A program made the translations under genes and the position numbers. This document shows, piece by piece, positions 1 to 64,000 of a stretch of DNA of 64,000 bases. Positions within the stretch are counted from its first letter, which is position 1. Every line of letters starts with the position of its first letter. Source of the DNA: Bacteroides sp. CAG:1060_57_27 (GTDB lineage: Bacteria > Bacteroidota > Bacteroidia > Bacteroidales > UBA932); assembly GCA_001915575.1 (NCBI GenBank), contig MNQT01000022.1, forward strand, positions 124,001 to 188,000, read 5' to 3'. The notes below the pieces were generated by a model. That model saw only the letters and a list, made by a program, of their open reading frames with translations. It had not been told where the DNA came from and did no database searches.

Positions 1-1
1 C

Positions 2-2174
<2,173 letters not shown>

Positions 2175-2181
2175 CACTCTG

Positions 2182-2261
2182 CTGACAAATTGTCGCAGTT
2201 TCTGCCTTGGCAAAACTTTTGATTGAGACTTAGGCGTCCTTCCAGCGCGAAGGGCGCCTAA
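2182..2261 (+). promoter_or_regulatory. Candidate sigma-54-like promoter and leader hairpin of dnaK
   Basis: An imperfect dyad CTGACA-AAT-TGTCGCAG (2182-2198) is followed by TGGCA (2208-2212), six bases and TTGAT (2219-2223). This resembles a -24/-12 element, but the -12 GC is GA. A 12-bp hairpin (2230-2241 with 2250-2261, one G-T pair) follows and ends 30 bases before the dnaK ATG. The hairpin could instead be the guaA terminator, although no T run follows it. rpoN is present in this genome at 14351. Functional reading is inference. Confidence 0.4.
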
Positions 2262-2291
2262 ATGTGTAATTTAAAAGAAGCAAAAGATATT

Positions 2292-4199
2292 ATGGGAAAG
2301 ATTATTGGAATAGACCTCGGTACTACGAACTCATGCGTAGCCGTTATGGAAGGCAACCAGCCTACCGTGATTATCAATGAAGAGGGCTCCCGCACCACTC
2401 CTTCTGTCGTCGCTTTCACCGACGGCGGAGAGCGCAAGGTCGGCAACCCCGCCAAGCGTCAGGCGATCACCAATCCTAAGAACACCATATTCTCGATCAA
2501 GAGATTCATGGGCGAGACCTACGACCAGGTAGGCAACGAGATTGCCCGCGTGCCCTACAGCGTAGTGCGCGGCGACAACAACACGCCCCGCGTAGACATC
2601 AACGGACGCCAGTATTCTCCTCAGGAGATTTCGGCGATCATCCTTCAGAAGATGAAGAAGACGGCCGAGGACTACCTGCGCCAGGAAGTGACCGAGGCGG
2701 TCATCACGGTGCCCGCGTACTTCTCCGACTCGCAGCGCCAGGCCACCAAGGAGGCCGGCAAGATCGCGGGTCTCGAGGTGAAGCGTATCATCAACGAGCC
2801 TACCGCGGCCGCGCTTGCATACGGTCTCGACAAGAAGAACAAGAACATGAAGGTCGCCGTCTACGACCTCGGAGGCGGTACTTTCGATATATCCATACTC
2901 GAGCTCGGCGACGGTGTGTTCGAGGTCAAGTCCACCAATGGTGACACCCACCTCGGAGGCGACGACTTCGACCAGGCCATAATCGAATGGCTGGCCCGCG
3001 AGTTCGCCACGGAGAACGGCGGAATCGACCTCAAGAAGGATCCTATGGCGCTCCAGAGGCTCAAGGAGGCTGCCGAGAAGGCCAAGATAGAGCTTTCGAG
3101 CGCGGCCAGCGCAGAAATCAACCTGCCTTACATCACTGCGGTCGACGGTATGCCCAAGCATCTCGTGAAGACCCTGAGCCGTGCCAAGTTCGAGGCTCTC
3201 TGCGACGACCTGTTCCAGAGGTCTATCGAGCCTTGCCGCAAGGCGCTCCAGGATGCGCATCTCAACGCTTCCGACATCGACGAGGTGCTGCTCGTAGGCG
3301 GTTCTACCCGTATCCCCAAGGTACAGGAGCTCGTCAAGGGCTTCTTCGGCAAGGAGCCTAACAAGAGCGTCAATCCCGACGAGGTCGTAGCCATAGGTGC
3401 GGCAATCCAGGGCGGTGTGCTCGCAGGCGATGTCAAGGACGTGCTCCTGCTCGACGTGACGCCCCTGTCTCTCGGTATCGAGACCCTGGGCGGCGTGATG
3501 ACCAAGCTCATCGAGGCGAACACCACGATTCCCGTACACAAGGAACAGGTATTCTCCACCGCTGCCGATAACCAGCCTTCCGTAGAGGTCAGGGTTCTGC
3601 AGGGCGAGAGGCCTATGGCCAAGGACAACAAGCAGATAGGCGTGTTCCACCTCGACGGAATCGCTCCCGCTCCCCGCGGCGTGCCCCAGATCGAAGTCTC
3701 CTTCGACATCGACACCAACGGTATACTGAGCGTGTCTGCGAAAGACAAGGCTACCGGCAAGGAGCAGCACATCCGCATCGAGGCTTCGAGCGGACTCAGC
3801 GACGCCGAGATCCAGAGGATGCGTGACGAGGCCAAGGCGAACGAGGCGGCCGACAAGGCCGAGAGGGAGAGGGTCGACAAGATCAACAACGGCGACGCCA
3901 TGGTATTCCAGACCCAGAAGAACCTCAAGGAGTACGGCGACAAGATTCCTGCCGACAAGAGGTCTGCCATAGAGAATGCCTGCAACTCCCTCAAGAAGGC
4001 TGTGGACGAGAAGAACGTGGCCGACATCGACAGGTACAACTCGGAGCTCGAGGCCGCATGGCATGCAGCTTCCGAAGACATGGCCAAGGCTGCGCAGGGA
4101 CAGAATCCCCAGGGACCTGAAAATCCCCAGAACGGCCCCCAGGGACCTCAGAACCCCCAGGAGCCTCAGGGTCCTCAGCCTGACTACGGCAACAACTGA
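2292..4199 (+). CDS. dnaK: Chaperone protein DnaK (Hsp70)
   Basis: 635 residues. ATP-driven cytosolic chaperone working with DnaJ and GrpE. The N-terminal actin-like ATPase shows GIDLGTTNS (residues 5-13), [14 protein letters not shown] phosphate loop 2 and VGGSTRIP, then the substrate-binding domain with [13 protein letters not shown] and the helical lid. I chose the ATG at 2292 because it gives the standard [12 protein letters not shown] start; an in-frame ATG at 2262 adds ten unlike residues. The last ~30 residues are a Pro/Gln/Gly-rich tail ending PDYGNN instead of the usual acidic EEV-type end, which is unusual. The gene stands alone, with a strong terminator at 4251. Confidence 0.97.
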
Positions 4200-4250
4200 T
4201 ACTGCTGAGGTCGAAACGACCTGCACGGCACAAGCTGCCAATGAATTTTC

Positions 4251-4286
4251 AAGGATGGCCCGGAATCGAGGGCCATCCTTTTTTTA
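4251..4286 (+). terminator. Rho-independent terminator of dnaK
   Basis: An 11-bp perfect stem (AAGGATGGCCC with GGGCCATCCTT) and an 8-base loop, followed directly by a run of T. It lies 51 bases after the dnaK stop. Confidence 0.9.
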
Positions 4287-4315
4287 TGTTTTATGCTCTG
4301 TTTTCCCGAAAAGTG

Positions 4316-4347
4316 TTTGGATATTCCGAATAAAATACCTACCTTTG
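4316..4347 (+). promoter_or_regulatory. Bacteroidota-type promoter of the tRNA-Lys pair
   Basis: TTTG at 4316-4319 and TACCTTTG at 4340-4347 are separated by 20 bases, a full match to the Bacteroidota -33 TTTG / -7 TAnnTTTG consensus. The first tRNA begins 17 bases downstream. Confidence 0.8.
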
Positions 4348-4364
4348 CAATCCACAAAACGGAG

Positions 4365-4437
4365 GACTCGTTAGCTCAGTTGGTAGAGCATCACACTTTT
4401 AATGTGGGGGTCTCGGGTTCGAGCCCCGAACGGGTCA
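4365..4437 (+). tRNA. tRNA-Lys (TTT anticodon)
   Basis: Complete cloverleaf of 73 bases. The acceptor GACTCGT (4365-4371) pairs with ACGGGTC (4430-4436), D arm GCTC/GAGC, anticodon stem TCACA/TGTGG with loop CTTTTAA and anticodon TTT at 4398-4400, T arm TCGGG-TTCGAGC-CCCGA. The CCA end is not encoded. First of two lysine tRNAs with the same promoter. Confidence 0.95.
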
Positions 4438-4452
4438 CGACGAGAAGTATAT

Positions 4453-4525
4453 GCTTCCCTAGCTCAGTTGGTAGAGCACCTGACTCTTAATCAGGGTGTC
4501 AAGGGTTCGAGCCCCTTGGGGAGCA
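4453..4525 (+). tRNA. tRNA-Lys (CTT anticodon)
   Basis: Acceptor GCTTCCC (4453-4459) pairs with GGGGAGC (4518-4524), anticodon stem CCTGA/TCAGG with loop CTCTTAA and anticodon CTT, T arm AAGGG-TTCGAGC-CCCTT. No encoded CCA. It lies 15 bases after the TTT-anticodon gene, so both lysine codons are served by one transcript. Confidence 0.95.
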
Positions 4526-4530
4526 CGGAA

Positions 4531-4557
4531 GGAGTTCAGAAATGGACTCCTTTTTTA
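4531..4557 (+). terminator. Rho-independent terminator of the tRNA operon
   Basis: 8-bp stem GGAGTTCA with TGGACTCC (one G-T pair) around a GAAA tetraloop, followed by TTTTTT. It starts five bases after the second tRNA. Confidence 0.88.
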
Positions 4558-4615
4558 TTGCTCCGGGATTTCCGGAACCGTCAGTAGTGTGTTTATTTTA
4601 TAGGAGGTTTTAGCG

Positions 4616-4984
4616 ATGCAGGGTGTCTGGACCATATTGCTGCTTGTCGTATCCAATGTATTCATGACCTTCGCCTGGTACGGGCATCTCAAGCTCCAGG
4701 AGATGAAGATATCGCAGGGCTGGCCGCTGATAGCGGTGATACTGTTTTCCTGGGGGCTGGCTTTCTTCGAATATTGTGCACAAGTGCCGGCCAACCGGCT
4801 GGGATCCAGCATTAACGGCGGGCCGTACAGTCTTGTGCAGCTGAAGGTGATCCAGGAGGTGATATCCCTTATCGTATTCACGGTCATAATCACCTTCCTG
4901 TTCAAGGGGACGGCGCTGCAGTGGAACCATGTGGCAGCGTTCTTCTGTCTCGTCCTTGCGGTGTTTTTCGTTTTTCTCAAATAA
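4616..4984 (+). CDS. Small four-helix membrane protein, DUF486 (DMT-like) family
   Basis: 122 residues. Four hydrophobic segments are visible (about 5-21, 37-53, 82-98 and 104-121), and the protein begins WTILLLVVSNVFMTFAWYGHLK, shortened here to its recognisable WTILLL...AWYGHLK pattern. It also carries the family's FEYCAQVPANR and INGGPYSL...LKVIQEVI segments. These match DUF486, small inner-membrane proteins related in shape to drug/metabolite transporters. The substrate is unknown. The gene is alone between the tRNA terminator and the convergent thioesterase. Family assignment is from remembered motifs. Confidence 0.8.
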   Translation: MQGVWTILLLVVSNVFMTFAWYGHLKLQEMKISQGWPLIAVILFSWGLAFFEYCAQVPANRLGSSINGGPYSLVQLKVIQEVISLIVFTVIITFLFKGTALQWNHVAAFFCLVLAVFFVFLK

Positions 4985-4991
4985 AGATAGT

Positions 4992-5714
4992 CTAAGTGCT
5001 CGTCACGCTGGCGCTGCACAGCGTCTGGTCTCCTGAGCGCGCCATGAACAGGTATTCGTCTCCGGCCTGCCTTCTCAGGCCGAGTGAGAGCCGTGCACCC
5101 CGTCCTACTTCCTTGCGGTAGTTCATGTCTATCCTTATCCTGCTGCAGGTCTCTATCATTTCTTCCGGGAGCAGGTCGTAGAACATCTCGATGTACCTGG
5201 TGTTGTTGAGGTGCCCGTTGAAGTCGCATTCGCTGTATCCTACCCTGCGCTCGTCGGTGACCTGCGGGTCGAAGTCCCTGATCCTGCGGGGGCTGTCGCA
5301 GGGGAGCCCGTAGTCCCGGCCGCAGTTCTGGAAATCCGTTTCCGGTGTTATCGGCCTTCTCGACGCGATGTCGAGCATGCACCATTCGGTCGTGGCCCGT
5401 CCCACCTCCGTCCCGTCGGCTTCCAGCAGCCTCAGGCACCTGTAGTAGGTGATTCCGCCTTTCGATACGGGCCAGACGCTCACGCTGATCGGAGCATACA
5501 GTCCGGGACGCGCGTCTATCTCTATGGCCGACCTTACCAGGACCCAGCTCCTGTTCTCCCGGGCCAGCACATCTACGCCATAGCCTTCGGCGCGTATGTT
5601 GCGGCCTACCGCGTTTATGATGTATCCGCACAGCGCGGGGACGGTTATATGGCCCTTGAAATCTATATTCTCGGGTACTACCGAATATTCGTATGTGTTT
5701 ATCGCCTTTGTCAT
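4992..5714 (-). CDS. Acyl-ACP thioesterase (double hot-dog fold)
   Basis: 240 residues, the normal length of bacterial FatA/B-like thioesterases that release free fatty acids from acyl carrier protein. The N-terminal hot-dog repeat contains VLARENRSWVLVRSAIEID and RATTEWCMLD. The second repeat contains the catalytic Asn-x-His motif in CDFNGHLNNTRY. Cytosolic, with no signal peptide. It has its own promoter (5743-5750) and reads convergently towards the DUF486 gene only 7 bases away. Exact chain-length specificity cannot be told from sequence. Confidence 0.88.
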   Translation of the reverse strand: MTKAINTYEYSVVPENIDFKGHITVPALCGYIINAVGRNIRAEGYGVDVLARENRSWVLVRSAIEIDARPGLYAPISVSVWPVSKGGITYYRCLRLLEADGTEVGRATTEWCMLDIASRRPITPETDFQNCGRDYGLPCDSPRRIRDFDPQVTDERRVGYSECDFNGHLNNTRYIEMFYDLLPEEMIETCSRIRIDMNYRKEVGRGARLSLGLRRQAGDEYLFMARSGDQTLCSASVTST

Positions 5715-5742
5715 ATCGTTTCTTCGTCGAGCTTTTCTGATG

Positions 5743-5750
5743 CAAAGGTA
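5743..5750 (-). promoter_or_regulatory. -7 promoter element of the thioesterase gene
   Basis: On the minus strand the octamer TACCTTTG matches TAnnTTTG, 28 bases upstream of the ATG. The -33 region is only loosely conserved. Confidence 0.5.
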
Positions 5751-5834
5751 GGAACGGCTGTCTGTGGGATGAAGAAAATGGTACCACTATGTCGTTTTGG
5801 TTATAAGGAGCCTTGTTTTGCGGAAAAATTATGC

Positions 5835-5842
5835 TATTTTTG
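5835..5842 (+). promoter_or_regulatory. -7 promoter element of the LytTR gene
   Basis: TATTTTTG matches TAnnTTTG and lies 59 bases before the LytTR start. No perfect TTTG is seen at the expected -33 position. Confidence 0.45.
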
Positions 5843-5901
5843 GGACGGATAACGATAATGATGACTTTTATCCCGGATGCTTCCGGGACTAAATTTATAT
5901 T

Positions 5902-6717
5902 ATGGGCCAAGTTTTCAGATTCCCGCGGACCGTGTATCCAAATCTTGTCTATGTGGTCCTTCTGCCTGTCTTCTTCATGACCTTCTGCCTGGTGTACAAC
6001 CCGTTCGACATCCAGGGCTTCTATGCCGGAGCGGGCGGAAAGACATCCGCCTTCCACCTTGTGATGCTCTCGTGCATACAGCTCGGGGTGCTTGCGCTGA
6101 CGAGGCTGGTGTTCTTTTTCCTCAACAGGAAGGCATCCCTGCCATGGTGGCGTTATCTGGCCTGGTGTTTCTTCGAAATCTGTTTGCTCTCCGCGTTCAT
6201 GGCGCTGTATACCACGCTTTTCTTCGGGGAGGCACTGCCTTTCTTCCCGGCATCTTCGCGCTGCTTCAAGTTCGCGCTGTCGATACTGGTCTATCCCTAT
6301 CTTGCCCTGATACTCGTACGGCTGTGCATGAATGCGAACGAAGACCTCAGGCAGCGCGGTGACGCCGCTGCGGAGACCCTCGCCAAGTTCTACGACGAGC
6401 ACCACAGGCTCAAGATGAGCATCGATCCCGCGGCCGTGCTGTATGTGAGCGCGGAGCAGAACTATGTCGCGGTGCACTATCTCGACAACGACACGCCGCG
6501 CGAGTTCATGCTGAGGGCTTCCATGAAGAGCATAGCCGGAAATCCATCGTGCCGTTTCCTCGTGCGCTGCCACCGTTCGTATTTCGTGAATCCCGCGCGC
6601 ATAAGGCTCCTGAGCAGGAACAAGCTGGGTGTGATAACTGCCGAGCTCGTTTGCGGAGGCGTCCCTCCGATTCCTGTCAGCAAGCAGTACTACGACCAGC
6701 TGAGCGAACTGCTCTGA
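5902..6717 (+). CDS. Membrane-anchored LytTR-family transcription regulator
   Basis: 271 residues. The N-terminal half has four hydrophobic helices (about 13-34, 53-74, 83-108, 122-142). The C-terminal ~100 residues form a LytTR DNA-binding domain, recognised by VLYVSAEQNYVAVHY, FLVRCHRSYFVNPARI and the closing PIPVSKQYYDQLSELL. There is no receiver domain, so this is a one-component membrane sensor rather than the usual response regulator. Such 4TM-LytTR proteins occur in Bacteroidota; signal and targets are unknown. No partner histidine kinase lies nearby. The convergent CDF gene ends 15 bases away. Confidence 0.85.
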   Translation: MGQVFRFPRTVYPNLVYVVLLPVFFMTFCLVYNPFDIQGFYAGAGGKTSAFHLVMLSCIQLGVLALTRLVFFFLNRKASLPWWRYLAWCFFEICLLSAFMALYTTLFFGEALPFFPASSRCFKFALSILVYPYLALILVRLCMNANEDLRQRGDAAAETLAKFYDEHHRLKMSIDPAAVLYVSAEQNYVAVHYLDNDTPREFMLRASMKSIAGNPSCRFLVRCHRSYFVNPARIRLLSRNKLGVITAELVCGGVPPIPVSKQYYDQLSELL

Positions 6718-6732
6718 CGCTCCGTGGGAGCT

Positions 6733-7863
6733 TTATGAGAGGGTGTAGTCGTAGTCTATGCCGTTGTCTACGCTGTAGCCGGGATATGCGTCGCTTACGG
6801 CCTTCCTTATGCGTTCCTGAAGGGCGGTGCTGTCCTTGATGCCGAATTTCACCACGGTGTCGAACGAGATAGTCCTGTCGCGGGGGTCGATGTATAGCCC
6901 GTGCACCTGGATTACCTCAGGCATCGCGCGCAGCATCTCCATTATGTGCCTGTACATGGGCGTTGTGGAGGGATCGTTGCAGTTGCAGGCGTAGATTCCT
7001 ATGGTGAACATTATCCCGTACCTGTCCATAAGGTCTTTCTGGAGGTGGCGCGTGAGGTCGTGGATGCGGTGCGCGCTCATGGAGTCGTCCACCTCGATGT
7101 GTACCGAGCCTATCCTGTATCTCGGGCCGTAGTCGTGTATCATGAGGTCGAACACTCCGAGCACGTCGCCGTGGGAAAGGATGTCCCTGCGTATCTGTTC
7201 CGCCAGTTCGTGGTTGCTGCGCTTTCCGAGCAGGCCGTCGAGAGGGGAGAGCATCATGACTATTCCGGCCCTTATTATGACGAGCGAGATACAGAGTCCC
7301 AGGGCGCCGTCGAGCCAGAGCAGCCTGGAACCGAGCCAGATGTTGAGCAGGGCGCACAGCAGCGTGGCCCCGGTGATCACGGCATCGAAACGGGCGTCGG
7401 CTCCGGTGTCTTTCAGCGTTTCCGATTCGGTCTGTCTCCCCACCCGCAGGTAGAAGGCGGAGAGGGCCAGCTTGACCGCGACGGCGGCGGCGAGTATGGC
7501 CAGCCCGACCGGGCCGTAGCTTGTCTCGGAGGGCTCCGCGAGCTTCCGGGCAGATTCCACAAGCGACGATACGCCGGCTCCTGCGACCACAAAGGCTACG
7601 GCTATGGTGGTTATGTATTCTATCCTCCCGTGGCCGAACGGGTGCTCCTTGTCGGCCGGCTTTCCCGCCAGTTTCGTCCCAATGAGGGTAAGCACGGCCG
7701 AGAGAGCGTCCGTAAGGTTGTTCACGGCGTCGAGTATTATGGCTATGGAGCCGGACAATGCGCCCACGGCGGCCTTCGAGCCGCTGAGCGCGAGATTGGC
7801 CGCAATGCCTATCCCGCTCGCCCGGATTATCTGGTGGTCTCTGCTGTCGTCTTTTCCGCTCAT
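6733..7863 (-). CDS. Cation diffusion facilitator (CDF) metal transporter
   Basis: 376 residues. Inner-membrane metal/proton antiporter, usually exporting Zn, Fe, Mn or Co. The N-terminal domain has six predicted helices. Helix 2 holds the metal-site pattern DAVNNLTD (Asp-x6-Asp spacing region), followed by PFGHGRIEY, a CDF hallmark, and helix 5 contains LDGALGLCISLVII. The C-terminal ~100 residues form the cytosolic dimerisation domain (VHIEVDDSMSAHRIHDL) plus a short extension with CNCND, a possible extra metal site. A long hairpin lies upstream (7893-7930). Metal specificity is not determined. Confidence 0.9.
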   Translation of the reverse strand: MSGKDDSRDHQIIRASGIGIAANLALSGSKAAVGALSGSIAIILDAVNNLTDALSAVLTLIGTKLAGKPADKEHPFGHGRIEYITTIAVAFVVAGAGVSSLVESARKLAEPSETSYGPVGLAILAAAVAVKLALSAFYLRVGRQTESETLKDTGADARFDAVITGATLLCALLNIWLGSRLLWLDGALGLCISLVIIRAGIVMMLSPLDGLLGKRSNHELAEQIRRDILSHGDVLGVFDLMIHDYGPRYRIGSVHIEVDDSMSAHRIHDLTRHLQKDLMDRYGIMFTIGIYACNCNDPSTTPMYRHIMEMLRAMPEVIQVHGLYIDPRDRTISFDTVVKFGIKDSTALQERIRKAVSDAYPGYSVDNGIDYDYTLS

Positions 7864-7892
7864 TTCCTGATGCCGGTCTGGCCATGATTACA

Positions 7893-7930
7893 TTCCAAGT
7901 CCCGGAGTCAATGCGCTCCGGGACTTGGAA
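7893..7930. repeat. Perfect 15-bp inverted repeat between divergent genes
   Basis: Positions 7893-7907 are the exact reverse complement of 7916-7930, with an 8-base spacer. It lies between the divergent CDF and PspC genes, upstream of the PspC -7 element. No T run follows on either strand, so a plain terminator is unlikely. It could be an operator or a structured CDF leader. Confidence 0.7.
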
Positions 7931-7946
7931 TTGCCGTCTAATTTAG

Positions 7947-7954
7947 TAAATTTG
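7947..7954 (+). promoter_or_regulatory. -7 promoter element of the PspC gene
   Basis: TAAATTTG matches TAnnTTTG, 20 bases before the ATG, with TTGG about 18 bases further upstream. Confidence 0.55.
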
Positions 7955-7973
7955 TACAGATAATGTTCTGTAT

Positions 7974-8156
7974 ATGGAAAGGAAACTTAGACTCTCGATG
8001 TACGACAGGAAACTTGCCGGAGTCTGCGGAGGCATCGCCGAATACCTTAATGTCGATTCTACCGTGGTCAGGCTCGTCTTCGCACTGCTGACAGTACTCG
8101 GCGGATGCGGAATCATCGCCTATCTCATCTGCTGGGCGATTATTCCGCGCCAGTAG
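7974..8156 (+). CDS. PspC-domain small membrane protein
   Basis: 60 residues, nearly all PspC domain: LRLSMYDRKLAGVCGGIAEY, with the conserved AGVCGG motif, then DSTVVRLVFALLTVLGG and one clear transmembrane segment (about 35-56) ending IIPRQ. PspC domains act in envelope-stress sensing in the inner membrane; stand-alone copies such as this are common in Bacteroidota and their role is not well fixed. It has its own promoter and overlaps the convergent esterase gene by 17 bases. Confidence 0.9.
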   Translation: MERKLRLSMYDRKLAGVCGGIAEYLNVDSTVVRLVFALLTVLGGCGIIAYLICWAIIPRQ

Positions 8157-9672
8157 CCTCCCTCCTCCATTCGAAATAGGAATCCAGCACCTCGAGCGCA
8201 TCCTCGTCGGGGACTGCGGCACTGTGCGGGCCGCTGCCCGTGAGTATCATGCTGACATGCTCCCCGGAAGTGAACTGCGGCCAGTACGGCAGCCCTTCCG
8301 AGTCCTTGCCCTCTCCGTTGGGATCCAGGTATTTCGCGAAGTTGGTCCAGTAGCGTCCCATTGTCTCCGACAGGGCCCTGTCGCCGGGGCTCGAAGTGCT
8401 GTCGGGCATGTCCATGAACACGAACGCCACGTCCTGTCCGTGGGGCGACCCTGCTTCGGTGCCTTCGTGCTGGTCGAAGAAGTAGAGGTATACCGGCGAC
8501 TTTCCCGTTTCCGCCTGCAGGCAGGCCCATGCCCAGGTATGCCAGCCGAACGCCGCGTCGCGCGCGAGGTTCCTGCCTTTCCAGCCTACGGTTCCGCTGC
8601 CGACGGGATAGGCCTCGAGCAGTCTGTCGGCATACTTTCCGTACCGTTCCCGGACATTTTTCCGGTGCATTGCGGGATCGTCCGTGCCGTTGAAGCTGAG
8701 CCCCTCGTCCGAGTTGTAGCCGATGAGCACGGCCACGTCGTTGTATGCGCCTTCTTCATACAGTGCATACTGGTCGCCAGGTATCACATATCCGTCGACT
8801 ATGGGCCATGCGCCGCCGGTCATCGCCGCAGGCCTGTTGAATGCGGATGCGTCCATTTCCCGCAGGTCTGCGACCGATGCCGCGCCGAGGCTTTCGGCGA
8901 AAAGTACGCCTTCACGCTCCGACATCCCGAGGGTCTTCATGTTCTCCCCGGGATAGGAAATCTCGCGTACGGGGCCGAACGAGCCTCCGCTCTGGGATAC
9001 CGCGCCCCTGAACAGGCCCTTTGCGAGGGGAGAGGCGCAGAGCATGCTCACCGAGATGCCGCCTGCCGACTCTCCGAATATCGTCACCTTGTCGGGGTCG
9101 CCGCCGAATGCGGAGATGTTGTCCCGTACCCATTCCAGACCTTTTATCTGGTCGAGCAGGCCGTAGTTGCCGCTGGTGCCCGACTCGGACTCGGCGCTGA
9201 GTTCGGGGTGGGCGAAGAAGCCCAGCCTGCCTACCCTGTAGGCTATGCTCACCATGACCACGCCCTGCTGCGCGAGCGCCTTGCAGTCATAGTAGGAGGT
9301 CGCCCCCATGGCGAAGCCTCCGCCGTATATCCATACCAGTACCGGGAGCTTCTCGTCCGGATCCCGTGCCGGAGTCCAGACATTCAGGTAGAGGCAGTCT
9401 TCGCTTGAATACTCCACTCCCGGCTGTACCGGGGCCGGTGCGAACTGCGTGGCCTCGAGCACCCCTTCCCAGGGTATGACATCCTGCGGGGCCTTCCAGC
9501 GCAACTCTCCTACCGGCGGGGCGGCGAAAGGTATACCCTTATAGATCCGGATGCCGTCCTCGACATATCCGCTTACCCTGCCGCCCTCGACTTCCACGGG
9601 GTCGGGGCCTTTCTGCGAACAGGAGCAGAAAACGGCCGCCGAAGCGGCCATGAGTATAAACAGCCTTTTCAT
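8140..9672 (-). CDS. Type B carboxylesterase, exported (lipoprotein)
   Basis: 510 residues. Alpha/beta-hydrolase that cleaves carboxylic esters. A lipoprotein signal (AASAAVFCSCSQ, lipobox Cys near residue 17) sends it to the envelope. Family marks are the oxyanion hole in VLVWIYGGGFAMG, the nucleophile elbow GESAGG and the EDCLYLNVW block. The Glu and His of the triad fall in the expected downstream positions (YNSDEG; GSPHGQDV). It lies 6 bases after a paralogous esterase in the same direction, so the two probably form an operon. Natural substrate unknown; plant cell-wall acetyl or feruloyl esters are possible in a gut organism. Confidence 0.9.
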   Translation of the reverse strand: MKRLFILMAASAAVFCSCSQKGPDPVEVEGGRVSGYVEDGIRIYKGIPFAAPPVGELRWKAPQDVIPWEGVLEATQFAPAPVQPGVEYSSEDCLYLNVWTPARDPDEKLPVLVWIYGGGFAMGATSYYDCKALAQQGVVMVSIAYRVGRLGFFAHPELSAESESGTSGNYGLLDQIKGLEWVRDNISAFGGDPDKVTIFGESAGGISVSMLCASPLAKGLFRGAVSQSGGSFGPVREISYPGENMKTLGMSEREGVLFAESLGAASVADLREMDASAFNRPAAMTGGAWPIVDGYVIPGDQYALYEEGAYNDVAVLIGYNSDEGLSFNGTDDPAMHRKNVRERYGKYADRLLEAYPVGSGTVGWKGRNLARDAAFGWHTWAWACLQAETGKSPVYLYFFDQHEGTEAGSPHGQDVAFVFMDMPDSTSSPGDRALSETMGRYWTNFAKYLDPNGEGKDSEGLPYWPQFTSGEHVSMILTGSGPHSAAVPDEDALEVLDSYFEWRREATGAE

Positions 9673-9678
9673 GATATC

Positions 9679-11097
9679 CTATGGTCTGGGTGTCGGTACT
9701 GGTTCTCCCATTGCGGAGGCCTCGTTGTCGTCGCCGTCGAGCTTGAATACCATGTATTCGGGATTTGCGGCCGTGTAGGGCTCCCAGCCTATGCCGGGCT
9801 CGCCGTACTTGGCGAAGTTGGTCCAGGCCGTGAGCATCTTCTCCGAGAGATCCCAGTCTCCCTGCGTCCAGGGCCTCCAGCAGTTCTTCAGGCTCTTGAA
9901 CACGAACCACAGGTCTGAGGAGTGGAATGCCCCCTCGAGCACTCCAGGCCTGCCGTCGGTGGGCAGCGGCCTTGCGAACTGGTAGGCGTATGCCTTGCCG
10001 CCGTGCTCTTCCCTGCTGAGGCAGAAGGCCTCGATAGTCGCCTTGATGTTGCCCCTGTCGTCGCGCGTGCAACCTATCATATAAGGTACGTCGGCGAGTT
10101 CTCCGGTGGCGGCGGCGTCTTCAATGCTGGTGGTGCATACATAACCGTCGATAACAGGCGCAAAGATGCCCGCCGGGCGCAGTCCGTGGACCCTGTTGTA
10201 GATGTCGGTGATTGCGAATATCTCGGCTGTGGAGGCGGAACGCATCTTGTCGAGGTCGGTCAGACCGGCCCAGTCCATTATCTTCTTGTAGTTTTCGGAC
10301 TGTGCCTCGAGGGTAGGAGCCGGAGTCGCGTTTTCGGGATCGAGACCGCTGGCGCTCATTATCACCGCCTTGTGGAAGAGTCCCTTCGCGAGGGGAGAGC
10401 CAGCCAGCGTCCTGACGCTGCGTCCGCCTCCGCTCTGTCCGAATATCATCACGTTGTCGGGGTCGCCGCCGAACTGTGCTATGTTGTTCTTCACCCATTT
10501 CAGTGCATGGATCTGGTCCATAATGCCGTAGTTGCCGGACGAGGAGTGCTCGTTTTCCGCTATGAGGTCGGGATGCGAGAAGAAGCCGAACATGCCCAGC
10601 CTGTAGTTTATGGTCACGAGCACTACGTCCTTGGCTCCCCATTCCGAACCCTCGAACTCAGGCTCGAAGGCCCAGCCCTCGCGCAGGCCGCCGCCGTGGA
10701 TGAACACCGCTACCGGAAGCTTCGCGTCGGTCTTGCCAGGAGCCTTGGTCCAGACGTTCAGGTAGAGACAGTCCTCGCTGTATGCAGGCTCCTGCCCGTA
10801 ACCCCATTCGGTGGTGTATCCGCCGGGGTAGTGGGGCACCTGGTAGCCCGGATGCCCGTATTTGTCGGCCACCTTGACGCCTTCCCAGGGCACTACGGGC
10901 TGAGGCTCCTTCCACCTCAGGTCGCCGATCGGGGGTGCGGCGTAGGGTATGCCCTTGAATACGGTGACTCCTTTGACTTCGGATTCGGCACCTTGGATCT
11001 GCCCGCCTTCGATAGTGAGTACGGGGCTGGCGTCGGGGGTGGTCGAACATCCGACCAGGGCGAAAATCGCCATTGCAGTGATTAGTGCTCGTTTCAT
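9679..11097 (-). CDS. Type B carboxylesterase, exported (lipoprotein), paralogue
   Basis: 472 residues from the ATG at 11097, which gives a lipoprotein signal MKRALITAMAIFALVGCS; an upstream in-frame start adds 16 residues without function and overlaps the radC end. Catalytic marks are VFIHGGGLREG for the oxyanion hole and GQSGGG for the nucleophile elbow (Gln replaces the usual Glu; the second Ala is Gly), plus EDCLYLNVW. Paralogous to the next gene (8140-9672). A promoter-like TATATTTA lies at 11125-11132 on the minus strand. Substrate unknown. Confidence 0.88.
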   Translation of the reverse strand: MKRALITAMAIFALVGCSTTPDASPVLTIEGGQIQGAESEVKGVTVFKGIPYAAPPIGDLRWKEPQPVVPWEGVKVADKYGHPGYQVPHYPGGYTTEWGYGQEPAYSEDCLYLNVWTKAPGKTDAKLPVAVFIHGGGLREGWAFEPEFEGSEWGAKDVVLVTINYRLGMFGFFSHPDLIAENEHSSSGNYGIMDQIHALKWVKNNIAQFGGDPDNVMIFGQSGGGRSVRTLAGSPLAKGLFHKAVIMSASGLDPENATPAPTLEAQSENYKKIMDWAGLTDLDKMRSASTAEIFAITDIYNRVHGLRPAGIFAPVIDGYVCTTSIEDAAATGELADVPYMIGCTRDDRGNIKATIEAFCLSREEHGGKAYAYQFARPLPTDGRPGVLEGAFHSSDLWFVFKSLKNCWRPWTQGDWDLSEKMLTAWTNFAKYGEPGIGWEPYTAANPEYMVFKLDGDDNEASAMGEPVPTPRP

Positions 11098-11141
11098 AAT
11101 GTCTTTGTGGCTTTTTATTCCCCGTAAATATAGTAAAAAAA

Positions 11142-11828
11142 TCAACCTTCGTAGCGCATGTCGTCGGCTACGGAGAAAAAACAGTCGTCACAGACTATTA
11201 TGTGGTCCACGAGGCTTATGTCGAAAGCCTTTGCGGCTTCGTGCAGCAGTTCGGTCTGCCTGAGGTCCGGCGCGCTCGGACGCGGATTGCCTCCCGGGTG
11301 GTTGTGGACGAGTATTATCCCGCTGGCGTTGTTCTCGAGAGCGAGCCTGACTATCTGCCTGGAGTCTATCACCGTCATGTGGTCGCTGCCGCTGCTGATC
11401 CTTTCCTTGCACAGCAGGAAGTTGGCCCTGTTGAGCAGCATGACCCAGCATTCTTCGTGTCTGAGTCCCTTGAGCTCGGGGATGATGTTCTCGTAGGCCG
11501 TTCTTGCGTTTGCCATGACCGATCTCGACGCCAGCGGCTTTTCCGCCATGAAGCGCCTCCCGAGTTCCAGTGCCGCGCAGATGCTGCATGCCTTGACGGG
11601 ACCGATGCCGGGAATGCGCCCCATCTTCGCGGGGCTGGTGTTGAACAGTGACGACAGCCTGCCTCCGCAGGACGATAGCAGTGTCTGGGCGGTTTCGAGT
11701 GCGCTCATGCCGCAGCTTCCGCTGCCTATGAGGATTGCGAGGAGCTCTCCGTTGCTGAGGCTGTCCGCTCCTCTGGACAGCAGTTTCTCGCGAGGCCTTT
11801 CGCTCTCGCACAAGTCTTTGATTTTCAT
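11142..11828 (-). CDS. radC: RadC-family JAB/MPN-domain protein
   Basis: 228 residues. The N-terminal ~80 residues contain helix-hairpin-helix motifs (RIPGIGPVKACSICAALELGRR, given here as its GIGPVKA core). The C-terminal JAB1/MPN domain carries the metal-site motif HNHPGGNPRPSAPD. Named RadC from an old radiation-sensitivity assignment that was later shown to be mistaken; the biochemical role remains unsettled. Proteins of this family also ride on mobile elements, but this copy has the length and context of the chromosomal one. Downstream promoter sequence for the esterase pair overlaps its 3' end. Confidence 0.9.
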   Translation of the reverse strand: MKIKDLCESERPREKLLSRGADSLSNGELLAILIGSGSCGMSALETAQTLLSSCGGRLSSLFNTSPAKMGRIPGIGPVKACSICAALELGRRFMAEKPLASRSVMANARTAYENIIPELKGLRHEECWVMLLNRANFLLCKERISSGSDHMTVIDSRQIVRLALENNASGIILVHNHPGGNPRPSAPDLRQTELLHEAAKAFDISLVDHIIVCDDCFFSVADDMRYEG

Positions 11829-11899
11829 AGTATAACAAGTTTAGTTGCCGTCGAGTGCGGCGGCGGGATGTCTGGAAAGCGGTTCCTGTGGGAACCTTT

Positions 11900-13210
11900 T
11901 CAGGCAGTTTCCTCCCGGCAGAGCAGTGTCGCCTGGGTGCAGCCGCATACCCTTACGCGGACGAAGTCTCCGGCCTTATGGCTCCTGTCCGGCCATACGC
12001 ACATCTTGTTCTGGGAGTTGCGTCCGCACAGTTCCCCGGGATCCTTCTTCGAGGGGCCTTCCACGAGTACGGTGAAGATTTTCCCCATGTCCCTGCGGTT
12101 GCTCTCGAGCGAGAGCCTGTTCTGCAGGGCGATGATCTCTTCGAGACGCCTTGTCTTCGTCTGCAGGTCCACGTCGTCGGGGTATTTCCTTGCGGCCAGC
12201 GTGCCCGGCCTTTCGGAGTAGTAGAACATGTATGCCGCGTCGAAGCCTACCTCCTCGAACAGGCTCAGGGTATCCAGGTGGTCCTGCTCGGTCTCGGAGC
12301 AGAATCCTGCGATGACGTCGGTCGTGATTGCGCAGTCCGGCATCACCTCCCTTATCTTCCTGACCTTGTCGAGGTAGCCTTCCCTGGTGTAGCGCCTTCT
12401 CATCTTGTCGAGGATGCGGTCGGAACCCGACTGGACGGGCAGGTGTATGTGGCGGCAGATGTTGGGGTGCGAGGCCATGGCGGACAGTACGCGCTCCGAG
12501 ATGTCCTGCGGATTGGAGGTGGAGAAGCGTATCCTGACGCCAGGGACTTTCTCCGCGACTTCGGCAAGGAGGGCGGCGAAATCCGTTCCCCCGGAGTTGT
12601 ATGAGTCGACGTTCTGCCCGAGCAGGGTTATCTCCCTGTATCCTCTCGCCATGCAGTCGCACGCCTCGCGGACTATGCTTCGGGCGTCCCTGCTGCGTTC
12701 CGCGCCGCGGGTGTAGGGGACGACGCAGTATGAGCAGACGTTGTTGCATCCGCGCATTATGGAGATGAAGGCGGAGACCCCGTTCCTGTCGAGGCGGACG
12801 GGGGAGATGTCCGCATATGTCTCCTCGCGGGAGAGCATCACGTCTATCTGGGGACTGCCCGACGAGGCGGCCTCTATCAGTTCCGGAAGCCTCCGGTAGC
12901 TGTCGGGTCCGGCGACGATATCGACCTTACCCGAATCCAGCAGGGCGTCCTTCAGCCTTTCGGCCATGCAGCCGAGTATCCCTACGAGCACTCCGGAACG
13001 CTGCCTGCGCTGCAGGTTGAACTGGTCTATCCTTCCCCAGATCCTCTGCTCGGCGTTGTCGCGTATCGAGCAGGTGTTGGCCATTATTATGTCCGCCTCG
13101 TCGATCGACGAGGCCCGTCCGTATCCCTTTCCGGCAAGGATCGAGAACACCACTTCGGTGTCTGCCACGTTCATCTGGCAGCCGTATGTCTCTATGTATA
13201 CCTTCTTCAT
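11900..13210 (-). CDS. miaB: tRNA-2-methylthio-N6-dimethylallyladenosine synthase
   Basis: 436 residues from MKKVYIETYGCQMN at 13210; longer in-frame extensions run into the divergent promoter and are unlikely. A radical-SAM methylthiotransferase that adds the 2-methylthio group to i6A37 of tRNAs reading UNN codons. Domains: N-terminal UPF0004 with three cluster Cys (first in GCQMN), the radical-SAM motif CNNVCSYC near residue 150, and a C-terminal TRAM domain (VLVEGPSKKDP...). It shares a short palindromic promoter region with the next, divergent gene. Confidence 0.95.
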   Translation of the reverse strand: MKKVYIETYGCQMNVADTEVVFSILAGKGYGRASSIDEADIIMANTCSIRDNAEQRIWGRIDQFNLQRRQRSGVLVGILGCMAERLKDALLDSGKVDIVAGPDSYRRLPELIEAASSGSPQIDVMLSREETYADISPVRLDRNGVSAFISIMRGCNNVCSYCVVPYTRGAERSRDARSIVREACDCMARGYREITLLGQNVDSYNSGGTDFAALLAEVAEKVPGVRIRFSTSNPQDISERVLSAMASHPNICRHIHLPVQSGSDRILDKMRRRYTREGYLDKVRKIREVMPDCAITTDVIAGFCSETEQDHLDTLSLFEEVGFDAAYMFYYSERPGTLAARKYPDDVDLQTKTRRLEEIIALQNRLSLESNRRDMGKIFTVLVEGPSKKDPGELCGRNSQNKMCVWPDRSHKAGDFVRVRVCGCTQATLLCREETA

Positions 13211-13218
13211 TTGTGGGG

Positions 13219-13246
13219 CAAAGATAGAGATTTTTCTTATCTTTGT
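13219..13246. promoter_or_regulatory. Divergent, overlapping promoters for miaB and the LEA-like gene
   Basis: CAAAGATA at 13219-13226 (minus-strand TATCTTTG for miaB) and TATCTTTG at 13239-13246 (plus strand) form mirror-image -7 elements 12 bases apart in a 43-base gap. RNA polymerase could hardly occupy both at once. Confidence 0.65.
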
Positions 13247-13253
13247 CATCGGT

Positions 13254-13724
13254 ATGAGAATGTTCAGGCTTTTGCTTCTGGCCGTTACGGCGCTGCTCGC
13301 ATGTTCATGCGCAAGCAGGTTCGACGAGGTGGAGTTCACCTCCGTAAGGCTCGTTTCCGTAGCCCCGGAGGGTCTGACAGGCCTTTCCGTGCTGCTCGAG
13401 GTGGGCATACACAATCCTGCGGTGGCGTTTTCCATAACCGGTATGCAGGCGGTGGTGAAGAGTTCCGGCAGGGAGGCCGTGATCCTCGAGTCCGACCAGC
13501 TGCTGGTAGACGGGCGTTCGGACAGATGCTATATGGTTCCCCTGAAGGGGTCGATTGCCGAGGGGTTCAATCCATTCAGCCTGCTTTCGCTGCTCGACGG
13601 CGCAGACCTGTCGGGCTTCACCCTCAGCGTCAGGGCCCGTCTGGCGCTGCGCAGCGGCCTTGGCAAGGTAATTGAATTTAACGATATCCCCGTGTCGGAA
13701 CTGTTGGACGATACGGTATTGTAG
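13254..13724 (+). CDS. LEA type 2-like lipoprotein
   Basis: 156 residues from the ATG at 13254. It begins with a lipoprotein signal (LLLAVTALLACSC, lipid-bearing Cys near 17-19). The body has the beta-rich pattern of LEA type 2 / water-stress domains: FTSVRLVSVAPEGLTGLSVLLEVGIHNPAVAFSIT, seen here as its VEVGIHNP-like core, then VKSSGREAVILES and VPLKGSIAEGF. Probably periplasmic-facing, lipid-anchored. No known enzymatic role. It is followed 12 bases later by a SPOR protein and then rpoN, so the three are likely co-transcribed. Confidence 0.7.
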   Translation: MRMFRLLLLAVTALLACSCASRFDEVEFTSVRLVSVAPEGLTGLSVLLEVGIHNPAVAFSITGMQAVVKSSGREAVILESDQLLVDGRSDRCYMVPLKGSIAEGFNPFSLLSLLDGADLSGFTLSVRARLALRSGLGKVIEFNDIPVSELLDDTVL

Positions 13725-13736
13725 AATTTTGACGAA

Positions 13737-14354
13737 ATGCGACTTTTTTTGATATATGTCCTGCTGGCGGCGGCCCTGTGCGCCGCCCCGCTCCGTGCCC
13801 AGGATGCGGGCCTGGTGCAGGCCGGATCCTCCGCCGCGGACGGAAGCGGTATGGAGGAGGTGTCCGTTGCCGGAGAGGAGATACAGATAGATTCTTCCCT
13901 CTACGGGACCGACATATTCTCCGCGATTCCCGAATCGGTCGTCGTCAGGCAGGATCCGCGCATAAGGCTCGCCCTGGGAAACAAGATTGCCTCCGATGCG
14001 GAGAAGACGGTCAACGGATTCAGCATCAGGCTGTTCATAGACAACAGGCGGAATGCCCGCGAAGCCTCGCTGGAGGTGCTGCGCAGGTTCAACGAACTCT
14101 ACCCCTATATCAATGTCTACAGGATCTATTCGGCTCCGAACTTCAAGGTGACCGTAGGCAGCTTCCGCAACAGGGTGGAAGCCCAGCGTATGCTCGACGC
14201 CATAAAGGACGAGTTCCCCGACGCTTTCATAGTCAGGGACAAGTTCAGGTATCCGAGCATCGGCGATCCCGATGTCTGGAGAAGGAAGGAGGCGGCCGAT
14301 TCTGTTGTGACGGCCGGCTTTGCTGAACATGGGACGGGAGGCGTGCCGCGATGA
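13737..14354 (+). CDS. SPOR-domain exported protein
   Basis: 205 residues with an N-terminal signal peptide (LIYVLLAAALCAAPLRAQ, cleavage near 22). A linker rich in Gly, Ser and Glu follows, then a C-terminal ~80-residue SPOR-like domain: GFSIRLFIDNRRNAREA, FKVTVGSFRNRVEAQRML and FPDAFIVRDK. SPOR domains bind denuded peptidoglycan glycan strands at division sites. It overlaps rpoN by four bases (ATGA), implying coupled translation. Confidence 0.8.
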   Translation: MRLFLIYVLLAAALCAAPLRAQDAGLVQAGSSAADGSGMEEVSVAGEEIQIDSSLYGTDIFSAIPESVVVRQDPRIRLALGNKIASDAEKTVNGFSIRLFIDNRRNAREASLEVLRRFNELYPYINVYRIYSAPNFKVTVGSFRNRVEAQRMLDAIKDEFPDAFIVRDKFRYPSIGDPDVWRRKEAADSVVTAGFAEHGTGGVPR

Positions 14355-15754
14355 TAAAGCAGGGACTCGAATTAAAGCAGACGCAGAAGCTCTCTCCGCT
14401 GCAGATCCAGACGATAAAGCTCATAGAGCTGCCTATCCAGGACCTGGAGCAGAAGATCCGTGCGGAGATCGAGGAGAATCCCGTACTCGAGGACGTGCGT
14501 GATTCGGACGGCGAGAACACGGACGGCGACGTGTCCCTGGACGAAATCAAGGACGATGACTATATCCCCGCCTATAAGACGAGGGTGAACAACTGGGGCA
14601 AGGATCCCCGCCCGGAGTATAATACCTTTTCGGTTAAGACCAGCTTCAACCAGAGCCTTATGGACCAGCTCGGCTGCCGGAACCTGACAAGCCGGGAGCA
14701 CGACATCGCGGCGTTCCTGATAGGCTCTCTGGATTCGGACGGCTACCTCCGCCGTGACATCGAGTCTATTGTCGACGACCTTGCCTTCAGGGCAGGCATC
14801 AATACCGACAGCGACGAGGTGCTCAGGATGCTTTCCGTGATACAGGATTTCGAGCCTGCAGGAGTGGGTGCGAGGGATCTGAGGGAGTGCCTGCTGCTCC
14901 AGCTGCGCGGTATGCGCCAGAACGACGACGTGAAGAATGCCGAGCGTATCCTCAAGGACTGCTTCCAGGACTTTACCAACAAGCATTTTCAGAGGATAAT
15001 GTCCAGGCTTTCGCTCGGAGAGGACCAGCTGAAGGGGGCAATGGCGCGCATACTCAAGCTCAACCCCTCTCCCGGAGGGGATGTTTCCGGAGGCTATGAG
15101 GACCATGTGCAGCAGATAGTTCCGGATTTCGTGCTCGAGGAGCATGACGGCGAGCTGTCGTTCTCGATGCCGAGGTTCTCGGTTCCCGAACTGCGGGTGA
15201 ACAGGAAGTATGCCGACATGCTCATGTCGGCCAGAGGCTCCTCCGACAGGGAGCGTAAGGAGGCCGTAACCTTCGTCAAGCAGAAGCTCGATTCGGCGAA
15301 GTGGTTCGTGGAGGCTCTCAAGCAGAGACAGAACACCCTCGGCCGCACTATGGAGGCGATACTCCAGTATCAGCACGACTTCTTCGCCACCGGAGACGAG
15401 ACAAAGCTCAGGCCCATGGTCCTCAAGGACATAGCCGAGCGTACGGGCTTCGATATATCGACTATCTCGAGGGTCGTCAACAGCAAGTATATCGAAACCT
15501 ATTTCGGAATCTATCCGCTGAAATACTTCTTCTCGGAAGGAATGGAGGACAAGGAAGGCCGGGAGGTGTCTACCAGGGAGTTGAAGAAGGTGCTTATGGA
15601 ATGCGTCGCGGCCGAGGACAAGAAAAAGCCCCTTACCGACGAGCAGCTGGTCCTCGAAATGGAAAAGCACGGATACAAGGTCGCGAGGAGGACAATCGCG
15701 AAATACCGCGGACAACTGGGTATCCCTCTGGCCCGCTGGCGCAAGGAACTGTAG
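14351..15754 (+). CDS. rpoN: RNA polymerase sigma-54 factor
   Basis: 467 residues. Directs RNA polymerase to -24/-12 promoters that need an ATP-driven enhancer-binding activator. The N-terminal Gln-rich region I (KQTQKLSPLQIQTIKLIELP) contacts activator, the core-binding region spans about 100-280, and the C-terminal DNA-binding part carries the helix-turn-helix (ERTGFDISTISRVVNSKY) and the RpoN box, here as ARRTIAKYRGQLGIP (ARRTVAKYRE in the consensus). Likely users in this window are the promoters at 59251 and perhaps 2208. Confidence 0.96.
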   Translation: MIKQGLELKQTQKLSPLQIQTIKLIELPIQDLEQKIRAEIEENPVLEDVRDSDGENTDGDVSLDEIKDDDYIPAYKTRVNNWGKDPRPEYNTFSVKTSFNQSLMDQLGCRNLTSREHDIAAFLIGSLDSDGYLRRDIESIVDDLAFRAGINTDSDEVLRMLSVIQDFEPAGVGARDLRECLLLQLRGMRQNDDVKNAERILKDCFQDFTNKHFQRIMSRLSLGEDQLKGAMARILKLNPSPGGDVSGGYEDHVQQIVPDFVLEEHDGELSFSMPRFSVPELRVNRKYADMLMSARGSSDRERKEAVTFVKQKLDSAKWFVEALKQRQNTLGRTMEAILQYQHDFFATGDETKLRPMVLKDIAERTGFDISTISRVVNSKYIETYFGIYPLKYFFSEGMEDKEGREVSTRELKKVLMECVAAEDKKKPLTDEQLVLEMEKHGYKVARRTIAKYRGQLGIPLARWRKEL

Positions 15755-15757
15755 TCC

Positions 15758-16225
15758 CTAAGGCTGTCTTTTCTGCCGCGACGATTTCCTCGCTGGCCGG
15801 CAGACCAGCTGTATGTCTATGCTTTCGAGCCGGTAGCCCTTGGGCTGCCTGTCCTTGAGCCTCTCTTCGATAAGCGAGAGCAGATCGTCGTCGATGAGAT
15901 CGCGGTAGGAATTGTTTACCATGTCGTATATATGGATGTGCCTGAACGAATTGACGTCGAAGTACATCTTGTTGTTGCTGCTCATCCTGCGGCTGTATAT
16001 CTTCAGGTCGGCCATCATCGAGAGCACGTTGTACACCGAGGCTATCGTTATGCTGGTACCGCAGTTGGATGCGATATGTTCCGCGACCATGTCGGCACTG
16101 GCATGGCCGAGTTCCATCATCGCTTCGTGGACCATCAGCCTCTGGGGCGTCGCCTTGAGCTTCTGGCTTTTCAGAAAGGCCTTGAGGGCTTCTATGTCGG
16201 TTATGGTCTTCCTTTTCCTCCTCAT
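15758..16225 (-). CDS. Fur-family transcription regulator
   Basis: 155 residues. The N-terminal winged helix has KATPQRLMVHEAMMELGHASADMV and TSITIASVYNVLSMMADLKI, given here as the family's TPQR and SVYNVL markers. The dimerisation domain has FRHIHIYDMVNNSYRDLIDDDLL. The CxxC pairs that hold structural zinc in Fur and PerR are absent, and the protein ends soon after the metal-binding region. Iron, peroxide or zinc sensing cannot be told. Its own promoter contains a 6-3-6 palindrome (16258-16272), suggesting autoregulation, and the divergent gene is trxB, which would suit a redox-linked regulator. Confidence 0.85.
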   Translation of the reverse strand: MRRKRKTITDIEALKAFLKSQKLKATPQRLMVHEAMMELGHASADMVAEHIASNCGTSITIASVYNVLSMMADLKIYSRRMSSNNKMYFDVNSFRHIHIYDMVNNSYRDLIDDDLLSLIEERLKDRQPKGYRLESIDIQLVCRPARKSSRQKRQP

Positions 16226-16241
16226 CTTGCTTGCTTTGCGC

Positions 16242-16272
16242 CAAAAATACCAATAAATTTGAAAACTTCAAA
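16242..16272 (-). promoter_or_regulatory. fur-family gene promoter with overlapping palindromic operator
   Basis: On the minus strand TTTG (16269-16272) and TATTTTTG (16242-16249) are 19 bases apart, a full consensus match. The perfect inverted repeat TTTGAA-AAC-TTCAAA (16258-16272) overlaps the -33 box and spacer, as expected of a self-repressing Fur/PerR-type operator. Confidence 0.7.
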
Positions 16273-16342
16273 ATACCCCCGCTGCCGGAGTTTAGGATAT
16301 TGAGAATAATTTGACTAAATTCGCATGTTTTAACTATAAGGA

Positions 16343-17263
16343 ATGGAACACGTCAGATGTCTTATAATAGGCGGCGGCCCCGCAGGATACACTGCGGCGA
16401 TCTATGCGTCGCGTGCCGGCCTCGAGCCTGTCCTGTACGAGGGTAACGAGCCGGGCGGGCAGCTTACGACCACCACCGTCGTAGAGAATTATCCCGGATT
16501 CCCCGGCGGAGTCGATGCGAACAGGCTGATGTCCGACATGCGGGCCCAGGCCGCAGGGCTCGGCGCCGATATCAGGAGGGGCGTGGTCACGGCTGTGGAT
16601 TTCGGTGTCCGCCCGTTGAGGGTCACCGTTGATTCCCCGGCCGAGATCGAGGCCGACGCCGTAATCATAGCGACCGGCGCCACTGCGCGCTATCTCGGGC
16701 TTCCCTCGGAGCAGAAGTTCCGCGGTATGGGCGTTTCGGCCTGTGCCACATGCGACGGCTTCTTCTACAGGAAAAAGACCACCGCCGTCGTCGGGGGAGG
16801 GGATACCGCGTGCGAGGAGGCGAGCTATCTCGCCGGACTCTGCAACAAGGTGTACATGATAGTGCGCAGGGATGTGCTGCGCGCATCCGAAGCCATGCAG
16901 CGCAGGGTCATGCAGACCCCGAATATCGAAATACTCTGGAACTGCAACACCGAGGAGGTGCTCGGAGACGCTTCGGGAGTTACCGGGGCGAGGCTGCGCA
17001 GGAAGGATGGCGAGGTTTTTGATATCAGCATAGACGGCTTTTTCCTGGCCATAGGACATCATCCCGAGTCCGAGCTCTTCTCGAAGTGGGTGGATACCGA
17101 CGAGAACGGCTATATCGTTACCGACGGGGTCGGCAGCAGGACGAATGTCGAGGGAGTGTTCGCGGCCGGAGATGTCCAGGATCCGCATTACCGTCAGGCG
17201 ATTACCGCGGCGGCTTCAGGCTGCCGGGCGGCGCTCGACGCAGAAAAATATTTGAAGAAATGA
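16343..17263 (+). CDS. trxB: Thioredoxin-disulfide reductase
   Basis: 306 residues. FAD enzyme that reduces thioredoxin with NADPH. It shows the FAD-binding IIGGGPAGYTAA near residue 8, the redox-active CATC at 134-137, the NADPH-binding VVGGGDTACEEA and the C-terminal FAD motif GVFAAGDVQD. It overlaps bamD by four bases (ATGA). A TAAATTCG sequence near 16315 may be its -7 element. Confidence 0.95.
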   Translation: MEHVRCLIIGGGPAGYTAAIYASRAGLEPVLYEGNEPGGQLTTTTVVENYPGFPGGVDANRLMSDMRAQAAGLGADIRRGVVTAVDFGVRPLRVTVDSPAEIEADAVIIATGATARYLGLPSEQKFRGMGVSACATCDGFFYRKKTTAVVGGGDTACEEASYLAGLCNKVYMIVRRDVLRASEAMQRRVMQTPNIEILWNCNTEEVLGDASGVTGARLRRKDGEVFDISIDGFFLAIGHHPESELFSKWVDTDENGYIVTDGVGSRTNVEGVFAAGDVQDPHYRQAITAAASGCRAALDAEKYLKK

Positions 17264-18051
17264 AATCAGTTGGACTGATCCTTTGCTCCGCGGCGCTGCT
17301 TGCCGCCATGTGCGCCTGCAAGACGCAGTATGACCTGATACTCGAGAGCAACGACGTCGATGTCAAGTACAATGCGGCCTTCGACTATTTCAACGAGGGC
17401 AAGTATACAAAGTCGGCGGAGCTTTTCGAGTCCCTTTCCGTGCTTGCCGGCAATACCGACAGGGCCGATACCATACAGTACTACTGGGGCCTGAGCAACT
17501 ATTCGGCAGGCGACTACTACACCGCCGAGGCGAACTTCGACAAGTTCGTCAACACCTACCCCTACAGTCCCTTCATGGAAAGCGCCTCGTTCCTCAGGAT
17601 AGACTGCCTGTACCGGGCCACGCTGCGCTACGAGCTCGACCAGACTCCGACCTATACGGCGATGAGGGCCATAAGCGCGTATATGATAGACAATCCTGAC
17701 GGCCCCAACGACGAGATATGCCGCCACATGCTGCAGGACCTCGGCGACAGGCTCGACAAGAAGGCCTTCGAAAACGCGAGGCTCTACTATACCATGGAGG
17801 ACTACAAGGCGTCGAGGGTCGCTTTCAAGAACATCCTCAGGGACGACGCCGAAAACATCTACCGCGAAGACATACTCTATTATGCCGCGATGTCTTCCTA
17901 CAACTACGCCTTCAACAGCGTGCCTTCGAAACAGAAGGAGCGCTACCTTACTTTCGTCGACGACTACCTCAACTTCGTGGGTGAGTATCCCGAATCCCAC
18001 TACAGGCCCGAGCTCGACGCCCTCTACGATAAGGTAAGAGAAAAAATTTGA
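17260..18051 (+). CDS. bamD: Outer membrane assembly lipoprotein BamD
   Basis: 263 residues. A signal peptide with lipobox (AALLAAMCAC) is followed by TPR-like helical repeats: FDYFNEGKYTKSAELFESL, YYWGLSNYSAGDYYTAEANF and YPYSPFMESASFLRIDCLY, each abbreviated from the full repeat. BamD is the lipoprotein partner of BamA in outer-membrane beta-barrel insertion; bamA is at 25553. The ATG lies inside the stop of trxB, so trxB, bamD and rpoZ are probably one operon. Confidence 0.9.
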   Translation: MKSVGLILCSAALLAAMCACKTQYDLILESNDVDVKYNAAFDYFNEGKYTKSAELFESLSVLAGNTDRADTIQYYWGLSNYSAGDYYTAEANFDKFVNTYPYSPFMESASFLRIDCLYRATLRYELDQTPTYTAMRAISAYMIDNPDGPNDEICRHMLQDLGDRLDKKAFENARLYYTMEDYKASRVAFKNILRDDAENIYREDILYYAAMSSYNYAFNSVPSKQKERYLTFVDDYLNFVGEYPESHYRPELDALYDKVREKI

Positions 18052-18084
18052 AACTTACGCAGAGTTTCGTCCCGTATTCTAAAT

Positions 18085-18411
18085 ATGGAAAAGAAGATAC
18101 CTACAAACACTATCACGCGGGATATCAAGGATCTCGCGGCGCCTACTGGCAATATCTATGAAACTGTAGTCATCCTGTCCAAAAGGGCCAACCAGATAGC
18201 CCTGGCCGAGAAGAAGGAGCTTGCCAAGAAGCTCGAGGACTTCCGCGGAGACCGCGACACCATGGACGAGGTCTTCGAGAACAAGGAACAGATAGAAATC
18301 TCCAAGTACTACGAGCGCCAGCCCAAGCCGGACCTCGTGGCGATTTCCGAGTTTGAAAACGGAGAACTCTACTACAGGGTCGCGCACGAAGACGCTGCCG
18401 AGAAGAAGTAG
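18085..18411 (+). CDS. rpoZ: RNA polymerase omega subunit (Bacteroidota type)
   Basis: 108 residues. Small subunit that aids polymerase assembly. The core ITRDIKDLAAPTGNIYETVVI and ILSKRANQIA match the RpoZ/Rpb6 fold in its Bacteroidota form, and a charged helix KKELAKKLEDF follows. Position between bamD and recN is common in this phylum. Confidence is good but rests on a short domain. Confidence 0.85.
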   Translation: MEKKIPTNTITRDIKDLAAPTGNIYETVVILSKRANQIALAEKKELAKKLEDFRGDRDTMDEVFENKEQIEISKYYERQPKPDLVAISEFENGELYYRVAHEDAAEKK

Positions 18412-18423
18412 CCCCGGTTTCCG

Positions 18424-20055
18424 ATGCTACGGTCCCTGCACATCGAAAACTACATACTCATAGACTCTCTGGATATAGAATTTCCGGAGGGTCTGGTCAT
18501 TATTACCGGTCAGACCGGCGCGGGAAAGTCCATACTGCTCGGCGCCCTGTCGCTGCTTTTCGGAGCCAGGGCCGACGCTTCGGTGATTTCCGAAGGCGCG
18601 CAGACCTGCGTGGTCGAGGCCGAATTCGACGTGCGTTCCGCCGGCCACCTGACCGTCCGCAGGGTTATATATGCCTCTGGCAGGTCGCGCAGCTTCGTCA
18701 ACGACTGCCCCGTGCAGCTGTCCGCGCTCCAGCGGCTCTCCTCCAGGCTTGTCGACATACATTCCCAGCACAGGAGCATCCTCCTTTCCGAAGGACGTTT
18801 CCAGCTTTCACTGCTGGACAATTTCTGCTCGGACTCTTCCCTGCTTTCCGAATGCCGTACCGCATACCACGAGTTGCGCACTGCTGGAGCGGAGCTGGAG
18901 TCCATGCTGCAGAAGAAGCGCAAGCTTGATGCCGACAAGGAATATAACCTGTCGCAGCTGCGGCAGCTCGAGGATGCCAGGCTCGTGGATTCCGAACTCG
19001 AATCCCTGGAGCAGGAGCACAGGAGCCTCGCGAATGCGGAGCAGATAGCTTCCGCCATGTCAGGAGCGTATTCTCTGATAGAGGGTGGCGATGACGGCGG
19101 AGATGCGGGCGTGGGCGTCCGTCTCAAGGATGCGCAGAGGCAGCTGGAGCATATTGCGGATTTCCTTCCGGTTGCGGGCGTCCTTGCCTCCAGGCTGGAG
19201 TCGTCTAGAATCGAGCTGGAAGACATCCGGGACGAGCTTGACAGGCAGCTGTCTGCGATGAACGCGTCTCCGGCCAGGCTCGGGGAAGTCGAGCAGAGGC
19301 TGTCGCTTATCTATTCGCTGCTTAAGAAGCATTCCTGCTCCACGGTCGCAGAACTTATCGGCGTCCGCGAGCATTATGCGTCCCTGCTCAGGGAGGCCGA
19401 GTCGTCGGACGACGATATAGACAGGCTTCGGGAAAGGCTCGCTTCGGCCGAGGCGCGCTATTCGGACCTCTCTGCAAGGCTGCACGAACTGCGCGTGCAG
19501 AAGGCTCCGCTCCTGGCTTCGTCCGTCGAGGAGTCGCTGCACTTCCTTGAACTGGAGAATTCCCGTTTCGATGTCGCCGTCGAGGATGCCGGTTCCGGAC
19601 CGGACGGCTCCGACCGCGTACGCTTCCTCTTTTCATCCACCGGAAAGAACCTGCAGGACCTGTCGAAGGTCGCCTCGGGTGGCGAGATGTCTCGCATCAT
19701 GCTGTGCCTCAAGGCTATTATGGCAAGGTTCGCAGGCATGCCCACGCTTGTCTTCGATGAGATAGACACGGGGGTCAGCGGCAGCGTCGCAGACAAAATG
19801 GGCCGCATGATATGCGATATGGGGCGCAATATGCAGGTATTCTCCATTACGCATCTTCCTCAGGTCGCAGCCAAGGGGGACGCCCACTATATAGTGGGGA
19901 AGTCCGTCAGGGAAGACGGCCGTACCGTTTCCGGGATAAGGAAGGTCGAGGGAGAGGAGAGGGTAAGGGAGATCGCCCGTCTGCTGAGCGGTTCGGTAAT
20001 CAGCGATGCCGCGCTTGCAAATGCGCGCTCCCTACTTGACGAGGGTCGTGCTTAG
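18424..20055 (+). CDS. recN: DNA repair protein RecN
   Basis: 543 residues. SMC-like ATPase acting in double-strand break repair. The N-terminal Walker A is GQTGAGKSILLGAL, a long coiled coil lies between about 150 and 360, and the C-terminal half has the ABC signature SGGEMSRIMLCLK and the Walker B LVFDEIDTGVSG. The last 24 bases overlap the convergent gene at 20032. Confidence 0.96.
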   Translation: MLRSLHIENYILIDSLDIEFPEGLVIITGQTGAGKSILLGALSLLFGARADASVISEGAQTCVVEAEFDVRSAGHLTVRRVIYASGRSRSFVNDCPVQLSALQRLSSRLVDIHSQHRSILLSEGRFQLSLLDNFCSDSSLLSECRTAYHELRTAGAELESMLQKKRKLDADKEYNLSQLRQLEDARLVDSELESLEQEHRSLANAEQIASAMSGAYSLIEGGDDGGDAGVGVRLKDAQRQLEHIADFLPVAGVLASRLESSRIELEDIRDELDRQLSAMNASPARLGEVEQRLSLIYSLLKKHSCSTVAELIGVREHYASLLREAESSDDDIDRLRERLASAEARYSDLSARLHELRVQKAPLLASSVEESLHFLELENSRFDVAVEDAGSGPDGSDRVRFLFSSTGKNLQDLSKVASGGEMSRIMLCLKAIMARFAGMPTLVFDEIDTGVSGSVADKMGRMICDMGRNMQVFSITHLPQVAAKGDAHYIVGKSVREDGRTVSGIRKVEGEERVREIARLLSGSVISDAALANARSLLDEGRA

Positions 20056-21363
20056 GTCTCTGCCGTAGACCACTCTCCTTACGGCGGTGTTCAGCCTGCC
20101 GCGGCCTTCCGACCTGTCGAACCTGAAGTCGGACTGCAGTCCCTCGGAGGGGAAGTCGTCAAGTCTCGAAGTCCACCTCCTTCCGTACCTTTCGAACGCG
20201 GTCGCATAATACTTCACGAGGTCGTATCCCTGGAATGCGAACGAGCCGGGCTCGCTGCCGAAGAGGCTTCTGTAGGCGAGTACGAATTCCTGCACTTCTT
20301 CCGAACCGTAGTCTATGAAATATGCGGCCGTAAGCCTGGTGTTGGCGTCGTGGAGGTCGCTGACATTGGGGCCGACGCAGTTCCTGACCCTCGAGGTCGT
20401 GTAGAGTATTATGTTGTCGTGTATCTTGGACGCTATGCCTATGTCCTTTACCGTCCGCGTGATGAAGGCGTCGTCGTCGGAGGCTATCAGGAGCCTGTAG
20501 TTGCCGAACTTGCCCATCTGCAGGTCCTGTACGGAGCTGACGCTCCTGTATGCAATTCCCATTGAATCCAGCAGTCCGGTCAGGTATCTGCTCTGTTCCC
20601 CGTTGCCGCTCATGCTGACGTCGCGTATCACTATCACTTCGTCGGCCGGCTGGCAGTCGCTGCGCATCCACCGTACCAGTTCGTCCGTCTGGGCCGTCCA
20701 CGGAACGGGGGACTGTATTATGTGCCCTCCGTCGACGAGCTCCGCCGCCCTCGGCTCGAGAGGCGATATGATTACCTGGTTCTGGTTGCAGTGCCTTTCG
20801 AGTTCAGCCAGCGCCCGGTATTCCACGGGGCCGATTATAACGTTCCTTCCCGAGATGTGCTCTTCGGCCCTGAACCCTTCGGCGGACGAGTCGAGGATCT
20901 CGAAATCTATCTCCATTCCTTCGAGGCCGAGGTCTCTGAGCGCCAGCAGTGCTCCGCTGTACATCTCGAGGAAGTTGGCGCTCGGAGTGGCGGAGGAAGT
21001 GTTCAGAGGCAGGATCATCGTGACATTGACCTTGCCGGAGAAGTCCGACGATACGGAGCGCCACAGTTCGTCGCGCAGTCTTTCGAGCTCTTCTTCGTCC
21101 GGTCGCTGCCTCTGGGGTTCCTGTCCCTGGATACTTTTCTGTTCCAGGGCATGCGGCTGCCGCGTCTCTTCCCGCCGCTGCGCCTCTTCCTGCTGCCGGG
21201 ACGTCTCTTCCTGCGTCCGCTTCTGCTCTTTCTGCTCCTGCTGCTCCTGCTGCTCCTGCTGCTCCCGCTGCCTGCTGCCGGGGAACAGCCACCATGCGTT
21301 CTGGGCCTGTGCTCCCAGCGGCAGTAAGGCCGCCAGTATGAATATTGATAGGAATTTTCTCAT
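20032..21363 (-). CDS. Exported periplasmic-binding-like protein with Gln/Glu-rich linker
   Basis: 443 residues from MRKFLSIFILAALLPLGAQAQ, a clean signal peptide with an AQA cleavage site. Residues ~30-85 are a low-complexity Gln/Glu/Arg linker encoded by 9-base repeats. The rest resembles type 1 periplasmic-binding folds (VTMILPLNTSS, LEMYSGALLALRDL, VIIGPVEYRALAELE and YFIDYGSEEVQEFVLAYRSLFG). In Bacteroidota such domains accompany peptidoglycan-linked or LppC-like proteins; ligand unknown. The start overlaps the upstream glycosyltransferase stop by four bases. Confidence 0.65.
   Translation of the reverse strand: MRKFLSIFILAALLPLGAQAQNAWWLFPGSRQREQQEQQEQQEQKEQKRTQEETSRQQEEAQRREETRQPHALEQKSIQGQEPQRQRPDEEELERLRDELWRSVSSDFSGKVNVTMILPLNTSSATPSANFLEMYSGALLALRDLGLEGMEIDFEILDSSAEGFRAEEHISGRNVIIGPVEYRALAELERHCNQNQVIISPLEPRAAELVDGGHIIQSPVPWTAQTDELVRWMRSDCQPADEVIVIRDVSMSGNGEQSRYLTGLLDSMGIAYRSVSSVQDLQMGKFGNYRLLIASDDDAFITRTVKDIGIASKIHDNIILYTTSRVRNCVGPNVSDLHDANTRLTAAYFIDYGSEEVQEFVLAYRSLFGSEPGSFAFQGYDLVKYYATAFERYGRRWTSRLDDFPSEGLQSDFRFDRSEGRGRLNTAVRRVVYGRDLSTTLVK
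21228..21270. repeat. 9-bp CTGCTCCTG-type tandem repeat inside a coding region
   Basis: About four imperfect copies of CTGCTCCTG encode the repeating Gln-Glu-Gln linker of the gene at 20032-21363. Copy number is multiple-of-three, so gain or loss would change linker length but not reading frame. Confidence 0.75.
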
Positions 21364-22490
21364 TTCTTGATGCTTTCGATGAATCCGACGAGTTCCTTGC
21401 AGAATCTGTTCCAGCTCAGCCTGATGTTCTCTTCCCTGATGCATGAGGCGAAGCGCTCCTTGAGTGACGGCTCGCCGAAATATGTCCTTACGGCTCCGGC
21501 CACGCTTTCCGGGCTGCATTCGGGGCAGACCATGCCGAGTCCCTTGTCTGCGACGGTCTCCCTGAGCCCTCCGACATCCGTGACGACCATAGGCACGCCG
21601 AAATGGCATGATATGGCGCCTATCCCGCTCTGCGTCGCGCTCCTGTAGGGAAGTACCGTGAGGTCTGCCGCGCTGAAGTAGAGCTTGACCTGCGAATCCC
21701 GTATGTATTCCGGAAACACATGTATCCGTGATGCGTACGGGCTTTCCTCTATCAGCCTGCGGTATCTGTCGAAGGATCCGTAGGGCTCTCCGGCGATTAT
21801 CAGGCGGTAGCCTTCACCGAGAAGGCCGAATGAGCGTATCAGCACGTCCAGTCCCTTGTATTCCCTTATCAAGCCGAAGAACAGGAGGTTGCGGCTGCTG
21901 TCGTCTTCGATTCCCAGAGCTTCCAGGGCCTCTTTCCTAGGAATGCGGCCGCCGAAGTGGGAATATACCGGGTGGTGGAGCACCCTGTGGGGGATGTCCG
22001 CGCGGAAACTTTCAAGATCGCGTGCGACTTCTGAGCAGAGGGTGACGGCACCGTCCAGGGACGCTATGAAGTACGAGGTCAGGGCCCTGTCGAAGAAATG
22101 CCTTTCGTGCGGTATTACATTGTCCAGTATGCCTATGACCTTGCTGTGCGGGGAGAGGTGTCTCGCCACATAGCCAAGCGACGGGGCGAAATACGGCATC
22201 CAGTAGCGCAGAATGAGCGCGTCCGGATTCCAGCGGCGTATCGCCGATGCCGTCTTCCGCCATGAAAGGGGGCCGACCGTATCCAGCAGGGCCTCCGACT
22301 CTACGGGTACCGCTTCGTCCTGCGGCGTCACATACTGCGTCCTGCCGGGAAAGAGGAACGACGGATACTGCCTTGTGAAGTTGTATGCACGCACTTCGTG
22401 CTCCCTGCCCAGTTCCTCTGCGAGGCTGGCGTTGAACTGGGCTATGCCACCCCTGAACGGGTGGAAGCAGGACAGTATTGCCGTCTTCAA
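21360..22490 (-). CDS. GT4-type glycosyltransferase
   Basis: 376 residues, GT-B fold. The N-terminal acceptor half has FHPFRGGIAQFNASLAEEL. The donor half has FFGLIREYKGLDVLIRSF, LTVLPYRSATQSGIGAI and the nucleotide-sugar motif FGVPMVVTDVGGL, all typical of family GT4. No membrane anchor, so cytosolic or peripheral. Likely builds a surface glycan; the sugar is unknown. It is translationally coupled to the downstream exported protein. Confidence 0.88.
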   Translation of the reverse strand: MKTAILSCFHPFRGGIAQFNASLAEELGREHEVRAYNFTRQYPSFLFPGRTQYVTPQDEAVPVESEALLDTVGPLSWRKTASAIRRWNPDALILRYWMPYFAPSLGYVARHLSPHSKVIGILDNVIPHERHFFDRALTSYFIASLDGAVTLCSEVARDLESFRADIPHRVLHHPVYSHFGGRIPRKEALEALGIEDDSSRNLLFFGLIREYKGLDVLIRSFGLLGEGYRLIIAGEPYGSFDRYRRLIEESPYASRIHVFPEYIRDSQVKLYFSAADLTVLPYRSATQSGIGAISCHFGVPMVVTDVGGLRETVADKGLGMVCPECSPESVAGAVRTYFGEPSLKERFASCIREENIRLSWNRFCKELVGFIESIKK

Positions 22491-22499
22491 AGCCTGGGG

Positions 22500-23111
22500 C
22501 TATTTCTCGCTGCTCTTCTGCTTTACGTAGGCGGCGTTCAGGCCCGCAAGGAGGTCGTCGGTGATGTCGAGCTCGGGGTCGGCGTTCACCACGGGAGTAG
22601 AGAGTATGTCGCCCTGGGTGGCGATGATCATCGCATATTTCTTGTCTGCGTTGAACTCGGTGATATAGTTGTTGATGGCATCGGCCAGCTGGTTCATCAT
22701 CACCTGCTGCTCCTCGAGCACCTCCTGCTGCTTCTGGGCGGCATAGGTCTCGAAACTGCTCTGCTGCTCCGCGAGCTTCTGGCTCTGCTGCTCCGCTACG
22801 GACTGGGTGAGAAGGCCCTTGTTTATCTTGTCCCTGAAGGCGTTGATGTCTTTCTCAAGCTTGTTCCCGCGGCGGTTCACCTCCTGGTTGATGCTGTTGA
22901 CCTTGGTCTCTACGACGCTGCGCAGCTCGTTGGCCATGTCGTATTCCTGAAGGACGCGGTCGAGGTTGAAATATACGATTGCGCCCTTGGGGGCGGCAGT
23001 CTCGGCAGTCTCTGCCGCGTTCTGGGTGTTCTGGCTGCTCTCGGTATTCGCGCAGCCTGACGCAAACACCGTCATGGCGGCGATGCCGAGGATGGATGCA
23101 AATCTTTTCAT
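22500..23111 (-). CDS. OmpH/Skp-family periplasmic chaperone (lipoprotein form)
   Basis: 203 residues. Lipoprotein signal MKRFASILGIAAMTVFASGC, then a linker, then the Skp pattern IVYFNLDRVLQEYDMANEL, a long charged coiled coil (NRRGNKLEKDINAFRDKI) and the closing VVNADPELDITDDLLAGLN. Skp-like proteins hold outer-membrane proteins soluble on their way to BamA. A second Skp-type gene follows bamA at 28160. It may be co-transcribed with the glycosyltransferase 10 bases downstream. Confidence 0.85.
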   Translation of the reverse strand: MKRFASILGIAAMTVFASGCANTESSQNTQNAAETAETAAPKGAIVYFNLDRVLQEYDMANELRSVVETKVNSINQEVNRRGNKLEKDINAFRDKINKGLLTQSVAEQQSQKLAEQQSSFETYAAQKQQEVLEEQQVMMNQLADAINNYITEFNADKKYAMIIATQGDILSTPVVNADPELDITDDLLAGLNAAYVKQKSSEK

Positions 23112-23163
23112 CTTGAAATATTGTTGTTTCTAAATATTACAACGGTATGACCTGCGAAGTTAG

Positions 23164-23883
23164 CTAAAAATTTTGAATTGCGGAAAGGTATCTGTCTATG
23201 GCCGTCTCCAGGCCCATGTACAGGGCGTCGCATATCAGGGCGTGTCCTATGCTCACCTCGTCGGTCCACGGTATGGTCCTGATGAAATAGGAGAGGTTGT
23301 CGAGGTTGAGGTCGTGCCCGGCGTTGAGTCCCAGCCCGAGCTGCCTTGCCTTCTCGGCGGTCTCGAGGTAGGGGGCTATCGCCTTCTGCCTGTCGGAGGG
23401 ATACATCTCGGCGTATGCCGCCGTATAGAGCTCCACCCTGTCGGCTCCGCAGCGTTTCGCCCCCTCGGCCATTTCCGGCCTGGGGTCTATGAATATCGAA
23501 GTGCGTATGCCCCTCGACCTGAAGGCCTCGCAGACCCTTGACAGGAAGCCGAAGTTGCGCACGGTGTCCCAGCCTGCGTTCGAGGTGAGCGCGTCGGGGG
23601 CGTCGGGCACGAGGGTCACCTGGTCCGGTACGACTTCGCATACCAGCGCGGTGAAACTGCCCGTAGGGTTGCCTTCTATGTTGAACTCGGTCTTCAGGGC
23701 GGGCCTGAGGGTGCGCACGTCGCTGTAGCGTATATGCCTTTCGTCGGGACGCGGATGCACTGTTATGCCCTGGGCGCCGAACGTTTCGCAGTCCAGCGCG
23801 GCTTTCAGCACGTCCGGCATGTTCCCGCCGCGCGCGTTGCGCAGCAGGGCTATCTTGTTGATGTTTACACTTAGCCTTGTCAT
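23164..23883 (-). CDS. pdxJ: Pyridoxine 5'-phosphate synthase
   Basis: 239 residues, TIM barrel. Condenses 1-deoxy-xylulose 5-phosphate and 3-amino-2-oxopropyl phosphate to pyridoxine 5'-phosphate (vitamin B6). Marks are [17 protein letters not shown], the catalytic [14 protein letters not shown] and [12 protein letters not shown] -7 element TACATTTG (minus strand, 23906-23913) lies upstream, back to back with that of nadK. Confidence 0.95.
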
Positions 23884-23905
23884 AACGGAACGGTTTTATC
23901 GCTTG

Positions 23906-23952
23906 CAAATGTACCTAATTTGTGCAAGATTCGGCAAAAATTCTTACTTTTG
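23906..23952. promoter_or_regulatory. Divergent promoters of pdxJ and nadK
   Basis: The minus-strand TACATTTG (23906-23913) faces pdxJ; the plus-strand TACTTTTG (23945-23952) faces nadK and lies only 9 bases before the chosen ATG. Both match TAnnTTTG. Confidence 0.55.
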
Positions 23953-23960
23953 ACTCAAGA

Positions 23961-24788
23961 ATGAAGCTTGCATACTACATCAAGAATGAAAGCCTCGGCC
24001 CGGATACGGGTGTGCGTTCCCTGCTGGAAACCCTTTCGGCGGAGGGCTTTTCGCATTACAGGGTCAGGTGCGTCGAAGATGTCGAGGCCGGAACTGACGC
24101 CCTGCTCAGCCTCGGCGGGGACGGAACCTTCCTCAACGCCTCGGCGCTTGCCGTGCGCTGCTCCCTGCCGGTGCTCGGGGTCAATTTCGGAAGGCTCGGC
24201 TTCCTTTCGGACGCCGACCCTGCGGATGTGGTGCGCATACTCGCTCCGGGCGGGTCGCGCATCGAGCGCCGTTCGCTGCTCGAGCTGAAGGCCTCGTGCC
24301 CGCTGCCGGATTCATGGCCCTGCGCCCTTAACGAGATCAGCGTCTCGAGGATAGGCGCGTCCATGCTCGGAATAGACGTGCATGTAGGCACGACACCGCT
24401 GCCTACCTATTGGGCCGACGGCCTGCTTGTGGCCACGAGCTCCGGCTCCACCGCCTACAGCCTCAGCGTCGGAGGCCCGATATGCACTCCGGACACCGGC
24501 GTGTTCATAATAGCCCCTATATCCCCGCACAACCTGAATGTCAGGCCGCTCATCGTGCCCCAGACCGTGACCGTGGCCATAAGCCTGCGCTCCAGGGACT
24601 GCGAGGCCGTGCTGACCCTCGACAACAGGAGCTATACGGTCGGCTCCGGACTGGAACTTGAAGTCCGCCTTGCGGATAAATGCCTGGAAAGGATATGCCC
24701 GGCGGAGTCGAACTTCTTCAATGCGCTGCGCAGCCGCCTGCTGTGGGGAGCGGACGTGCGCAACTCCCCAGATGTCTTACATGAATGA
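23961..24788 (+). CDS. nadK: NAD kinase
   Basis: 275 residues from MKLAYYIKN at 23961. Phosphorylates NAD to NADP. Key motifs are the NAD-binding LGGDGTFLNAS near residues 52-62, GVNFGRLGFLSDAD, ALNEISVSR and the SGSTAYSLSVGGP loop. The last bases overlap the start of uppS by 8 bases, implying coupled translation. Confidence 0.94.
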   Translation: MKLAYYIKNESLGPDTGVRSLLETLSAEGFSHYRVRCVEDVEAGTDALLSLGGDGTFLNASALAVRCSLPVLGVNFGRLGFLSDADPADVVRILAPGGSRIERRSLLELKASCPLPDSWPCALNEISVSRIGASMLGIDVHVGTTPLPTYWADGLLVATSSGSTAYSLSVGGPICTPDTGVFIIAPISPHNLNVRPLIVPQTVTVAISLRSRDCEAVLTLDNRSYTVGSGLELEVRLADKCLERICPAESNFFNALRSRLLWGADVRNSPDVLHE

Positions 24789-25515
24789 AAACTACGACAG
24801 GACTATGCAGCTTGAACTTACGAAACTGCCGACACATGTGTCGCTGATTATGGACGGTAACGGAAGGTGGGCCAGGCAGCGTGGAATGGAGCGCGTGTAC
24901 GGCCATGCCGAAGGCGTGGAAAGCGTGCGCAGGGTGACTGAGGCGGCCGCGCGCTGGGGGATAGGCTATGTCTCGTTCTTCGCCTTTTCGGAAGAGAACT
25001 GGGACCGCCCGGCCGAGGAGGTGGAGACACTTATGGAACTGATGTGCAAAGCCATGCAGAACGAACTGCCGACCTTCATGGAGAACAACATACGCTTCAG
25101 GGTGCTCGGCAATCTCTCCCGTCTCTCCCCGGAGCTCAGGTCCATAATAGACGGGACCTGCGCCGCGACCGCTGTCAATACCGGGCTCACGATGATACTT
25201 TTCCTGAGCTACAGCGGGAAATGGGACATACTCCAGGCTGCCGGGAGGCTGGCACACGATTTGATTGGTAATCCCGGACTCAGCATCGATGCCGATTTGT
25301 TCAGCTCTTACCTGGTGACGTCCGGAATACCGGATCCCGACCTCCTGATACGTACTTCGGGAGAGAAGCGGATAAGCAACTACCTGCTATGGCAGACCGC
25401 ATATACGGAATTCGTGTTCACGGATACGCTCTGGCCCGACTTCAGGGAGGAAGCGTTCCGCAGCGCGCTCGAAGAATATGCACAAAGGGACAGGCGCTTC
25501 GGTAAAGTGAAATAA
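24781..25515 (+). CDS. uppS: Isoprenyl (undecaprenyl) diphosphate synthase
   Basis: 244 residues from the ATG at 24781 (another possible start is 24805). A cis-prenyltransferase making the lipid carrier for peptidoglycan and surface glycans. The catalytic Asp is in LIMDGNGRWA near residue 22, followed by GHAEGVESVR, FSEENWDRP and the C-terminal LIRTSGEKRISNYLLWQ. The gene order nadK-uppS-bamA is conserved in Bacteroidales. Confidence 0.95.
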   Translation: MNENYDRTMQLELTKLPTHVSLIMDGNGRWARQRGMERVYGHAEGVESVRRVTEAAARWGIGYVSFFAFSEENWDRPAEEVETLMELMCKAMQNELPTFMENNIRFRVLGNLSRLSPELRSIIDGTCAATAVNTGLTMILFLSYSGKWDILQAAGRLAHDLIGNPGLSIDADLFSSYLVTSGIPDPDLLIRTSGEKRISNYLLWQTAYTEFVFTDTLWPDFREEAFRSALEEYAQRDRRFGKVK

Positions 25516-25520
25516 TTTCG

Positions 25521-25528
25521 TATATTTG
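25521..25528 (+). promoter_or_regulatory. -7 promoter element before bamA
   Basis: TATATTTG matches TAnnTTTG and lies 25 bases before the bamA start, just after the uppS stop. bamA may therefore also be transcribed on its own. Confidence 0.5.
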
Positions 25529-25552
25529 CAAATTGTAGTATCGTAAATTGTA

Positions 25553-28132
25553 ATGAAGATAGCACAGACACTTGCCGTTCTTGCCCTGGCTCTGGCCCCT
25601 TCAGCCTTGATGGCCCAGCAGCAGGGTGTGGAAGTGGACTACAACAATCCCAGACAGGTCATCGTCGGCGGTGTCAAGGTCGAGGGTAATACTTATTTCA
25701 AGTCTCAGCAGATCCTTTCCTATTCCGGCCTCAGGGAGGGGCAGGAGATAACGATACCCGGAGAGGAGATATCCAGCATAGTCGAAAGGCTATGGCTCCA
25801 GCGCTATTTCGAGGATGTGGCCGTAGTCGTCGACAGCCTCGACGCCACCCGCGACACCGCATATTTCACGATCAAGATACAGGAACGGCCGAGGGTTTCG
25901 CGCTGGACCTTCTCCGGAGTCAAGTCCGGAGAGCGCAAGGACATAGAAGAGAGGGTCAACCTCCGTCCCGGCCGCGAGTTCTCCGACTATGTGGAGAAGA
26001 CTACGGCCGACATAGTCAAGAGATACTATGCGGGCAAGGGTTTCCTGCAGTGTGAGGTGACCGCCGAGGTGGTGCGCGACACGATAATCAGCAACGCGAT
26101 ACAGGTGAACTTCGCCGTGGACCGCGGCCCCAAGATAAAGGTCAAGGACATAAACTTCATAGGCAACGACCATGTAAAGGAATTCAAGCTGGCCCGGTCC
26201 ATGAAGAAGACGAAGTCCAACAAGATCTATAACTTCTTCCACAGCAAGAAGTTCGACGAGAAGGAATATCTCAACGACAAGCGCAGCGTGCTGAGCGCGT
26301 TCAACGAGGAGGGTTACCGCGACGCGAGGATAGTGCGCGATTCCGTATACTATATAGAACCCGACAGGCTCGCCATAGACATAGTGTTCGACGAGGGCGA
26401 CAAATACTATTTCAGGGATATAACCTGGACAGGAAACTCCATATATACGACCGACGCCCTCAACAGCATACTCGGTATCAAGAAGGGTGACGTCTATGAC
26501 AGGGTTACCATGGACCAGCGCCTTTTCGGCGGCGGAAAGCAGACCGACTACGACGTCTCCAAGCTCTATAAGGACAACGGCTATCTGTTCATGACCCTTA
26601 CTCCTGTGGAGACCAATATCCAGAACGACTCCGTGGATGTCGAGCTGCGCATCTCCGAGGGCAAGCAGGCCGTACTCGACGATGTGATAATAAACGGCAA
26701 CGACATCACCAACGAGAGGGTGATACGCCGCCAGATATTCACGCGTCCCGGCTATCTGTTCACCCAGAGCGACTTCGAGCGCTCGATCAGGGAGATCGCC
26801 TCGCTCGGCCAGTTCGACGCCGAGGCTATCATGGATCACAATACCGGTTGGTCCGTGATTCCCAACCAGGGCGACAATACCGTCGATGTGGTATATAATG
26901 TCACGGAGAAGCCGTCCAGCCAGCTCGAGCTTTCCGGCGGATGGGGCGGCAACACCTTCGTGGCCACCGTCGGCGTGAGCTTCAACAACTTCTCTACCCG
27001 CAGGATGTTCGAAAAGGGTGCGTGGAAGCCCGTCCCGCTGGGAGACGCCCAGAACCTGGCCATCCGCTTCCAGACCAACGGCACCTACTATACCGCGTTC
27101 TCCGCCAGCTTCACCGAGCCCTGGCTGTTCGGAAAGAAACCTACCTCTCTCAACATAGGCGCCTACTATACGCGCCAGACCGACTCCTACCTTGCGCTGA
27201 ACTTCTACAGCAACAACCGCGAAATGGATGTCTACGGTATCTCGGCCTCCCTTGGAACGAGGCTCAAGTGGCCTGACAACTACTTCGTGCTGTACCACGG
27301 ACTCAACTGGCAGACCTACAAGCTGCGCAACTGGTATTCGGGATACTTCATCTTCGACGACGGTATCTCCAACAACATCAACTACTCGCTTACCCTTGCA
27401 CGCAACTCCACCGACCAGATGATATATCCCCGCCAGGGTTCGGACTTCCAGTTCTCCGTGCAGCTGACGCCTCCGTTCTCGCTGCTCCGCAGGCATGACT
27501 TCGACTCCGACGGCAACAAGGTCCAGGTGGCCTCGTACAAGGATATCAACTACGACAACTGGTCTTCGCGCGAGCGTTTCCGCTGGATAGAATACCACAA
27601 ATGGAAGTTCTCCGGTGCCGTATATACTAGGCTCGTGGGCGATCTCGTGCTGATGACGAGGGCGCAGTTCGGATACCTCGGCTACTATAACCGCAACTGG
27701 GGCTACTCTCCTTTCGAGGGCTTCCTGCTCGGAGGCGACGGTATGTCCGGCTACAACACCTACGGTTCGGAGATCATCGCGATGCGCGGTTACGAGAACT
27801 ACTCCCTGACACCCTACGAGCCGTCGAAGTACAATTCTTCGGGCTATGCCTATGCCGGAAACGTCTACGACAAGTTTACCGTCGAGCTGCGCTATCCTGT
27901 GATACTCCAGCCTTCGTCCACAATCTTCGTGCTGGCCTTCCTCGAGGGAGGAAACTGCTGGTCTGATATCAGGGACTTCAATCCTTTCCAGATCAAACGC
28001 AGCGCCGGAGTGGGTGTGCGCATCTTCCTACCGATGATCGGTCTGCTCGGTGTCGACTGGGGCTACGGCTTCGACAATCCCGTTCAGTCCAACAGGAGCC
28101 AGTTCCACTTCATGATAGGACAGCAGTTTTAA
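25553..28132 (+). CDS. bamA: Outer membrane assembly factor BamA
   Basis: 859 residues. Signal peptide (LALAPSALMAQ, cleavage near 22), five POTRA domains over about 35-440 (for example VIVGGVKVEGNTYFKS, VKDINFIGNDHVKEF and VLDDVIINGNDITNE), then a 16-strand beta barrel. The barrel has the loop 6 motif MRGYEN and ends with Phe (MIGQQF), the usual beta-signal. It inserts beta-barrel proteins together with BamD (17260). The TTG/ATG of the following ompH gene lies directly after the stop. Confidence 0.96.
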   Translation: MKIAQTLAVLALALAPSALMAQQQGVEVDYNNPRQVIVGGVKVEGNTYFKSQQILSYSGLREGQEITIPGEEISSIVERLWLQRYFEDVAVVVDSLDATRDTAYFTIKIQERPRVSRWTFSGVKSGERKDIEERVNLRPGREFSDYVEKTTADIVKRYYAGKGFLQCEVTAEVVRDTIISNAIQVNFAVDRGPKIKVKDINFIGNDHVKEFKLARSMKKTKSNKIYNFFHSKKFDEKEYLNDKRSVLSAFNEEGYRDARIVRDSVYYIEPDRLAIDIVFDEGDKYYFRDITWTGNSIYTTDALNSILGIKKGDVYDRVTMDQRLFGGGKQTDYDVSKLYKDNGYLFMTLTPVETNIQNDSVDVELRISEGKQAVLDDVIINGNDITNERVIRRQIFTRPGYLFTQSDFERSIREIASLGQFDAEAIMDHNTGWSVIPNQGDNTVDVVYNVTEKPSSQLELSGGWGGNTFVATVGVSFNNFSTRRMFEKGAWKPVPLGDAQNLAIRFQTNGTYYTAFSASFTEPWLFGKKPTSLNIGAYYTRQTDSYLALNFYSNNREMDVYGISASLGTRLKWPDNYFVLYHGLNWQTYKLRNWYSGYFIFDDGISNNINYSLTLARNSTDQMIYPRQGSDFQFSVQLTPPFSLLRRHDFDSDGNKVQVASYKDINYDNWSSRERFRWIEYHKWKFSGAVYTRLVGDLVLMTRAQFGYLGYYNRNWGYSPFEGFLLGGDGMSGYNTYGSEIIAMRGYENYSLTPYEPSKYNSSGYAYAGNVYDKFTVELRYPVILQPSSTIFVLAFLEGGNCWSDIRDFNPFQIKRSAGVGVRIFLPMIGLLGVDWGYGFDNPVQSNRSQFHFMIGQQF

Positions 28133-28159
28133 TTGAAAATCTTAAAAATGAACGCCAAT

Positions 28160-28729
28160 ATGAAAAAAATCGTTTTACTTGCTTTTGCGGCATGCGTTGC
28201 CGTTTCCGCTACTGCTCAGAACAAGTTCGCACACGTGAACTTCAGCGAGCTCATCCAGCTCTGCCCCGAGGCCGACGAGGCCAGGACGACTATGGCTGCC
28301 GCCAGCCAGGAAGCACAGGACACCTACCAGGCGATGGTGGACGAGTTCCAGACCAAGTACCAGGACTATGAGGCCAAGGCCGCTACCTGGAGCGATTCCA
28401 TCCGCAGCAGCAAGGAGAAGGAGCTCACCGACATCCAGACCCGTATCCAGGAGTTCAGCCAGTCTGTGGACCTCGAGCTCCAGCAGCAGCAGCAGTCTCT
28501 GATGGCTCCCATCTACGAGAAGGCCAGGAACGTCGTCAGCCAGCTCGCGAAGGAAGGCTCCTATGTCTATGTATTCGACATCAACAGCGTGCTTTACTAT
28601 GACGCCGCACAGAGCACAGACCTCACTCCCGCCGCGCGTACGGCGATGAACATCCCCGAGGGACGCACCTTGGAGAGTCTGCAGGCCGAACTCCAGGCCC
28701 AGGCAGAGCAGGCACAGCAGGCACAGTAG
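28160..28729 (+). CDS. OmpH/Skp-family periplasmic chaperone
   Basis: 189 residues from MKKIVLLAFAACVAVSATAQ at 28160, a good signal peptide with an ATA-Q cleavage site; starts at 28133 (TTG) or 28148 add non-signal residues. The Skp domain runs FAHVNFSELIQLCPEADEA, then a long Gln/Glu-rich coiled coil, then VVSQLAKEGSYVYVFDINSVLYY, and a Gln/Ala-rich tail. Directly after bamA, as in most Bacteroidales. It probably chaperones BamA clients. Confidence 0.9.
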   Translation: MKKIVLLAFAACVAVSATAQNKFAHVNFSELIQLCPEADEARTTMAAASQEAQDTYQAMVDEFQTKYQDYEAKAATWSDSIRSSKEKELTDIQTRIQEFSQSVDLELQQQQQSLMAPIYEKARNVVSQLAKEGSYVYVFDINSVLYYDAAQSTDLTPAARTAMNIPEGRTLESLQAELQAQAEQAQQAQ

Positions 28730-28740
28730 TAACGCTACAG

Positions 28741-30585
28741 ATGCAACATAGTATAATCGATGCCCACGATGTGGTGATAAGATTTGCAGGAGATTCGGGA
28801 GATGGGATGCAGCTCACCGGATCTCTTTTTGCAAACATGTCGGCCATCTACGGCAACAGTCTTTCGACTTTCCCCGACTATCCGGCGGAAATCAGGGCGC
28901 CTCACGGGACCGTTTCCGGCGTCTCGGGCTTCCAGGTGCATATAGGCAGCGAGGAGGTCTCCACTCCGGGCGACTACTGCGACCTGCTGGTCGCGATGAA
29001 TCCTGCGGCCCTCAAGGCCAACGCGAAGTGGTGCAAGCGCCATGCGATGATACTCTTCGACTCGGATGCGTTCGATGCGGAAGGGATATCCAAGGCCGGC
29101 TTCGAGACCGACAACCCGTTCGCGGAACTTAAGGTCGACGACCGCACCCTCATCGCCGCACCCATCAGCACGCTGACCCAGGAGAGCCTCAAGGACAGCG
29201 GACTGGATGTGAAGTCCATGCTCAAGTGCAAGAACATGTTCACGCTCGGCATGGCCTGCTACATCTACAACCGTCCCCTCGAGCAGATTTTCGTGTATCT
29301 CGAGAAGAAGTTCGAGAAGAAGCACACGGAGATGCTCGCCCCCAACAAGAAGGTGCTCATGGACGGCCACAACTATGCCGCCAATATCCAGGTAATTCCC
29401 AATACCTATACGGTAGAACCCGCGCACGACCTGCCCAAGGGCGTCTACCGCAACATCACCGGGAACCAGGCCATAGCATGGGGCTTCCTCGCAGCGGCCG
29501 AAAAGGCCGGACTGTCGCTTTTCTGCGGCTCTTATCCCATTACGCCGGCTACCGGCATACTCGAGGAACTCGCGCTGCACAAGAGCCTGGGTGCCAAGAC
29601 CCTCCAGGCCGAGGACGAGATTGCAGGAATATGTACTGCGATAGGCGCGGCCTTTGCCGGAAACCTCGCGATTACCACGACTTCCGGTCCGGGGCTTTCG
29701 CTGAAGACCGAGGCCATGGGACTCGCGGTGATGACGGAACTCCCGCTCGTGATAGTGGACGTGCAGAGGGGCGGCCCCTCGACAGGACTGCCTACGAAGA
29801 CTGAGCAGTCCGACCTCAACCAGGCCCTCTACGGCAGGAACGGCGAGTGTCCCATGCCCGTTATGGCGGCACATTCGCCTTCGCACTGCTTTGACGCCGC
29901 CTTCCTTGCGGCGAAGATCGCCCTGGAGCACATGACTCCGGTGCTGTTGCTCTCGGAAGGCTTCATAGGCAACGGTTCCGAGCCCTGGAGGATTCCCATG
30001 ATGAAGGACTATCCCGAAATCAGGCCTCCGTTCGTCCAGGGCATACTCAAGGACGGCCAGAAATATCATCCGTTCAAGCGCGACCCCGAGACCTTCGTGC
30101 GCCGTTGGGCCCTGCCAGGGCAGAAAGGTTTCGAGCATCGGGTCGGCGGTCTCGAGAAGACCCACGAGGGAGTGCTCTCCAATGATCCGGCGAACCATGA
30201 GGCCATGGTGCGCGAGCGCCAGGCCAAGGTGGATGCCGTAGCGAGGTTCATTCCCGAACTGCAGATCCTCGGAGGCCCTGCTTCCGGAAAGCTGCTCGTA
30301 GTCGGCTGGGGCGGCACCTTCGGACACCTGCATGCCGCGGTGAAGCAGTTGGGCGATGCCGTATCCTATGTGCATTTCGACTTCATAAATCCGCTTCCGT
30401 CCAACACGGAGAAGGTGCTCTCTGCCTTTGAGAAGATACTCGTGTGCGAGCTCAACTGCGGACAGTTCGCTACCTATCTGAGGGGCAGGTTCCCTCATCT
30501 GAGCATACACCAGTTCAACAAGATTCAAGGCCAGCCTTTCCTCGTGGGAGAGCTGGTGGAGGTTATAAGGAAGGAGATGGAGTAA
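28741..30585 (+). CDS. korA: 2-oxoacid:ferredoxin oxidoreductase, fused gamma-alpha subunit
   Basis: 614 residues. The N-terminal ~190 residues are the gamma domain (VIRFAGDSGDGMQLTGSLFA), and the rest is the alpha domain that binds TPP pyrimidine (GNQAIAWGFLAAAEKAGL, YPITPATGILEEL, LAITTTSGPGLSLKTEA). With KorB it converts 2-oxoglutarate, or a related 2-oxoacid, to the acyl-CoA while reducing ferredoxin, or runs in reverse. Lies one base before korB. No delta ferredoxin subunit is seen. Confidence 0.92.
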   Translation: MQHSIIDAHDVVIRFAGDSGDGMQLTGSLFANMSAIYGNSLSTFPDYPAEIRAPHGTVSGVSGFQVHIGSEEVSTPGDYCDLLVAMNPAALKANAKWCKRHAMILFDSDAFDAEGISKAGFETDNPFAELKVDDRTLIAAPISTLTQESLKDSGLDVKSMLKCKNMFTLGMACYIYNRPLEQIFVYLEKKFEKKHTEMLAPNKKVLMDGHNYAANIQVIPNTYTVEPAHDLPKGVYRNITGNQAIAWGFLAAAEKAGLSLFCGSYPITPATGILEELALHKSLGAKTLQAEDEIAGICTAIGAAFAGNLAITTTSGPGLSLKTEAMGLAVMTELPLVIVDVQRGGPSTGLPTKTEQSDLNQALYGRNGECPMPVMAAHSPSHCFDAAFLAAKIALEHMTPVLLLSEGFIGNGSEPWRIPMMKDYPEIRPPFVQGILKDGQKYHPFKRDPETFVRRWALPGQKGFEHRVGGLEKTHEGVLSNDPANHEAMVRERQAKVDAVARFIPELQILGGPASGKLLVVGWGGTFGHLHAAVKQLGDAVSYVHFDFINPLPSNTEKVLSAFEKILVCELNCGQFATYLRGRFPHLSIHQFNKIQGQPFLVGELVEVIRKEME

Positions 30586-30586
30586 T

Positions 30587-31606
30587 ATGGCAAACCTTAC
30601 ATTCAAGGATTTCAAGAGCGACCAGGCGGTGCGCTGGTGTCCCGGATGCGGCGACCATGCGGTACTGGCTGCCCTGCAGAGGGCCCTCCCCAAGGTGAGC
30701 CAGGCCCTCAACTACGACAAGGAACGTTATGTGGTGGTGTCGGGCATAGGCTGCTCGTCGCGCCTGCCGTACTATATGGACACCTACGGCTTCCACAGCA
30801 TCCACGGCAGGGCCACGGCAGTTTCGACCGGCATCAAGGTGGCCAATCCCTCGCTGACCGTATGGCAGGCCTGCGGCGACGGCGATGCGCTCGCAATCGG
30901 GGGCAACCACTTCATCCATGCGATACGCCGCAACATCGACATCAACATAATCCTCTTCAACAACCAGATATACGGACTTACCAAGGGGCAGTACTCGCCG
31001 ACTTCCAAGTTCGGGGCGATTACGAAGACCTCGCCTTACGGCACCGTGGAGCATCCGTTCAACCCCGGAGCACTGGTGCTCGGCGCGAAAGGCACCTTCT
31101 TCGCCCGGTCTCTGGACGTGGAACTGAAGCTCAACGAGGAGATAATGACCAGCGCGGCGCTTCACGACGGCTGCTCCGTAATGGAGATGCTAACCAACTG
31201 CGTGATATTCAACGACGGTGCCCACAGGGACCTTTCCGACCCTGCGGTGAAGGCCGACCACACGATAGTCCTGCACCACGGCGAGAAGATGATCTTCGGC
31301 AAGGATAGGGACAAGGGCCTGATATATGACGGCAAGAAGATACGCGTGGTGCGCATCGGCGAGGGCGGCTTCACGGAGGAAGACATACTCGTCCACGACG
31401 CCCACACCGACAACATAGGCATACACATGGCCCTCGTGGACATGAAAGGTCCGGACTATCCCGTGGCGCTCGGCGTCATACGCGACGTGAAGGACATAAC
31501 CTACGACGACGGGGTCCGCGACCAGGTGAAGGCTGTCATGGCGAAGTCTACGATACATTGCGTCGACGACCTCATCCACAGCGGAACGACCTGGGAGGTG
31601 AAGTGA
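30587..31606 (+). CDS. korB: 2-oxoacid:ferredoxin oxidoreductase, beta subunit
   Basis: 339 residues. Has the cluster-binding WCPGCGDHAVL, the TPP motif GDGDALAIGGNH...NIILFNNQIYGLTKGQ (the usual GDG...N spacing) and ISGCSSR-like GIGCSSRLPYY. This subunit carries the TPP diphosphate site and a 4Fe-4S cluster. It pairs with korA immediately upstream, and gdhA follows 42 bases later. 2-Oxoglutarate would be a shared metabolite of the two. Confidence 0.93.
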   Translation: MANLTFKDFKSDQAVRWCPGCGDHAVLAALQRALPKVSQALNYDKERYVVVSGIGCSSRLPYYMDTYGFHSIHGRATAVSTGIKVANPSLTVWQACGDGDALAIGGNHFIHAIRRNIDINIILFNNQIYGLTKGQYSPTSKFGAITKTSPYGTVEHPFNPGALVLGAKGTFFARSLDVELKLNEEIMTSAALHDGCSVMEMLTNCVIFNDGAHRDLSDPAVKADHTIVLHHGEKMIFGKDRDKGLIYDGKKIRVVRIGEGGFTEEDILVHDAHTDNIGIHMALVDMKGPDYPVALGVIRDVKDITYDDGVRDQVKAVMAKSTIHCVDDLIHSGTTWEVK

Positions 31607-31648
31607 CTCCGGCAATATACGACACACATACTAATCAACCATTATACA

Positions 31649-32992
31649 ATGAAGACACAGGAAATCATGGCCCGTCTCCAGGCCAAGTACCCCGCAGAGA
31701 ACGAATATCTGCAGGCGGTGCAGGAAGTTCTTGAATCCATAGAGGATGTCTACAACGAGCATCCCGAGTTCGAGAGGGCTAAGATCGTCGAAAGGATGGT
31801 CGAGCCCGACCGTATATTCACATTCCGTGTAACCTGGGTCGACGACAGGGGAGAGGTGCAGACCAACATGGGCTACCGGGTCCAGTTCAACAGCGCCATA
31901 GGCCCCTATAAGGGAGGTCTGCGCTTCCACAGGGCCGTGTCTCTGTCCATGCTGAAGTTCCTCGGTTTCGAGCAGACCTTCAAGAACGCCCTTACCACGC
32001 TCCCTATGGGAGGAGCCAAGGGCGGTTCGGACTTCGACCCCAAGGGGAAGTCCAACGAGGAGATAATGCGCTTCTGCCAGGCGTTCATGCTGGAGCTCTG
32101 GAACTGCATCGGCCCCGACCAGGACATCCCTGCGGGAGATGTGGGCGTTGGCAGCCGTGAGATAGGCTATCTGTACGGAATGTACAAGAAGCTGGCACGG
32201 CAGTACAATACCGGCGTGCTTACCGGGAAGGGTCTTACCTGGGGCGGTTCCATACTGCGCCCCGAGGCTACCGGCTACGGGGCGCTGTATTTCACCCACT
32301 ATCTTACGGCAGAGGCAGGCCGCGACATCAAGGGCAGCAGGATAGCCGTTTCAGGTTTCGGCAACGTGGCCTGGGGCGCCTGCAAGAAGGCTCTCGAACT
32401 GGGAGGCAAGGTCGTGGCGATTTCCGGCCCGGACGGAGTCTGCGAGATTCCCGACGGCATCACTCCCGAGATGATAGACTATATGCTCGTGATGCGCGCA
32501 TCCAACCGCGACAAGGTCGAGGACATGGCCGTGAAGTTCCCCGACAGGGCGCATTTCACCGCCGGGAAGAAGGCCTGGAGCGTCAAGTGCGACATAGCCC
32601 TGCCCTGCGCGTTCCAGAACGAGCTTTCTGTGGAGGATGCGGAGGAACTCGTATCCAACGGAACCTGGTGCTGCTGCGAGGTGTCCAACATGGGCTGCCA
32701 GCCTGATGCCATACATTACTTCCAGAGTCACGGTGTGCTCTTCGCTCCCGGAAAGGCGGTGAATGCCGGCGGAGTGGCCACATCCGGTCTCGAGATGACC
32801 CAGAACGCCTCCCACATCAGCTGGAGCGGCAAGGAGGTCGACGACAGGCTGCACTTCATAATGAAGTCGATCCACGACGCCTGTGTGAAGTACGGGGCGA
32901 GACCCGACGGAAGCGTGGACTATGTGAAGGGAGCCAACATCGCCGGTTTCATGAAAGTTGCGACCGCGATGCTTGAGCAGGGCACTGTCTAA
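31649..32992 (+). CDS. gdhA: Glutamate dehydrogenase (probably NADP-specific)
   Basis: 447 residues, the size of the hexameric small-subunit enzyme. Reversibly aminates 2-oxoglutarate to glutamate. Marks are GYRVQFNSAIGPYKGGLRFH (seen as its PYKGGLRFH part), the catalytic Lys in PMGGAKGGSDFDPKGKS and the NAD(P)-binding VSGFGNVAWGACKKALELG. Position after korAB links carbon and nitrogen metabolism. NADP preference is inferred from family resemblance. Confidence 0.94.
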   Translation: MKTQEIMARLQAKYPAENEYLQAVQEVLESIEDVYNEHPEFERAKIVERMVEPDRIFTFRVTWVDDRGEVQTNMGYRVQFNSAIGPYKGGLRFHRAVSLSMLKFLGFEQTFKNALTTLPMGGAKGGSDFDPKGKSNEEIMRFCQAFMLELWNCIGPDQDIPAGDVGVGSREIGYLYGMYKKLARQYNTGVLTGKGLTWGGSILRPEATGYGALYFTHYLTAEAGRDIKGSRIAVSGFGNVAWGACKKALELGGKVVAISGPDGVCEIPDGITPEMIDYMLVMRASNRDKVEDMAVKFPDRAHFTAGKKAWSVKCDIALPCAFQNELSVEDAEELVSNGTWCCCEVSNMGCQPDAIHYFQSHGVLFAPGKAVNAGGVATSGLEMTQNASHISWSGKEVDDRLHFIMKSIHDACVKYGARPDGSVDYVKGANIAGFMKVATAMLEQGTV

Positions 32993-32999
32993 GGCTATT

Positions 33000-33031
33000 T
33001 TTGCTTTCCTCCCCGATTTGCGCTATCTTTG
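33000..33031 (+). promoter_or_regulatory. Bacteroidota-type promoter of gpsA
   Basis: TTTG at 33000-33003 and TATCTTTG at 33024-33031, 20 bases apart, match both consensus boxes. The ATG is 20 bases further on. Confidence 0.75.
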
Positions 33032-33050
33032 CCGTCCATAATTCCGGAAG

Positions 33051-34052
33051 ATGAACAACCTGAATCCCGCTTCGCGCTTTGCAGTTATAGGCTACGGCAG
33101 CTGGGCGACGACTATAGTCGGCAAGCTCAGCCGCAACGGTCATCTCGTCAGGTGGTTCATCTCGAACGAGGGTGTCAGGGAGGGAGTGCTGACGGAAGGC
33201 TTCAATCCCAAGTATGTCTCCGACATGGAGATAGACAGGAATATGGTGAAGGTTTCCGAGGACATCGACGAGGTCGTGTCCGACAGCGACATAGTCATAT
33301 TGGGTATACCGTCGGCGTATCTTCAGTCAGTTCTGGATACGCTGACGGTTTCACTTGAAGACAAGTTCGTCGTCTCGGCCGTCAAGGGCATCATCCCCGG
33401 GGCGAACAAGACCGTGCTCGAATATGTGCACGGGCGTTTCGGCATCTCGTTCAAGAGCCTGGGCCTGATTTCCGGACCCTCGCATGCGGAAGAAGTCTCG
33501 CGCGGGAGGCTGTCGTTCCTGACGGTGGCCTGCGTGTCCGAAGAGAACGCAGCGCTGATAGCCTCGGCTCTAGGCAGCGAGTCTCTCAGGGTAGGTGTAT
33601 CCGACGACATCTACGGAATAGAGTATGCCGCGATTCTCAAGAACATCTACGCCATTGCCGCCGGACTGGCGTTCGGCCTCGGCTACGGCGACAACTTCCT
33701 CGCGGTGCTCATCTCGAGATGCGCCGCCGAGATGAAAAAGTTCCTGGATTCGAGCTACCCCTTCGAAAGGGACATAGACCAGAGCGCCTACCTCGGCGAC
33801 CTGCTCGTCACATGCTATTCGCCGTTCAGCCGCAACCGCCAGCTGGGCGCGCTGATAGGGCGCGGATGCAGCGTGGACATGGCGCTGAGCGAGATGACCA
33901 TGGTGGCGGAAGGATATTATGCCGCCAAGGGGATACACGAGCTTGACGGACGCTACGGCATAGAAATGCCTATTGCCGAGACTGTCTACAAGGTGCTGTA
34001 CGGGAACGCCCGTGCACGCAAGGCTATGTCCTCCCTCGCCAAGAGGCTGTAG
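33051..34052 (+). CDS. gpsA: Glycerol-3-phosphate dehydrogenase [NAD(P)+]
   Basis: 333 residues. Reduces dihydroxyacetone phosphate to sn-glycerol 3-phosphate for phospholipid synthesis. The N-terminal Rossmann motif is GYGSWATTIVGKL. The C-terminal domain has AAILKNIYAIAAGL with the catalytic Lys, GDLLVTCYSPFSRNR and PIAETVYKVLYG. It has its own promoter and converges with the SDR gene. Confidence 0.94.
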   Translation: MNNLNPASRFAVIGYGSWATTIVGKLSRNGHLVRWFISNEGVREGVLTEGFNPKYVSDMEIDRNMVKVSEDIDEVVSDSDIVILGIPSAYLQSVLDTLTVSLEDKFVVSAVKGIIPGANKTVLEYVHGRFGISFKSLGLISGPSHAEEVSRGRLSFLTVACVSEENAALIASALGSESLRVGVSDDIYGIEYAAILKNIYAIAAGLAFGLGYGDNFLAVLISRCAAEMKKFLDSSYPFERDIDQSAYLGDLLVTCYSPFSRNRQLGALIGRGCSVDMALSEMTMVAEGYYAAKGIHELDGRYGIEMPIAETVYKVLYGNARARKAMSSLAKRL

Positions 34053-34053
34053 G

Positions 34054-34854
34054 CTAATTCGTCACCTTCCTTGATATTATGGCCGCAAGGGCGGGAAAGA
34101 AGCGCTTGATATATGCCATCGCGAGTTCGTATCCTCCCACGAGTTTCTCCCTTTTCTTCCTGTATATGGCCTTGACCATTGTCCTGGCGGCCTTTTCTGC
34201 AGATATGCCCTTTTCCTGGCCGGGATCCATTACGCCGTGCGGCCTGCCCGAGGCCTCGAGCGCCGAGAGGGAGATTTCCGTGCGTATCCTTCCGGGAATC
34301 AGTACCGTGGTGTATATTCCGCGGTCGTGGTATTCGGCGGCTATGGTTTCGTAGAAACGCTGCAGGGCGGCCTTCGCGCTGCTGTAGGCGCATCTCTGGC
34401 GGCTGCCGAACAGCCCCGCTATGCTGCCCGTGCATGCGAGCCGGCCTCCTCCTGAGCGGAGCATGTGCGAAAGTATGCGCTTGGTTATCGTCACGGGTGC
34501 GAAGTAGTCTATCTCCATGACCTTGCGTATGATTCCCATGCCCGCCTCGTCGGTGTCGCACCTCTGGCTGATTCCGGCGTTGCAGAGCAGTATGTCCAGC
34601 CCTCCATAGGTGTTCCATGCGCTGTCGGCCCTGGCTTCGAGCGATGCCGTGTCGGCAAGGTCGAGCGGAAGTACCTCGGCATGTGCGGCCCCTGCCTCGA
34701 TACAGCGCTTCCTCACCCTTTCGAGCTCGTCCTCACGGCGCGCCGAGAGTATCAGCTTCTCGCCGTGCCTTGCGAACTCCACGGCGCACTGCTCGCCTAT
34801 GCCGCTGCTCGCCCCGACTATCCAGATTCTCATTGCCTTCGCTGTCTTTGTCAT
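34054..34854 (-). CDS. Short-chain dehydrogenase/reductase (SDR)
   Basis: 266 residues. Classical SDR: cofactor motif GASSGIGEQCA near residues 14-24, NAG motif LCNAGIS, catalytic Ser in CTGSIAG and YxxxK in YSSAKAALQ (Tyr-Ser-Ser-Ala-Lys). Similar to fatty-acyl or ketoacyl reductases with a short hydrophobic C-terminal end (YIKRFFPALAAIISRK) that may touch membrane. Substrate unknown. Downstream of the VOC gene in the same direction, 7 bases apart. Confidence 0.88.
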   Translation of the reverse strand: MTKTAKAMRIWIVGASSGIGEQCAVEFARHGEKLILSARREDELERVRKRCIEAGAAHAEVLPLDLADTASLEARADSAWNTYGGLDILLCNAGISQRCDTDEAGMGIIRKVMEIDYFAPVTITKRILSHMLRSGGGRLACTGSIAGLFGSRQRCAYSSAKAALQRFYETIAAEYHDRGIYTTVLIPGRIRTEISLSALEASGRPHGVMDPGQEKGISAEKAARTMVKAIYRKKREKLVGGYELAMAYIKRFFPALAAIISRKVTN

Positions 34855-34861
34855 GCCGGCG

Positions 34862-35929
34862 TCAGTCGAACTTTACCCTGTTGAAGCCCATCATGCGTGC
34901 GAGGATCTTGGGAAACTTCTTCCCGCGGGGTCTGGAGAGCATGTCGATATAGATGTGCGGGCGCTTGAGTATCGTGAGCTTGTGTGCCTCGACGAATTCT
35001 ATCAGGGTTCCGTCTGGGTCTTCGACATAGGTGAAATGGCCGCTGGCCTCTCCCATGTCGAAGCGCTCCCCGTTGGGACAGCTGTCTATGGTGAAGGGAT
35101 AGCCGGCCTGCTCGCAGGCCTTCTCGAGCCCGCGCATGTCGGTGACGTCGAAGCATATCTGGATGAAGCCCGGGTCGCCCCAGTAGCGCCCTTCGAAGAG
35201 CTTCACCGGAGTCCGGTCGAGAGCCTGTACGAGTTCTATGCTGCTGTGTCCGTAGAGTTCGGCGAACGCTCCCTGCCTGGGGCTGCTGTGGGTGAGCAGT
35301 ACCCTGCGGAAACGGCCCTGTCCGCCCTGCATCAGCGCGAGGTCGGGGAACTCTCCGGTCTTGTCGTAGACGATGGTGTCGTAACCGAGAACGTCCCGGT
35401 AGAGGCCCAGCACGCGGCCGATGTCGGTCGAACCTATCATCGCCCCGCATATCCCCCCGTTGAGGGTATGCTGCTCGATGTATATCGACTTGTCCTCGAG
35501 GGCGAGGAAGTGGTTGCCCCAGGGGTCTTTCACGAAGAAGCAGGGTGTCCCCGCCGGAGTCTTCGAGAGTTCCGACACGCCGTCGTATTTTTCGAGCAGC
35601 CCGCGTCTGAATCCTTGCGCGTCGCGGGTCTTGATTACGGCCGCGAAAACCCCGAGGTCGCCGGCCTGTACATCGAACGGGCAGGGAACGGGCTTTCGCT
35701 CGGAGTACTGCCATATCTCGAAGCCGCCTCCTCCCTGGAGGTTCATCGCGATGCAGGCGTGCCTCTTCTGGGGCTTCCCGCCCGTGTAGCGCAGCATCCG
35801 CTCCGCCACGGTGTCGTCCTCCAGCACCCTCACGTCCATGTGGAACATTTCCGCGTACCATTTCCACGCCTGCGCGAAGTTCTCGACTCCCACGCCTATC
35901 TGCTGTATGCCTGAAATCAGATATGCCAT
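34862..35929 (-). CDS. VOC-superfamily protein with two glyoxalase-like domains
   Basis: 355 residues. The pattern IQQIGVGVENFAQAWKWYAEMF near residue 8 and a second copy, GAMIGSTDIGRVLGLYRDVLG near residue 160, open two beta-alpha-beta-beta-beta modules; the second ends HFTYVEDPDGTLIEFVE with a metal-ligand-like Glu. Both are abbreviated from longer conserved stretches. VOC proteins include glyoxalases, extradiol dioxygenases and hydroxyphenylpyruvate dioxygenases; which reaction applies here cannot be told. A TATATTTG promoter element (minus strand, 35953-35960) lies upstream. Confidence 0.75.
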   Translation of the reverse strand: MAYLISGIQQIGVGVENFAQAWKWYAEMFHMDVRVLEDDTVAERMLRYTGGKPQKRHACIAMNLQGGGGFEIWQYSERKPVPCPFDVQAGDLGVFAAVIKTRDAQGFRRGLLEKYDGVSELSKTPAGTPCFFVKDPWGNHFLALEDKSIYIEQHTLNGGICGAMIGSTDIGRVLGLYRDVLGYDTIVYDKTGEFPDLALMQGGQGRFRRVLLTHSSPRQGAFAELYGHSSIELVQALDRTPVKLFEGRYWGDPGFIQICFDVTDMRGLEKACEQAGYPFTIDSCPNGERFDMGEASGHFTYVEDPDGTLIEFVEAHKLTILKRPHIYIDMLSRPRGKKFPKILARMMGFNRVKFD

Positions 35930-35965
35930 TGTCTTTCCGTTTTTCCAGAGGGCAAATATACTCAG

Positions 35966-36121
35966 AAACCGAGAGGAATGGAAATAAACTTGTTTAATTT
36001 ACATTCCCGAGGTGCACTGGTATATGCGGCGTAGCCGAATTGCGAAGAAGCCGAGAGCAATGCAAGTTTACTTGCAATTGCCGAGGCGCACCGGTACATG
36101 CGGCGCAGCCGAATTGCGAAT
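35966..36121. repeat. Two tandem imperfect 74-82 bp repeats
   Basis: Unit 1 (35966-36047) and unit 2 (36048-36121) each start AACCGAGAG or AGCCGAGAG and end with a nearly identical 40-base segment containing TGCGGCG-AGCCGAATTGCGAA. They lie in an intergenic region and I see no open frame through them. Similar dispersed repeats are plausible elsewhere in the genome but cannot be checked here. Confidence 0.75.
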
Positions 36122-36464
36122 TTGCGCCGGCTTGTGGTCGGTCTTGACCTGCGCCAACTTGCAGGGGGATGTAAGAACCTGGGAACCAAGTCCTATAGTA
36201 ATGCATTGATATGCTGATGATTACTGGCGGAGTTTGTGCGCAGGTCGCCTCAAAAACATCGACTTGCGAACGGCGGGTTTTTACATCTGCATCTGCCACG
36301 GTCAGCCTTTGTCCCCGGACGCATCTTTCGCAGGAAGCGGTTTTGTTGGCGTAACTTATCAGGCCAATGCAAAAATCATTAATAAATGTAGAAAATATAT
36401 TGCTTGATAAGCATTTTTTTAAATTTGAAGCGTAATTATATAACACATTAAAACTAATTTACTT
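36122..36464. other. Non-coding AT-rich gap with a promoter-like end
   Basis: No convincing gene on either strand. The left part is mixed sequence; the right part is very AT-rich and ends with TAAATTTG at 36420-36427, a good -7 element for the small ORF at 36465. Confidence 0.5.
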
Positions 36465-36615
36465 ATGAATACAAAAGTTTTTTTCGCAATTCTCGGTTGC
36501 ACTTTCCTGTGGACAGGATACATGGGACAGTAAGAAAGGAGAGAAACATTACTTTCCTATGTCTGGCGTCGAACGGACCAATCCTCAATATGATACAAAT
36601 ATTAAAGATCATTAA
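36465..36615 (+). pseudogene. Small secreted protein ORF, apparently frameshifted
   Basis: The ATG at 36465 begins a signal-peptide-like stretch (MNTKVFFAILGCTFLWTGYM) that stops at 36531 after 22 codons. One base later in frame, an open stretch starts at 36526 (DSKKGEKHYFPMSGVERTN...) and runs to a TAA at 36613, 11 bases before the next gene. Removing one G from the GGG at 36524-36526 would join them into a 49-residue exported peptide. Either a real frameshift, a base-call error, or chance. A TAAATTTG promoter element lies upstream. Confidence 0.4.
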
Positions 36616-36626
36616 TTTCCAGCGCC

Positions 36627-37475
36627 ATGAAAAGTAATCGGCTGATTCTTGCTTTCCTTGTCCTGCCTGTCATCCTCTCCTCCTGCCGCAAGGAACCGGC
36701 TCCCGCGCCTTCATACATCGTTGTAGAGCCGGACTGGAGCGCCTGCGAGGGTGTTGTGTCGGAAGACGGATATTCTCCGTGGACGGTGAAGATAGGGGAT
36801 GACTACACTGCTTCCGAATGGAAAGGGGCGGTACACAAGAGCGATGCGGTATTCGCTTCTGGAGATTATGCTGTATCTGTAATGGCGGGCGAGTCATGGC
36901 TGGATGTGTACGACAGAGTAATCTCTCAAAGGGCAGTCTATGCCCCGACGATATTTCCGGAACCGTGGCTTGAAGCCCAGAGAGATGCGTTTTACTATGG
37001 TCAGTCTGATGCCACTGTAACTGACAAGGGCGGCCGTGTAAGTGTTCCCATGCAGCAGTACAACCGCAGGCTCGAGGTGATGTTCAAGTCTGTCGGAGGT
37101 GAAGTGTGTGATTATCGGCTTAGCTATGCATTCCTGAGCCATGTATATTCGAGTCTGGATATCAATACGGGTGAGTATTCCGAACCTGTTGCGCAACGCC
37201 TGATAGTAACCGGTATCAATTTCGATCTCGGCCCGTATGTATATGATCTCGGTTCTTACATCTTGGGTATGCCTCCTGGGGACAAGACGATACTATGGGA
37301 TATCTCGATTAAGGATCCGGACAGCGGACTTTGGTATTCCGGCACTGTAGAGGATACTATCGATGCTTCGGTGTTCGAGGGGTTCAACGACGGCAATAAG
37401 GCGGAGCCGTTCCTGCTGGTCCGTACAATTGAGATTCATCCCGGCCCTGACGGCAACGAGATAACCATTCGATAA
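36627..37475 (+). CDS. Putative surface lipoprotein, unknown function
   Basis: 282 residues. Lipoprotein signal (LAFLVLPVILSSC, Cys near 20). The remainder is beta-rich and ends with alternating hydrophobic strands (LLVRTIEIHPGPDGNEITIR shortened to its end). General resemblance to fimbrillin-type anchor lipoproteins of Bacteroidales (FimB/Mfa2-like) is possible, but I see no decisive motif. Codon use is less GC-rich than the housekeeping genes to the left. It is the last gene before the integrated island, and its natural terminator may be the hairpin now at 59030. Confidence 0.55.
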   Translation: MKSNRLILAFLVLPVILSSCRKEPAPAPSYIVVEPDWSACEGVVSEDGYSPWTVKIGDDYTASEWKGAVHKSDAVFASGDYAVSVMAGESWLDVYDRVISQRAVYAPTIFPEPWLEAQRDAFYYGQSDATVTDKGGRVSVPMQQYNRRLEVMFKSVGGEVCDYRLSYAFLSHVYSSLDINTGEYSEPVAQRLIVTGINFDLGPYVYDLGSYILGMPPGDKTILWDISIKDPDSGLWYSGTVEDTIDASVFEGFNDGNKAEPFLLVRTIEIHPGPDGNEITIR

Positions 37476-37520
37476 TCCTATGCTTCACAAAATACGCTGA
37501 AAATCAGCAAATTACAGAGG

Positions 37521-37562
37521 TTATACACAATTTCGTACACAGTTTTGACGAGTTGTGTATAA
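37521..37562. promoter_or_regulatory. Possible integrase arm-type sites, left side
   Basis: TTATACACAA (37521-37530), TCGTACACAG (37533-37542) and an inverted TTGTGTATAA (37553-37562). The same 10-mer TTATACACAA and TCGTACACAA occur just upstream of the integrase gene at 58864-58885. Shared sites at both ends suggest integrase arm binding, although the left set lies outside the 13-bp direct repeat. Confidence 0.4.
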
Positions 37563-37590
37563 TTTTCTTTATTAGCCTCCCCTATACCGT

Positions 37591-37603
37591 AAACCCTAAA
37601 ATC
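37591..37603. repeat. Candidate attL direct repeat
   Basis: AAACCCTAAAATC, identical to 58967-58979. Immediately to its right is a palindrome containing GGTTCGAACC that looks like a tRNA T arm. Confidence 0.6.
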
Positions 37604-37671
37604 GGGGGTCGGAGCCCGGTTCGAACCGGGAACCTCCCGCGACATTTCCACGCCATACGTCCGGATAAAAA

Positions 37672-37707
37672 CAAAAAAATCCTGCCCCCCCCCGAAAGGA
37701 AGGCAGG
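37672..37707 (-). terminator. Terminator of the leftward DUF6266-like gene
   Basis: On the minus strand, stem CCTGCC with GGCAGG is followed by A and seven T. It lies 56 bases after the stop codon at 37763. The loop contains a run of nine G or C. Confidence 0.8.
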
Positions 37708-37762
37708 AAATCTTTTTGTCCCCTCGCCCGTCAAAAGAGCGAAGATCGAGGAAGGCCCTTGA

Positions 37763-38455
37763 TTAGGCTCCGGCAGTCCACGCCACCTCGGCCAGCATGG
37801 TTCCGGACTTCTCGCCGGTGCTGGAGTTGACGTAGTAGTAGCGGAAGAAAATCTTCGGCGCTGCGGCGCTGGGAGCACCGTTCTTGGCCACGTAGTCGGC
37901 ACGGATGTCGACAGCAGCGGCGGTGGGCTCTTCCACCATCTTGATGGCAGAGGCCTTCGCGTGGGCGCGGGAGACGCCATTGGACTGACCTTCGGTGGCC
38001 TCGATGACCAGGAAGATGCCGCCGTTGTCGGCGAGGGCCTGATCCAGCTTGAAGGTAAAGGTGTCACCCTGGCACACGATGGTGGCGGTGGAAGGGTTCT
38101 CAACGCCCACGAGAGTCGGAGGCGCGGTCACAGGGGCACCGCCACAGGCGACAATCCAGTAGTTGAGACGGGTGAACAGGTTGGCACCGGAAATCTTGGC
38201 ACCGGTACCGAGGACGCTGCGGCCCTGCTGGCTGAGGGCAAGCTTGTTCCACGCGAGGATCTGCTCGTTGGTGAGCGAGCGCCACATCGTGGTCAGGCGC
38301 TTGAAAATGCCCTTGACCTTGGCCTGGTCCTGGGTCCTGACGGAACCGCCATACCCGCGGTTGCGGATGTACTTGCGGTTCTTCATCTTTGCGGCCGTTA
38401 CGCCCTTGGCGCTGCCGCTCATCTCCTCGAAGGCGATGGAAGGAATGTACTTCAT
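37763..38455 (-). CDS. DUF6266-like protein of unknown function
   Basis: 230 residues, cytosolic. The first 110 residues carry KYIRNRGYGGSVRTQDQAKVKGIFKR, then WRSLTNEQILAWNKLALSQ and SGANLFTRLNYWIVACG; the second half is beta-rich. The W...LT..Q..AWN..A and SG.NLF...N pattern is what I recall of the DUF6266 family, found widely in Bacteroidota mobile DNA and without known function. A second, diverged protein of similar plan is encoded at the other end of the island (55187). Family name is from memory and should be checked. Confidence 0.55.
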   Translation of the reverse strand: MKYIPSIAFEEMSGSAKGVTAAKMKNRKYIRNRGYGGSVRTQDQAKVKGIFKRLTTMWRSLTNEQILAWNKLALSQQGRSVLGTGAKISGANLFTRLNYWIVACGGAPVTAPPTLVGVENPSTATIVCQGDTFTFKLDQALADNGGIFLVIEATEGQSNGVSRAHAKASAIKMVEEPTAAAVDIRADYVAKNGAPSAAAPKIFFRYYYVNSSTGEKSGTMLAEVAWTAGA

Positions 38456-38457
38456 GG

Positions 38458-38976
38458 TCAGAAGAGTTTAAGGTTAATAAATTGAGTGATAAGAAAATAA
38501 AGTGCAATCAAAATCACGGCAAAGAAGCAGAATCCACCGACTCTGAGCTTGGCTTGCTGCCAGCCGGTCAACTTTTTCTCCACTTCAACCGTCACGGTCT
38601 GTACCTGGTCCTTATATATTAAGGAATCCCGATACACGATTTGTTTGTCAACAACCGCCGGCAACTTCACGGGCTTCGTCTCCAATGTGTGCTTCAGCAC
38701 TCCGCCGGAAACCACGGCCGAGGAAGCGGCGTATTTGTTCTCCAGATGCGAGACCGTATCCAGGACTGCGACCCGCTCCACAACAAGCGGCAACTCCACA
38801 AAGACAGTATCCTTCTGAAAAACCGTTTCCGTCCGGACCTCCACCTTGGTACTGTCCGTCGATGGAAGCTGACGGACAGTACTGCAGGCAGAAGCGAGCA
38901 CGACCTGTCCACTCCGTACACTGGTGGACACGGTGGACAAATTTATGATTTTCTCCACTTGGGAGGATGGCCCCAT
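38458..38976 (-). CDS. Anchored coiled-coil membrane protein
   Basis: 172 residues if read from the ATG at 38976. The first ~25 codons are made of a GTCCAC/GTGGAC repeat (38907-38938), so the true start may be the GTG at 38901, giving 147 residues starting near LASACSTVRQLPSTD. The middle is a string of beta/charged segments (KVEVRTETVFQKDTVFVEL, YRDSLIYKDQVQTVTVEVEKK) and one transmembrane helix lies near the C-terminus (VGGFCFFAVILIALYFLITQF, shortened). Such proteins occur near lysis or envelope genes in Bacteroidota mobile elements; function unknown. Confidence 0.55.
   Translation of the reverse strand: MGPSSQVEKIINLSTVSTSVRSGQVVLASACSTVRQLPSTDSTKVEVRTETVFQKDTVFVELPLVVERVAVLDTVSHLENKYAASSAVVSGGVLKHTLETKPVKLPAVVDKQIVYRDSLIYKDQVQTVTVEVEKKLTGWQQAKLRVGGFCFFAVILIALYFLITQFINLKLF
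38907..38938. repeat. GTCCAC/GTGGAC dyad, 9-bp period (left copy)
   Basis: GTCCAC (38907) and GTACAC (38916) face GTGGAC (38924) and GTGGAC (38933), with a two-base centre. The same arrangement occurs at 53530-53570. It lies inside the possible N-terminal codons of the membrane protein at 38458-38976. Confidence 0.75.
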
Positions 38977-39335
38977 TGCTCGGCAAGATCCATAACCCGG
39001 AAGCTCAGCGCAATTTCGATGACTGACCAGCAGTATTCTTCAAGTTTGTATTCTTCATACTCGTGGTCTTGCTCAACGCATTCATTCTTCCAATTCTCCC
39101 ACGATTCCTCATACTCTTTATCAGCAATCCACTCTTCAAGTTTCTGGACATCATAATCGTGCAGAATCATCTTCCAATTCTGCTCAATGAAGTCCGGGAG
39201 TATTGCTTCTTCCATTCCGCAAGGCTTATCAATGGACGGGAAGGCCTCAATGAGGTCCTCCGCATCGGCCAGGCGCTCGGCAAGAATGGTAGCCAGTTCA
39301 GCCTTGTCCCAGTTCAACAGTGTGTCTGCTATCAT
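38943..39335 (-). CDS. Acidic small protein, unknown function
   Basis: 130 residues, strongly acidic with many Glu and Trp (DYDVQKLEEWIADKEYEESW). No signal peptide or membrane segment. Start overlaps the end of the next gene upstream (39332) by four bases, so it belongs to the same leftward operon. I recognise no domain. Confidence 0.6.
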   Translation of the reverse strand: MIADTLLNWDKAELATILAERLADAEDLIEAFPSIDKPCGMEEAILPDFIEQNWKMILHDYDVQKLEEWIADKEYEESWENWKNECVEQDHEYEEYKLEEYCWSVIEIALSFRVMDLAEQWGHPPKWRKS

Positions 39336-39586
39336 GATATCTTGCTCAATATATGGAAGTATTGCTCGATGCGTTCCTTCCCAATCTTCTCGAGGACATC
39401 CTCACGGGAGATATACCCTTCGGCAACCATTTTCTGCAAGAAGTCAGCCTTTGTCTTCTTGAAAAGGAATTGCCGGGCATCCTCCTTTGACATATTCCGC
39501 CGGAGGTAATTGACTATGAAGTCCCGCCGGTAAATGGGCGGGATCTCCATAATCTCGTTGAGTGCTTGCTGTATCTCGTAATTCAC
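39332..39586 (-). CDS. Small helical protein, unknown function
   Basis: 84 residues, charged and probably all helical (IYRRDFIVNYLRRNMSKEDARQFL, EDVLEKIGKERIEQYFHIL). It could be a small DNA-binding or adaptor protein, but I see no clear helix-turn-helix. Four bases after the membrane protein gene at 39591 and overlapping the gene at 38943 by four bases. Confidence 0.6.
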   Translation of the reverse strand: MNYEIQQALNEIMEIPPIYRRDFIVNYLRRNMSKEDARQFLFKKTKADFLQKMVAEGYISREDVLEKIGKERIEQYFHILSKIS

Positions 39587-39590
39587 GGTT

Positions 39591-40085
39591 CTATACGGAA
39601 TGTTTGATTCTCAGGATGACATATGACGCTATACACAATGCCGGCATCGCCAGCACATACACAACAAGGTTGATGATCTGATACGTTGTCCCGAAGGTCG
39701 CTGCTGTTTTATTGAGCCATGCAACTGCCTGGTTGAAAAGATTCGCGATATGGGCTGATGTCTCGTAGGGCATATGGAGATAGGGCTCATTGTATAGCCC
39801 ATATTCTGTTGCAATCCCTTGCCCAACAAAGTAGAAGCCACCAGCCACTAGGAGGATGACAACCAGTGCAACTACAATCCTGAAGAACCATATCCCTCCC
39901 ATATTAACTGGCAGTCCGCAAAGTGACATGACGGCCAGGGCAATCATTATACCAGTAATGATGGGCTCCACGTAGCAGAACATGATGACGTTGATGGTCA
40001 TGTAGGATACATGGAACAGATTCCCCAGGCCGGTCATTAGGCCGACGCAGACATAAAAAAATATAGAAACGAAGTGTTCCATCAA
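39591..40085 (-). CDS. Multi-helix membrane protein, unknown function
   Basis: 164 residues with four hydrophobic helices (about 5-22, 25-55, 66-88 and 135-158). No recognised domain. It lies between a lipoprotein gene and two small cytosolic genes in the leftward operon, 5 bases from the former. Confidence 0.65.
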   Translation of the reverse strand: MMEHFVSIFFYVCVGLMTGLGNLFHVSYMTINVIMFCYVEPIITGIMIALAVMSLCGLPVNMGGIWFFRIVVALVVILLVAGGFYFVGQGIATEYGLYNEPYLHMPYETSAHIANLFNQAVAWLNKTAATFGTTYQIINLVVYVLAMPALCIASYVILRIKHSV

Positions 40086-40090
40086 GGAGC

Positions 40091-41317
40091 TTATTCAGAA
40101 TTCTTACTTAGTCCCTCTGGCAGGAAATAACGTTCTTTCAGGAACAATGATGCACCGAGCGCCTCGTTACCATATATCCCGCCAGCTCGATGGATTGTCT
40201 CCGTATAAGTCATATTAAGCAATAGCACCTTGGCAAGCAAATCATTAGGGTTACTTTTGATATGCTTTACATACTCGTGCGCCACAAGTAATCGCGCATT
40301 GTCATATAAGTTATCCGGAATCTCGGAGAATGTGAAAATACCAAAGACGCCATCCTGGGCACGCAATCTCCATGCGACCCATACCTCAAACAGATACTTG
40401 GAATACTGGCCTGTTTCTATTAACTCTCCCAAATAATCAATTCCATTCTCCTGATTGCAATTGGACAGCTCACAGGCCAGGATGCAACGAACATCAAAAT
40501 CCGTCGCCTCCACATATCTTTTCTGTAACGAACTACGCAGATTATCCAACGCCTCAGTTCCGTAATCCTCGTTGACACGGATCTTCTGAATCTCTGCGAT
40601 GTCCTGGACATACTGGCTCTTGTCGTACAAGGTCCAAAAGTCCTTCTGGACTTCCTCAATGTCTGCCTCAGTCACATAATCCGGCGTGTCATATGGGACG
40701 TTAACAAGCTCGCCAAACAGGCTGGCCATCTTCTCGCACTCGGCCGGCACATAGTCAATAGTCGTAAGCATCCTGACGAGTTTCTTCGCCTTGGCCACAC
40801 AGGTACTGTTGCGGAACGCCAACTGATACTCATTCTTCAACATCGGCAACTCTCCCCTTACGGTGTCAGTAGTCAGGGAATCCCCGATGTTGGTATTCTC
40901 CCGCTCGAAGAGTTCTTCAGCATTCACGAAACGCCTGAGGAACGCAGCCTTGTTCCACCGTTCTGCGAAGGAGGCAAGGAACGGCGTCGATGTGTCTCCG
41001 GTGTAATAGCACCCATCCAAGAACAAGGCATTGGCTATCCCGAGCGTCTCTCCTTCAGATACATAAGAACACAAAGAATCCAAAGTCTCACGACCAGTGA
41101 AAGTTACTTTTGGTTCATATGGGACATCCGGAATCGTTGCAAAGGATTCATCAGAGCCATCCATGATTGCCGACTTTTCATTGGTATCCACGACACCCCA
41201 CTCCGGCAATCTCTCGAGTCTGGGGCCGCTTATCTTGCTGCTTTTTTCTCGACAGCCGATGAAAAATGATGCGGCCGGAACCGCCATCAAAGAAAGAACT
41301 ATGAACTTGGCCTTCAT
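40091..41317 (-). CDS. Helical lipoprotein, unknown function
   Basis: 408 residues from the ATG at 41317 (MKAKFIVLSLMAVPAASFFIGC, lipobox Cys near residue 22); upstream in-frame codons are basic and non-signal. The mature part is mostly helical with charged and Trp-rich stretches (FLASFAERWNKAAFLRRFV, WTLYDKSQYVQDIAEIQKI), perhaps TPR-like repeats; nothing identifies an enzyme. Anchored to the envelope next to the TPR-protease. Confidence 0.65.
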   Translation of the reverse strand: MKAKFIVLSLMAVPAASFFIGCREKSSKISGPRLERLPEWGVVDTNEKSAIMDGSDESFATIPDVPYEPKVTFTGRETLDSLCSYVSEGETLGIANALFLDGCYYTGDTSTPFLASFAERWNKAAFLRRFVNAEELFERENTNIGDSLTTDTVRGELPMLKNEYQLAFRNSTCVAKAKKLVRMLTTIDYVPAECEKMASLFGELVNVPYDTPDYVTEADIEEVQKDFWTLYDKSQYVQDIAEIQKIRVNEDYGTEALDNLRSSLQKRYVEATDFDVRCILACELSNCNQENGIDYLGELIETGQYSKYLFEVWVAWRLRAQDGVFGIFTFSEIPDNLYDNARLLVAHEYVKHIKSNPNDLLAKVLLLNMTYTETIHRAGGIYGNEALGASLFLKERYFLPEGLSKNSE

Positions 41318-41330
41318 TCCTTTATAAAAT

Positions 41331-41951
41331 TTACGATAGCACCTTCTTTTCGCTTTTAGCATCCGGACCAATCTGAGGGAACATTGTCAGGCCCTCTTTC
41401 CGCTTCGCGTCCATATCATTGTAGATCTTGCTCATCCGAGCCTGCGACTCTTCAATGATGCTGATATACCTGGTAAGGCAATCCTTGAAGTGGCCATATT
41501 TGTTCTCGATGGCAGTAATCTGGAAAGCAATGCCGTCCTCCTCTTCACCGGTGAACAGAACCTTACCCATAATGAGTTCGTCCGACACCTGATGAGCTGC
41601 TTTGTGCATCAAGTCCATATCCCACTCATTGTGGTCAAGGTTGTAATGCTTCATCATCACCAAAACCGGGAAACGATCCGCGTCTATTGCATAATGCTCT
41701 CCTTGTACCATAAAATTGATCCAGTGCTCGTCAGTATCAGGAACATAGCCGTTGAAACGGATGGCATCCATCGCAGACTCCTTGTCAAGCTGATGATCGT
41801 CAACGTCATCAACACCAACGGACTCCGTCACTTGGTTCCGCTGCTCTTTGAGCCACTTGTTGTCTCTTTCAAGCTGCTTGTAGTCCTGGCTTTTACTTAC
41901 ATACAAGGCCAGGAAGATTGCAGCAACTATAGAAATAATCGCAATTACCAT
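41331..41951 (-). CDS. Membrane-anchored coiled-coil protein
   Basis: 206 residues from the ATG at 41951. A longer in-frame start at 42005 would run through the terminator-like palindrome at 41981, so the shorter form is preferred. One N-terminal transmembrane helix (VIAIISIVAAIFLALYV) is followed by a coiled coil (QLERDNKWLKEQRNQVTE), then a mixed domain (FPVLVMMKHYNLDHNEWDMDLMHKA) and a Met-rich helical end. Unknown function. Second gene of the leftward operon. Confidence 0.6.
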   Translation of the reverse strand: MVIAIISIVAAIFLALYVSKSQDYKQLERDNKWLKEQRNQVTESVGVDDVDDHQLDKESAMDAIRFNGYVPDTDEHWINFMVQGEHYAIDADRFPVLVMMKHYNLDHNEWDMDLMHKAAHQVSDELIMGKVLFTGEEEDGIAFQITAIENKYGHFKDCLTRYISIIEESQARMSKIYNDMDAKRKEGLTMFPQIGPDAKSEKKVLS

Positions 41952-41980
41952 AACTTGTTGAATTTCAAGATTTGAAAAAC

Positions 41981-41992
41981 GGCAGGCCTGCC
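41981..41992 (-). terminator. Palindrome with T run, possible attenuator
   Basis: GGCAGGCCTGCC followed on the minus strand by GTTTTTC. It lies between the TPR-protease gene and the next gene, so it may lower transcription of the downstream genes. Confidence 0.55.
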
Positions 41993-42037
41993 GACTGCCT
42001 TTCACGCCTAACAGAAGGCAGGCCCTTGTTGCCGTTA

Positions 42038-44098
42038 TTAGTGTTTGATGATGAGCTTGTTGTTTTGGTTGTCAATCGTGATAGTCCCAAAACGCTCCAT
42101 CGCACTTTGTCCCAGGAGTAGCGGTGCCTTCTGGCTCTTCACTACCGAGGCGTCCACATTGTGGAGCACAGCATCTCCAATCTTCACCTCACGGAGCGTG
42201 ATGGTGGTGCCTTCGCTGATCTGGCCATTGGCAATCTGGTAGTACTTCTTGCCCTTGATGTCCTTCTCGGACAGGTAGCCGTTCTTGAACATAAAGTTGG
42301 CTTCCACGGAGGAGATGGTGACATCGGAGGCTCCGGTGTCAAAGATCATCTGGAGCGCCAGCCCGTTGATGTCGCAGGGAATCTCGAAGGTGCCACCCGG
42401 ATTGCGCTTGACGGCAATCTCGGTGACGGTTTCCTCCTTCTCAGGCATCGACAGCTTGAACTCCTTCAGGTATTCGGCGTGCTTGGCCTCGTATTCCTCC
42501 ATCAATGCTTTGAACTCGGGCAGTTCACGGACGGCATCCAAATCATCGTCGTGGCGTATGTGGGCGAAGCTGCGGTATCCCTTCTCGAAAGAGATGCGGA
42601 GAGCCGCTACGGATTCTTCCTGACGTCCCATTCGGGAATACAGGCACGCCTTATCGTAATAGTGGCCGGGATCATCAGGGTCAGACTCAATGATTTTGTT
42701 CATCCACTCCTCGGCCTCCTTGTCACGTCCCAAGAAATGCAGGGCATACTGCCGGCAACTTCCGTCTCTTACGACAGTATCCTTCTGGACTACCATCTCA
42801 AAATCCGCATCCGCCTCGGTCTTATTGCCCTCCAAAAGGAGCAGCTCGCCACGCATCAGATACAGGTACGGATAGTCCTGAGTCATCTCAAGGCCCATAT
42901 TATAGTCCTCCATGGCCTTCTTTCGCTCGCCTTGCATCTCATAGGTCCAGCCACGTCGATAGTAACAATAGGCCTCTTTCGGAGCATCCTCTACGGCAGC
43001 GGTGAAGTCAGCGATAGCCAAACCCAAATCACCGTTAAGCCGGTAGTAATCGCCACGGCGGACATACAGCTGCCAATCTGGGTCTTTTTCCATGGCCTTG
43101 GAAATGTCGGCGATGGCAAGTTCATTTAGCCCAAGTTCGCTGTAGCAATCCGATCTATATACATTGATCTCATCGTAGTGGCCGAATTCAGCCTCAAGAT
43201 CATCATAGGTCCTCACAGCCTCGGCATACTGATGTGAGGTCTCGTAGAACTGGCAGAGGAAGGCCATACACTGGAACCGCTTTTCAGTTTTCTTGATGCG
43301 AGTCTTGATGCTAGCCTCCGCATAGTTGGGGCGCTTAAGCAGAACCTTACCAATCGCTTCGGTGTTGGCATCATCATTCTTCTCGAACCATTCCAGGCCT
43401 GCGTCAACGGCTTTGGATGCCTCACCCAGTTTGTCGTAAGCCTGCATCTTGAAGCGGTAAATCTCCGAGTAGTCGGCATCGTACTTCTGGCACTTGTCCA
43501 GCATTTCAATGGCTTCCGAATACTGTTCGCGTTCAATCATATTCCGGGCAAGGCCGATCATAGCAGCCTGGTCAGCCTCGTCAAGAGCCAGCATCTTCCT
43601 GTAGATAGCATCAGCTCCGGCGTAATCTTCCAGGTCGTAGAGAGCCTGAGCATAGTCAAAAGATATGCTCTGCAGGTTCTCCTTATCGTCCTTCTGGGCC
43701 AGTTCATATGCCGTCTTGAAAGAGGCGGCTGCGTTAACCTTGTCCCCCATATCCTGGTAAATGTACGCCTTCCACCAATGCAGAGTGGAATTCTGCATCT
43801 CCGTCTTCTTGGGCTTGTTCACCTTCAGGGCATGGTTGATGTCCTGCAGTGCCTGGCCGAACTCCTTCTTCCGGCGAAGCAGCCGGACGCGCAAAAGTAG
43901 CGCCTCCACATTGTCCGGCGTCTCCCGGAGCTGCTTCGTCACAAGGTCAAGTGCCTTGGCCTCATCTTTCTCCTCTTGAAGGACCTCGTAGGCCTTCTTG
44001 AGGTTGTAATCGTTATCGGTCTTGTTCTTCTGGGCGTAAACATTGACACTCAGGGTGGTCAGCAGTACAACTGCCAGTAAGGAAAGGGTGTGTTTCAT
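42038..44098 (-). CDS. Exported TPR protein with retropepsin-like aspartic protease domain
   Basis: 686 residues from the ATG at 44098; the shared promoter at 44155 excludes longer starts. Signal peptide MKHTLSLLAVVLLTTLSVNVYAQ (cleaved near 22; shortened to MKHTLS...VYAQ). Residues ~30-550 are TPR repeats (YRKMLALDEADQAAMIGLARN, ADFTAAVEDAPKEAYCYYRRGW). The C-terminal ~110 residues are a retropepsin-like domain, with FDTGAS at about 586-591 (catalytic Asp587) and LLLGQSAMERFG. An exported TPR-protease may sense or trim an envelope partner. First gene of a six- or seven-gene leftward operon. Confidence 0.82.
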   Translation of the reverse strand: MKHTLSLLAVVLLTTLSVNVYAQKNKTDNDYNLKKAYEVLQEEKDEAKALDLVTKQLRETPDNVEALLLRVRLLRRKKEFGQALQDINHALKVNKPKKTEMQNSTLHWWKAYIYQDMGDKVNAAASFKTAYELAQKDDKENLQSISFDYAQALYDLEDYAGADAIYRKMLALDEADQAAMIGLARNMIEREQYSEAIEMLDKCQKYDADYSEIYRFKMQAYDKLGEASKAVDAGLEWFEKNDDANTEAIGKVLLKRPNYAEASIKTRIKKTEKRFQCMAFLCQFYETSHQYAEAVRTYDDLEAEFGHYDEINVYRSDCYSELGLNELAIADISKAMEKDPDWQLYVRRGDYYRLNGDLGLAIADFTAAVEDAPKEAYCYYRRGWTYEMQGERKKAMEDYNMGLEMTQDYPYLYLMRGELLLLEGNKTEADADFEMVVQKDTVVRDGSCRQYALHFLGRDKEAEEWMNKIIESDPDDPGHYYDKACLYSRMGRQEESVAALRISFEKGYRSFAHIRHDDDLDAVRELPEFKALMEEYEAKHAEYLKEFKLSMPEKEETVTEIAVKRNPGGTFEIPCDINGLALQMIFDTGASDVTISSVEANFMFKNGYLSEKDIKGKKYYQIANGQISEGTTITLREVKIGDAVLHNVDASVVKSQKAPLLLGQSAMERFGTITIDNQNNKLIIKH

Positions 44099-44154
44099 TG
44101 CGTGAAAGTTAAATGTTAATGATTGGTGTTTTCGTTTGTTCAAAAGCGCATAAT

Positions 44155-44182
44155 GAAATACTCTTTTCTTACATTTTCTTAC
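44155..44182 (-). promoter_or_regulatory. Cargo promoter (GTAAGA / GTAT) of the TPR-protease operon
   Basis: On the minus strand GTAAGA (44177-44182), 15 bases, then GTATTTC (44155-44161). The same pair, with 15-base spacing, precedes the sigma-factor gene and the gene at 50908. A second GTAAG sits inside the spacer. Confidence 0.7.
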
Positions 44183-44210
44183 GCCCATCATCCTCGTTTT
44201 CTATCATTTA

Positions 44211-44230
44211 CTTTATTTTATTTTATTTTA
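44211..44230. repeat. TTTTA pentamer tandem repeat
   Basis: Four copies of a TTTTA-type unit just upstream of the rightward cargo promoter. Such tracts can change length by slippage and could alter promoter activity. Confidence 0.6.
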
Positions 44231-44234
44231 TCGT

Positions 44235-44260
44235 GTAAGAGAAAAAAGTTAACTTTGTAT
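44235..44260 (+). promoter_or_regulatory. Cargo promoter of the NERD-ART-VWA operon
   Basis: GTAAGA (44235-44240), 16 bases, GTAT (44257-44260). A Bacteroidota TAACTTTG lies inside it (44250-44257), so it may also respond to the main sigma factor. The ATG is 18 bases further on. Confidence 0.65.
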
Positions 44261-44278
44261 GTTTTGACCTTATAATTT

Positions 44279-45964
44279 ATGCCACTTTTAGTATACCAAC
44301 CCCGGAACTACGATCAGACACATGAACGTGAAGAGTTTAGGAACCTTTGCGTCCAGTTGAAGAACAGATACTATTCCTCGTCTGATGAAATGTGTATTTT
44401 GATAGGAAACTACAACATCGGGGATGTGGAGTTGGATGCCCTCATTATAAAAGATGATGGTATCGTCTTGGTGGAATTCAAGGATTATGGGGGGAATATC
44501 ATTGCGTCTGAGAATGGTGACTGGACATCAGAGGAAGGTGGACAATACAGCGTTATTCGTGGTGGCGCCGGACGGAAGAACCCTTATTCGCAGGCCAAGA
44601 TTAATCGTTCATCGTGCAAGCCGGTCCTGGTAGAAACCCAAGCCTTTGATCCTGGGCAGGTAGAAAGGATGGTTTCACTTATTGTCTTCCATCGCTCGGC
44701 CACAATTGATAATAGAATAAGTCCTCGTATCAAATGGCTAAGATTATGTGATGAGAGATCTTTCATTGACGAACTGGACTTGATTGTCTCCCCAGGATGC
44801 GATCTGCAGAAGGATGATTATAAACGAATTATCGAAAGGCTCGCTCTTAATAAAGGCTGGTTGTGTGTAAGATATTCAAATGTTGAAGTATTAGAAGAGG
44901 AAGACAATGATGTAGATTCTGTTGCGGATTCCATAAACGAGAATGAACAAAACAACAATACTCTGAATATGCCTACAAAACACGACTGGCAAGACTTTAA
45001 AAAAGTTCTGGACAAATATGGAATTACCAAGCTCTATCATTTTACCGATAGAGATAATTTGGAGTCCATTATTCAAAATGGTGGTCTTTATTCGTGGGTT
45101 GATTGCGACCAAAAGGGCATTTCCATCCCCAAACCGGGCGGTGGGGCACTTTCCCGCCAACTCGACTCCAGGGATAACCTTGGTTCGTATGTGCGTGTCA
45201 GTTTTACGCAGAACCATCCGATGATGTATGTGGCGATGAATGATGGCCGCATTTCAAATCCTGTCATTCTCGAGATTGACCCTAAGGTGATCTATGAAGA
45301 CGGTTCCTTGTTCTCGGATAGGAATGCGACCAAGAATGGAGCAAATATTGGCTCAACGTTTGAGGATTTTAACAAAATCCATTTCTCTTCCGTCAAAGCA
45401 TCGAGCCATTTTGATCTTGATGCCGATGAACAGGAGTTTTATCAGGCTGAAATACTTGTTAAGAACTTCATCCCCCTAAAATATATTACCAATATTGCCA
45501 ACTTTGGTATTCCTATTGGTCAGTCTGCGATTCAGCTCCAGGCAAAAGAGCCGTACACTGCGCAGATCTCTCGGAATAATCCCACTGCATTCATCTTCAT
45601 GGTTGATCATTCCTGTTCGATGGAGGCAATGACAACCCTTAATGGAGAGCGGATGACTTTGGCCGAAGCTGTAGCTCGCATCGTTAATAACCAGATTAAC
45701 GAATTGGTCCTTCGCTGTATTAAGACGAATGAGGTCCGGCATTATTACGACATCGCAGCCATTGGTTACGGCCACGATGTCTACAGTGCATGGAATGGCG
45801 AATTGAGCGGAAGGGATTTCGTGTCTCCCGAGGAATTGAAGGAGCATCCGTATAAAAAGATAATAACGAGGGAAGAGGTTAGAACAAGAAAAGGCACAAC
45901 CGTAAAGGAAATTGAGAAGGTTCAGTGGCTTGAAGCAAATACACAATTGGACTCATGTGCATAA
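44279..45964 (+). CDS. NERD / DarT-like ADP-ribosyltransferase / VWA protein (frameshifted before its end)
   Basis: 561 codons before a stop created by a frame change near 45947. (1) Residues ~15-130 form a NERD nuclease-related domain, with Asp53 in ELDALII and Glu66/Lys68 in VEFKDY. (2) Residues ~250-410 resemble DarT-type ADP-ribosyltransferases (DUF4433): KLYHFTDRDNLESII, YVRVSFT, LFSDRNA and the likely catalytic Glu391 in YQAEILV. (3) From ~436 a von Willebrand A domain starts, with MIDAS DHSCSM at 443-448; its second half is encoded from 45948 in the +1 frame. The PP2C gene follows 2 bases after the rejoined reading frame. The N-terminal two-thirds could function alone. Fusion of these three domains is unusual. 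Confidence 0.8.
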   Translation: MPLLVYQPRNYDQTHEREEFRNLCVQLKNRYYSSSDEMCILIGNYNIGDVELDALIIKDDGIVLVEFKDYGGNIIASENGDWTSEEGGQYSVIRGGAGRKNPYSQAKINRSSCKPVLVETQAFDPGQVERMVSLIVFHRSATIDNRISPRIKWLRLCDERSFIDELDLIVSPGCDLQKDDYKRIIERLALNKGWLCVRYSNVEVLEEEDNDVDSVADSINENEQNNNTLNMPTKHDWQDFKKVLDKYGITKLYHFTDRDNLESIIQNGGLYSWVDCDQKGISIPKPGGGALSRQLDSRDNLGSYVRVSFTQNHPMMYVAMNDGRISNPVILEIDPKVIYEDGSLFSDRNATKNGANIGSTFEDFNKIHFSSVKASSHFDLDADEQEFYQAEILVKNFIPLKYITNIANFGIPIGQSAIQLQAKEPYTAQISRNNPTAFIFMVDHSCSMEAMTTLNGERMTLAEAVARIVNNQINELVLRCIKTNEVRHYYDIAAIGYGHDVYSAWNGELSGRDFVSPEELKEHPYKKIITREEVRTRKGTTVKEIEKVQWLEANTQLDSCA

Positions 45965-46409
45965 AGCGTTCAAAAAAGCCATTCAATTGCTCGACTCCTG
46001 GATGATGACTCATCATGACCAGGATTGTTATCCTCCGACTATTATCAACATCACTGATGGCGAGTTTAATGGATGCCCTGCAGAGGAAGTCCAGCAACTG
46101 GCAAATGAGTTGAAGGCAATGCACACGAATGACGGCAATGTTCTGCTTTGGAACATTCATGTAACTGCAGGGCATACAGACAGCGTCATTCTCCCTGTTT
46201 CTTTGTCAGAGCTCCACGACAACACATATAGCAAGACGCTTTATTCGCTCTCCAGCCTTCTCCCTCTCCGGTATAACGACATGATTTCTAAGGTAAGGAA
46301 TGATGACAGCAGTGTCCGGCATACCGCAATGTCTGTCAATGCCGATATGTCAACATTGATACAGCTTATGGACATCGGAACTCCGACAAACATAAGCCTG
46401 AATAAATAA
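45948..46409 (+). pseudogene. Second half of the VWA domain, in the +1 frame
   Basis: The open frame from about 45948 (WTHVHKAFKKAIQLLDSWM) gives ~153 residues that continue the VWA domain: TIINITDGEFNG holds the late MIDAS Asp, then LLWNIHVTAGHT and LPLRYNDMISKVRN. It joins the preceding frame if one T of CAATTGG (45944-45950) is skipped. An ATG at 45912 opens the frame earlier but reads unlike the family. Three explanations are open: a true mutation, a base-call error, or +1 programmed frameshifting. Confidence 0.7.
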
Positions 46410-46410
46410 G

Positions 46411-47241
46411 ATGGCCAGAAATAGCTACTCCGTTTCAATCTCGAAGTTTGAGTCAAATGTCATTTGCGAAGATGCGGCGTCTTCGTCACCTCTTTGTGTT
46501 GTTGTGAGCGATGGTTCTGGCGGTGGTGGCGTATATGCTGAGAAGTGGTCGAAATACTTAGTAGAGTCTATCCCGTCAGACCCCATAAAGACTTTCGAAG
46601 ATCTTGACCGCTGGGTGGCAGGAATATGGGAGCCATATTACCTTTCATGTGAGAATCTCGCAAAACAAACAGATGGAATGACTCTCAGGAAGTTTTACGA
46701 GGAAGGCTCATTTGCGACCCTGGCTGCCGCATGGATAGAAGTTGACCATGCTTATTGGGCCTCATATGGTGACAGCGTGGTTTTTCACTATATCAAGGAT
46801 CAAGGCATTTTGGAATGGTCAACCATGAGGTTGACTGATTTCAAGGAGCCTCCTTATTTGATTGGGTGCTCAACACCGTTAAACATGAAAGGCTTTCATT
46901 CTGGTCAGTTTAATCTTGCACCATCATCAATCTTATTTGCCGCTTCAGACGCATTGGCGCATTATATTATCATGATGTTCGAATTGCTAAACCGCAGCTT
47001 ATTCGAGTCGGAAATCACCCAAGCTCTGAACGCCCATACGAGAGAATCGTCTTATATTAAAGCCGCTCAGAGCGAAAAAAGGAGATCGTTTGAGCCGGTT
47101 TTAGCCAAAATCGTTCGGAGCAGTAAGAATAGGGCAAATTTCTATAGACACCTTGATGCATTGTACAGACGTGGTCTTATAGCCAATGATGACTATTCTT
47201 TTGCTTATTGCATAGTAAACAATATCAAGTCAATTCATTAA
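46411..47241 (+). CDS. PP2C-family protein phosphatase
   Basis: 276 residues. PP2C-type metal-dependent Ser/Thr phosphatase. The motifs are ED in NVICEDAASSS, the metal-binding VVSDGSGGGG, GSFATLAAAWIEVDHAYWASYGDSVV, FAASDALAHYI and the final NDDYSFAYCIV; the first and third are abbreviated from longer conserved stretches. The spacing from the preceding frame is 2 bases. With the kinase encoded at 48607 it makes a kinase/phosphatase pair around the VWA protein, as in TerY-P systems. Confidence 0.88.
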   Translation: MARNSYSVSISKFESNVICEDAASSSPLCVVVSDGSGGGGVYAEKWSKYLVESIPSDPIKTFEDLDRWVAGIWEPYYLSCENLAKQTDGMTLRKFYEEGSFATLAAAWIEVDHAYWASYGDSVVFHYIKDQGILEWSTMRLTDFKEPPYLIGCSTPLNMKGFHSGQFNLAPSSILFAASDALAHYIIMMFELLNRSLFESEITQALNAHTRESSYIKAAQSEKRRSFEPVLAKIVRSSKNRANFYRHLDALYRRGLIANDDYSFAYCIVNNIKSIH

Positions 47242-47254
47242 CATCATTATTCTT

Positions 47255-47671
47255 ATGGTAAATAAGGCTTTGTGCACAGACTTTGCGGACATGATAGTCG
47301 CGCACTTCGATTACAAACTGGGGCTTGATACCTTCGTTACTACTGCACGAAATATCATTACTGCACTTGTTTTTGACAAGACCATTTCCGAAGCCGAAAT
47401 CCCTCTTACGGCTCGGTATATGCTTGAAAGAGTAGCCGAAGGCTTTGGTTTAGATAACAAACAGGTAGATGAAATTAGTTCTATTTTCCCCTCACTCTCG
47501 GTTGAATTTGACGCACACACCATAGGCCCTATCATTTCATCTGTTAATGCTGGTTGTTGCGTTGGGCCCAATGGTGAAATTGATTATTCAAAGATGACTG
47601 CCGAGAATATGTTGAAGAACGGATATGAACTTGTGGCGCTTACTCTCATGCGAGAAAGCGGTCAGCTTTAG
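47255..47671 (+). CDS. Small helical protein, first of a tandem pair
   Basis: 138 residues, no signal peptide or membrane helix. Clearly paralogous to the following gene: both start MV(N/D)K(A/S)LC.DFAD..., share FDKTISE(A/S)EIP, a GFGL segment and a C-terminal GPDG or GPNG...NGY(E/K)L motif. I recognise no known family. 13 bases after the PP2C gene, so the same operon. Confidence 0.65.
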   Translation: MVNKALCTDFADMIVAHFDYKLGLDTFVTTARNIITALVFDKTISEAEIPLTARYMLERVAEGFGLDNKQVDEISSIFPSLSVEFDAHTIGPIISSVNAGCCVGPNGEIDYSKMTAENMLKNGYELVALTLMRESGQL

Positions 47672-47706
47672 TTATCACGAAATAATAAAATATAGGTTAT
47701 TGTATT

Positions 47707-48123
47707 ATGGTAGACAAAAGTTTATGCGTTGATTTCGCAGATGCAATCTTAGCCCACTATCAGTTTAAACTGGGCTTTGACACTTTCATTACCGCCGCAA
47801 GAAATGTCATCACATGCCTTGTGTTCGACAAAACTATCTCGGAGTCTGAGATACCAATTGCGGCGAAGTATATGCTTGAAGAGGTTGCTTCCGGCTTTGG
47901 CCTTCAACCGTCACAGGTTTCAGATATGAGCGCAAAATTCCCCAAGCTTGCTGTAGAATTTGACAATAGTACAACAGGCAAGATTATTCAGGCGGTAAAT
48001 GCTCGTAGATACATGATTGGACCTGACGGTCAGTTAGACCCGACCAAATTAACGGCAGACAACGTCATGAGGAATGGATACAAACTGATTGCAATGCAAC
48101 TAATGCAAAAAGGCAAAAAGTAG
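47707..48123 (+). CDS. Small helical protein, second of a tandem pair
   Basis: 138 residues, roughly half identical to the preceding protein by eye (for example FDTFITAARNVITCLVFDKT against FVTTARNIITALVFDKT). Ends in a basic tail (MQKGKK). Probably arose by duplication and has since diverged, especially in the last third. Unknown function; the paired arrangement suggests a heterodimer or substrate pair for the kinase and phosphatase. Followed by a shared hairpin terminator. Confidence 0.65.
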   Translation: MVDKSLCVDFADAILAHYQFKLGFDTFITAARNVITCLVFDKTISESEIPIAAKYMLEEVASGFGLQPSQVSDMSAKFPKLAVEFDNSTTGKIIQAVNARRYMIGPDGQLDPTKLTADNVMRNGYKLIAMQLMQKGKK

Positions 48124-48143
48124 AATCCATATGGAGAAAAAGA

Positions 48144-48181
48144 AGTGGGCTGGTAAGGACCTTGATCCATACCAGCCCACT
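48144..48181. terminator. Bidirectional hairpin terminator between convergent cargo operons
   Basis: Perfect 12-bp stem (48144-48155 with 48170-48181). A T-rich run (TTCTTTTTCT) follows on the minus strand, so it mainly ends the leftward kinase operon; it may also stop the rightward operon. Confidence 0.8.
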
Positions 48182-48195
48182 CTGTAATGAATAGC

Positions 48196-48597
48196 TTATA
48201 AATTCATTAAATCATTTCGCTCGTCGGTAGATAAATTGAAATTGTAGTATTTCTTGAGAACCTTCCCATTCCGAGAAATATACAAGTCAATTTTCAGTGA
48301 AGATAAATTGACGACGAAAGCATAATCCACATCATAAACAGAATCGTACGAAAAGAAATAAGCTTCCTTGCCAATTTGAAGGTAAGGAGAGAGTGATTTA
48401 TCCAGAATCTTACCAACAACGTGTTTTCTTACATTGTATTTATACGAAGGCGGGAAGTCTCCTTCGTAAGGAATTCCGGAAATGTTCAGGACGCTTGAAC
48501 TGTCTACAATAAAAAGCATGTCGATCGGCTCTTCATCTTGGCCAGACACTTGGGCTAATCCCTGAGCCCGAATCTGTAACATTACATTTAAGTCCAT
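48196..48597 (-). CDS. Beta-rich small protein, unknown function
   Basis: 133 residues, no signal peptide. Mostly alternating strands (YAFVVNLSSLKIDLYISRNG, IDMLFIVDSSSVLNISG). It follows the kinase gene by 9 bases, so it may be a kinase partner or target. I recognise no domain. Confidence 0.6.
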   Translation of the reverse strand: MDLNVMLQIRAQGLAQVSGQDEEPIDMLFIVDSSSVLNISGIPYEGDFPPSYKYNVRKHVVGKILDKSLSPYLQIGKEAYFFSYDSVYDVDYAFVVNLSSLKIDLYISRNGKVLKKYYNFNLSTDERNDLMNL

Positions 48598-48606
48598 ATG
48601 AAATAG

Positions 48607-50097
48607 TTATTGGTTTAATTCAATAGTCTTCTCAAAACCGGATTGGAAGTCACGTATAAGTACTTTCCTAATGCCCACCCAGAATAACTTATTAAGGAAA
48701 CGTGCGTCTGCTGAGATTACTGAAATGAAGTTCCCGATTAAAACCCCGTCAGAGGACGGCTGTAGGGAAAGGATTAGTGTATTCCCAAGCGCCATAAAGG
48801 AAACGCTATCTTCAATAGAAGGATAATGTTGACGGCACCATAAACGAGCCAACTGAGGAGATAAGTCAGGGCGATCCACGCTGTGCTGTGACTTTCCGCT
48901 TATAATCTCGAGTTTATTTGATAAGCTATCATCCAGAATATTAACGTTGACTAAAAGGCGCCTGATATGGATTCCGGAGAACTTCTCAATAGCGGTCTTT
49001 TTGCCATCTGTAGCGGTCATAAAATAACTGTTGTCGTTCCATGCAATCCTCACTTTTAGCTCATCCCTAAAGATCTCAATATCATTATTGTCTATACACA
49101 TTCCGACAATGTAGTCTTTATGGGCTATGTTCCAGAGCACGTCAGAGATGAAAACCCGGGACATACCCGTACCGGAACATATCGTTCTTGTCGTAAATGC
49201 ATTGATATATGAGGAAGAACTGTAGTCAAGTTGTCCTGCAAGTAGAACTGAAAGGAAGTTTGAATAAATCTCCTGGAATTCTTCATCTGTAACCAGCGAG
49301 CCCATTTTTTGAAAAACTGAGCAACTGGATATATCCATATAGTCTTTCTTTGAGAAAAGAAGGACGTCTCCTCCATCATAATCATTAATAAGTTCTGGCA
49401 TCAATGCCATTGCTTTCAGAGAAAGCAAAATGACGGAGAGAGAGAAATCATCAATATGACGATCAAAATCCTTGATGGTCCTTCGAGGATGCTGATAACC
49501 TGGTGTCCCAACCTCTCGAGACTCTTCACCTTCCATGCCAGGAACGAACATTCCATCGTAATCCACTAAGGAGAATACACCATTCTTCTTGACAATGATA
49601 TTATCAGGTTTTATGTCTCCGTGAGCAAAGGGTTGAGCAAGAAGCCAACGTCCCAAATCCTTGAAAGTGGAGATAATCCGATTCAGAGCATCGTGATTAT
49701 CTTGATTCTCAATCACATACTGGCCAAGTGTACTCCCCTCAATCCAGTCCATTTTCACTACAGGGAACTCTGTTTCATGGGTAACAGAAGAGTCAACAAA
49801 CAACTCCTCCTCCAAATATTCTACCTTAGCCATATAAGGCGCATTCACATTCGCGAGTGTTGAAGCTATGCTCTTATATCCTTCTTGCCGACCGTCCTGA
49901 TCCCGCGTAAAGCATTTAATGGCAAAGATCTCTCCTGTGTTGATGTCTTCCATCTTGAAAACCACAGCAAAGTTTCCGCTACTGAAAAGCGGCTTCCCAT
50001 CGAATCCAAGAATTGGCCTGAGAGATGTCAGTGTCGCGAAGTTGTCTTCTGCCGAGCTGACGGCATTCATATATTCAGATATGAGGGGGTATGCCAT
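48607..50097 (-). CDS. Serine/threonine protein kinase, TerY-P-like
   Basis: 496 residues. The kinase domain (about 30-310) has a Gly loop SSGNFAVVFK (residues 39-48), Lys61 in AIKCF, the catalytic loop HGDIKPDN (159-166, catalytic Asp161), DYDG at 179-182 and GTPGYQHP in the activation segment. The C-terminal ~180 residues hold beta-rich repeats (VRIAWNDNSYFMTATDGKK, ISGIHIRRLLVNVN and similar), perhaps a scaffold for the VWA protein. No membrane segment. With the PP2C and VWA genes it completes a TerY-P-type triad. Convergent with the PP2C operon. Confidence 0.88.
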   Translation of the reverse strand: MAYPLISEYMNAVSSAEDNFATLTSLRPILGFDGKPLFSSGNFAVVFKMEDINTGEIFAIKCFTRDQDGRQEGYKSIASTLANVNAPYMAKVEYLEEELFVDSSVTHETEFPVVKMDWIEGSTLGQYVIENQDNHDALNRIISTFKDLGRWLLAQPFAHGDIKPDNIIVKKNGVFSLVDYDGMFVPGMEGEESREVGTPGYQHPRRTIKDFDRHIDDFSLSVILLSLKAMALMPELINDYDGGDVLLFSKKDYMDISSCSVFQKMGSLVTDEEFQEIYSNFLSVLLAGQLDYSSSSYINAFTTRTICSGTGMSRVFISDVLWNIAHKDYIVGMCIDNNDIEIFRDELKVRIAWNDNSYFMTATDGKKTAIEKFSGIHIRRLLVNVNILDDSLSNKLEIISGKSQHSVDRPDLSPQLARLWCRQHYPSIEDSVSFMALGNTLILSLQPSSDGVLIGNFISVISADARFLNKLFWVGIRKVLIRDFQSGFEKTIELNQ

Positions 50098-50142
50098 TTG
50101 AGTAGAGTTATGAATGGATGCTAAGGACGAATGGTCAGATGA

Positions 50143-50736
50143 TTAAAAGTCAAATGATAGTTGCCCTTCTGGTTCTCGTGGCCGTTCCATAGTAGGATAA
50201 TCATCTTCAATATAGAATTTGATTAAACTGGCATGGGAGACAGGCTTTTTCTCGTTGAAACAATCAGAATTCGTATCGTAATCAAGGAGAACAACGTTCT
50301 TTTCCTTAGAAAGAAACCTTATCTCATCAATCAAGGCACCCGCTTTGTTCTGGAGAACCCAAAGATAAGAAGGTAGATATATCTGAAAACGAGCATCAAG
50401 ATAACCTAACAACTCAGTGCCTGAAACCCCTTTCCTATGGCCAAGAGGCATGCCAAAACGTCTAACCGTCCGCTTGATGTTTCTCATCGTCGCATTGCTA
50501 AAGCATGACAAGTCAACGTCTGACTTTTGAAACACCTTCAAGCCCTGCCATATTCCCTCGACAGACATAGAAGCATATCCAGGCGAGAAAGGAACCGGTA
50601 TCCCGCCATGGGGGTAAAAGGGGCTCAGCTGAACGAAACGGCTATTTGACGTGCTTGTCACGTCAATGATCAAAGCGCCAGGGTACTTCCGTTCAATGGA
50701 AGTAACCTTCTTTCGTTTTGATTCTATATAGATCAT
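50143..50736 (-). CDS. Conserved protein of unknown function, kinase neighbour
   Basis: 197 residues. Marked features are IERKYPGALIIDVTS, LSPFYPHGGIPVPFSPG, SVEGIWQGLKVF and a C-terminal acidic end. I recall proteins with the SPFYP...GIPVP...SVEGIWQGLKVF pattern as a conserved Bacteroidota and Proteobacteria family (possibly DUF6939), but cannot confirm this. It lies 45 bases upstream of the kinase gene and is probably co-transcribed with it. Confidence 0.55.
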   Translation of the reverse strand: MIYIESKRKKVTSIERKYPGALIIDVTSTSNSRFVQLSPFYPHGGIPVPFSPGYASMSVEGIWQGLKVFQKSDVDLSCFSNATMRNIKRTVRRFGMPLGHRKGVSGTELLGYLDARFQIYLPSYLWVLQNKAGALIDEIRFLSKEKNVVLLDYDTNSDCFNEKKPVSHASLIKFYIEDDYPTMERPREPEGQLSFDF

Positions 50737-50907
50737 ATTTCAACAGCACTTCAAACGATGGTCCCCAGTGAGTATTCAATTATCCTGGTTAGTTAAACAA
50801 TATGGTCGTATTAGCCATATTTTCACAAAATTATCAATAATTGCCTGTATTTCCAAAACAGGATTCGTTAATCGACTCATCTTATGAAGATTTGCCAATC
50901 GATGGAA

Positions 50908-51114
50908 CTATATTTTAAAAAGTTCCAGCTGTCTTACCAATTCCGGTGATTGTTCAATTATCAGTTTTTTAAGTTGAACGATCACATCGCCCATCTCTTT
51001 CTTTTCGGATTTCAGTTGTTCAATTTGTACCCTCTGGTATTTTAGGTACTGTTCGAGCCTGAGCGTAACAAGCAATACGTCTGCTAAAATCTCATCCATT
51101 GTATTTGTCCCCAT
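50908..51114 (-). CDS. Short coiled-coil protein
   Basis: 68 residues (or 63 if the ATG at 51099 is used). One long amphipathic helix rich in Leu, Lys and Glu (LRLEQYLKYQRVQIEQLKSEK). Likely an oligomerising adaptor or regulator. It has its own cargo promoter (51143-51170) and is the first gene of the leftward kinase group. Confidence 0.6.
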   Translation of the reverse strand: MGTNTMDEILADVLLVTLRLEQYLKYQRVQIEQLKSEKKEMGDVIVQLKKLIIEQSPELVRQLELFKI

Positions 51115-51142
51115 TCGTTCTTTGTTTCGATATTACATCAAT

Positions 51143-51170
51143 GATATACGCCGATTTGTGCTATTCTTAC
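51143..51170 (-). promoter_or_regulatory. Cargo promoter (GTAAGA / GTAT) of the coiled-coil gene
   Basis: On the minus strand GTAAGA (51165-51170), 15 bases, GTATATC (51143-51149). Both boxes match the promoter of the sigma gene exactly over all 13 bases. The ATG at 51114 lies about 29 bases downstream. Confidence 0.7.
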
Positions 51171-51239
51171 AAATGAAAACAAAAAACCACCGAAACCTAT
51201 AGATGGAATCGGTGGCTAATGCGAAAGCGGGAATGGCTA

Positions 51240-51926
51240 TCAGTAAAGGCTCTTTACATATCGGAGGATTTTCTGGCGGAGTCGCGACTTGCATGTGTCG
51301 ATGTTGCCACCGGTCTTGTGCGTTATCTCCATCATCTGCTCCTTCGACAAGCCATCCTTCATCATTTCCAGCAAAAGTTTGTCGCTCTCGTTAAGGGTTG
51401 AAAGAAAACCGGTGAGTTGTATCAGCCGGCTCTCAGATTCAGAACGCTCTTCTACCTTCAGGAATGGCTCCACGATAGAAGTATCTTCTAAATCCATCCC
51501 CTCTATGACGTCAAACCGTGTTTTGGTTGTAATTACCTTTTTCAACTTCTTCGATTCGCTGATCGTGTAATTCCTTGCCACAACACATACCCAGGTCTTA
51601 AATGGAGTACCATGGTCCGGATCATAGGAAGCACTCCGATTCAGGATGTGTAAGTTTGCACTCTGAATGAAGTCATCCACATCTATATATCCTTTCTGCA
51701 CCCAGGAGCTGGCGTTTTTCATTAACGTAAACCGCACAGTGTCAGATATTGACTGAATAACATCATTATTGAACAGTGACAGGTTTTTGCCAATTGATGA
51801 ATTGCTTGAAGATGATAAGTTCCTGGATATGGTGCGTGAAAGATTTAGGAGTTGATAGATAACGACAGGTGAAGCTGTCGTCCGCCAAAAGAAAAGTCGG
51901 TTTAGCGTAACTCCATCTGTCCGCAA
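51240..51926 (-). CDS. RNA polymerase sigma factor, sigma-70 family, island-encoded
   Basis: 228 residues. Region 2 shows YIDVDDFIQSANLHILNRSASYDPDHGTPFKTWVCVVARNYTIS, of which DVDDFIQ and FKTWVCVVARN are the key parts. Region 4 shows LLLEMMKDGLSKEQMMEITHKTGGNIDTCKSRLRQKI (core GLSKEQM...CKSRLRQ). The two-region build fits an ECF or short sigma-70 factor. No anti-sigma gene is obvious nearby. Its own promoter (51978-52005) and three other cargo promoters share GTAAGA/GTAT boxes, so autoregulation is likely. Confidence 0.88.
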   Translation of the reverse strand: MRTDGVTLNRLFFWRTTASPVVIYQLLNLSRTISRNLSSSSNSSIGKNLSLFNNDVIQSISDTVRFTLMKNASSWVQKGYIDVDDFIQSANLHILNRSASYDPDHGTPFKTWVCVVARNYTISESKKLKKVITTKTRFDVIEGMDLEDTSIVEPFLKVEERSESESRLIQLTGFLSTLNESDKLLLEMMKDGLSKEQMMEITHKTGGNIDTCKSRLRQKILRYVKSLY

Positions 51927-51977
51927 AATGTCAGGACACTATGTCAAAGAACTAATCGTTCGCTTCTCGCTTACAAA

Positions 51978-52005
51978 GATATACTTTTTTCTTCTGAATT
52001 CTTAC
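51978..52005 (-). promoter_or_regulatory. Cargo promoter (GTAAGA / GTAT) of the sigma-factor gene
   Basis: On the minus strand GTAAGA (52000-52005), 15 bases, GTATATC (51978-51984). A TATCTTTG for the main sigma factor overlaps the downstream box. It starts only ten bases from the left end of the IS4-type element. Confidence 0.7.
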
Positions 52006-52014
52006 AATAGTTCG

Positions 52015-53440
52015 TTAAAAATCAGCCGAGCCTAAGCGGCTCTGGCAGTAAATAAAATGAGTTCCTTGAAAATTTTGTCAATTAATGTCGTGTCCGGTTT
52101 AATGCCGAACACGCAAATAAATCGTTCAAGCATATAGGCATTGTGTATCATCGACTTGCAAGATGAGATGGAATACGGTATTCCCTTCCTTTTGCATGCG
52201 GCCTTTGCGATATTGATTGCAGTAAGCGATGCGTTGAAGTGGAACGCCAGCTTCCTGAAGTCGGTGGACTGGCAGTTCGTGATCCCCGCGTACTGCTTGC
52301 TGTCCCTGAAGCAGAACTCCAGCTGGAATCGTGTCCTGTAATATTCCAGGACATCAAATGTCGATTGGTTTTGGTCTGTCGAGAAGTAGAGCTGCCATTT
52401 GTCAGTCCTGTCTTCATCGGGATACCACACCGCGAGGCTCACCATACGTTTCAGGGCCTTTGACCAGGCCTTCAGTCCATACAGCTTCCCTTTGTCGACT
52501 TCATGCTCCGTACATCTGGAGGTGTCAAGCCGCGAGAAGTCTATGGCCCCGTCATATTTTGGGGGACGTCCTCTCCTCCTGGTCGGTTTTTCCGCCGTGG
52601 GATAGAACAGCACTGCATCGTTCCTGAACCTGCTGATGATATGGAATCCGTTGTCACACATCGGCGTGATGAATGTGCTCTTTGAAATGAACGCATCTGC
52701 CACGACAATGTTGGATATACGGTGTATTTGTTCTCGCCTGCTTACAAGATAACCGGCATACCAGTCAACCAAGCTCTTGTCTATGTTGTCCAGGGTTTTG
52801 GTGTCGGGACTTTGAACTGAGCCTAAAGTCATGCACTCACGGTTGTCTACATCTATGACTCCGATTCCCATGATTTCAAGTCCCCGTTTGTATTCTCCGG
52901 AACAACCTGACCAGAAATATCCCAGCCATGGGGTTTTCTTTCCGGACTTGGGAATATAGGAAGGATCCACGGCAATGGCTTTTCTTGTACCCGGCAGATG
53001 CTCTTTGACAAGGTGCTCATTGAATGAGAACCAGTCGAATGATTCGTTCACGAAATGGTTGCGGTACGTCTGTTCGGAGAACTTTCCTTACCGTCCCATC
53101 TGAAGGAAGTTTATGCGGCCGGGGATGGCCATGAACAACTTCATCGCATCCATAAAGACTTTTTCAAACGGTTTTCCTATATTTGCCACTGATTTGAGGG
53201 CCTCAAGGCACTCGGATTGGTATTGCATAAGGATCGATTCTCTAGTCATAATCAGAAGGGGTGAGTTACTTCTAATTTACTAATAATCAACGAATTATGC
53301 AATACTTTTCTTAAATGTTTTCCGGCTTTTTATCGCACTCCAAAACACTGAATTACTGCTGCTTGTAGATTCATCTGTTGACAATATTTCAATGAACTTT
53401 TATAGGGTTTGAGCCGGCCTTATCCGACTCGATTGTTAAA
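52015..53440. mobile_element. IS4-type insertion sequence (approximate ends)
   Basis: Contains one transposase gene reading left. The ends carry imperfect inverted repeats: left AATCAGCCGAGCC...CGGCTC (from about 52019) and the complement of right GAGCCGG...GACTCGATT (to about 53437). No clear target duplication was found. The coordinates are good to about ten bases. Confidence 0.6.
52032..53249 (-). pseudogene. IS4-family DDE transposase with premature stop
   Basis: The coding frame from the ATG at 53249 would give about 405 residues, but an in-frame TAA at 53088-53090 interrupts it after LQMGR, where Tyr is likely expected. After the stop the frame stays open (GKFSEQTYRNHFVNESFDW) to 52032, giving a 339-residue ORF from ~53051. 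DDE features include AIAVDPSYIPKSGK, VVADAFISK and the YREK-like FQLEFCFRDSKQ. The catalytic core is intact but the N-terminal binding region is cut off, so transposition is unlikely unless the stop is read through. Confidence 0.8.
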
Positions 53441-53529
53441 TTTTAAAATTTTCGGTTAAAATTTACCGAAGTATTGTTCTTACAGACCAATTTGAAAATA
53501 AATATCAGAAATATTCCCACGTCCATCTT

Positions 53530-53570
53530 GTCCACCGTGTCCACTCCGTCCACCAGTGGACAAAGTGGAC
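53530..53570. repeat. GTCCAC/GTGGAC dyad, 9-bp period (right copy)
   Basis: GTCCAC at 53530, 53539 and 53548, a degenerate GTCCAT at 53521, then GTGGAC at 53556 and 53565. Unit spacing is 9 bases, inverted around a two-base centre, as at 38907-38938. Confidence 0.8.
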
Positions 53571-54011
53571 AGATTGAGTATAAGCGTCAGGGAAAGGATG
53601 TAGGCCGATGGGAATATACGGGCCGATGGTACCATGATCCTGCGTCCTGCCGATGCCGGCGTTGATAAGGAAAAAGGTACTTGCTCGTCTGCCCGTTTGG
53701 TCTCCGGCAGAGCCTCCGCCCAAACAGCCAGACCAGCAACCTCTATTGCCACCCTTCGCTGTGAGACTGTGACCGGACAAGCCGGCCACAGACTCACGGA
53801 CGCCCTCCGCTCCATTGGCCCTCGCCGCAATGCTCACGCACTTTAAAGGAAAAGCGGTCACGGTCAGCAGTCGGTTGTTCCGCTCGCTGCGCTTGCTCCA
53901 CAACCGCCAGCTCACCGTGCTGGTTTATGCCCCTCAGTCCCCGGAGGGGAAGATAATCACCCGGGAGCCGTAGTGCCAGCGCGAGCGTCGTGCCCCGTAT
54001 CCCGCTTTCCA

Positions 54012-54147
54012 TAACATAATCCCATCGGAATTGTGTAACAGCCGCCGGCACCGTCAGTGCTCCGCATCAAGGAAGTAAGTATCAAGGGGTCAGAAGCCCG
54101 CAAAAACGGCCTACAGGGCGTCTGATTACACAATTCGGATTATGTTA
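54012..54147. repeat. Inverted pair of TTACACAATT...ATTATGTTA sites
   Basis: 54126-54147 reads TTACACAATTCGG then ATTATGTTA. The inverse complement occurs at 54012-54038 with four extra bases and a CAT insertion in the centre. About 87 bases separate them. The TTATGTTA half resembles the XerD arm of dif sites, but the similarity is short. Confidence 0.6.
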
Positions 54148-55112
54148 AGGACGCTCCGTCGTCAAGGTGTGAAGGTCATACCTTCGAATTCCCGGGTGAG
54201 GCGGCGTCGGACAAGCAGCCCCCCTCAAGGACCTCCGGCCTCCAGGCCCGTCGGGGGGCTGCGCACTTTGCGCATCCTTCGTGGGCACGTCAGTGCCAGT
54301 TCGGGCAGCGCTCCACCCACGTGCGGCAATGCCGCCCGTGACTTCCGCTTGGTGGCTCGTATCAGGATAAATGAGGTGTTCGTGGGCGCAAAGTGCAACC
54401 ACGCATACCGTCAGTGCAGTGCGAGGGTAAGAAGCCCGCAGGGAGCCTCAGTTCAGTGCAAGCAGTCCTCCGCCTTACGCAGCTCCGCTGCTGGGTCGTT
54501 CCAGGCCGTGACTCCTCTTCCTCCACAAGCTCCGTCAGAAGAGTCCCGTCCCTCCACTCCGCGGTACGGCTTCGCCGTGTTTATCCCTGCCTGCTATTCC
54601 TCCATACCTCTGCCGGGAAGAATCCCGCCAGAAGTGTTCTGGGCAGGCAGGGGGCAGCCGTTCCGGCTGCTGGCGCAGACAGTGTCAGGCCTAACGGCCA
54701 CGAGCCTTCTACCTTCGTTCCAGCAGTGGGCCGTCCCGGCCCAGGCCCCGGAGGCCGTCTGCCCACCCACGCCGTCGGTCTTTGTCGGGGTCTGGGAGCC
54801 TAAGGTCTCCCAGCCCTTGCGCCGCCAAAGCCCGCCGCCCCCTCACTCTTCCAGACCGCCTCCGGGGCCACGCTCCACTTCGTTCCGCGCCCTATGGCAC
54901 TGGCAGACTCACAGCCGCCGCACAAAGCCCCCACCACAACCTTCGCGTCTGCGAGACTGCCAGCACCATAGGCCCACCAGGAGACTTACGCCCCAGCGTC
55001 AGTGACACATCGACCGACATCTCCCGCCCGGACGGAGAGAAAAGGGTATAAATATATACTTGGAGGGGCAGCGGCTGATGCCGCTGCGCTTGCGTAAGTG
55101 ACGGATTTTTAA

Positions 55113-55120
55113 TAACTTTG
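55113..55120 (+). promoter_or_regulatory. -7 promoter element of the right-end DUF6266-like gene
   Basis: TAACTTTG matches TAnnTTTG; TTGC lies 19 bases upstream. The ATG is 67 bases downstream. Confidence 0.5.
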
Positions 55121-55186
55121 TGATAGATGTAAACCTCCTTTGAGATTACTATTTGGTATTGCTTTGCCCAAAACTTATAGCGCCCT

Positions 55187-55930
55187 ATGCCTCGTTTTTA
55201 CCCATCAGTCCTGATTGCTGACGCCTACGGTTCCGTGGGTGAGGTGACCTTCTATCACCGGAACGGGAAGTGCTACTACAGGAAGCGCTCTCATAGCCGG
55301 TATCCGGGTACGGCAAAGCAGACATCGGCCCTGGACGTACACCGGCGTGCCCTGGCTGCCTGGAGGGAGGTCCCGCATAGGACGCAGTTGGTCTGGAACG
55401 AGCTGGCGGAAGTGGTGGAGCCTCACCGGCCGCCGTTCGACCACAAGGCCTACATCACCGGCCAGAACCTGTTCGTGTCGGCGTATCACGGATTCGCGAC
55501 GCTTGGGAACGAGCACCAGCCTTCGCCGGTGGCCTTCGACAAGTTCCCGCCGTTTGTGGTGTCGCTGGGTGATGGTGTAAAGGTGGATGGATGCCTGGTG
55601 ATCCCTGCCCGGGTAGAGCTGGGCAGCTGGCCGGAGGCTTCCCGGTACCGGCTGCTGGCCAAGATCCAGCTCACAGCGCCGGGACGGTGCCGGCATCTGG
55701 GCAAGCTCAGGAATTACCTGGCTGAGGGAGACTGTGCTGCAGGCGTGGTGTCCGTCGTGATTCCCGAGTATGCGGAGCAGTTTGGATTCGAACTCGACCA
55801 ATACCAGGTGTACGCCCGGTTCGTCCTGCTGGATTCCGTGACCGGCTACAGGAGCCAGTATCAGGACTATGCTACTTTGATCTCAGCCAGGGAAGGGTCT
55901 TCCAGAGGCGAAGGGTCTCTGGAAGATTGA
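55187..55930 (+). CDS. DUF6266-like protein of unknown function, right copy
   Basis: 247 residues, cytosolic. The N-terminal half has FYHRNGKCYYRKRSHSRYPGTAKQ and WREVPHRTQLVWNELAEVV, then YITGQNLFVSAYHGFATLG; the second half is beta-rich. The same plan (basic start, W...Q..WN..A, then a G.NLF segment) is seen in the protein at 37763. Unlike the central cargo, this gene is GC-rich. Its last ~59 bases overlap the convergent gene at 55872. Confidence 0.55.
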   Translation: MPRFYPSVLIADAYGSVGEVTFYHRNGKCYYRKRSHSRYPGTAKQTSALDVHRRALAAWREVPHRTQLVWNELAEVVEPHRPPFDHKAYITGQNLFVSAYHGFATLGNEHQPSPVAFDKFPPFVVSLGDGVKVDGCLVIPARVELGSWPEASRYRLLAKIQLTAPGRCRHLGKLRNYLAEGDCAAGVVSVVIPEYAEQFGFELDQYQVYARFVLLDSVTGYRSQYQDYATLISAREGSSRGEGSLED

Positions 55931-56249
55931 CCTTATTTCCGCTATAAATCAGATAGTTGTTGTCCCGCCAAGTGTAAACCGTCGACCGGCTTACTTTCAT
56001 CCAGTTGGAGAATTCCGACACGTTGCAGGTTTCGTGGTTTCCGGCAAGTTGCTCCAGCTTAGCCTCCAGGGTGGCAAAGCTCTTAATCTTCGGAGCAGAC
56101 TCATCCAGAATGGTCCAGACATCAATCTTCTCCTTGCCGGCTTCCTGGAACATTTTGAGCAGGTCCATCGCTTTGTTCACGTCGACCTGCTGGCTAAGAA
56201 TTATGGAATCATTTCTTGTAAGCATAGCCGAATCAGAATATTTCACCAT
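55872..56249 (-). CDS. Helix-turn-helix protein, possible excisionase-like
   Basis: 125 residues. The C-terminal part carries a helix-turn-helix-like stretch (SEFSNWMKVSRSTVYTWRDNNY), the kind found in excisionases and small regulators. The N-terminal helices could dimerise. It overlaps the ATPase gene upstream by 17 bases and lies in the integrase half of the island, so a role in excision or regulation is plausible but not shown. Confidence 0.5.
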   Translation of the reverse strand: MVKYSDSAMLTRNDSIILSQQVDVNKAMDLLKMFQEAGKEKIDVWTILDESAPKIKSFATLEAKLEQLAGNHETCNVSEFSNWMKVSRSTVYTWRDNNYLIYSGNKVNLPETLRLWKTLPWLRSK

Positions 56250-57372
56250 TCCATAACATCTTCAGGAAATCCAAGACATAAATCAGCTCAATGTCTCCGG
56301 ACGGCCTTGTAATAGGGTCAAGAGAAACGAGGATCAGTCGACAATCCGGATGCTCTTCCTTGAATGCTTTCAGCCCATTCTTATGGCGGGTCTTGACTTC
56401 CTCGCTGGACTTAATCTCAATAGCGACATTGGCATCTCCAATAATGGCGTCAACTTCCTGGTCATTGTATGTGTGCCAATAGGAGATTTTCTCACGGCGG
56501 CGGTAATAACCGCGATATGCGATAATCTCCTGCATAACGAGATGCTCGAAAGCATGTCCATAGTCATCCGATCCTCTCCGGAGGTGATGGCGGCCCATCA
56601 GGTAATTGGCAAGGCCTACATCGAAATAGTAAAACTTGGGTGCTTGGACCACTTTCCGCTTAACCACCTTGGTATATGCGGGTATCTCGTAGCCCATAAG
56701 GGTATCCTTCAGAATCTGATAGTATGCCTTAACGGTTTTTGCCGCCACTCCGCAATCGCTGGCGATGTTGGAATAGTTGATCATTTCACCATCGGAAATG
56801 GCGGCCGCTTCCATAAACTGCTCAAACGCTTCGACATCCTGAACGGCGGCTTCGTCACGGATCTCCTCCCGCAGATATACTTCCACGTAGCCCTCAAGGC
56901 GATCGGTAGCATCATCCACAAGATAGTGGCGGGGTATCATTCCATTCTGTACAGCCTTGTCAATCTGGAAGTCTGTTACTTCCTTCCAGACCAACGGGAA
57001 CAGCGTCCTGGGGATTGCCCTTCCACCGAGGGTGTTGGCTCCGGAACGCTTCAACTTTCGTGCGCTTGAACCGCTAAGAATGAAATGCAGGCCACGGTTC
57101 ACCATTAGCCAGTGGACTCCATCCAGAAGTTCCGGTACTTTCTGAATCTCATCGACGATTACCAGCGTCCCTGCAGGCTTGTCTATGAGCGCCTGCCGGA
57201 AGGAATCAGGGTTGCGCTTGAACGCCTTCCTCACCGTATCAATCAGAAGATCGTAGTAGATTGCATCCGGGAACCGCTCCTGCAGGAGTGTAGATTTACC
57301 TACTTGGCGTGCTCCAAAAAGGAACATTCCCTCGTCCAACTGATTCTCTATATCGAAGATTCGTTTGTACAT
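56233..57372 (-). CDS. AAA ATPase with DUF4143
   Basis: 379 residues. Walker A GARQVGKSTLL near residue 20, Walker B LVIVDEIQKVPELL, then sensor-1-like FILSGSSARKL, and a C-terminal DUF4143 nuclease-like region (EVDAIIGDANVAIEIKSSEE). Members of this AAA_14 family are widespread, often in accessory DNA, and their function is poorly known. Overlaps the helix-turn-helix gene. Ends 112 bases right of the integrase stop. Confidence 0.85.
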   Translation of the reverse strand: MYKRIFDIENQLDEGMFLFGARQVGKSTLLQERFPDAIYYDLLIDTVRKAFKRNPDSFRQALIDKPAGTLVIVDEIQKVPELLDGVHWLMVNRGLHFILSGSSARKLKRSGANTLGGRAIPRTLFPLVWKEVTDFQIDKAVQNGMIPRHYLVDDATDRLEGYVEVYLREEIRDEAAVQDVEAFEQFMEAAAISDGEMINYSNIASDCGVAAKTVKAYYQILKDTLMGYEIPAYTKVVKRKVVQAPKFYYFDVGLANYLMGRHHLRRGSDDYGHAFEHLVMQEIIAYRGYYRRREKISYWHTYNDQEVDAIIGDANVAIEIKSSEEVKTRHKNGLKAFKEEHPDCRLILVSLDPITRPSGDIELIYVLDFLKMLWNGEIF

Positions 57373-57483
57373 GGTTCATTAGAATTTAAGGTGATTAAGT
57401 CCGATTTTCCTGTGAAATTCGGGAATCCGGGTACAAATTTAATAAAGTTTATCTTAGTACCAAAATCTTTGTGGCGCTTCCCA

Positions 57484-58845
57484 CTACTTTTTCATTTCAT
57501 CATCAAAGAGTTTCATGGCATCCACCTTGGTCTTCTCGGCAATCTCGATATAAGGCTTCATCGCCTGGTAGTCGGAGTGGCCGGTCCATTTCATTACGAC
57601 CTGCGGCGGGATACCGCTGGAGAGGGCGAAGCAGATGAAGGTACGGCGGCCAGCGTGGGTGCCAATCATCTCATACTTCGGGAGGGTTTCCTCGACACGC
57701 TCACCGGCACGGTAGCAGACCCGCTTGATGGGCTTGTTGAATCCGGCCAGCTCGCAGAGGTTCTTCAGGTAGCGGTTCATCAGCTGGTTGGCCAGCACCG
57801 GCAGCGCACGGCCATAGGGGAAGTTCTCATCCTTATATTTATCAAGGATGGCTTTGGCGAAACTATTCAGGTTGATGGGAAGGCGGTCATTGGTCTTCAC
57901 CGTGGTCACATACATCGTATCGCCCTCGATGTCCGTCCGCTTGAGATTGGCCAGATCGGAATAGCGGAGCGAGGTAAAAGCGCAGAAGCAGAAACAGTCC
58001 CTGGTCTTGGACATGCCGCCGGCATCCTCGACCTCTTTCTCGTACTCCTTGCCATTCATATCAAGCAGCTTGACCTTGGTGCCGTTCTTGGGAATCTCGA
58101 AGCGGTACAGGTGCAGCAGTTCCTCCTTCGTCAGGAAGATGACCGGCTTTTCCAGAACCTTGAACTTGGGCCGGTAGGACTTGATGGTAAGCTCCCTGCA
58201 GTAGCCCTTCCGGATGGCCCAGTACAGGAACCAGCGCAGGTTGTTGAACTGCTTCTGGACGCTCTTCTCCTCCAGGCCGCATTTGGAGCGCAGATACACA
58301 ACGAATTTATTGATGCCGGTCTCGTTGAAAGTGTCGAAGGTGCAGCGGGCATTGAATGCAGTCAGGTGGTGGGTGAAGGTGGTCCAGCACTGGAGGGTGG
58401 CATAGGCCCAGCCATTTGCAGCACTCTCCTCAGCAATGAATTCCTTCAGGCGGGTGAAAAGATCTATCTTCTTCTCCTTGGGCACGACTTCCACGGCTTC
58501 ATCCGGAAGACCGAGGGCTATCTGGTACTGAGCCTTCAGATCATCGTCCTTCGGCTTGACCAGCTGGTTCAGTTCGTAGTCGGCAAAGTGGGCCTCGATT
58601 TTCTTCAGCCTGGTGTTGATGATCTTGCCGGAGACTCCCTTCGCATTGACGGACTTGTTCAGCACATATTCATTCTTGTGCTTGTCGCGGAACTTGGGGT
58701 CAGGATTGCTGGGCACCCAGTCTGCCTCGGGGACTTTATACTCGCAGGTGGTGAGGTACCGGGCACCCTTCACCATTATGGAAACTCGTATGGGTTTTTC
58801 GCCTGCTTTATTGGCTTGAGGCGACAGATAGAACTTGACTGGCAT
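57484..58845 (-). CDS. Tyrosine recombinase (integrase)
   Basis: 453 residues. An N-terminal SAM-like/arm-binding region precedes a catalytic domain with Arg in TSLRYSDLANL, the H-x-x-R box THAGRRTF, the second His in WTGHSDYQAM and the nucleophile Tyr in MKPYIEIAEK. The gene starts 122 bases from the right end repeat and points inward. Paired TTATACACAA/TCGTACACAA sites upstream may be arm sites. It should excise and integrate the island. Confidence 0.93.
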   Translation of the reverse strand: MPVKFYLSPQANKAGEKPIRVSIMVKGARYLTTCEYKVPEADWVPSNPDPKFRDKHKNEYVLNKSVNAKGVSGKIINTRLKKIEAHFADYELNQLVKPKDDDLKAQYQIALGLPDEAVEVVPKEKKIDLFTRLKEFIAEESAANGWAYATLQCWTTFTHHLTAFNARCTFDTFNETGINKFVVYLRSKCGLEEKSVQKQFNNLRWFLYWAIRKGYCRELTIKSYRPKFKVLEKPVIFLTKEELLHLYRFEIPKNGTKVKLLDMNGKEYEKEVEDAGGMSKTRDCFCFCAFTSLRYSDLANLKRTDIEGDTMYVTTVKTNDRLPINLNSFAKAILDKYKDENFPYGRALPVLANQLMNRYLKNLCELAGFNKPIKRVCYRAGERVEETLPKYEMIGTHAGRRTFICFALSSGIPPQVVMKWTGHSDYQAMKPYIEIAEKTKVDAMKLFDDEMKK

Positions 58846-58863
58846 AACCTCGTATCTTTATTT

Positions 58864-58885
58864 TCGTACACAAAGTTATACACAA
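58864..58885. promoter_or_regulatory. Possible integrase arm-type sites, right side
   Basis: TCGTACACAA (58864-58873) followed by TTATACACAA (58876-58885), matching the left set at 37521-37542 in opposite order. It also overlaps the integrase promoter region, so it could be an autoregulatory site instead. Confidence 0.45.
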
Positions 58886-58966
58886 TTTTCGTAAAATCCA
58901 AATAAATCCCGTTTTACTATGATTGCATTAAAGTAATGATTATCACTTTGTTACAATACTACTTAA

Positions 58967-58979
58967 AAACCCTAAAATC
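58967..58979. repeat. Candidate attR direct repeat
   Basis: AAACCCTAAAATC, identical to 37591-37603. Marks the proposed right boundary of the island. Confidence 0.6.
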
Positions 58980-59029
58980 TTACCGTTCTATTCTCCCTCT
59001 CTCCAGTCGATACCCCGAACTTCAGTGCA

Positions 59030-59072
59030 AAAGACGGCTCTCGGCGCATGCAGCGCGGGAAGCCGTCTTTTG
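59030..59072 (+). terminator. Hairpin terminator right of the island
   Basis: Stem AAAGACGGCT with AGCCGTCTTT, one base bulged, followed by T. No gene ends between the island and this hairpin, so before integration it probably ended the lipoprotein gene at 36627-37475. Confidence 0.7.
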
Positions 59073-59148
59073 CCGGTCTCTGGCAGTGTTAAGGAGGCCT
59101 TATCAGCATGCTTAGGTAGGATAGAAACGCAGCCGATGCGGATCTGTG

Positions 59149-59265
59149 GCATATCATGTAAGACTTCTTTACGGCAGCTGTAAGCTTTCTTTACACGCTG
59201 CCGTAGCTGTTTGATATGCAAGTTACTGGGCAGTAGCGGGATACCTGTCGTGGCACCGGCTTTGC
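59149..59265 (+). promoter_or_regulatory. Sigma-54 promoter with two upstream activator repeats, efflux operon
   Basis: TGGCAC (59251-59256), five bases, TTGC (59262-59265) match the -24/-12 consensus perfectly. Upstream, two direct 16-base repeats TGTAAG-A/C-(C/T)TTCTTTAC (59157-59172 and 59179-59194, 22 bases apart) lie inside nested dyads, including GCATATCA (59149-59156) with TGATATGC (59212-59219). These fit paired activator sites. The expected start is near 59277. Confidence 0.8.
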
Positions 59266-59296
59266 GAATGGCCGTGTGACATTGATTGGCAGATTT

Positions 59297-60670
59297 ATGG
59301 ACTACACGCGCTGCAAATTGATTTCGGCAATCATCCTTATGGCTGCAGGCCAGGTCTGCGGGGCTCAGGAGTCCCCGGATCCGGCCTGCGTCAGGATGTC
59401 GCTGCGCGACTGCATGGAGTATGCGCTCGATGCGTCGACGAAGATGCGTATTTCCGAGGCCGACCGCGACGACGAGCAGGCCGCGAGGCGGCAGGCCATA
59501 TTCGAGGCTTTCACGCCGTCGGTATCGGCTTCTACCTACGCCTCGAACAGCTACGGCCGCAACATCGACCCGGAGACCAACATCTACAACACAGTCACCT
59601 CGTTCTACAACGGCTATTCCCTGTCGGGCAGCATAGTCCTTTTTGACGGCTTCCGCGCGGTGAACAACCTGAAAGTCGCGAACACGGCAATGAAAATGGG
59701 TCTGAGCGCCGAGCAGCGCACCCGCGACGAAATCTGCCTCGCCACCATGGAGGCGTTCTACAATGTGCTCTACTACACGGAACTCGAGAAGGTGCTCCGC
59801 GAGCAGGTCGAGACGGCCGAGCAGTCGCTGCTCAAGGCCGCGCGGGAGGAGGAGCTCGGACAGAAAGGGCACGCCGAGGTCGTGCAGATGGAATCTGACC
59901 TCGCGAAACGGCGCTACGACCTCATAAACACCTCCAATATGCGCAGCGACGCGATGATAACCCTCAAGGATGTGATGTTCTATCCGGTGGACGGAGCACT
60001 CGAGCTGGAGGCTCCCGCAGACGCCGCAGCAGCGCCCTCCGCTTCGGCGCTGCAGGCACGGGAGCTTGCGCGCAGGGCGGTGGAGACCCTCCCGCAGGCC
60101 GTCGAGGCGAGGCTCAGCCTCGAGAACGCTTCGACAGAACTGAGGGCGGCTCGCTGGGCCTACAGTCCGACCCTTTCGCTTTCCGCCGGCTGGTCTTCGT
60201 CTTATTACGACTATCCCGGTATGGCAGACTACACGGCGCTGCCTTTCGCCGAGCAGCTTTCTGTCAACGGGGGTGAGTATATACAGCTGTCGCTGTCTAT
60301 CCCGATTTTCGACAGGCTTTCCCGCAGGAGCAATATCGCGCGCAGGAAGAACGCCTACGCAAGGGCGGGAGCACAGTACGACCAGACCGTGAAGGACATA
60401 GAGAACGAGGTCTACAGGGCCGTCAGCGACCGCGACGGGGCAATGGCCGCCTATCTCCAGGCCGAGAGGCTGTCGGAGGCGCAGCAGGAGGCCTACCGTC
60501 TCGACACCAGACGCTTCGAGCAGGGGCTGATTTCATCGATAGAGTACAGGACATCGTCGGAGTCGTACCTGAACGCCCAGGCCGAAAGGCTCGGCGCGAA
60601 GTTCAAATATATGATAAAGGACAGCGTGGTGCGCTATTATGGCGGCACGCCGTATCTGGAGCAATATTGA
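59297..60670 (+). CDS. TolC-family outer membrane efflux protein
   Basis: 457 residues from the ATG at 59297, giving a signal peptide (CKLISAIILMAAGQVCGAQ); a GTG start at 59276 lies over the probable transcript start. The mature chain shows the TolC repeat pattern: CMEYALDASTKMRISEADRDD, then beta strands and a second repeat with RRAVETLPQAVEARLSLENAS, ending with the coiled coil NEVYRAVSDRDGAMAAY. It should form the outer-membrane channel of the exporter. First gene of the operon behind the sigma-54 promoter. Confidence 0.9.
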   Translation: MDYTRCKLISAIILMAAGQVCGAQESPDPACVRMSLRDCMEYALDASTKMRISEADRDDEQAARRQAIFEAFTPSVSASTYASNSYGRNIDPETNIYNTVTSFYNGYSLSGSIVLFDGFRAVNNLKVANTAMKMGLSAEQRTRDEICLATMEAFYNVLYYTELEKVLREQVETAEQSLLKAAREEELGQKGHAEVVQMESDLAKRRYDLINTSNMRSDAMITLKDVMFYPVDGALELEAPADAAAAPSASALQARELARRAVETLPQAVEARLSLENASTELRAARWAYSPTLSLSAGWSSSYYDYPGMADYTALPFAEQLSVNGGEYIQLSLSIPIFDRLSRRSNIARRKNAYARAGAQYDQTVKDIENEVYRAVSDRDGAMAAYLQAERLSEAQQEAYRLDTRRFEQGLISSIEYRTSSESYLNAQAERLGAKFKYMIKDSVVRYYGGTPYLEQY

Positions 60671-60672
60671 TT

Positions 60673-61935
60673 ATGGACAGGATACTGGAAAAGAAGAAGG
60701 GCTGGAGGAGGCTTTTTACCCGCAAGGCGCTCCCCTTGTGGGCTGCGGGCGCATTCGTGCTGCTGCTGGCATGGATGATAGCCGCTTCGGGCCACAAAGT
60801 GAGGAGGGTAGAGTCGGAGTCGCTGCGCATCGGTGAGGTGATTCAGGGAGAGTTCGATGACTATATCAGCGTGAGCGGCACGGTGCTTCCCGCCTCGTCG
60901 GTGCAGATAAGCCCCACCGAAGGGGGCATCGTGGAGAGGATAGTGGCCGAGGAAGGGGCGACTGTCAATGCCGGGGACGTGATAATCGAGCTGAGCAACG
61001 AGAATCTCGACCTGCAGATACTCAACTCCGAGGCGGAACTGGCCGAGAAGGAGAACCTGCTGCGCAACACCATGATCTCTATGGAGCAGCAGCGTCTCTC
61101 GGTGCGCCAGGAGCGGCTCCAGCTCCAGGTCGACGTGCGCCGTGCGAAGCGCGCCTATGAGAGCGCCGCGGCCCTGTATGCAGAGCAGCTGATTGCCAGG
61201 GAGGAATATCTGAAGGCCGAGGAGGACTACACCCTTGCGGCCGACCGTCTCGAGCTTGTCAGGGAGAGGGAGGTGCAGGACAGCCTGTACCGCAGTGTGG
61301 AGATAACGCGCATGGAGGAGAGCCTCGAGAACATGAGGGCGAACATGGAGATGATACGCCGCCGCAAGGACAACCTCAGCGTCAAGGCTCCGATAGACGG
61401 CGAACTGGGACTGCTGGATGTCGTGCTCGGGCAGAGCATAGGTTCGGGAGACAAGATAGGACAGATAAACGACCTCTCCTCGTACAGGATAGAGGCGCAG
61501 ATAAGCGAATACTACATAGACCGCATAGTCCCGGGACTTGAGGCGTCGACCGAGCGTCAGGACAGGGTCTACCCCTGCGTGCTCAGGAGGGTCTATCCCG
61601 AGGTACGCAACCATGAGTTCAAGGCCGAGTTCAGGTTTGCCGGAGACATTCCGGAGAACCTGCGTAGCGGACAGACATGCCGCCTCGAGGTGCGGCTCGG
61701 AGCGAGCAGCGAATCGGTGCTCATACCGAAGGGAGGTTTCTTCCAGGACACGGGAGGACGGTGGATATTCGTGCTCGACCCTGACGGAAAGTCTGCCCAC
61801 AGGCGGGAAGTCCGCATAGGCAGGCAGAATCCCGAATACTACGAGGTGATAGAAGGCCTTGCCCCGGGTGAAAGGGTCGTGCTGGACGGCTACGCCGGGC
61901 TCGGGAAGTGCGACGAGTTGAGGTTCAGACAATAA
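60673..61935 (+). CDS. HlyD/RND-type periplasmic adaptor subunit
   Basis: 420 residues from the ATG at 60673. One transmembrane helix (WAAGAFVLLLAWMIAASG) anchors it. Next come a lipoyl-like segment (VSGTVLPASSVQISPTEGGIVERI), a long coiled-coil hairpin (about 115-230), then KAPIDGELGLLDVVLGQSIGSGDKI and a beta-barrel domain. It should bridge the inner-membrane permease and TolC. Two bases after the TolC stop. Confidence 0.88.
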   Translation: MDRILEKKKGWRRLFTRKALPLWAAGAFVLLLAWMIAASGHKVRRVESESLRIGEVIQGEFDDYISVSGTVLPASSVQISPTEGGIVERIVAEEGATVNAGDVIIELSNENLDLQILNSEAELAEKENLLRNTMISMEQQRLSVRQERLQLQVDVRRAKRAYESAAALYAEQLIAREEYLKAEEDYTLAADRLELVREREVQDSLYRSVEITRMEESLENMRANMEMIRRRKDNLSVKAPIDGELGLLDVVLGQSIGSGDKIGQINDLSSYRIEAQISEYYIDRIVPGLEASTERQDRVYPCVLRRVYPEVRNHEFKAEFRFAGDIPENLRSGQTCRLEVRLGASSESVLIPKGGFFQDTGGRWIFVLDPDGKSAHRREVRIGRQNPEYYEVIEGLAPGERVVLDGYAGLGKCDELRFRQ

Positions 61936-61954
61936 AGCCAAGAAGAAGAGATAT

Positions 61955-64000
61955 ATGAAGTCATTTTTCAGATTCCTTGCGCGCAATCCGCTGTATGCGC
62001 TCATCAACATGGTGGGGCTGGCGGTGTCGCTGATGTTCGTGATACTTATCGGCGACTATGCCTGGAGGCAGTTCGCGCTCGACCGCTGGCAGCGCAACCA
62101 CGACCGTATAGTGCTTATGGGCTGCAGGTCGGACTATATGAGCTGGGCGGATGTGTCGCTTCCTCTCAAGGACATGTTTCCGGAGGTGGAGGACGTGTGC
62201 AACACGAGGACCGTCAACGCTAACATAACTGCTGCAGACGGGAGGCGCTTCGTGCATGACGAGATGTCGGGAGGCAACGTGATGCTCGCCGACACCAACT
62301 TCTTCCGTTTCTTCGACTACGACATACTCTACGGCGACGCCCGCGCCCCGCTTTCGTCGCCCGACAGGTGCGTTATCAGCGAATCTCTCGCGCAGACGCT
62401 CTTTCCCGGGGGCGACGCCGTCGGCGGAACGCTGCGGATCGCAGGCGACGGAGGAGTTTCCGTGAGCGGGCAGGATGTCTACGACTCGACCCTCGTATAT
62501 ACCGTGTCTGCGGTGATGGAGGATTTCGACCATACGGTAATCAGCAACGATGTCAACCTCGTGGTCAGCTACGAACGGCATCCCGAGATAGTAGGCTATA
62601 TCAATTCTACCGACATAGCGGCCTATGACATGGGAGGCCCTACCCGTTCTTTCCTGCTGCTCTCTCCCGGCAGCGAGATTTCCTCCGTGGAGGGAAGGAT
62701 CTCGGATTTCGTGAAGGAGCGCCTGGGTACCGCTTTCGGTACACCGGAGGTCTACTTTACCCCGTTCGACGACCTTGTGTTCGCGCCGGAGAACTCCGGC
62801 AGGGGCTTCCTCTCCGGCAACCGTGGCTTCTTAAACGTAATGCTTGCGGCGGTAATCGCGATACTTTTCTTCGCCGTTACGAACTATGTAAACCTCACCG
62901 TCGCCAATACCGGTTTCCGCTCCAAGGAGATGGCTACGCGAAGGCTGCTCGGCAGCAGCGGCGCGTCCATAGCCGTGAAACTCGTGCTGGAGTCCGTGCT
63001 TATGGTGAGCATGGCGTTCGTCATAGGTGCGGCGCTCGCCTTCGCGTTCGAAGACAGCTTCGAGGCCATGCTGAAGGGCAAGATCGCCCTCGCGGACGAC
63101 GTGAGCTTCGGTACCGTCGGGATCTGCGTGCTGTTCGTGGTACTGCTCGGCGTGCTCTCGGGCGTGATTCCGAGCGTGCAGATGTCCCGCTTCAAGCCGA
63201 TAGACGTGGTGCGCGGCACCTTCCGCTACCATTCCAAAATGGTGCTCGGGCGTGTGTTCATAGTCCTTCAGAACGTGATTACGCTGACCCTGCTGACCGC
63301 CACCCTCGTAATCATGCTCCAGATACGCTTCCTCGTGAACGCCCCCATGGGCTTCGACAGCCACAACCTGGTGAGGATATCTTCGTATGAGAGTTCCGCC
63401 GTGATAGCCGACGCTCTCCGCGGCCTGCCCTGCGTGAAGGACATCGCCTTCAGCCAGGGGACGAGCCTGACGGGGGATATGACCTCGGCGATGATACTGG
63501 ATGATGCCGACGGCGACAAGTTCTACTGCTACGGGATGAATGTAGACACGCTGTACTTTCGGACCACGGGAATCGAAGTCCTCAAGAGCTATCCCGACGT
63601 CTCTGCGGACGGGTGCTATGTGAACGAGGCGTTCCTGCGCCGCATGGATCTCGTCACCGACGAGGATATTCGCAATTCCACCGCGGTAGGGCTGCCGATA
63701 GCCGGAGTCGTCTCCGACTTCAAGATGCGCAACGCACTCGAGAATGCGGCTCCGTTCACGATACGTCCCGTCATAAGCGATCCTGCCGAAGCGTCTCTCA
63801 TCTGGGTGCGCACCGACGGAAGCCGTGACGCCCTCGAGAGGATCAGACAGGCCGTGCTCTCCGTAGGAGAAGAAGGCTGGGGCTATACGGAGCAGGATGT
63901 CTACGAGTGGCTGGTGCAGGATGTGGACGAGATGATTTCGCAGAGCCTTATCGAGCAGCACGACCTGCTCAGGATGTTCGGCGTGTTCACGGCAGTCGCG
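61955..64000 (+). CDS. ABC transporter permease, MacB/FtsX type (partial)
   Basis: About 682 codons, running off the right edge. Starts with a short transmembrane helix (NPLYALINMVGLAVSLMFVILI), a MacB-type periplasmic core domain, then FtsX helices near 285-430 (LNVMLAAVIAILFFAVTNYVNL, IGAALAFAFEDS, VLFVVLLGVLSGVIP). Then a second amino-terminal unit (MVLGRVFIVLQNVITLTLLTATLVIML) begins another half, so it is a full-length two-part permease. No ATPase gene is seen inside the window. Likely exports a small molecule or peptide together with the two genes upstream. Confidence 0.85.
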   Translation, partial: MKSFFRFLARNPLYALINMVGLAVSLMFVILIGDYAWRQFALDRWQRNHDRIVLMGCRSDYMSWADVSLPLKDMFPEVEDVCNTRTVNANITAADGRRFVHDEMSGGNVMLADTNFFRFFDYDILYGDARAPLSSPDRCVISESLAQTLFPGGDAVGGTLRIAGDGGVSVSGQDVYDSTLVYTVSAVMEDFDHTVISNDVNLVVSYERHPEIVGYINSTDIAAYDMGGPTRSFLLLSPGSEISSVEGRISDFVKERLGTAFGTPEVYFTPFDDLVFAPENSGRGFLSGNRGFLNVMLAAVIAILFFAVTNYVNLTVANTGFRSKEMATRRLLGSSGASIAVKLVLESVLMVSMAFVIGAALAFAFEDSFEAMLKGKIALADDVSFGTVGICVLFVVLLGVLSGVIPSVQMSRFKPIDVVRGTFRYHSKMVLGRVFIVLQNVITLTLLTATLVIMLQIRFLVNAPMGFDSHNLVRISSYESSAVIADALRGLPCVKDIAFSQGTSLTGDMTSAMILDDADGDKFYCYGMNVDTLYFRTTGIEVLKSYPDVSADGCYVNEAFLRRMDLVTDEDIRNSTAVGLPIAGVVSDFKMRNALENAAPFTIRPVISDPAEASLIWVRTDGSRDALERIRQAVLSVGEEGWGYTEQDVYEWLVQDVDEMISQSLIEQHDLLRMFGVFTAVA

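Follow-up and report, generated by a model that had tools for sequence, protein, structure and literature searches.

TerY-P triads have been linked to tellurite resistance, with a proposed role in metal sensing (Anantharaman 2012, cited in PMC11090510), and TerY-P-like modules with an STK-OB kinase are reported to act against phages on their own (Gao 2020, cited in the same article). Another phosphorylation-based system, KKP (kinase-kinase-phosphatase), is described as a toxin-antitoxin system that defends against phages (PMC11341870). As for ADP-ribosylation of DNA, its reversible form is reported to coordinate growth in Mycobacterium tuberculosis (PMC12170906). A literature search returned nothing that joins DUF4433/DarT with TerY/VWA in the sense developed below; an earlier mention in the primary TerY-P papers is possible.

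The locus analyzed here lies in a 64,000-nucleotide stretch (the window) of contig MNQT01000022.1 from Bacteroides sp. CAG:1060_57_27. Like the TerY-P triad and the STK-OB module, it gathers a TerY VWA, a PP2C phosphatase and a Ser/Thr kinase in one island, as the earlier note had stated and as the PADLOC TerY, PP2C and STK_OB matches bear out. It departs from the triad in that TerY bears an enzymatic toxin domain, that the kinase C-terminus does not match the OB region and that many kinases of the cassette relatives carry LRR, Sel1, WG or TPR repeats. With DarTG1 it shares a DarT-family ADP-ribosyltransferase (ART), of which the nearest solved chain by profile is 8baq, close to a protein that is predicted to fold like NADAR and has catalytic residues comparable to those of NADAR. 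Unlike in DarTG1, the DarT of the window type is fused to a VWA (here also to a NERD domain) and accompanied by one or more extra kinases and a PP2C, the candidate antitoxin DUF6939 belongs to a divergent family scoring under the NADAR-DarT1 gathering score, and the DarT fold scores better against DarT2. The ART fold is also that of DarTG2, whereas the DarG profile has no match in the window or in 73 related loci and a tree branch (100/98) leads away from this group. Finally, KKP shares the kinase/phosphatase balance, the mobility and the antiphage toxin-antitoxin logic, but no DarT, VWA or NADAR is named in the accessible part of its description (PMC11341870).

A NERD-DarT-VWA fusion broken in the window

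The effector gene starts with a frame (44279..45964, forward strand) that reads as 561 residues in the window and holds a NERD domain (~44381-44683), a DarT domain (~45035-45577) and, from ~45551, the first part of a TerY-type VWA (PADLOC TerY, 9.1e-20). The remainder of the VWA is encoded in a second frame (45912..46409, forward strand; PADLOC TerY, 1.2e-27). Both frames match one intact protein of 712 residues, P0001, which is near-identical to the broken fusion and matches PADLOC TerY at 1.6e-51. When P0001 was searched against the window with tblastn, residues 1-556 were placed at 44279-45943 and residues 559-712, in a different frame, at 45945-46406. The toxin gene is broken in the window copy by a frameshift inside the VWA, and unbroken relatives are found in other bacteria, among them Parabacteroides sp. 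PF5-6 (L030) and Prevotella sp. 885 (L031). The three domains previously read in this gene are real, though the 561-residue frame holds only the first part of the VWA. Because of this break, the strain as assembled may retain just the regulators and the antitoxin candidate. The VWA residues D444, S446, S448 and D596 are invariant in 34 aligned sequences, and the C-terminal VWA piece matches, in frame, 71 of the 73 related loci.

The DarT domain matches Pfam PF14487 with an E value of 6.1e-41 (140.8 bits against a gathering score of 22.5). H255-F-T, N350 and E392 of P0001 are invariant in the 34 aligned sequences, E392 being the E391 of the window (codon 45449-45451). The central DarT-like ART proposed from the sequence, with Glu391 as its plausible catalytic residue, is upheld. 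The structural comparison named as a check likewise gave a match to DarT, the predicted fold being closer to Thermus DarT2 (7omy, 5.4e-9 in Foldseek) than to DarT1 (8baq, 1.1e-5). E. coli C7 DarT1 was not among the 50 VIA entries listed.

Assignment to a DarT type depends on the method used. A DarT-VWA profile run against solved chains placed DarT1 8baq nearest (1.8e-9), ahead of DarT2 7omv (0.0032), and the NCBIfam toxin_DarT equivalog gave 60.6 bits on P0001, below its cut-off of 150. In a tree, the 100/98 branch separates DarT-VWA from seven DarG-linked DarTs and 7omv; a topology test did not reject the grouping of DarT-VWA with DarT2 (p-AU 0.204). In our own alignment, N350 is not common to the plasmid NADAR-linked DarTs. 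Since the fold is nearer to DarT2 and the DarT2 grouping stands unrejected, guanine as the target base is a guess; it is guanine that would point to DarT1 and thymine to DarT2.

Kinase, phosphatase and small genes

Immediately downstream lies the gene of the PP2C-type phosphatase of the triad (46411..47241, forward strand), which matches PADLOC PP2C at 5.9e-9; Pfam PP2C gave no match to it at E values up to 1. The kinase of TerY-P (STK_OB) type is encoded on the reverse strand (48607..50097; Pkinase 2e-12, STK_OB 3e-52). Its STK_OB match covers residues 1-284 and only positions 1-279 of the 562 of the PADLOC model, and its C-terminal part matches neither the OB region of that model nor any Pfam family. 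H159-G160-D161, K163, N166 and D179-Y-D-G are present and invariant in 65 aligned kinases. Between phosphatase and kinase lie two genes for 138-residue proteins on the forward strand (47255..47671 and 47707..48123), paralogous as judged by eye, the second being a near-orphan with two relatives only in a protein search, and, on the reverse strand, a gene for a 133-residue protein (48196..48597), which follows the kinase gene after 9 bp. These three proteins have no significant family match in Pfam, PADLOC, NCBIfam or PHROGs and were not found among the 73 related loci. A promoter scan counted 24 (chance mean 18.1, sd 4.1) and a terminator scan 5 (chance 5.8), both close to what chance would give.

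DUF6939, a candidate antitoxin

The earlier note saw no DarG-like macrodomain antitoxin. This stands, as a profile built from two DarG proteins had no match either in the window or in any of the 73 loci, but another antitoxin candidate is present: a DUF6939 gene (50143..50736, reverse strand) whose product is predicted to be NADAR-like and could act as an ADP-ribose eraser. Its structure model (pLDDT 94) has the NADAR 8bat, a DarT1 antitoxin, as its only PDB match at E values up to 0.001. Moreover, E60, K67, K88 and D152 are comparable to the catalytic residues of NADAR and kept in 79 of 79 rows. The catalytic residues of E. coli C7 NADAR are E88, K95, K115 and D171 (PMC11543638); in our alignment the E60-K67 spacing equals that of E88-K95, and K88 and D152 follow in the order and roughly the spacing of K115 and D171.

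Sequence comparisons are less clear-cut. Pfam NADAR-DarT1 matched 23 of 56 DUF6939 members at E values up to 1 (best 4.7e-5). The window protein scored 13.6 bits and the DUF6939 of P. distasonis 25.6 bits (9.9e-6), both below the gathering score of 27, so that DUF6939 is not classed by sequence as a DarTG1 antitoxin. Aligning DUF6939 with seven NADAR-DarT1 antitoxins in hhalign gave 24% probability (E 8e-4, 73 columns), against 0.5% for a DarT control; the profile of these seven antitoxins matched one of the 73 loci, at 9.5e-4. Searches of the PDB with one sequence and with a profile found no NADAR. We nevertheless accept the NADAR assignment on account of the predicted fold, the motif spacing and the context taken together, and regard DUF6939 as the putative antitoxin for the DarT domain. 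The family (PF22075) has 6965 homologs at E values up to 0.001. A literature search found no paper that mentions it, nor one describing it as a NADAR subfamily. In a viral structure library, the DUF6939 model had six matches at E values up to 0.001, all uncharacterised giant-virus proteins.

A conserved cassette in a low-GC island

Among the 73 related loci, 72 of which have a DarT match, the cassette runs in the order kinase(s)-DUF6939-DarT-VWA-PP2C. In 67 of the 72 the PP2C gene follows DarT within 400 bp, and in 62 of the 72 DUF6939 precedes DarT by at most 400 bp, the commonest gap between the open frames of DUF6939 and DarT being 4 bp. Of 46 loci covered for at least 4 kb upstream, 44 include a kinase, and of 40 covered for at least 7 kb, 18 include two or three. 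The gene set co-occurs in other genomes, as DarT-VWA without NERD, and both homology and conserved linkage support a DarT effector tied to the kinase/phosphatase triad, as had been proposed. The repeats borne by many of these kinases suggest that they could be sensors. The window is laid out differently from this order, the toxin (forward strand) and DUF6939 (reverse strand) belonging to separate convergent gene sets.

The association of DUF6939 with DarT has exceptions on both sides. Three loci (L051, L064, L067) have no DUF6939 in the stretch covered. Conversely, DUF6939 adjoins DarT without any VWA, PP2C or kinase match in the stretch at L074 and L083, and at L108, of which only 3.5 kb is covered. 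Within the stretch covered, DUF6939 occurs without DarT in three of eight sampled genomes; at L082 it is, without DarT, fused to a canonical NADAR, and at L105 and L106 it adjoins one. Genes for NADAR, an ADP-ribosylglycohydrolase and a metallophosphatase adjoin it at L105, the L106 stretch includes a SIR2 gene, and on a Prevotella plasmid it lies near ADP-ribosylglycohydrolase and NUDIX genes. Over 62 loci, its distances correlate at 0.62 with PP2C and at 0.44 with DarT, and do not single out DarT as its partner.

The GC content is 0.41-0.43 at 44-52 kb of the window against 0.53-0.62 over 1-36 kb, and an ORF adjoining this island is presumably transposase-like. DUF6939 is patchy (5 of 247 Bacteroidales genomes) and also found in large phages. 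For DarT-VWA, 17 stretches of viral contigs matched a pattern and none was confirmed, and phage records gave no match. A megablast of the 6.6-kb stretch against plasmids returned no match, and a protein search of plasmids gave 16 records, none covering 80% of the query.

Possible function and alternatives

We consider it rather probable that the cassette is a phosphorylation-gated DarT/NADAR toxin-antitoxin-like system, in which DarT is carried on a TerY-type VWA under a kinase/PP2C switch, and which is probably mobile and probably antiphage. The domains, their linkage and the conserved residues are observed; the folds of DarT, VWA and DUF6939 are predicted, and we infer how the system would be gated and triggered, which base it would modify, and that DUF6939 would be its antitoxin and phage defence its purpose. 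At rest, the phosphorylation state of VWA-DarT and the partners of the VWA would keep it inactive, and DUF6939, as a NADAR-fold hydrolase, would strip DNA bases of stray ADP-ribose. Infection, as the most likely trigger, would shift the kinase/phosphatase balance and release DarT, which would then ADP-ribosylate DNA, possibly at guanines of single strands, and so halt the replication of phage and cell.

One would also wonder whether DUF6939 is indeed an antitoxin. It could be a general ADP-ribose-processing enzyme, the toxin being restrained only by the VWA and the kinase/phosphatase pair. Its occurrence without DarT (L105, L106, the Prevotella plasmid, large phages) and distances that follow PP2C more than DarT, agree with this reading; we nonetheless judge it unlikely, its usual place just upstream of DarT (62 of 72 loci) and its adjoining of DarT even where VWA, PP2C and kinase were not found both arguing against it. 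To about the same degree we doubt that the system is a stress or growth regulator, tuning replication or transcription through reversible ADP-ribosylation of the cell's DNA under a TerY-P switch. The tellurite and metal-sensing link of TerY-P (PMC11090510) and the growth control reported in M. tuberculosis (PMC12170906) would fit such a regulator; the low-GC island, the patchy distribution of DUF6939 and the antiphage STK-OB modules (PMC11090510) fit it poorly.

More improbable still is a KKP-like scheme where the kinase would be the real toxin and DarT an accessory. KKP itself provides the precedent of a toxin-antitoxin system with phage defence (PMC11341870), and two or three kinases occur in 18 of 40 loci covered for at least 7 kb upstream, but the accessible account of KKP names no ART or VWA, the key DarT residues are kept in the 34 aligned sequences and a NADAR-like protein is the neighbor. 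A different question concerns the window copy only, where we give about even chances that the frameshift either killed the effector, leaving the island as an antitoxin and regulator remnant, or is an assembly error. Two frames of one protein and a near-identical intact protein are what one would expect; on the opposite side, the frames for PP2C, kinase and DUF6939 are unbroken in the window.

In the phosphorylation-gated DarT/NADAR system, TerY-P phospho-signalling would meet DarT/NADAR ADP-ribosylation of DNA within a single protein and a single gene cluster, both being already known as antiphage parts. If so, TerY-P would gain a concrete enzymatic effector and PF22075, a family of unknown function, a testable enzyme activity, and an array of kinases with threat-sensing repeat domains would be suggested. 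A broader and more tentative hypothesis, to which we lean somewhat less than halfway, is that of a modular Bacteroidales immune circuit. Kinases with interchangeable LRR, Sel1, WG or TPR repeats would sense different invasion cues and converge on one phosphorylation-gated DarT-TerY VWA effector, whose marks would be erased by DUF6939 as a NADAR subfamily. The DUF6939 relatives of large phages could then serve counter-defence, and the window would hold a NERD-armed variant.

The NERD extension

The N-terminal NERD domain noted earlier, with D53, E66 and K68 (D...ExK) read from the translation, is confirmed by Pfam PF08378 (E 2.5e-9, 38.1 bits against a gathering score of 22.1). It does not, however, define the fusion: the window NERD has no match among the 73 related loci, and 3 of 120 homologs, among the matches listed, carry one. 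The NERD fusion is rare, and DarT-VWA without NERD is the form found in the conserved cassette. In the structure model, pLDDT is below 50 over residues 1-231, a region covered by three sequences only. The NERD of the window variant may contribute DNA binding or cleavage. PDC-M16A, a PADLOC candidate system, has a 917-position model whose N-terminus is matched by residues 1-191 of the fusion (2.1e-30), the remainder of the model being unmatched.

Gene organization of the island

The 44-52 kb region of the window has a GC content of 0.41-0.43, against 0.53-0.62 at 1-36 kb, and two convergent gene sets lie within this low-GC stretch. The plus strand carries the NERD-DarT-VWA gene (from 44279), hereafter the effector gene, a PP2C gene (46411-47241) and two similar genes of 138 aa. 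On the minus strand, the gene for DUF6939 (PF22075; 50143-50736), a candidate antitoxin with a predicted NADAR fold, is followed after 45 bp by the kinase gene (48607-50097) and this one, after 9 bp, by a gene of 133 aa. The earlier note had placed a VWA protein, a PP2C and a Ser/Thr kinase in one island, with NERD and DarT-like domains in the VWA protein. Both points are borne out, as PADLOC matched TerY, PP2C and STK_OB, and Pfam matched NERD (2.5e-9), DarT (6.1e-41) and Pkinase (2e-12); VWA and PP2C had no match in this Pfam scan of the window proteins.

A sigma-70-like factor gene (51240-51926, minus; Pfam region 2, 7e-8) lies upstream of the DUF6939-kinase set and has no match among the 73 related loci described below. 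The ORF 52032-53051 is presumably transposase-like. Divergent from the effector gene, 42038-44191 (minus) encodes a TPR protein of 717 aa that carries a gag-type aspartyl protease domain at its C-terminus.

As assembled, the window copy of the effector gene is broken: the 561-aa frame (44279-45964) stops within the VWA domain and the remainder lies in a different frame (45912-46409). The break may be a mutation or an assembly error. An intact copy does exist, since a 712-aa database relative (P0001, 31 member sequences) aligns with the first frame at 99.8% and with the second at 99.4%.

A conserved DarT-VWA cassette

Scanning genome contigs yielded 73 loci, mainly labelled as Bacteroidales, all with a DarT match except L063. 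In 62 of these 72 loci, DUF6939 lies at most 400 bp upstream of DarT, and 66 contain it at some position, the most frequent gap between the two open frames being 4 bp. Three of the six loci lacking it (L029, L045 and L047) start less than 200 bp from a contig end; in the other three (L051, L064 and L067) it was not found in the stretch available. PP2C is found within 400 bp downstream of DarT in 67/72 loci, a kinase in 44 of the 46 loci with at least 4 kb upstream, and the C-terminal VWA piece, in frame, in 71/73. In L068, a PP2C-DarT protein and a separate VWA gene replace DarT-VWA. In L084:1-4131, on a Chlorobiota-labelled contig as long as that of L068, a PP2C-like region is fused to DarT, and both DUF6939 and a separate VWA gene lie next to it. 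The DarG profile matched none of the 73 loci, in line with the earlier note, which had seen no DarG-like macrodomain antitoxin. Among 247 sampled Bacteroidales genomes, DarT-VWA was identified only in two (G002 and G008), both already among the loci. The cassette is thus widespread yet patchy.

The co-occurrence of the gene set proposed in the earlier note holds for DarT-VWA with PP2C and kinase, which recur together, and fails for NERD. At E <= 0.001, neither the NERD domain of the window nor its two 138-aa genes nor its 133-aa gene has a match in the 73 loci. A homologue search gave 2006 matches at this threshold among 7999 scored; of the 120 listed, three have the NERD domain, and the remaining 117, with lengths of 479-503 aa, have DarT as sole precomputed Pfam domain. 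Those of the 117 that were examined also contain VWA. The NERD fusion is therefore an exception among DarT-VWA relatives.

We scanned 65 kinases, namely that of the window and 64 of the 78 scoring above 300 bits from the loci. All match Pkinase, and the HGD-K-N and D-Y-D-G motifs are invariant. LRR_5 is also present in 37, Sel1 in 15, WG repeats in seven and TPR families in a few; no repeat of the LRR, Sel1, WG or TPR type was seen in the window's kinase. Where at least 7 kb of upstream sequence is available (40 loci), there is one kinase in 20, two in 13, three in five and none in two. A fixed kinase joined to variable repeats suggests, from these sequences, a role in sensing.

Which DarT type?

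The DarT-VWA family profile matches DarT1 of E. coli C7 (8baq) at 1.8e-9, DarTG 7omu at 9.1e-5 and Thermus DarT2 (7omv) at 0.0032. A tree of 37 domains sets DarT-VWA apart from seven DarG-linked DarTs and 7omv (support 100/98). This tree has a very long C7 branch, however, and does not reject a grouping of DarT-VWA with DarT2 (p-AU 0.204). At the base-contacting position (N104 in DarT1, H119 in DarT2) the family has N, and at the position of DarT2 Y71 it has S, like S63 of DarT1; the alignment gives different residues here for plasmid NADAR-linked DarTs. By fold, the DarT-like domain reported earlier does find its structural counterparts, the P0001 model being nearer to DarT2 (7omy, 5.4e-9) than to DarT1 (1.1e-5). 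As profile, tree, residues and fold give mixed signals, we lean towards guanine as target base and do not regard it as a result.

DUF6939 with and without DarT

DUF6939 associates with DarT, beyond the kinase module alone. It adjoins a DarT bearing a different N-terminus in L074 (12.5 kb, from a P. distasonis plasmid) and L083 (9.4 kb, from a Bacteroidales genome), and VWA, PP2C and kinase matches are all absent from both stretches; a 3.5-kb stretch (L108) holds another DarT-DUF6939 pair. DUF6939 occurs in 5/247 genomes of the order sample and 4/395 of the phylum sample, which makes eight distinct genomes, G002 being common to both. Three were already among the loci (G002, G008 and G080, the last taken as L068). 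DarT stands next to DUF6939 in G229 and G626, and in G223 DUF6939 is fused to a canonical NADAR domain. In G346 and G568, DUF6939 belongs to an ADP-ribose gene set, and DarT was not found in the 3.5-kb stretch available. Pfam matches show that DUF6939 adjoins a canonical NADAR, an ADP-ribosylglycohydrolase and a metallophosphatase in G346 (L105), and that a SIR2 gene shares its 3.5-kb stretch in G568 (L106), where NADAR and phosphatase genes are assigned solely through like sequence. DarT of any type matched in 18/247 genomes of the order sample.

The fusion of DUF6939 to a canonical NADAR (PF08719) is a single 418-aa frame, L082:4317-5570 (minus). Some other arrangements were observed. DarT is preceded by TPR repeats in L085:5936-7429 (minus) and by an N-terminal region without known family in L086:4257-5942; DUF6939, NADAR-DarT1 and DarG matches are absent from both stretches, that of L086 stopping at the contig end. 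On a Bartonella plasmid (L079:1-4549), the DUF6939 gene lies two genes past an RHS-repeat gene, a placement that might be that of an immunity gene.

A possible role in phage defence

Our analysis directly supports the cassette parts, the predicted folds, the gene linkage and the conserved residues. We propose that the VWA-DarT protein would have its state set by the kinase and PP2C and that, upon a trigger, DarT would be released and ADP-ribosylate DNA, a modification that DUF6939 would remove. By analogy, the cassette could serve in phage defence because of its island composition and of two precedents: TerY-P-like STK-OB modules have been reported as antiphage (Gao 2020, as cited in PMC11090510), and so has DarTG (PMC11543638). 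The KKP (kinase-kinase-phosphatase) module (PMC11341870) shows a kinase/phosphatase balance able to serve as an antiphage toxin-antitoxin switch. TerY-P triads and DarT/NADAR pairs are already known. In the literature covered, we found no mention of a DarT-TerY-P fusion, of the DUF6939 assignment or of the repeat-bearing kinase array; the original TerY-P papers may hold an earlier mention of the fusion.

Relatives of DUF6939 were also found by tblastn, as weak matches, in 30 phage records, 27 from Erwinia and Dickeya phages and three uncultured; the two that were scanned both exceed the Pfam DUF6939 cut-off. A counter-defence function of these phage proteins is possible. Two aligned relatives, L080:2977-3609 and L081:2950-3543, retain E60, K67 and D152, and one of the uncultured phages has a genome of 462 kb. 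In BFVD, six uncharacterised giant-virus proteins match the DUF6939 model at E <= 0.001.
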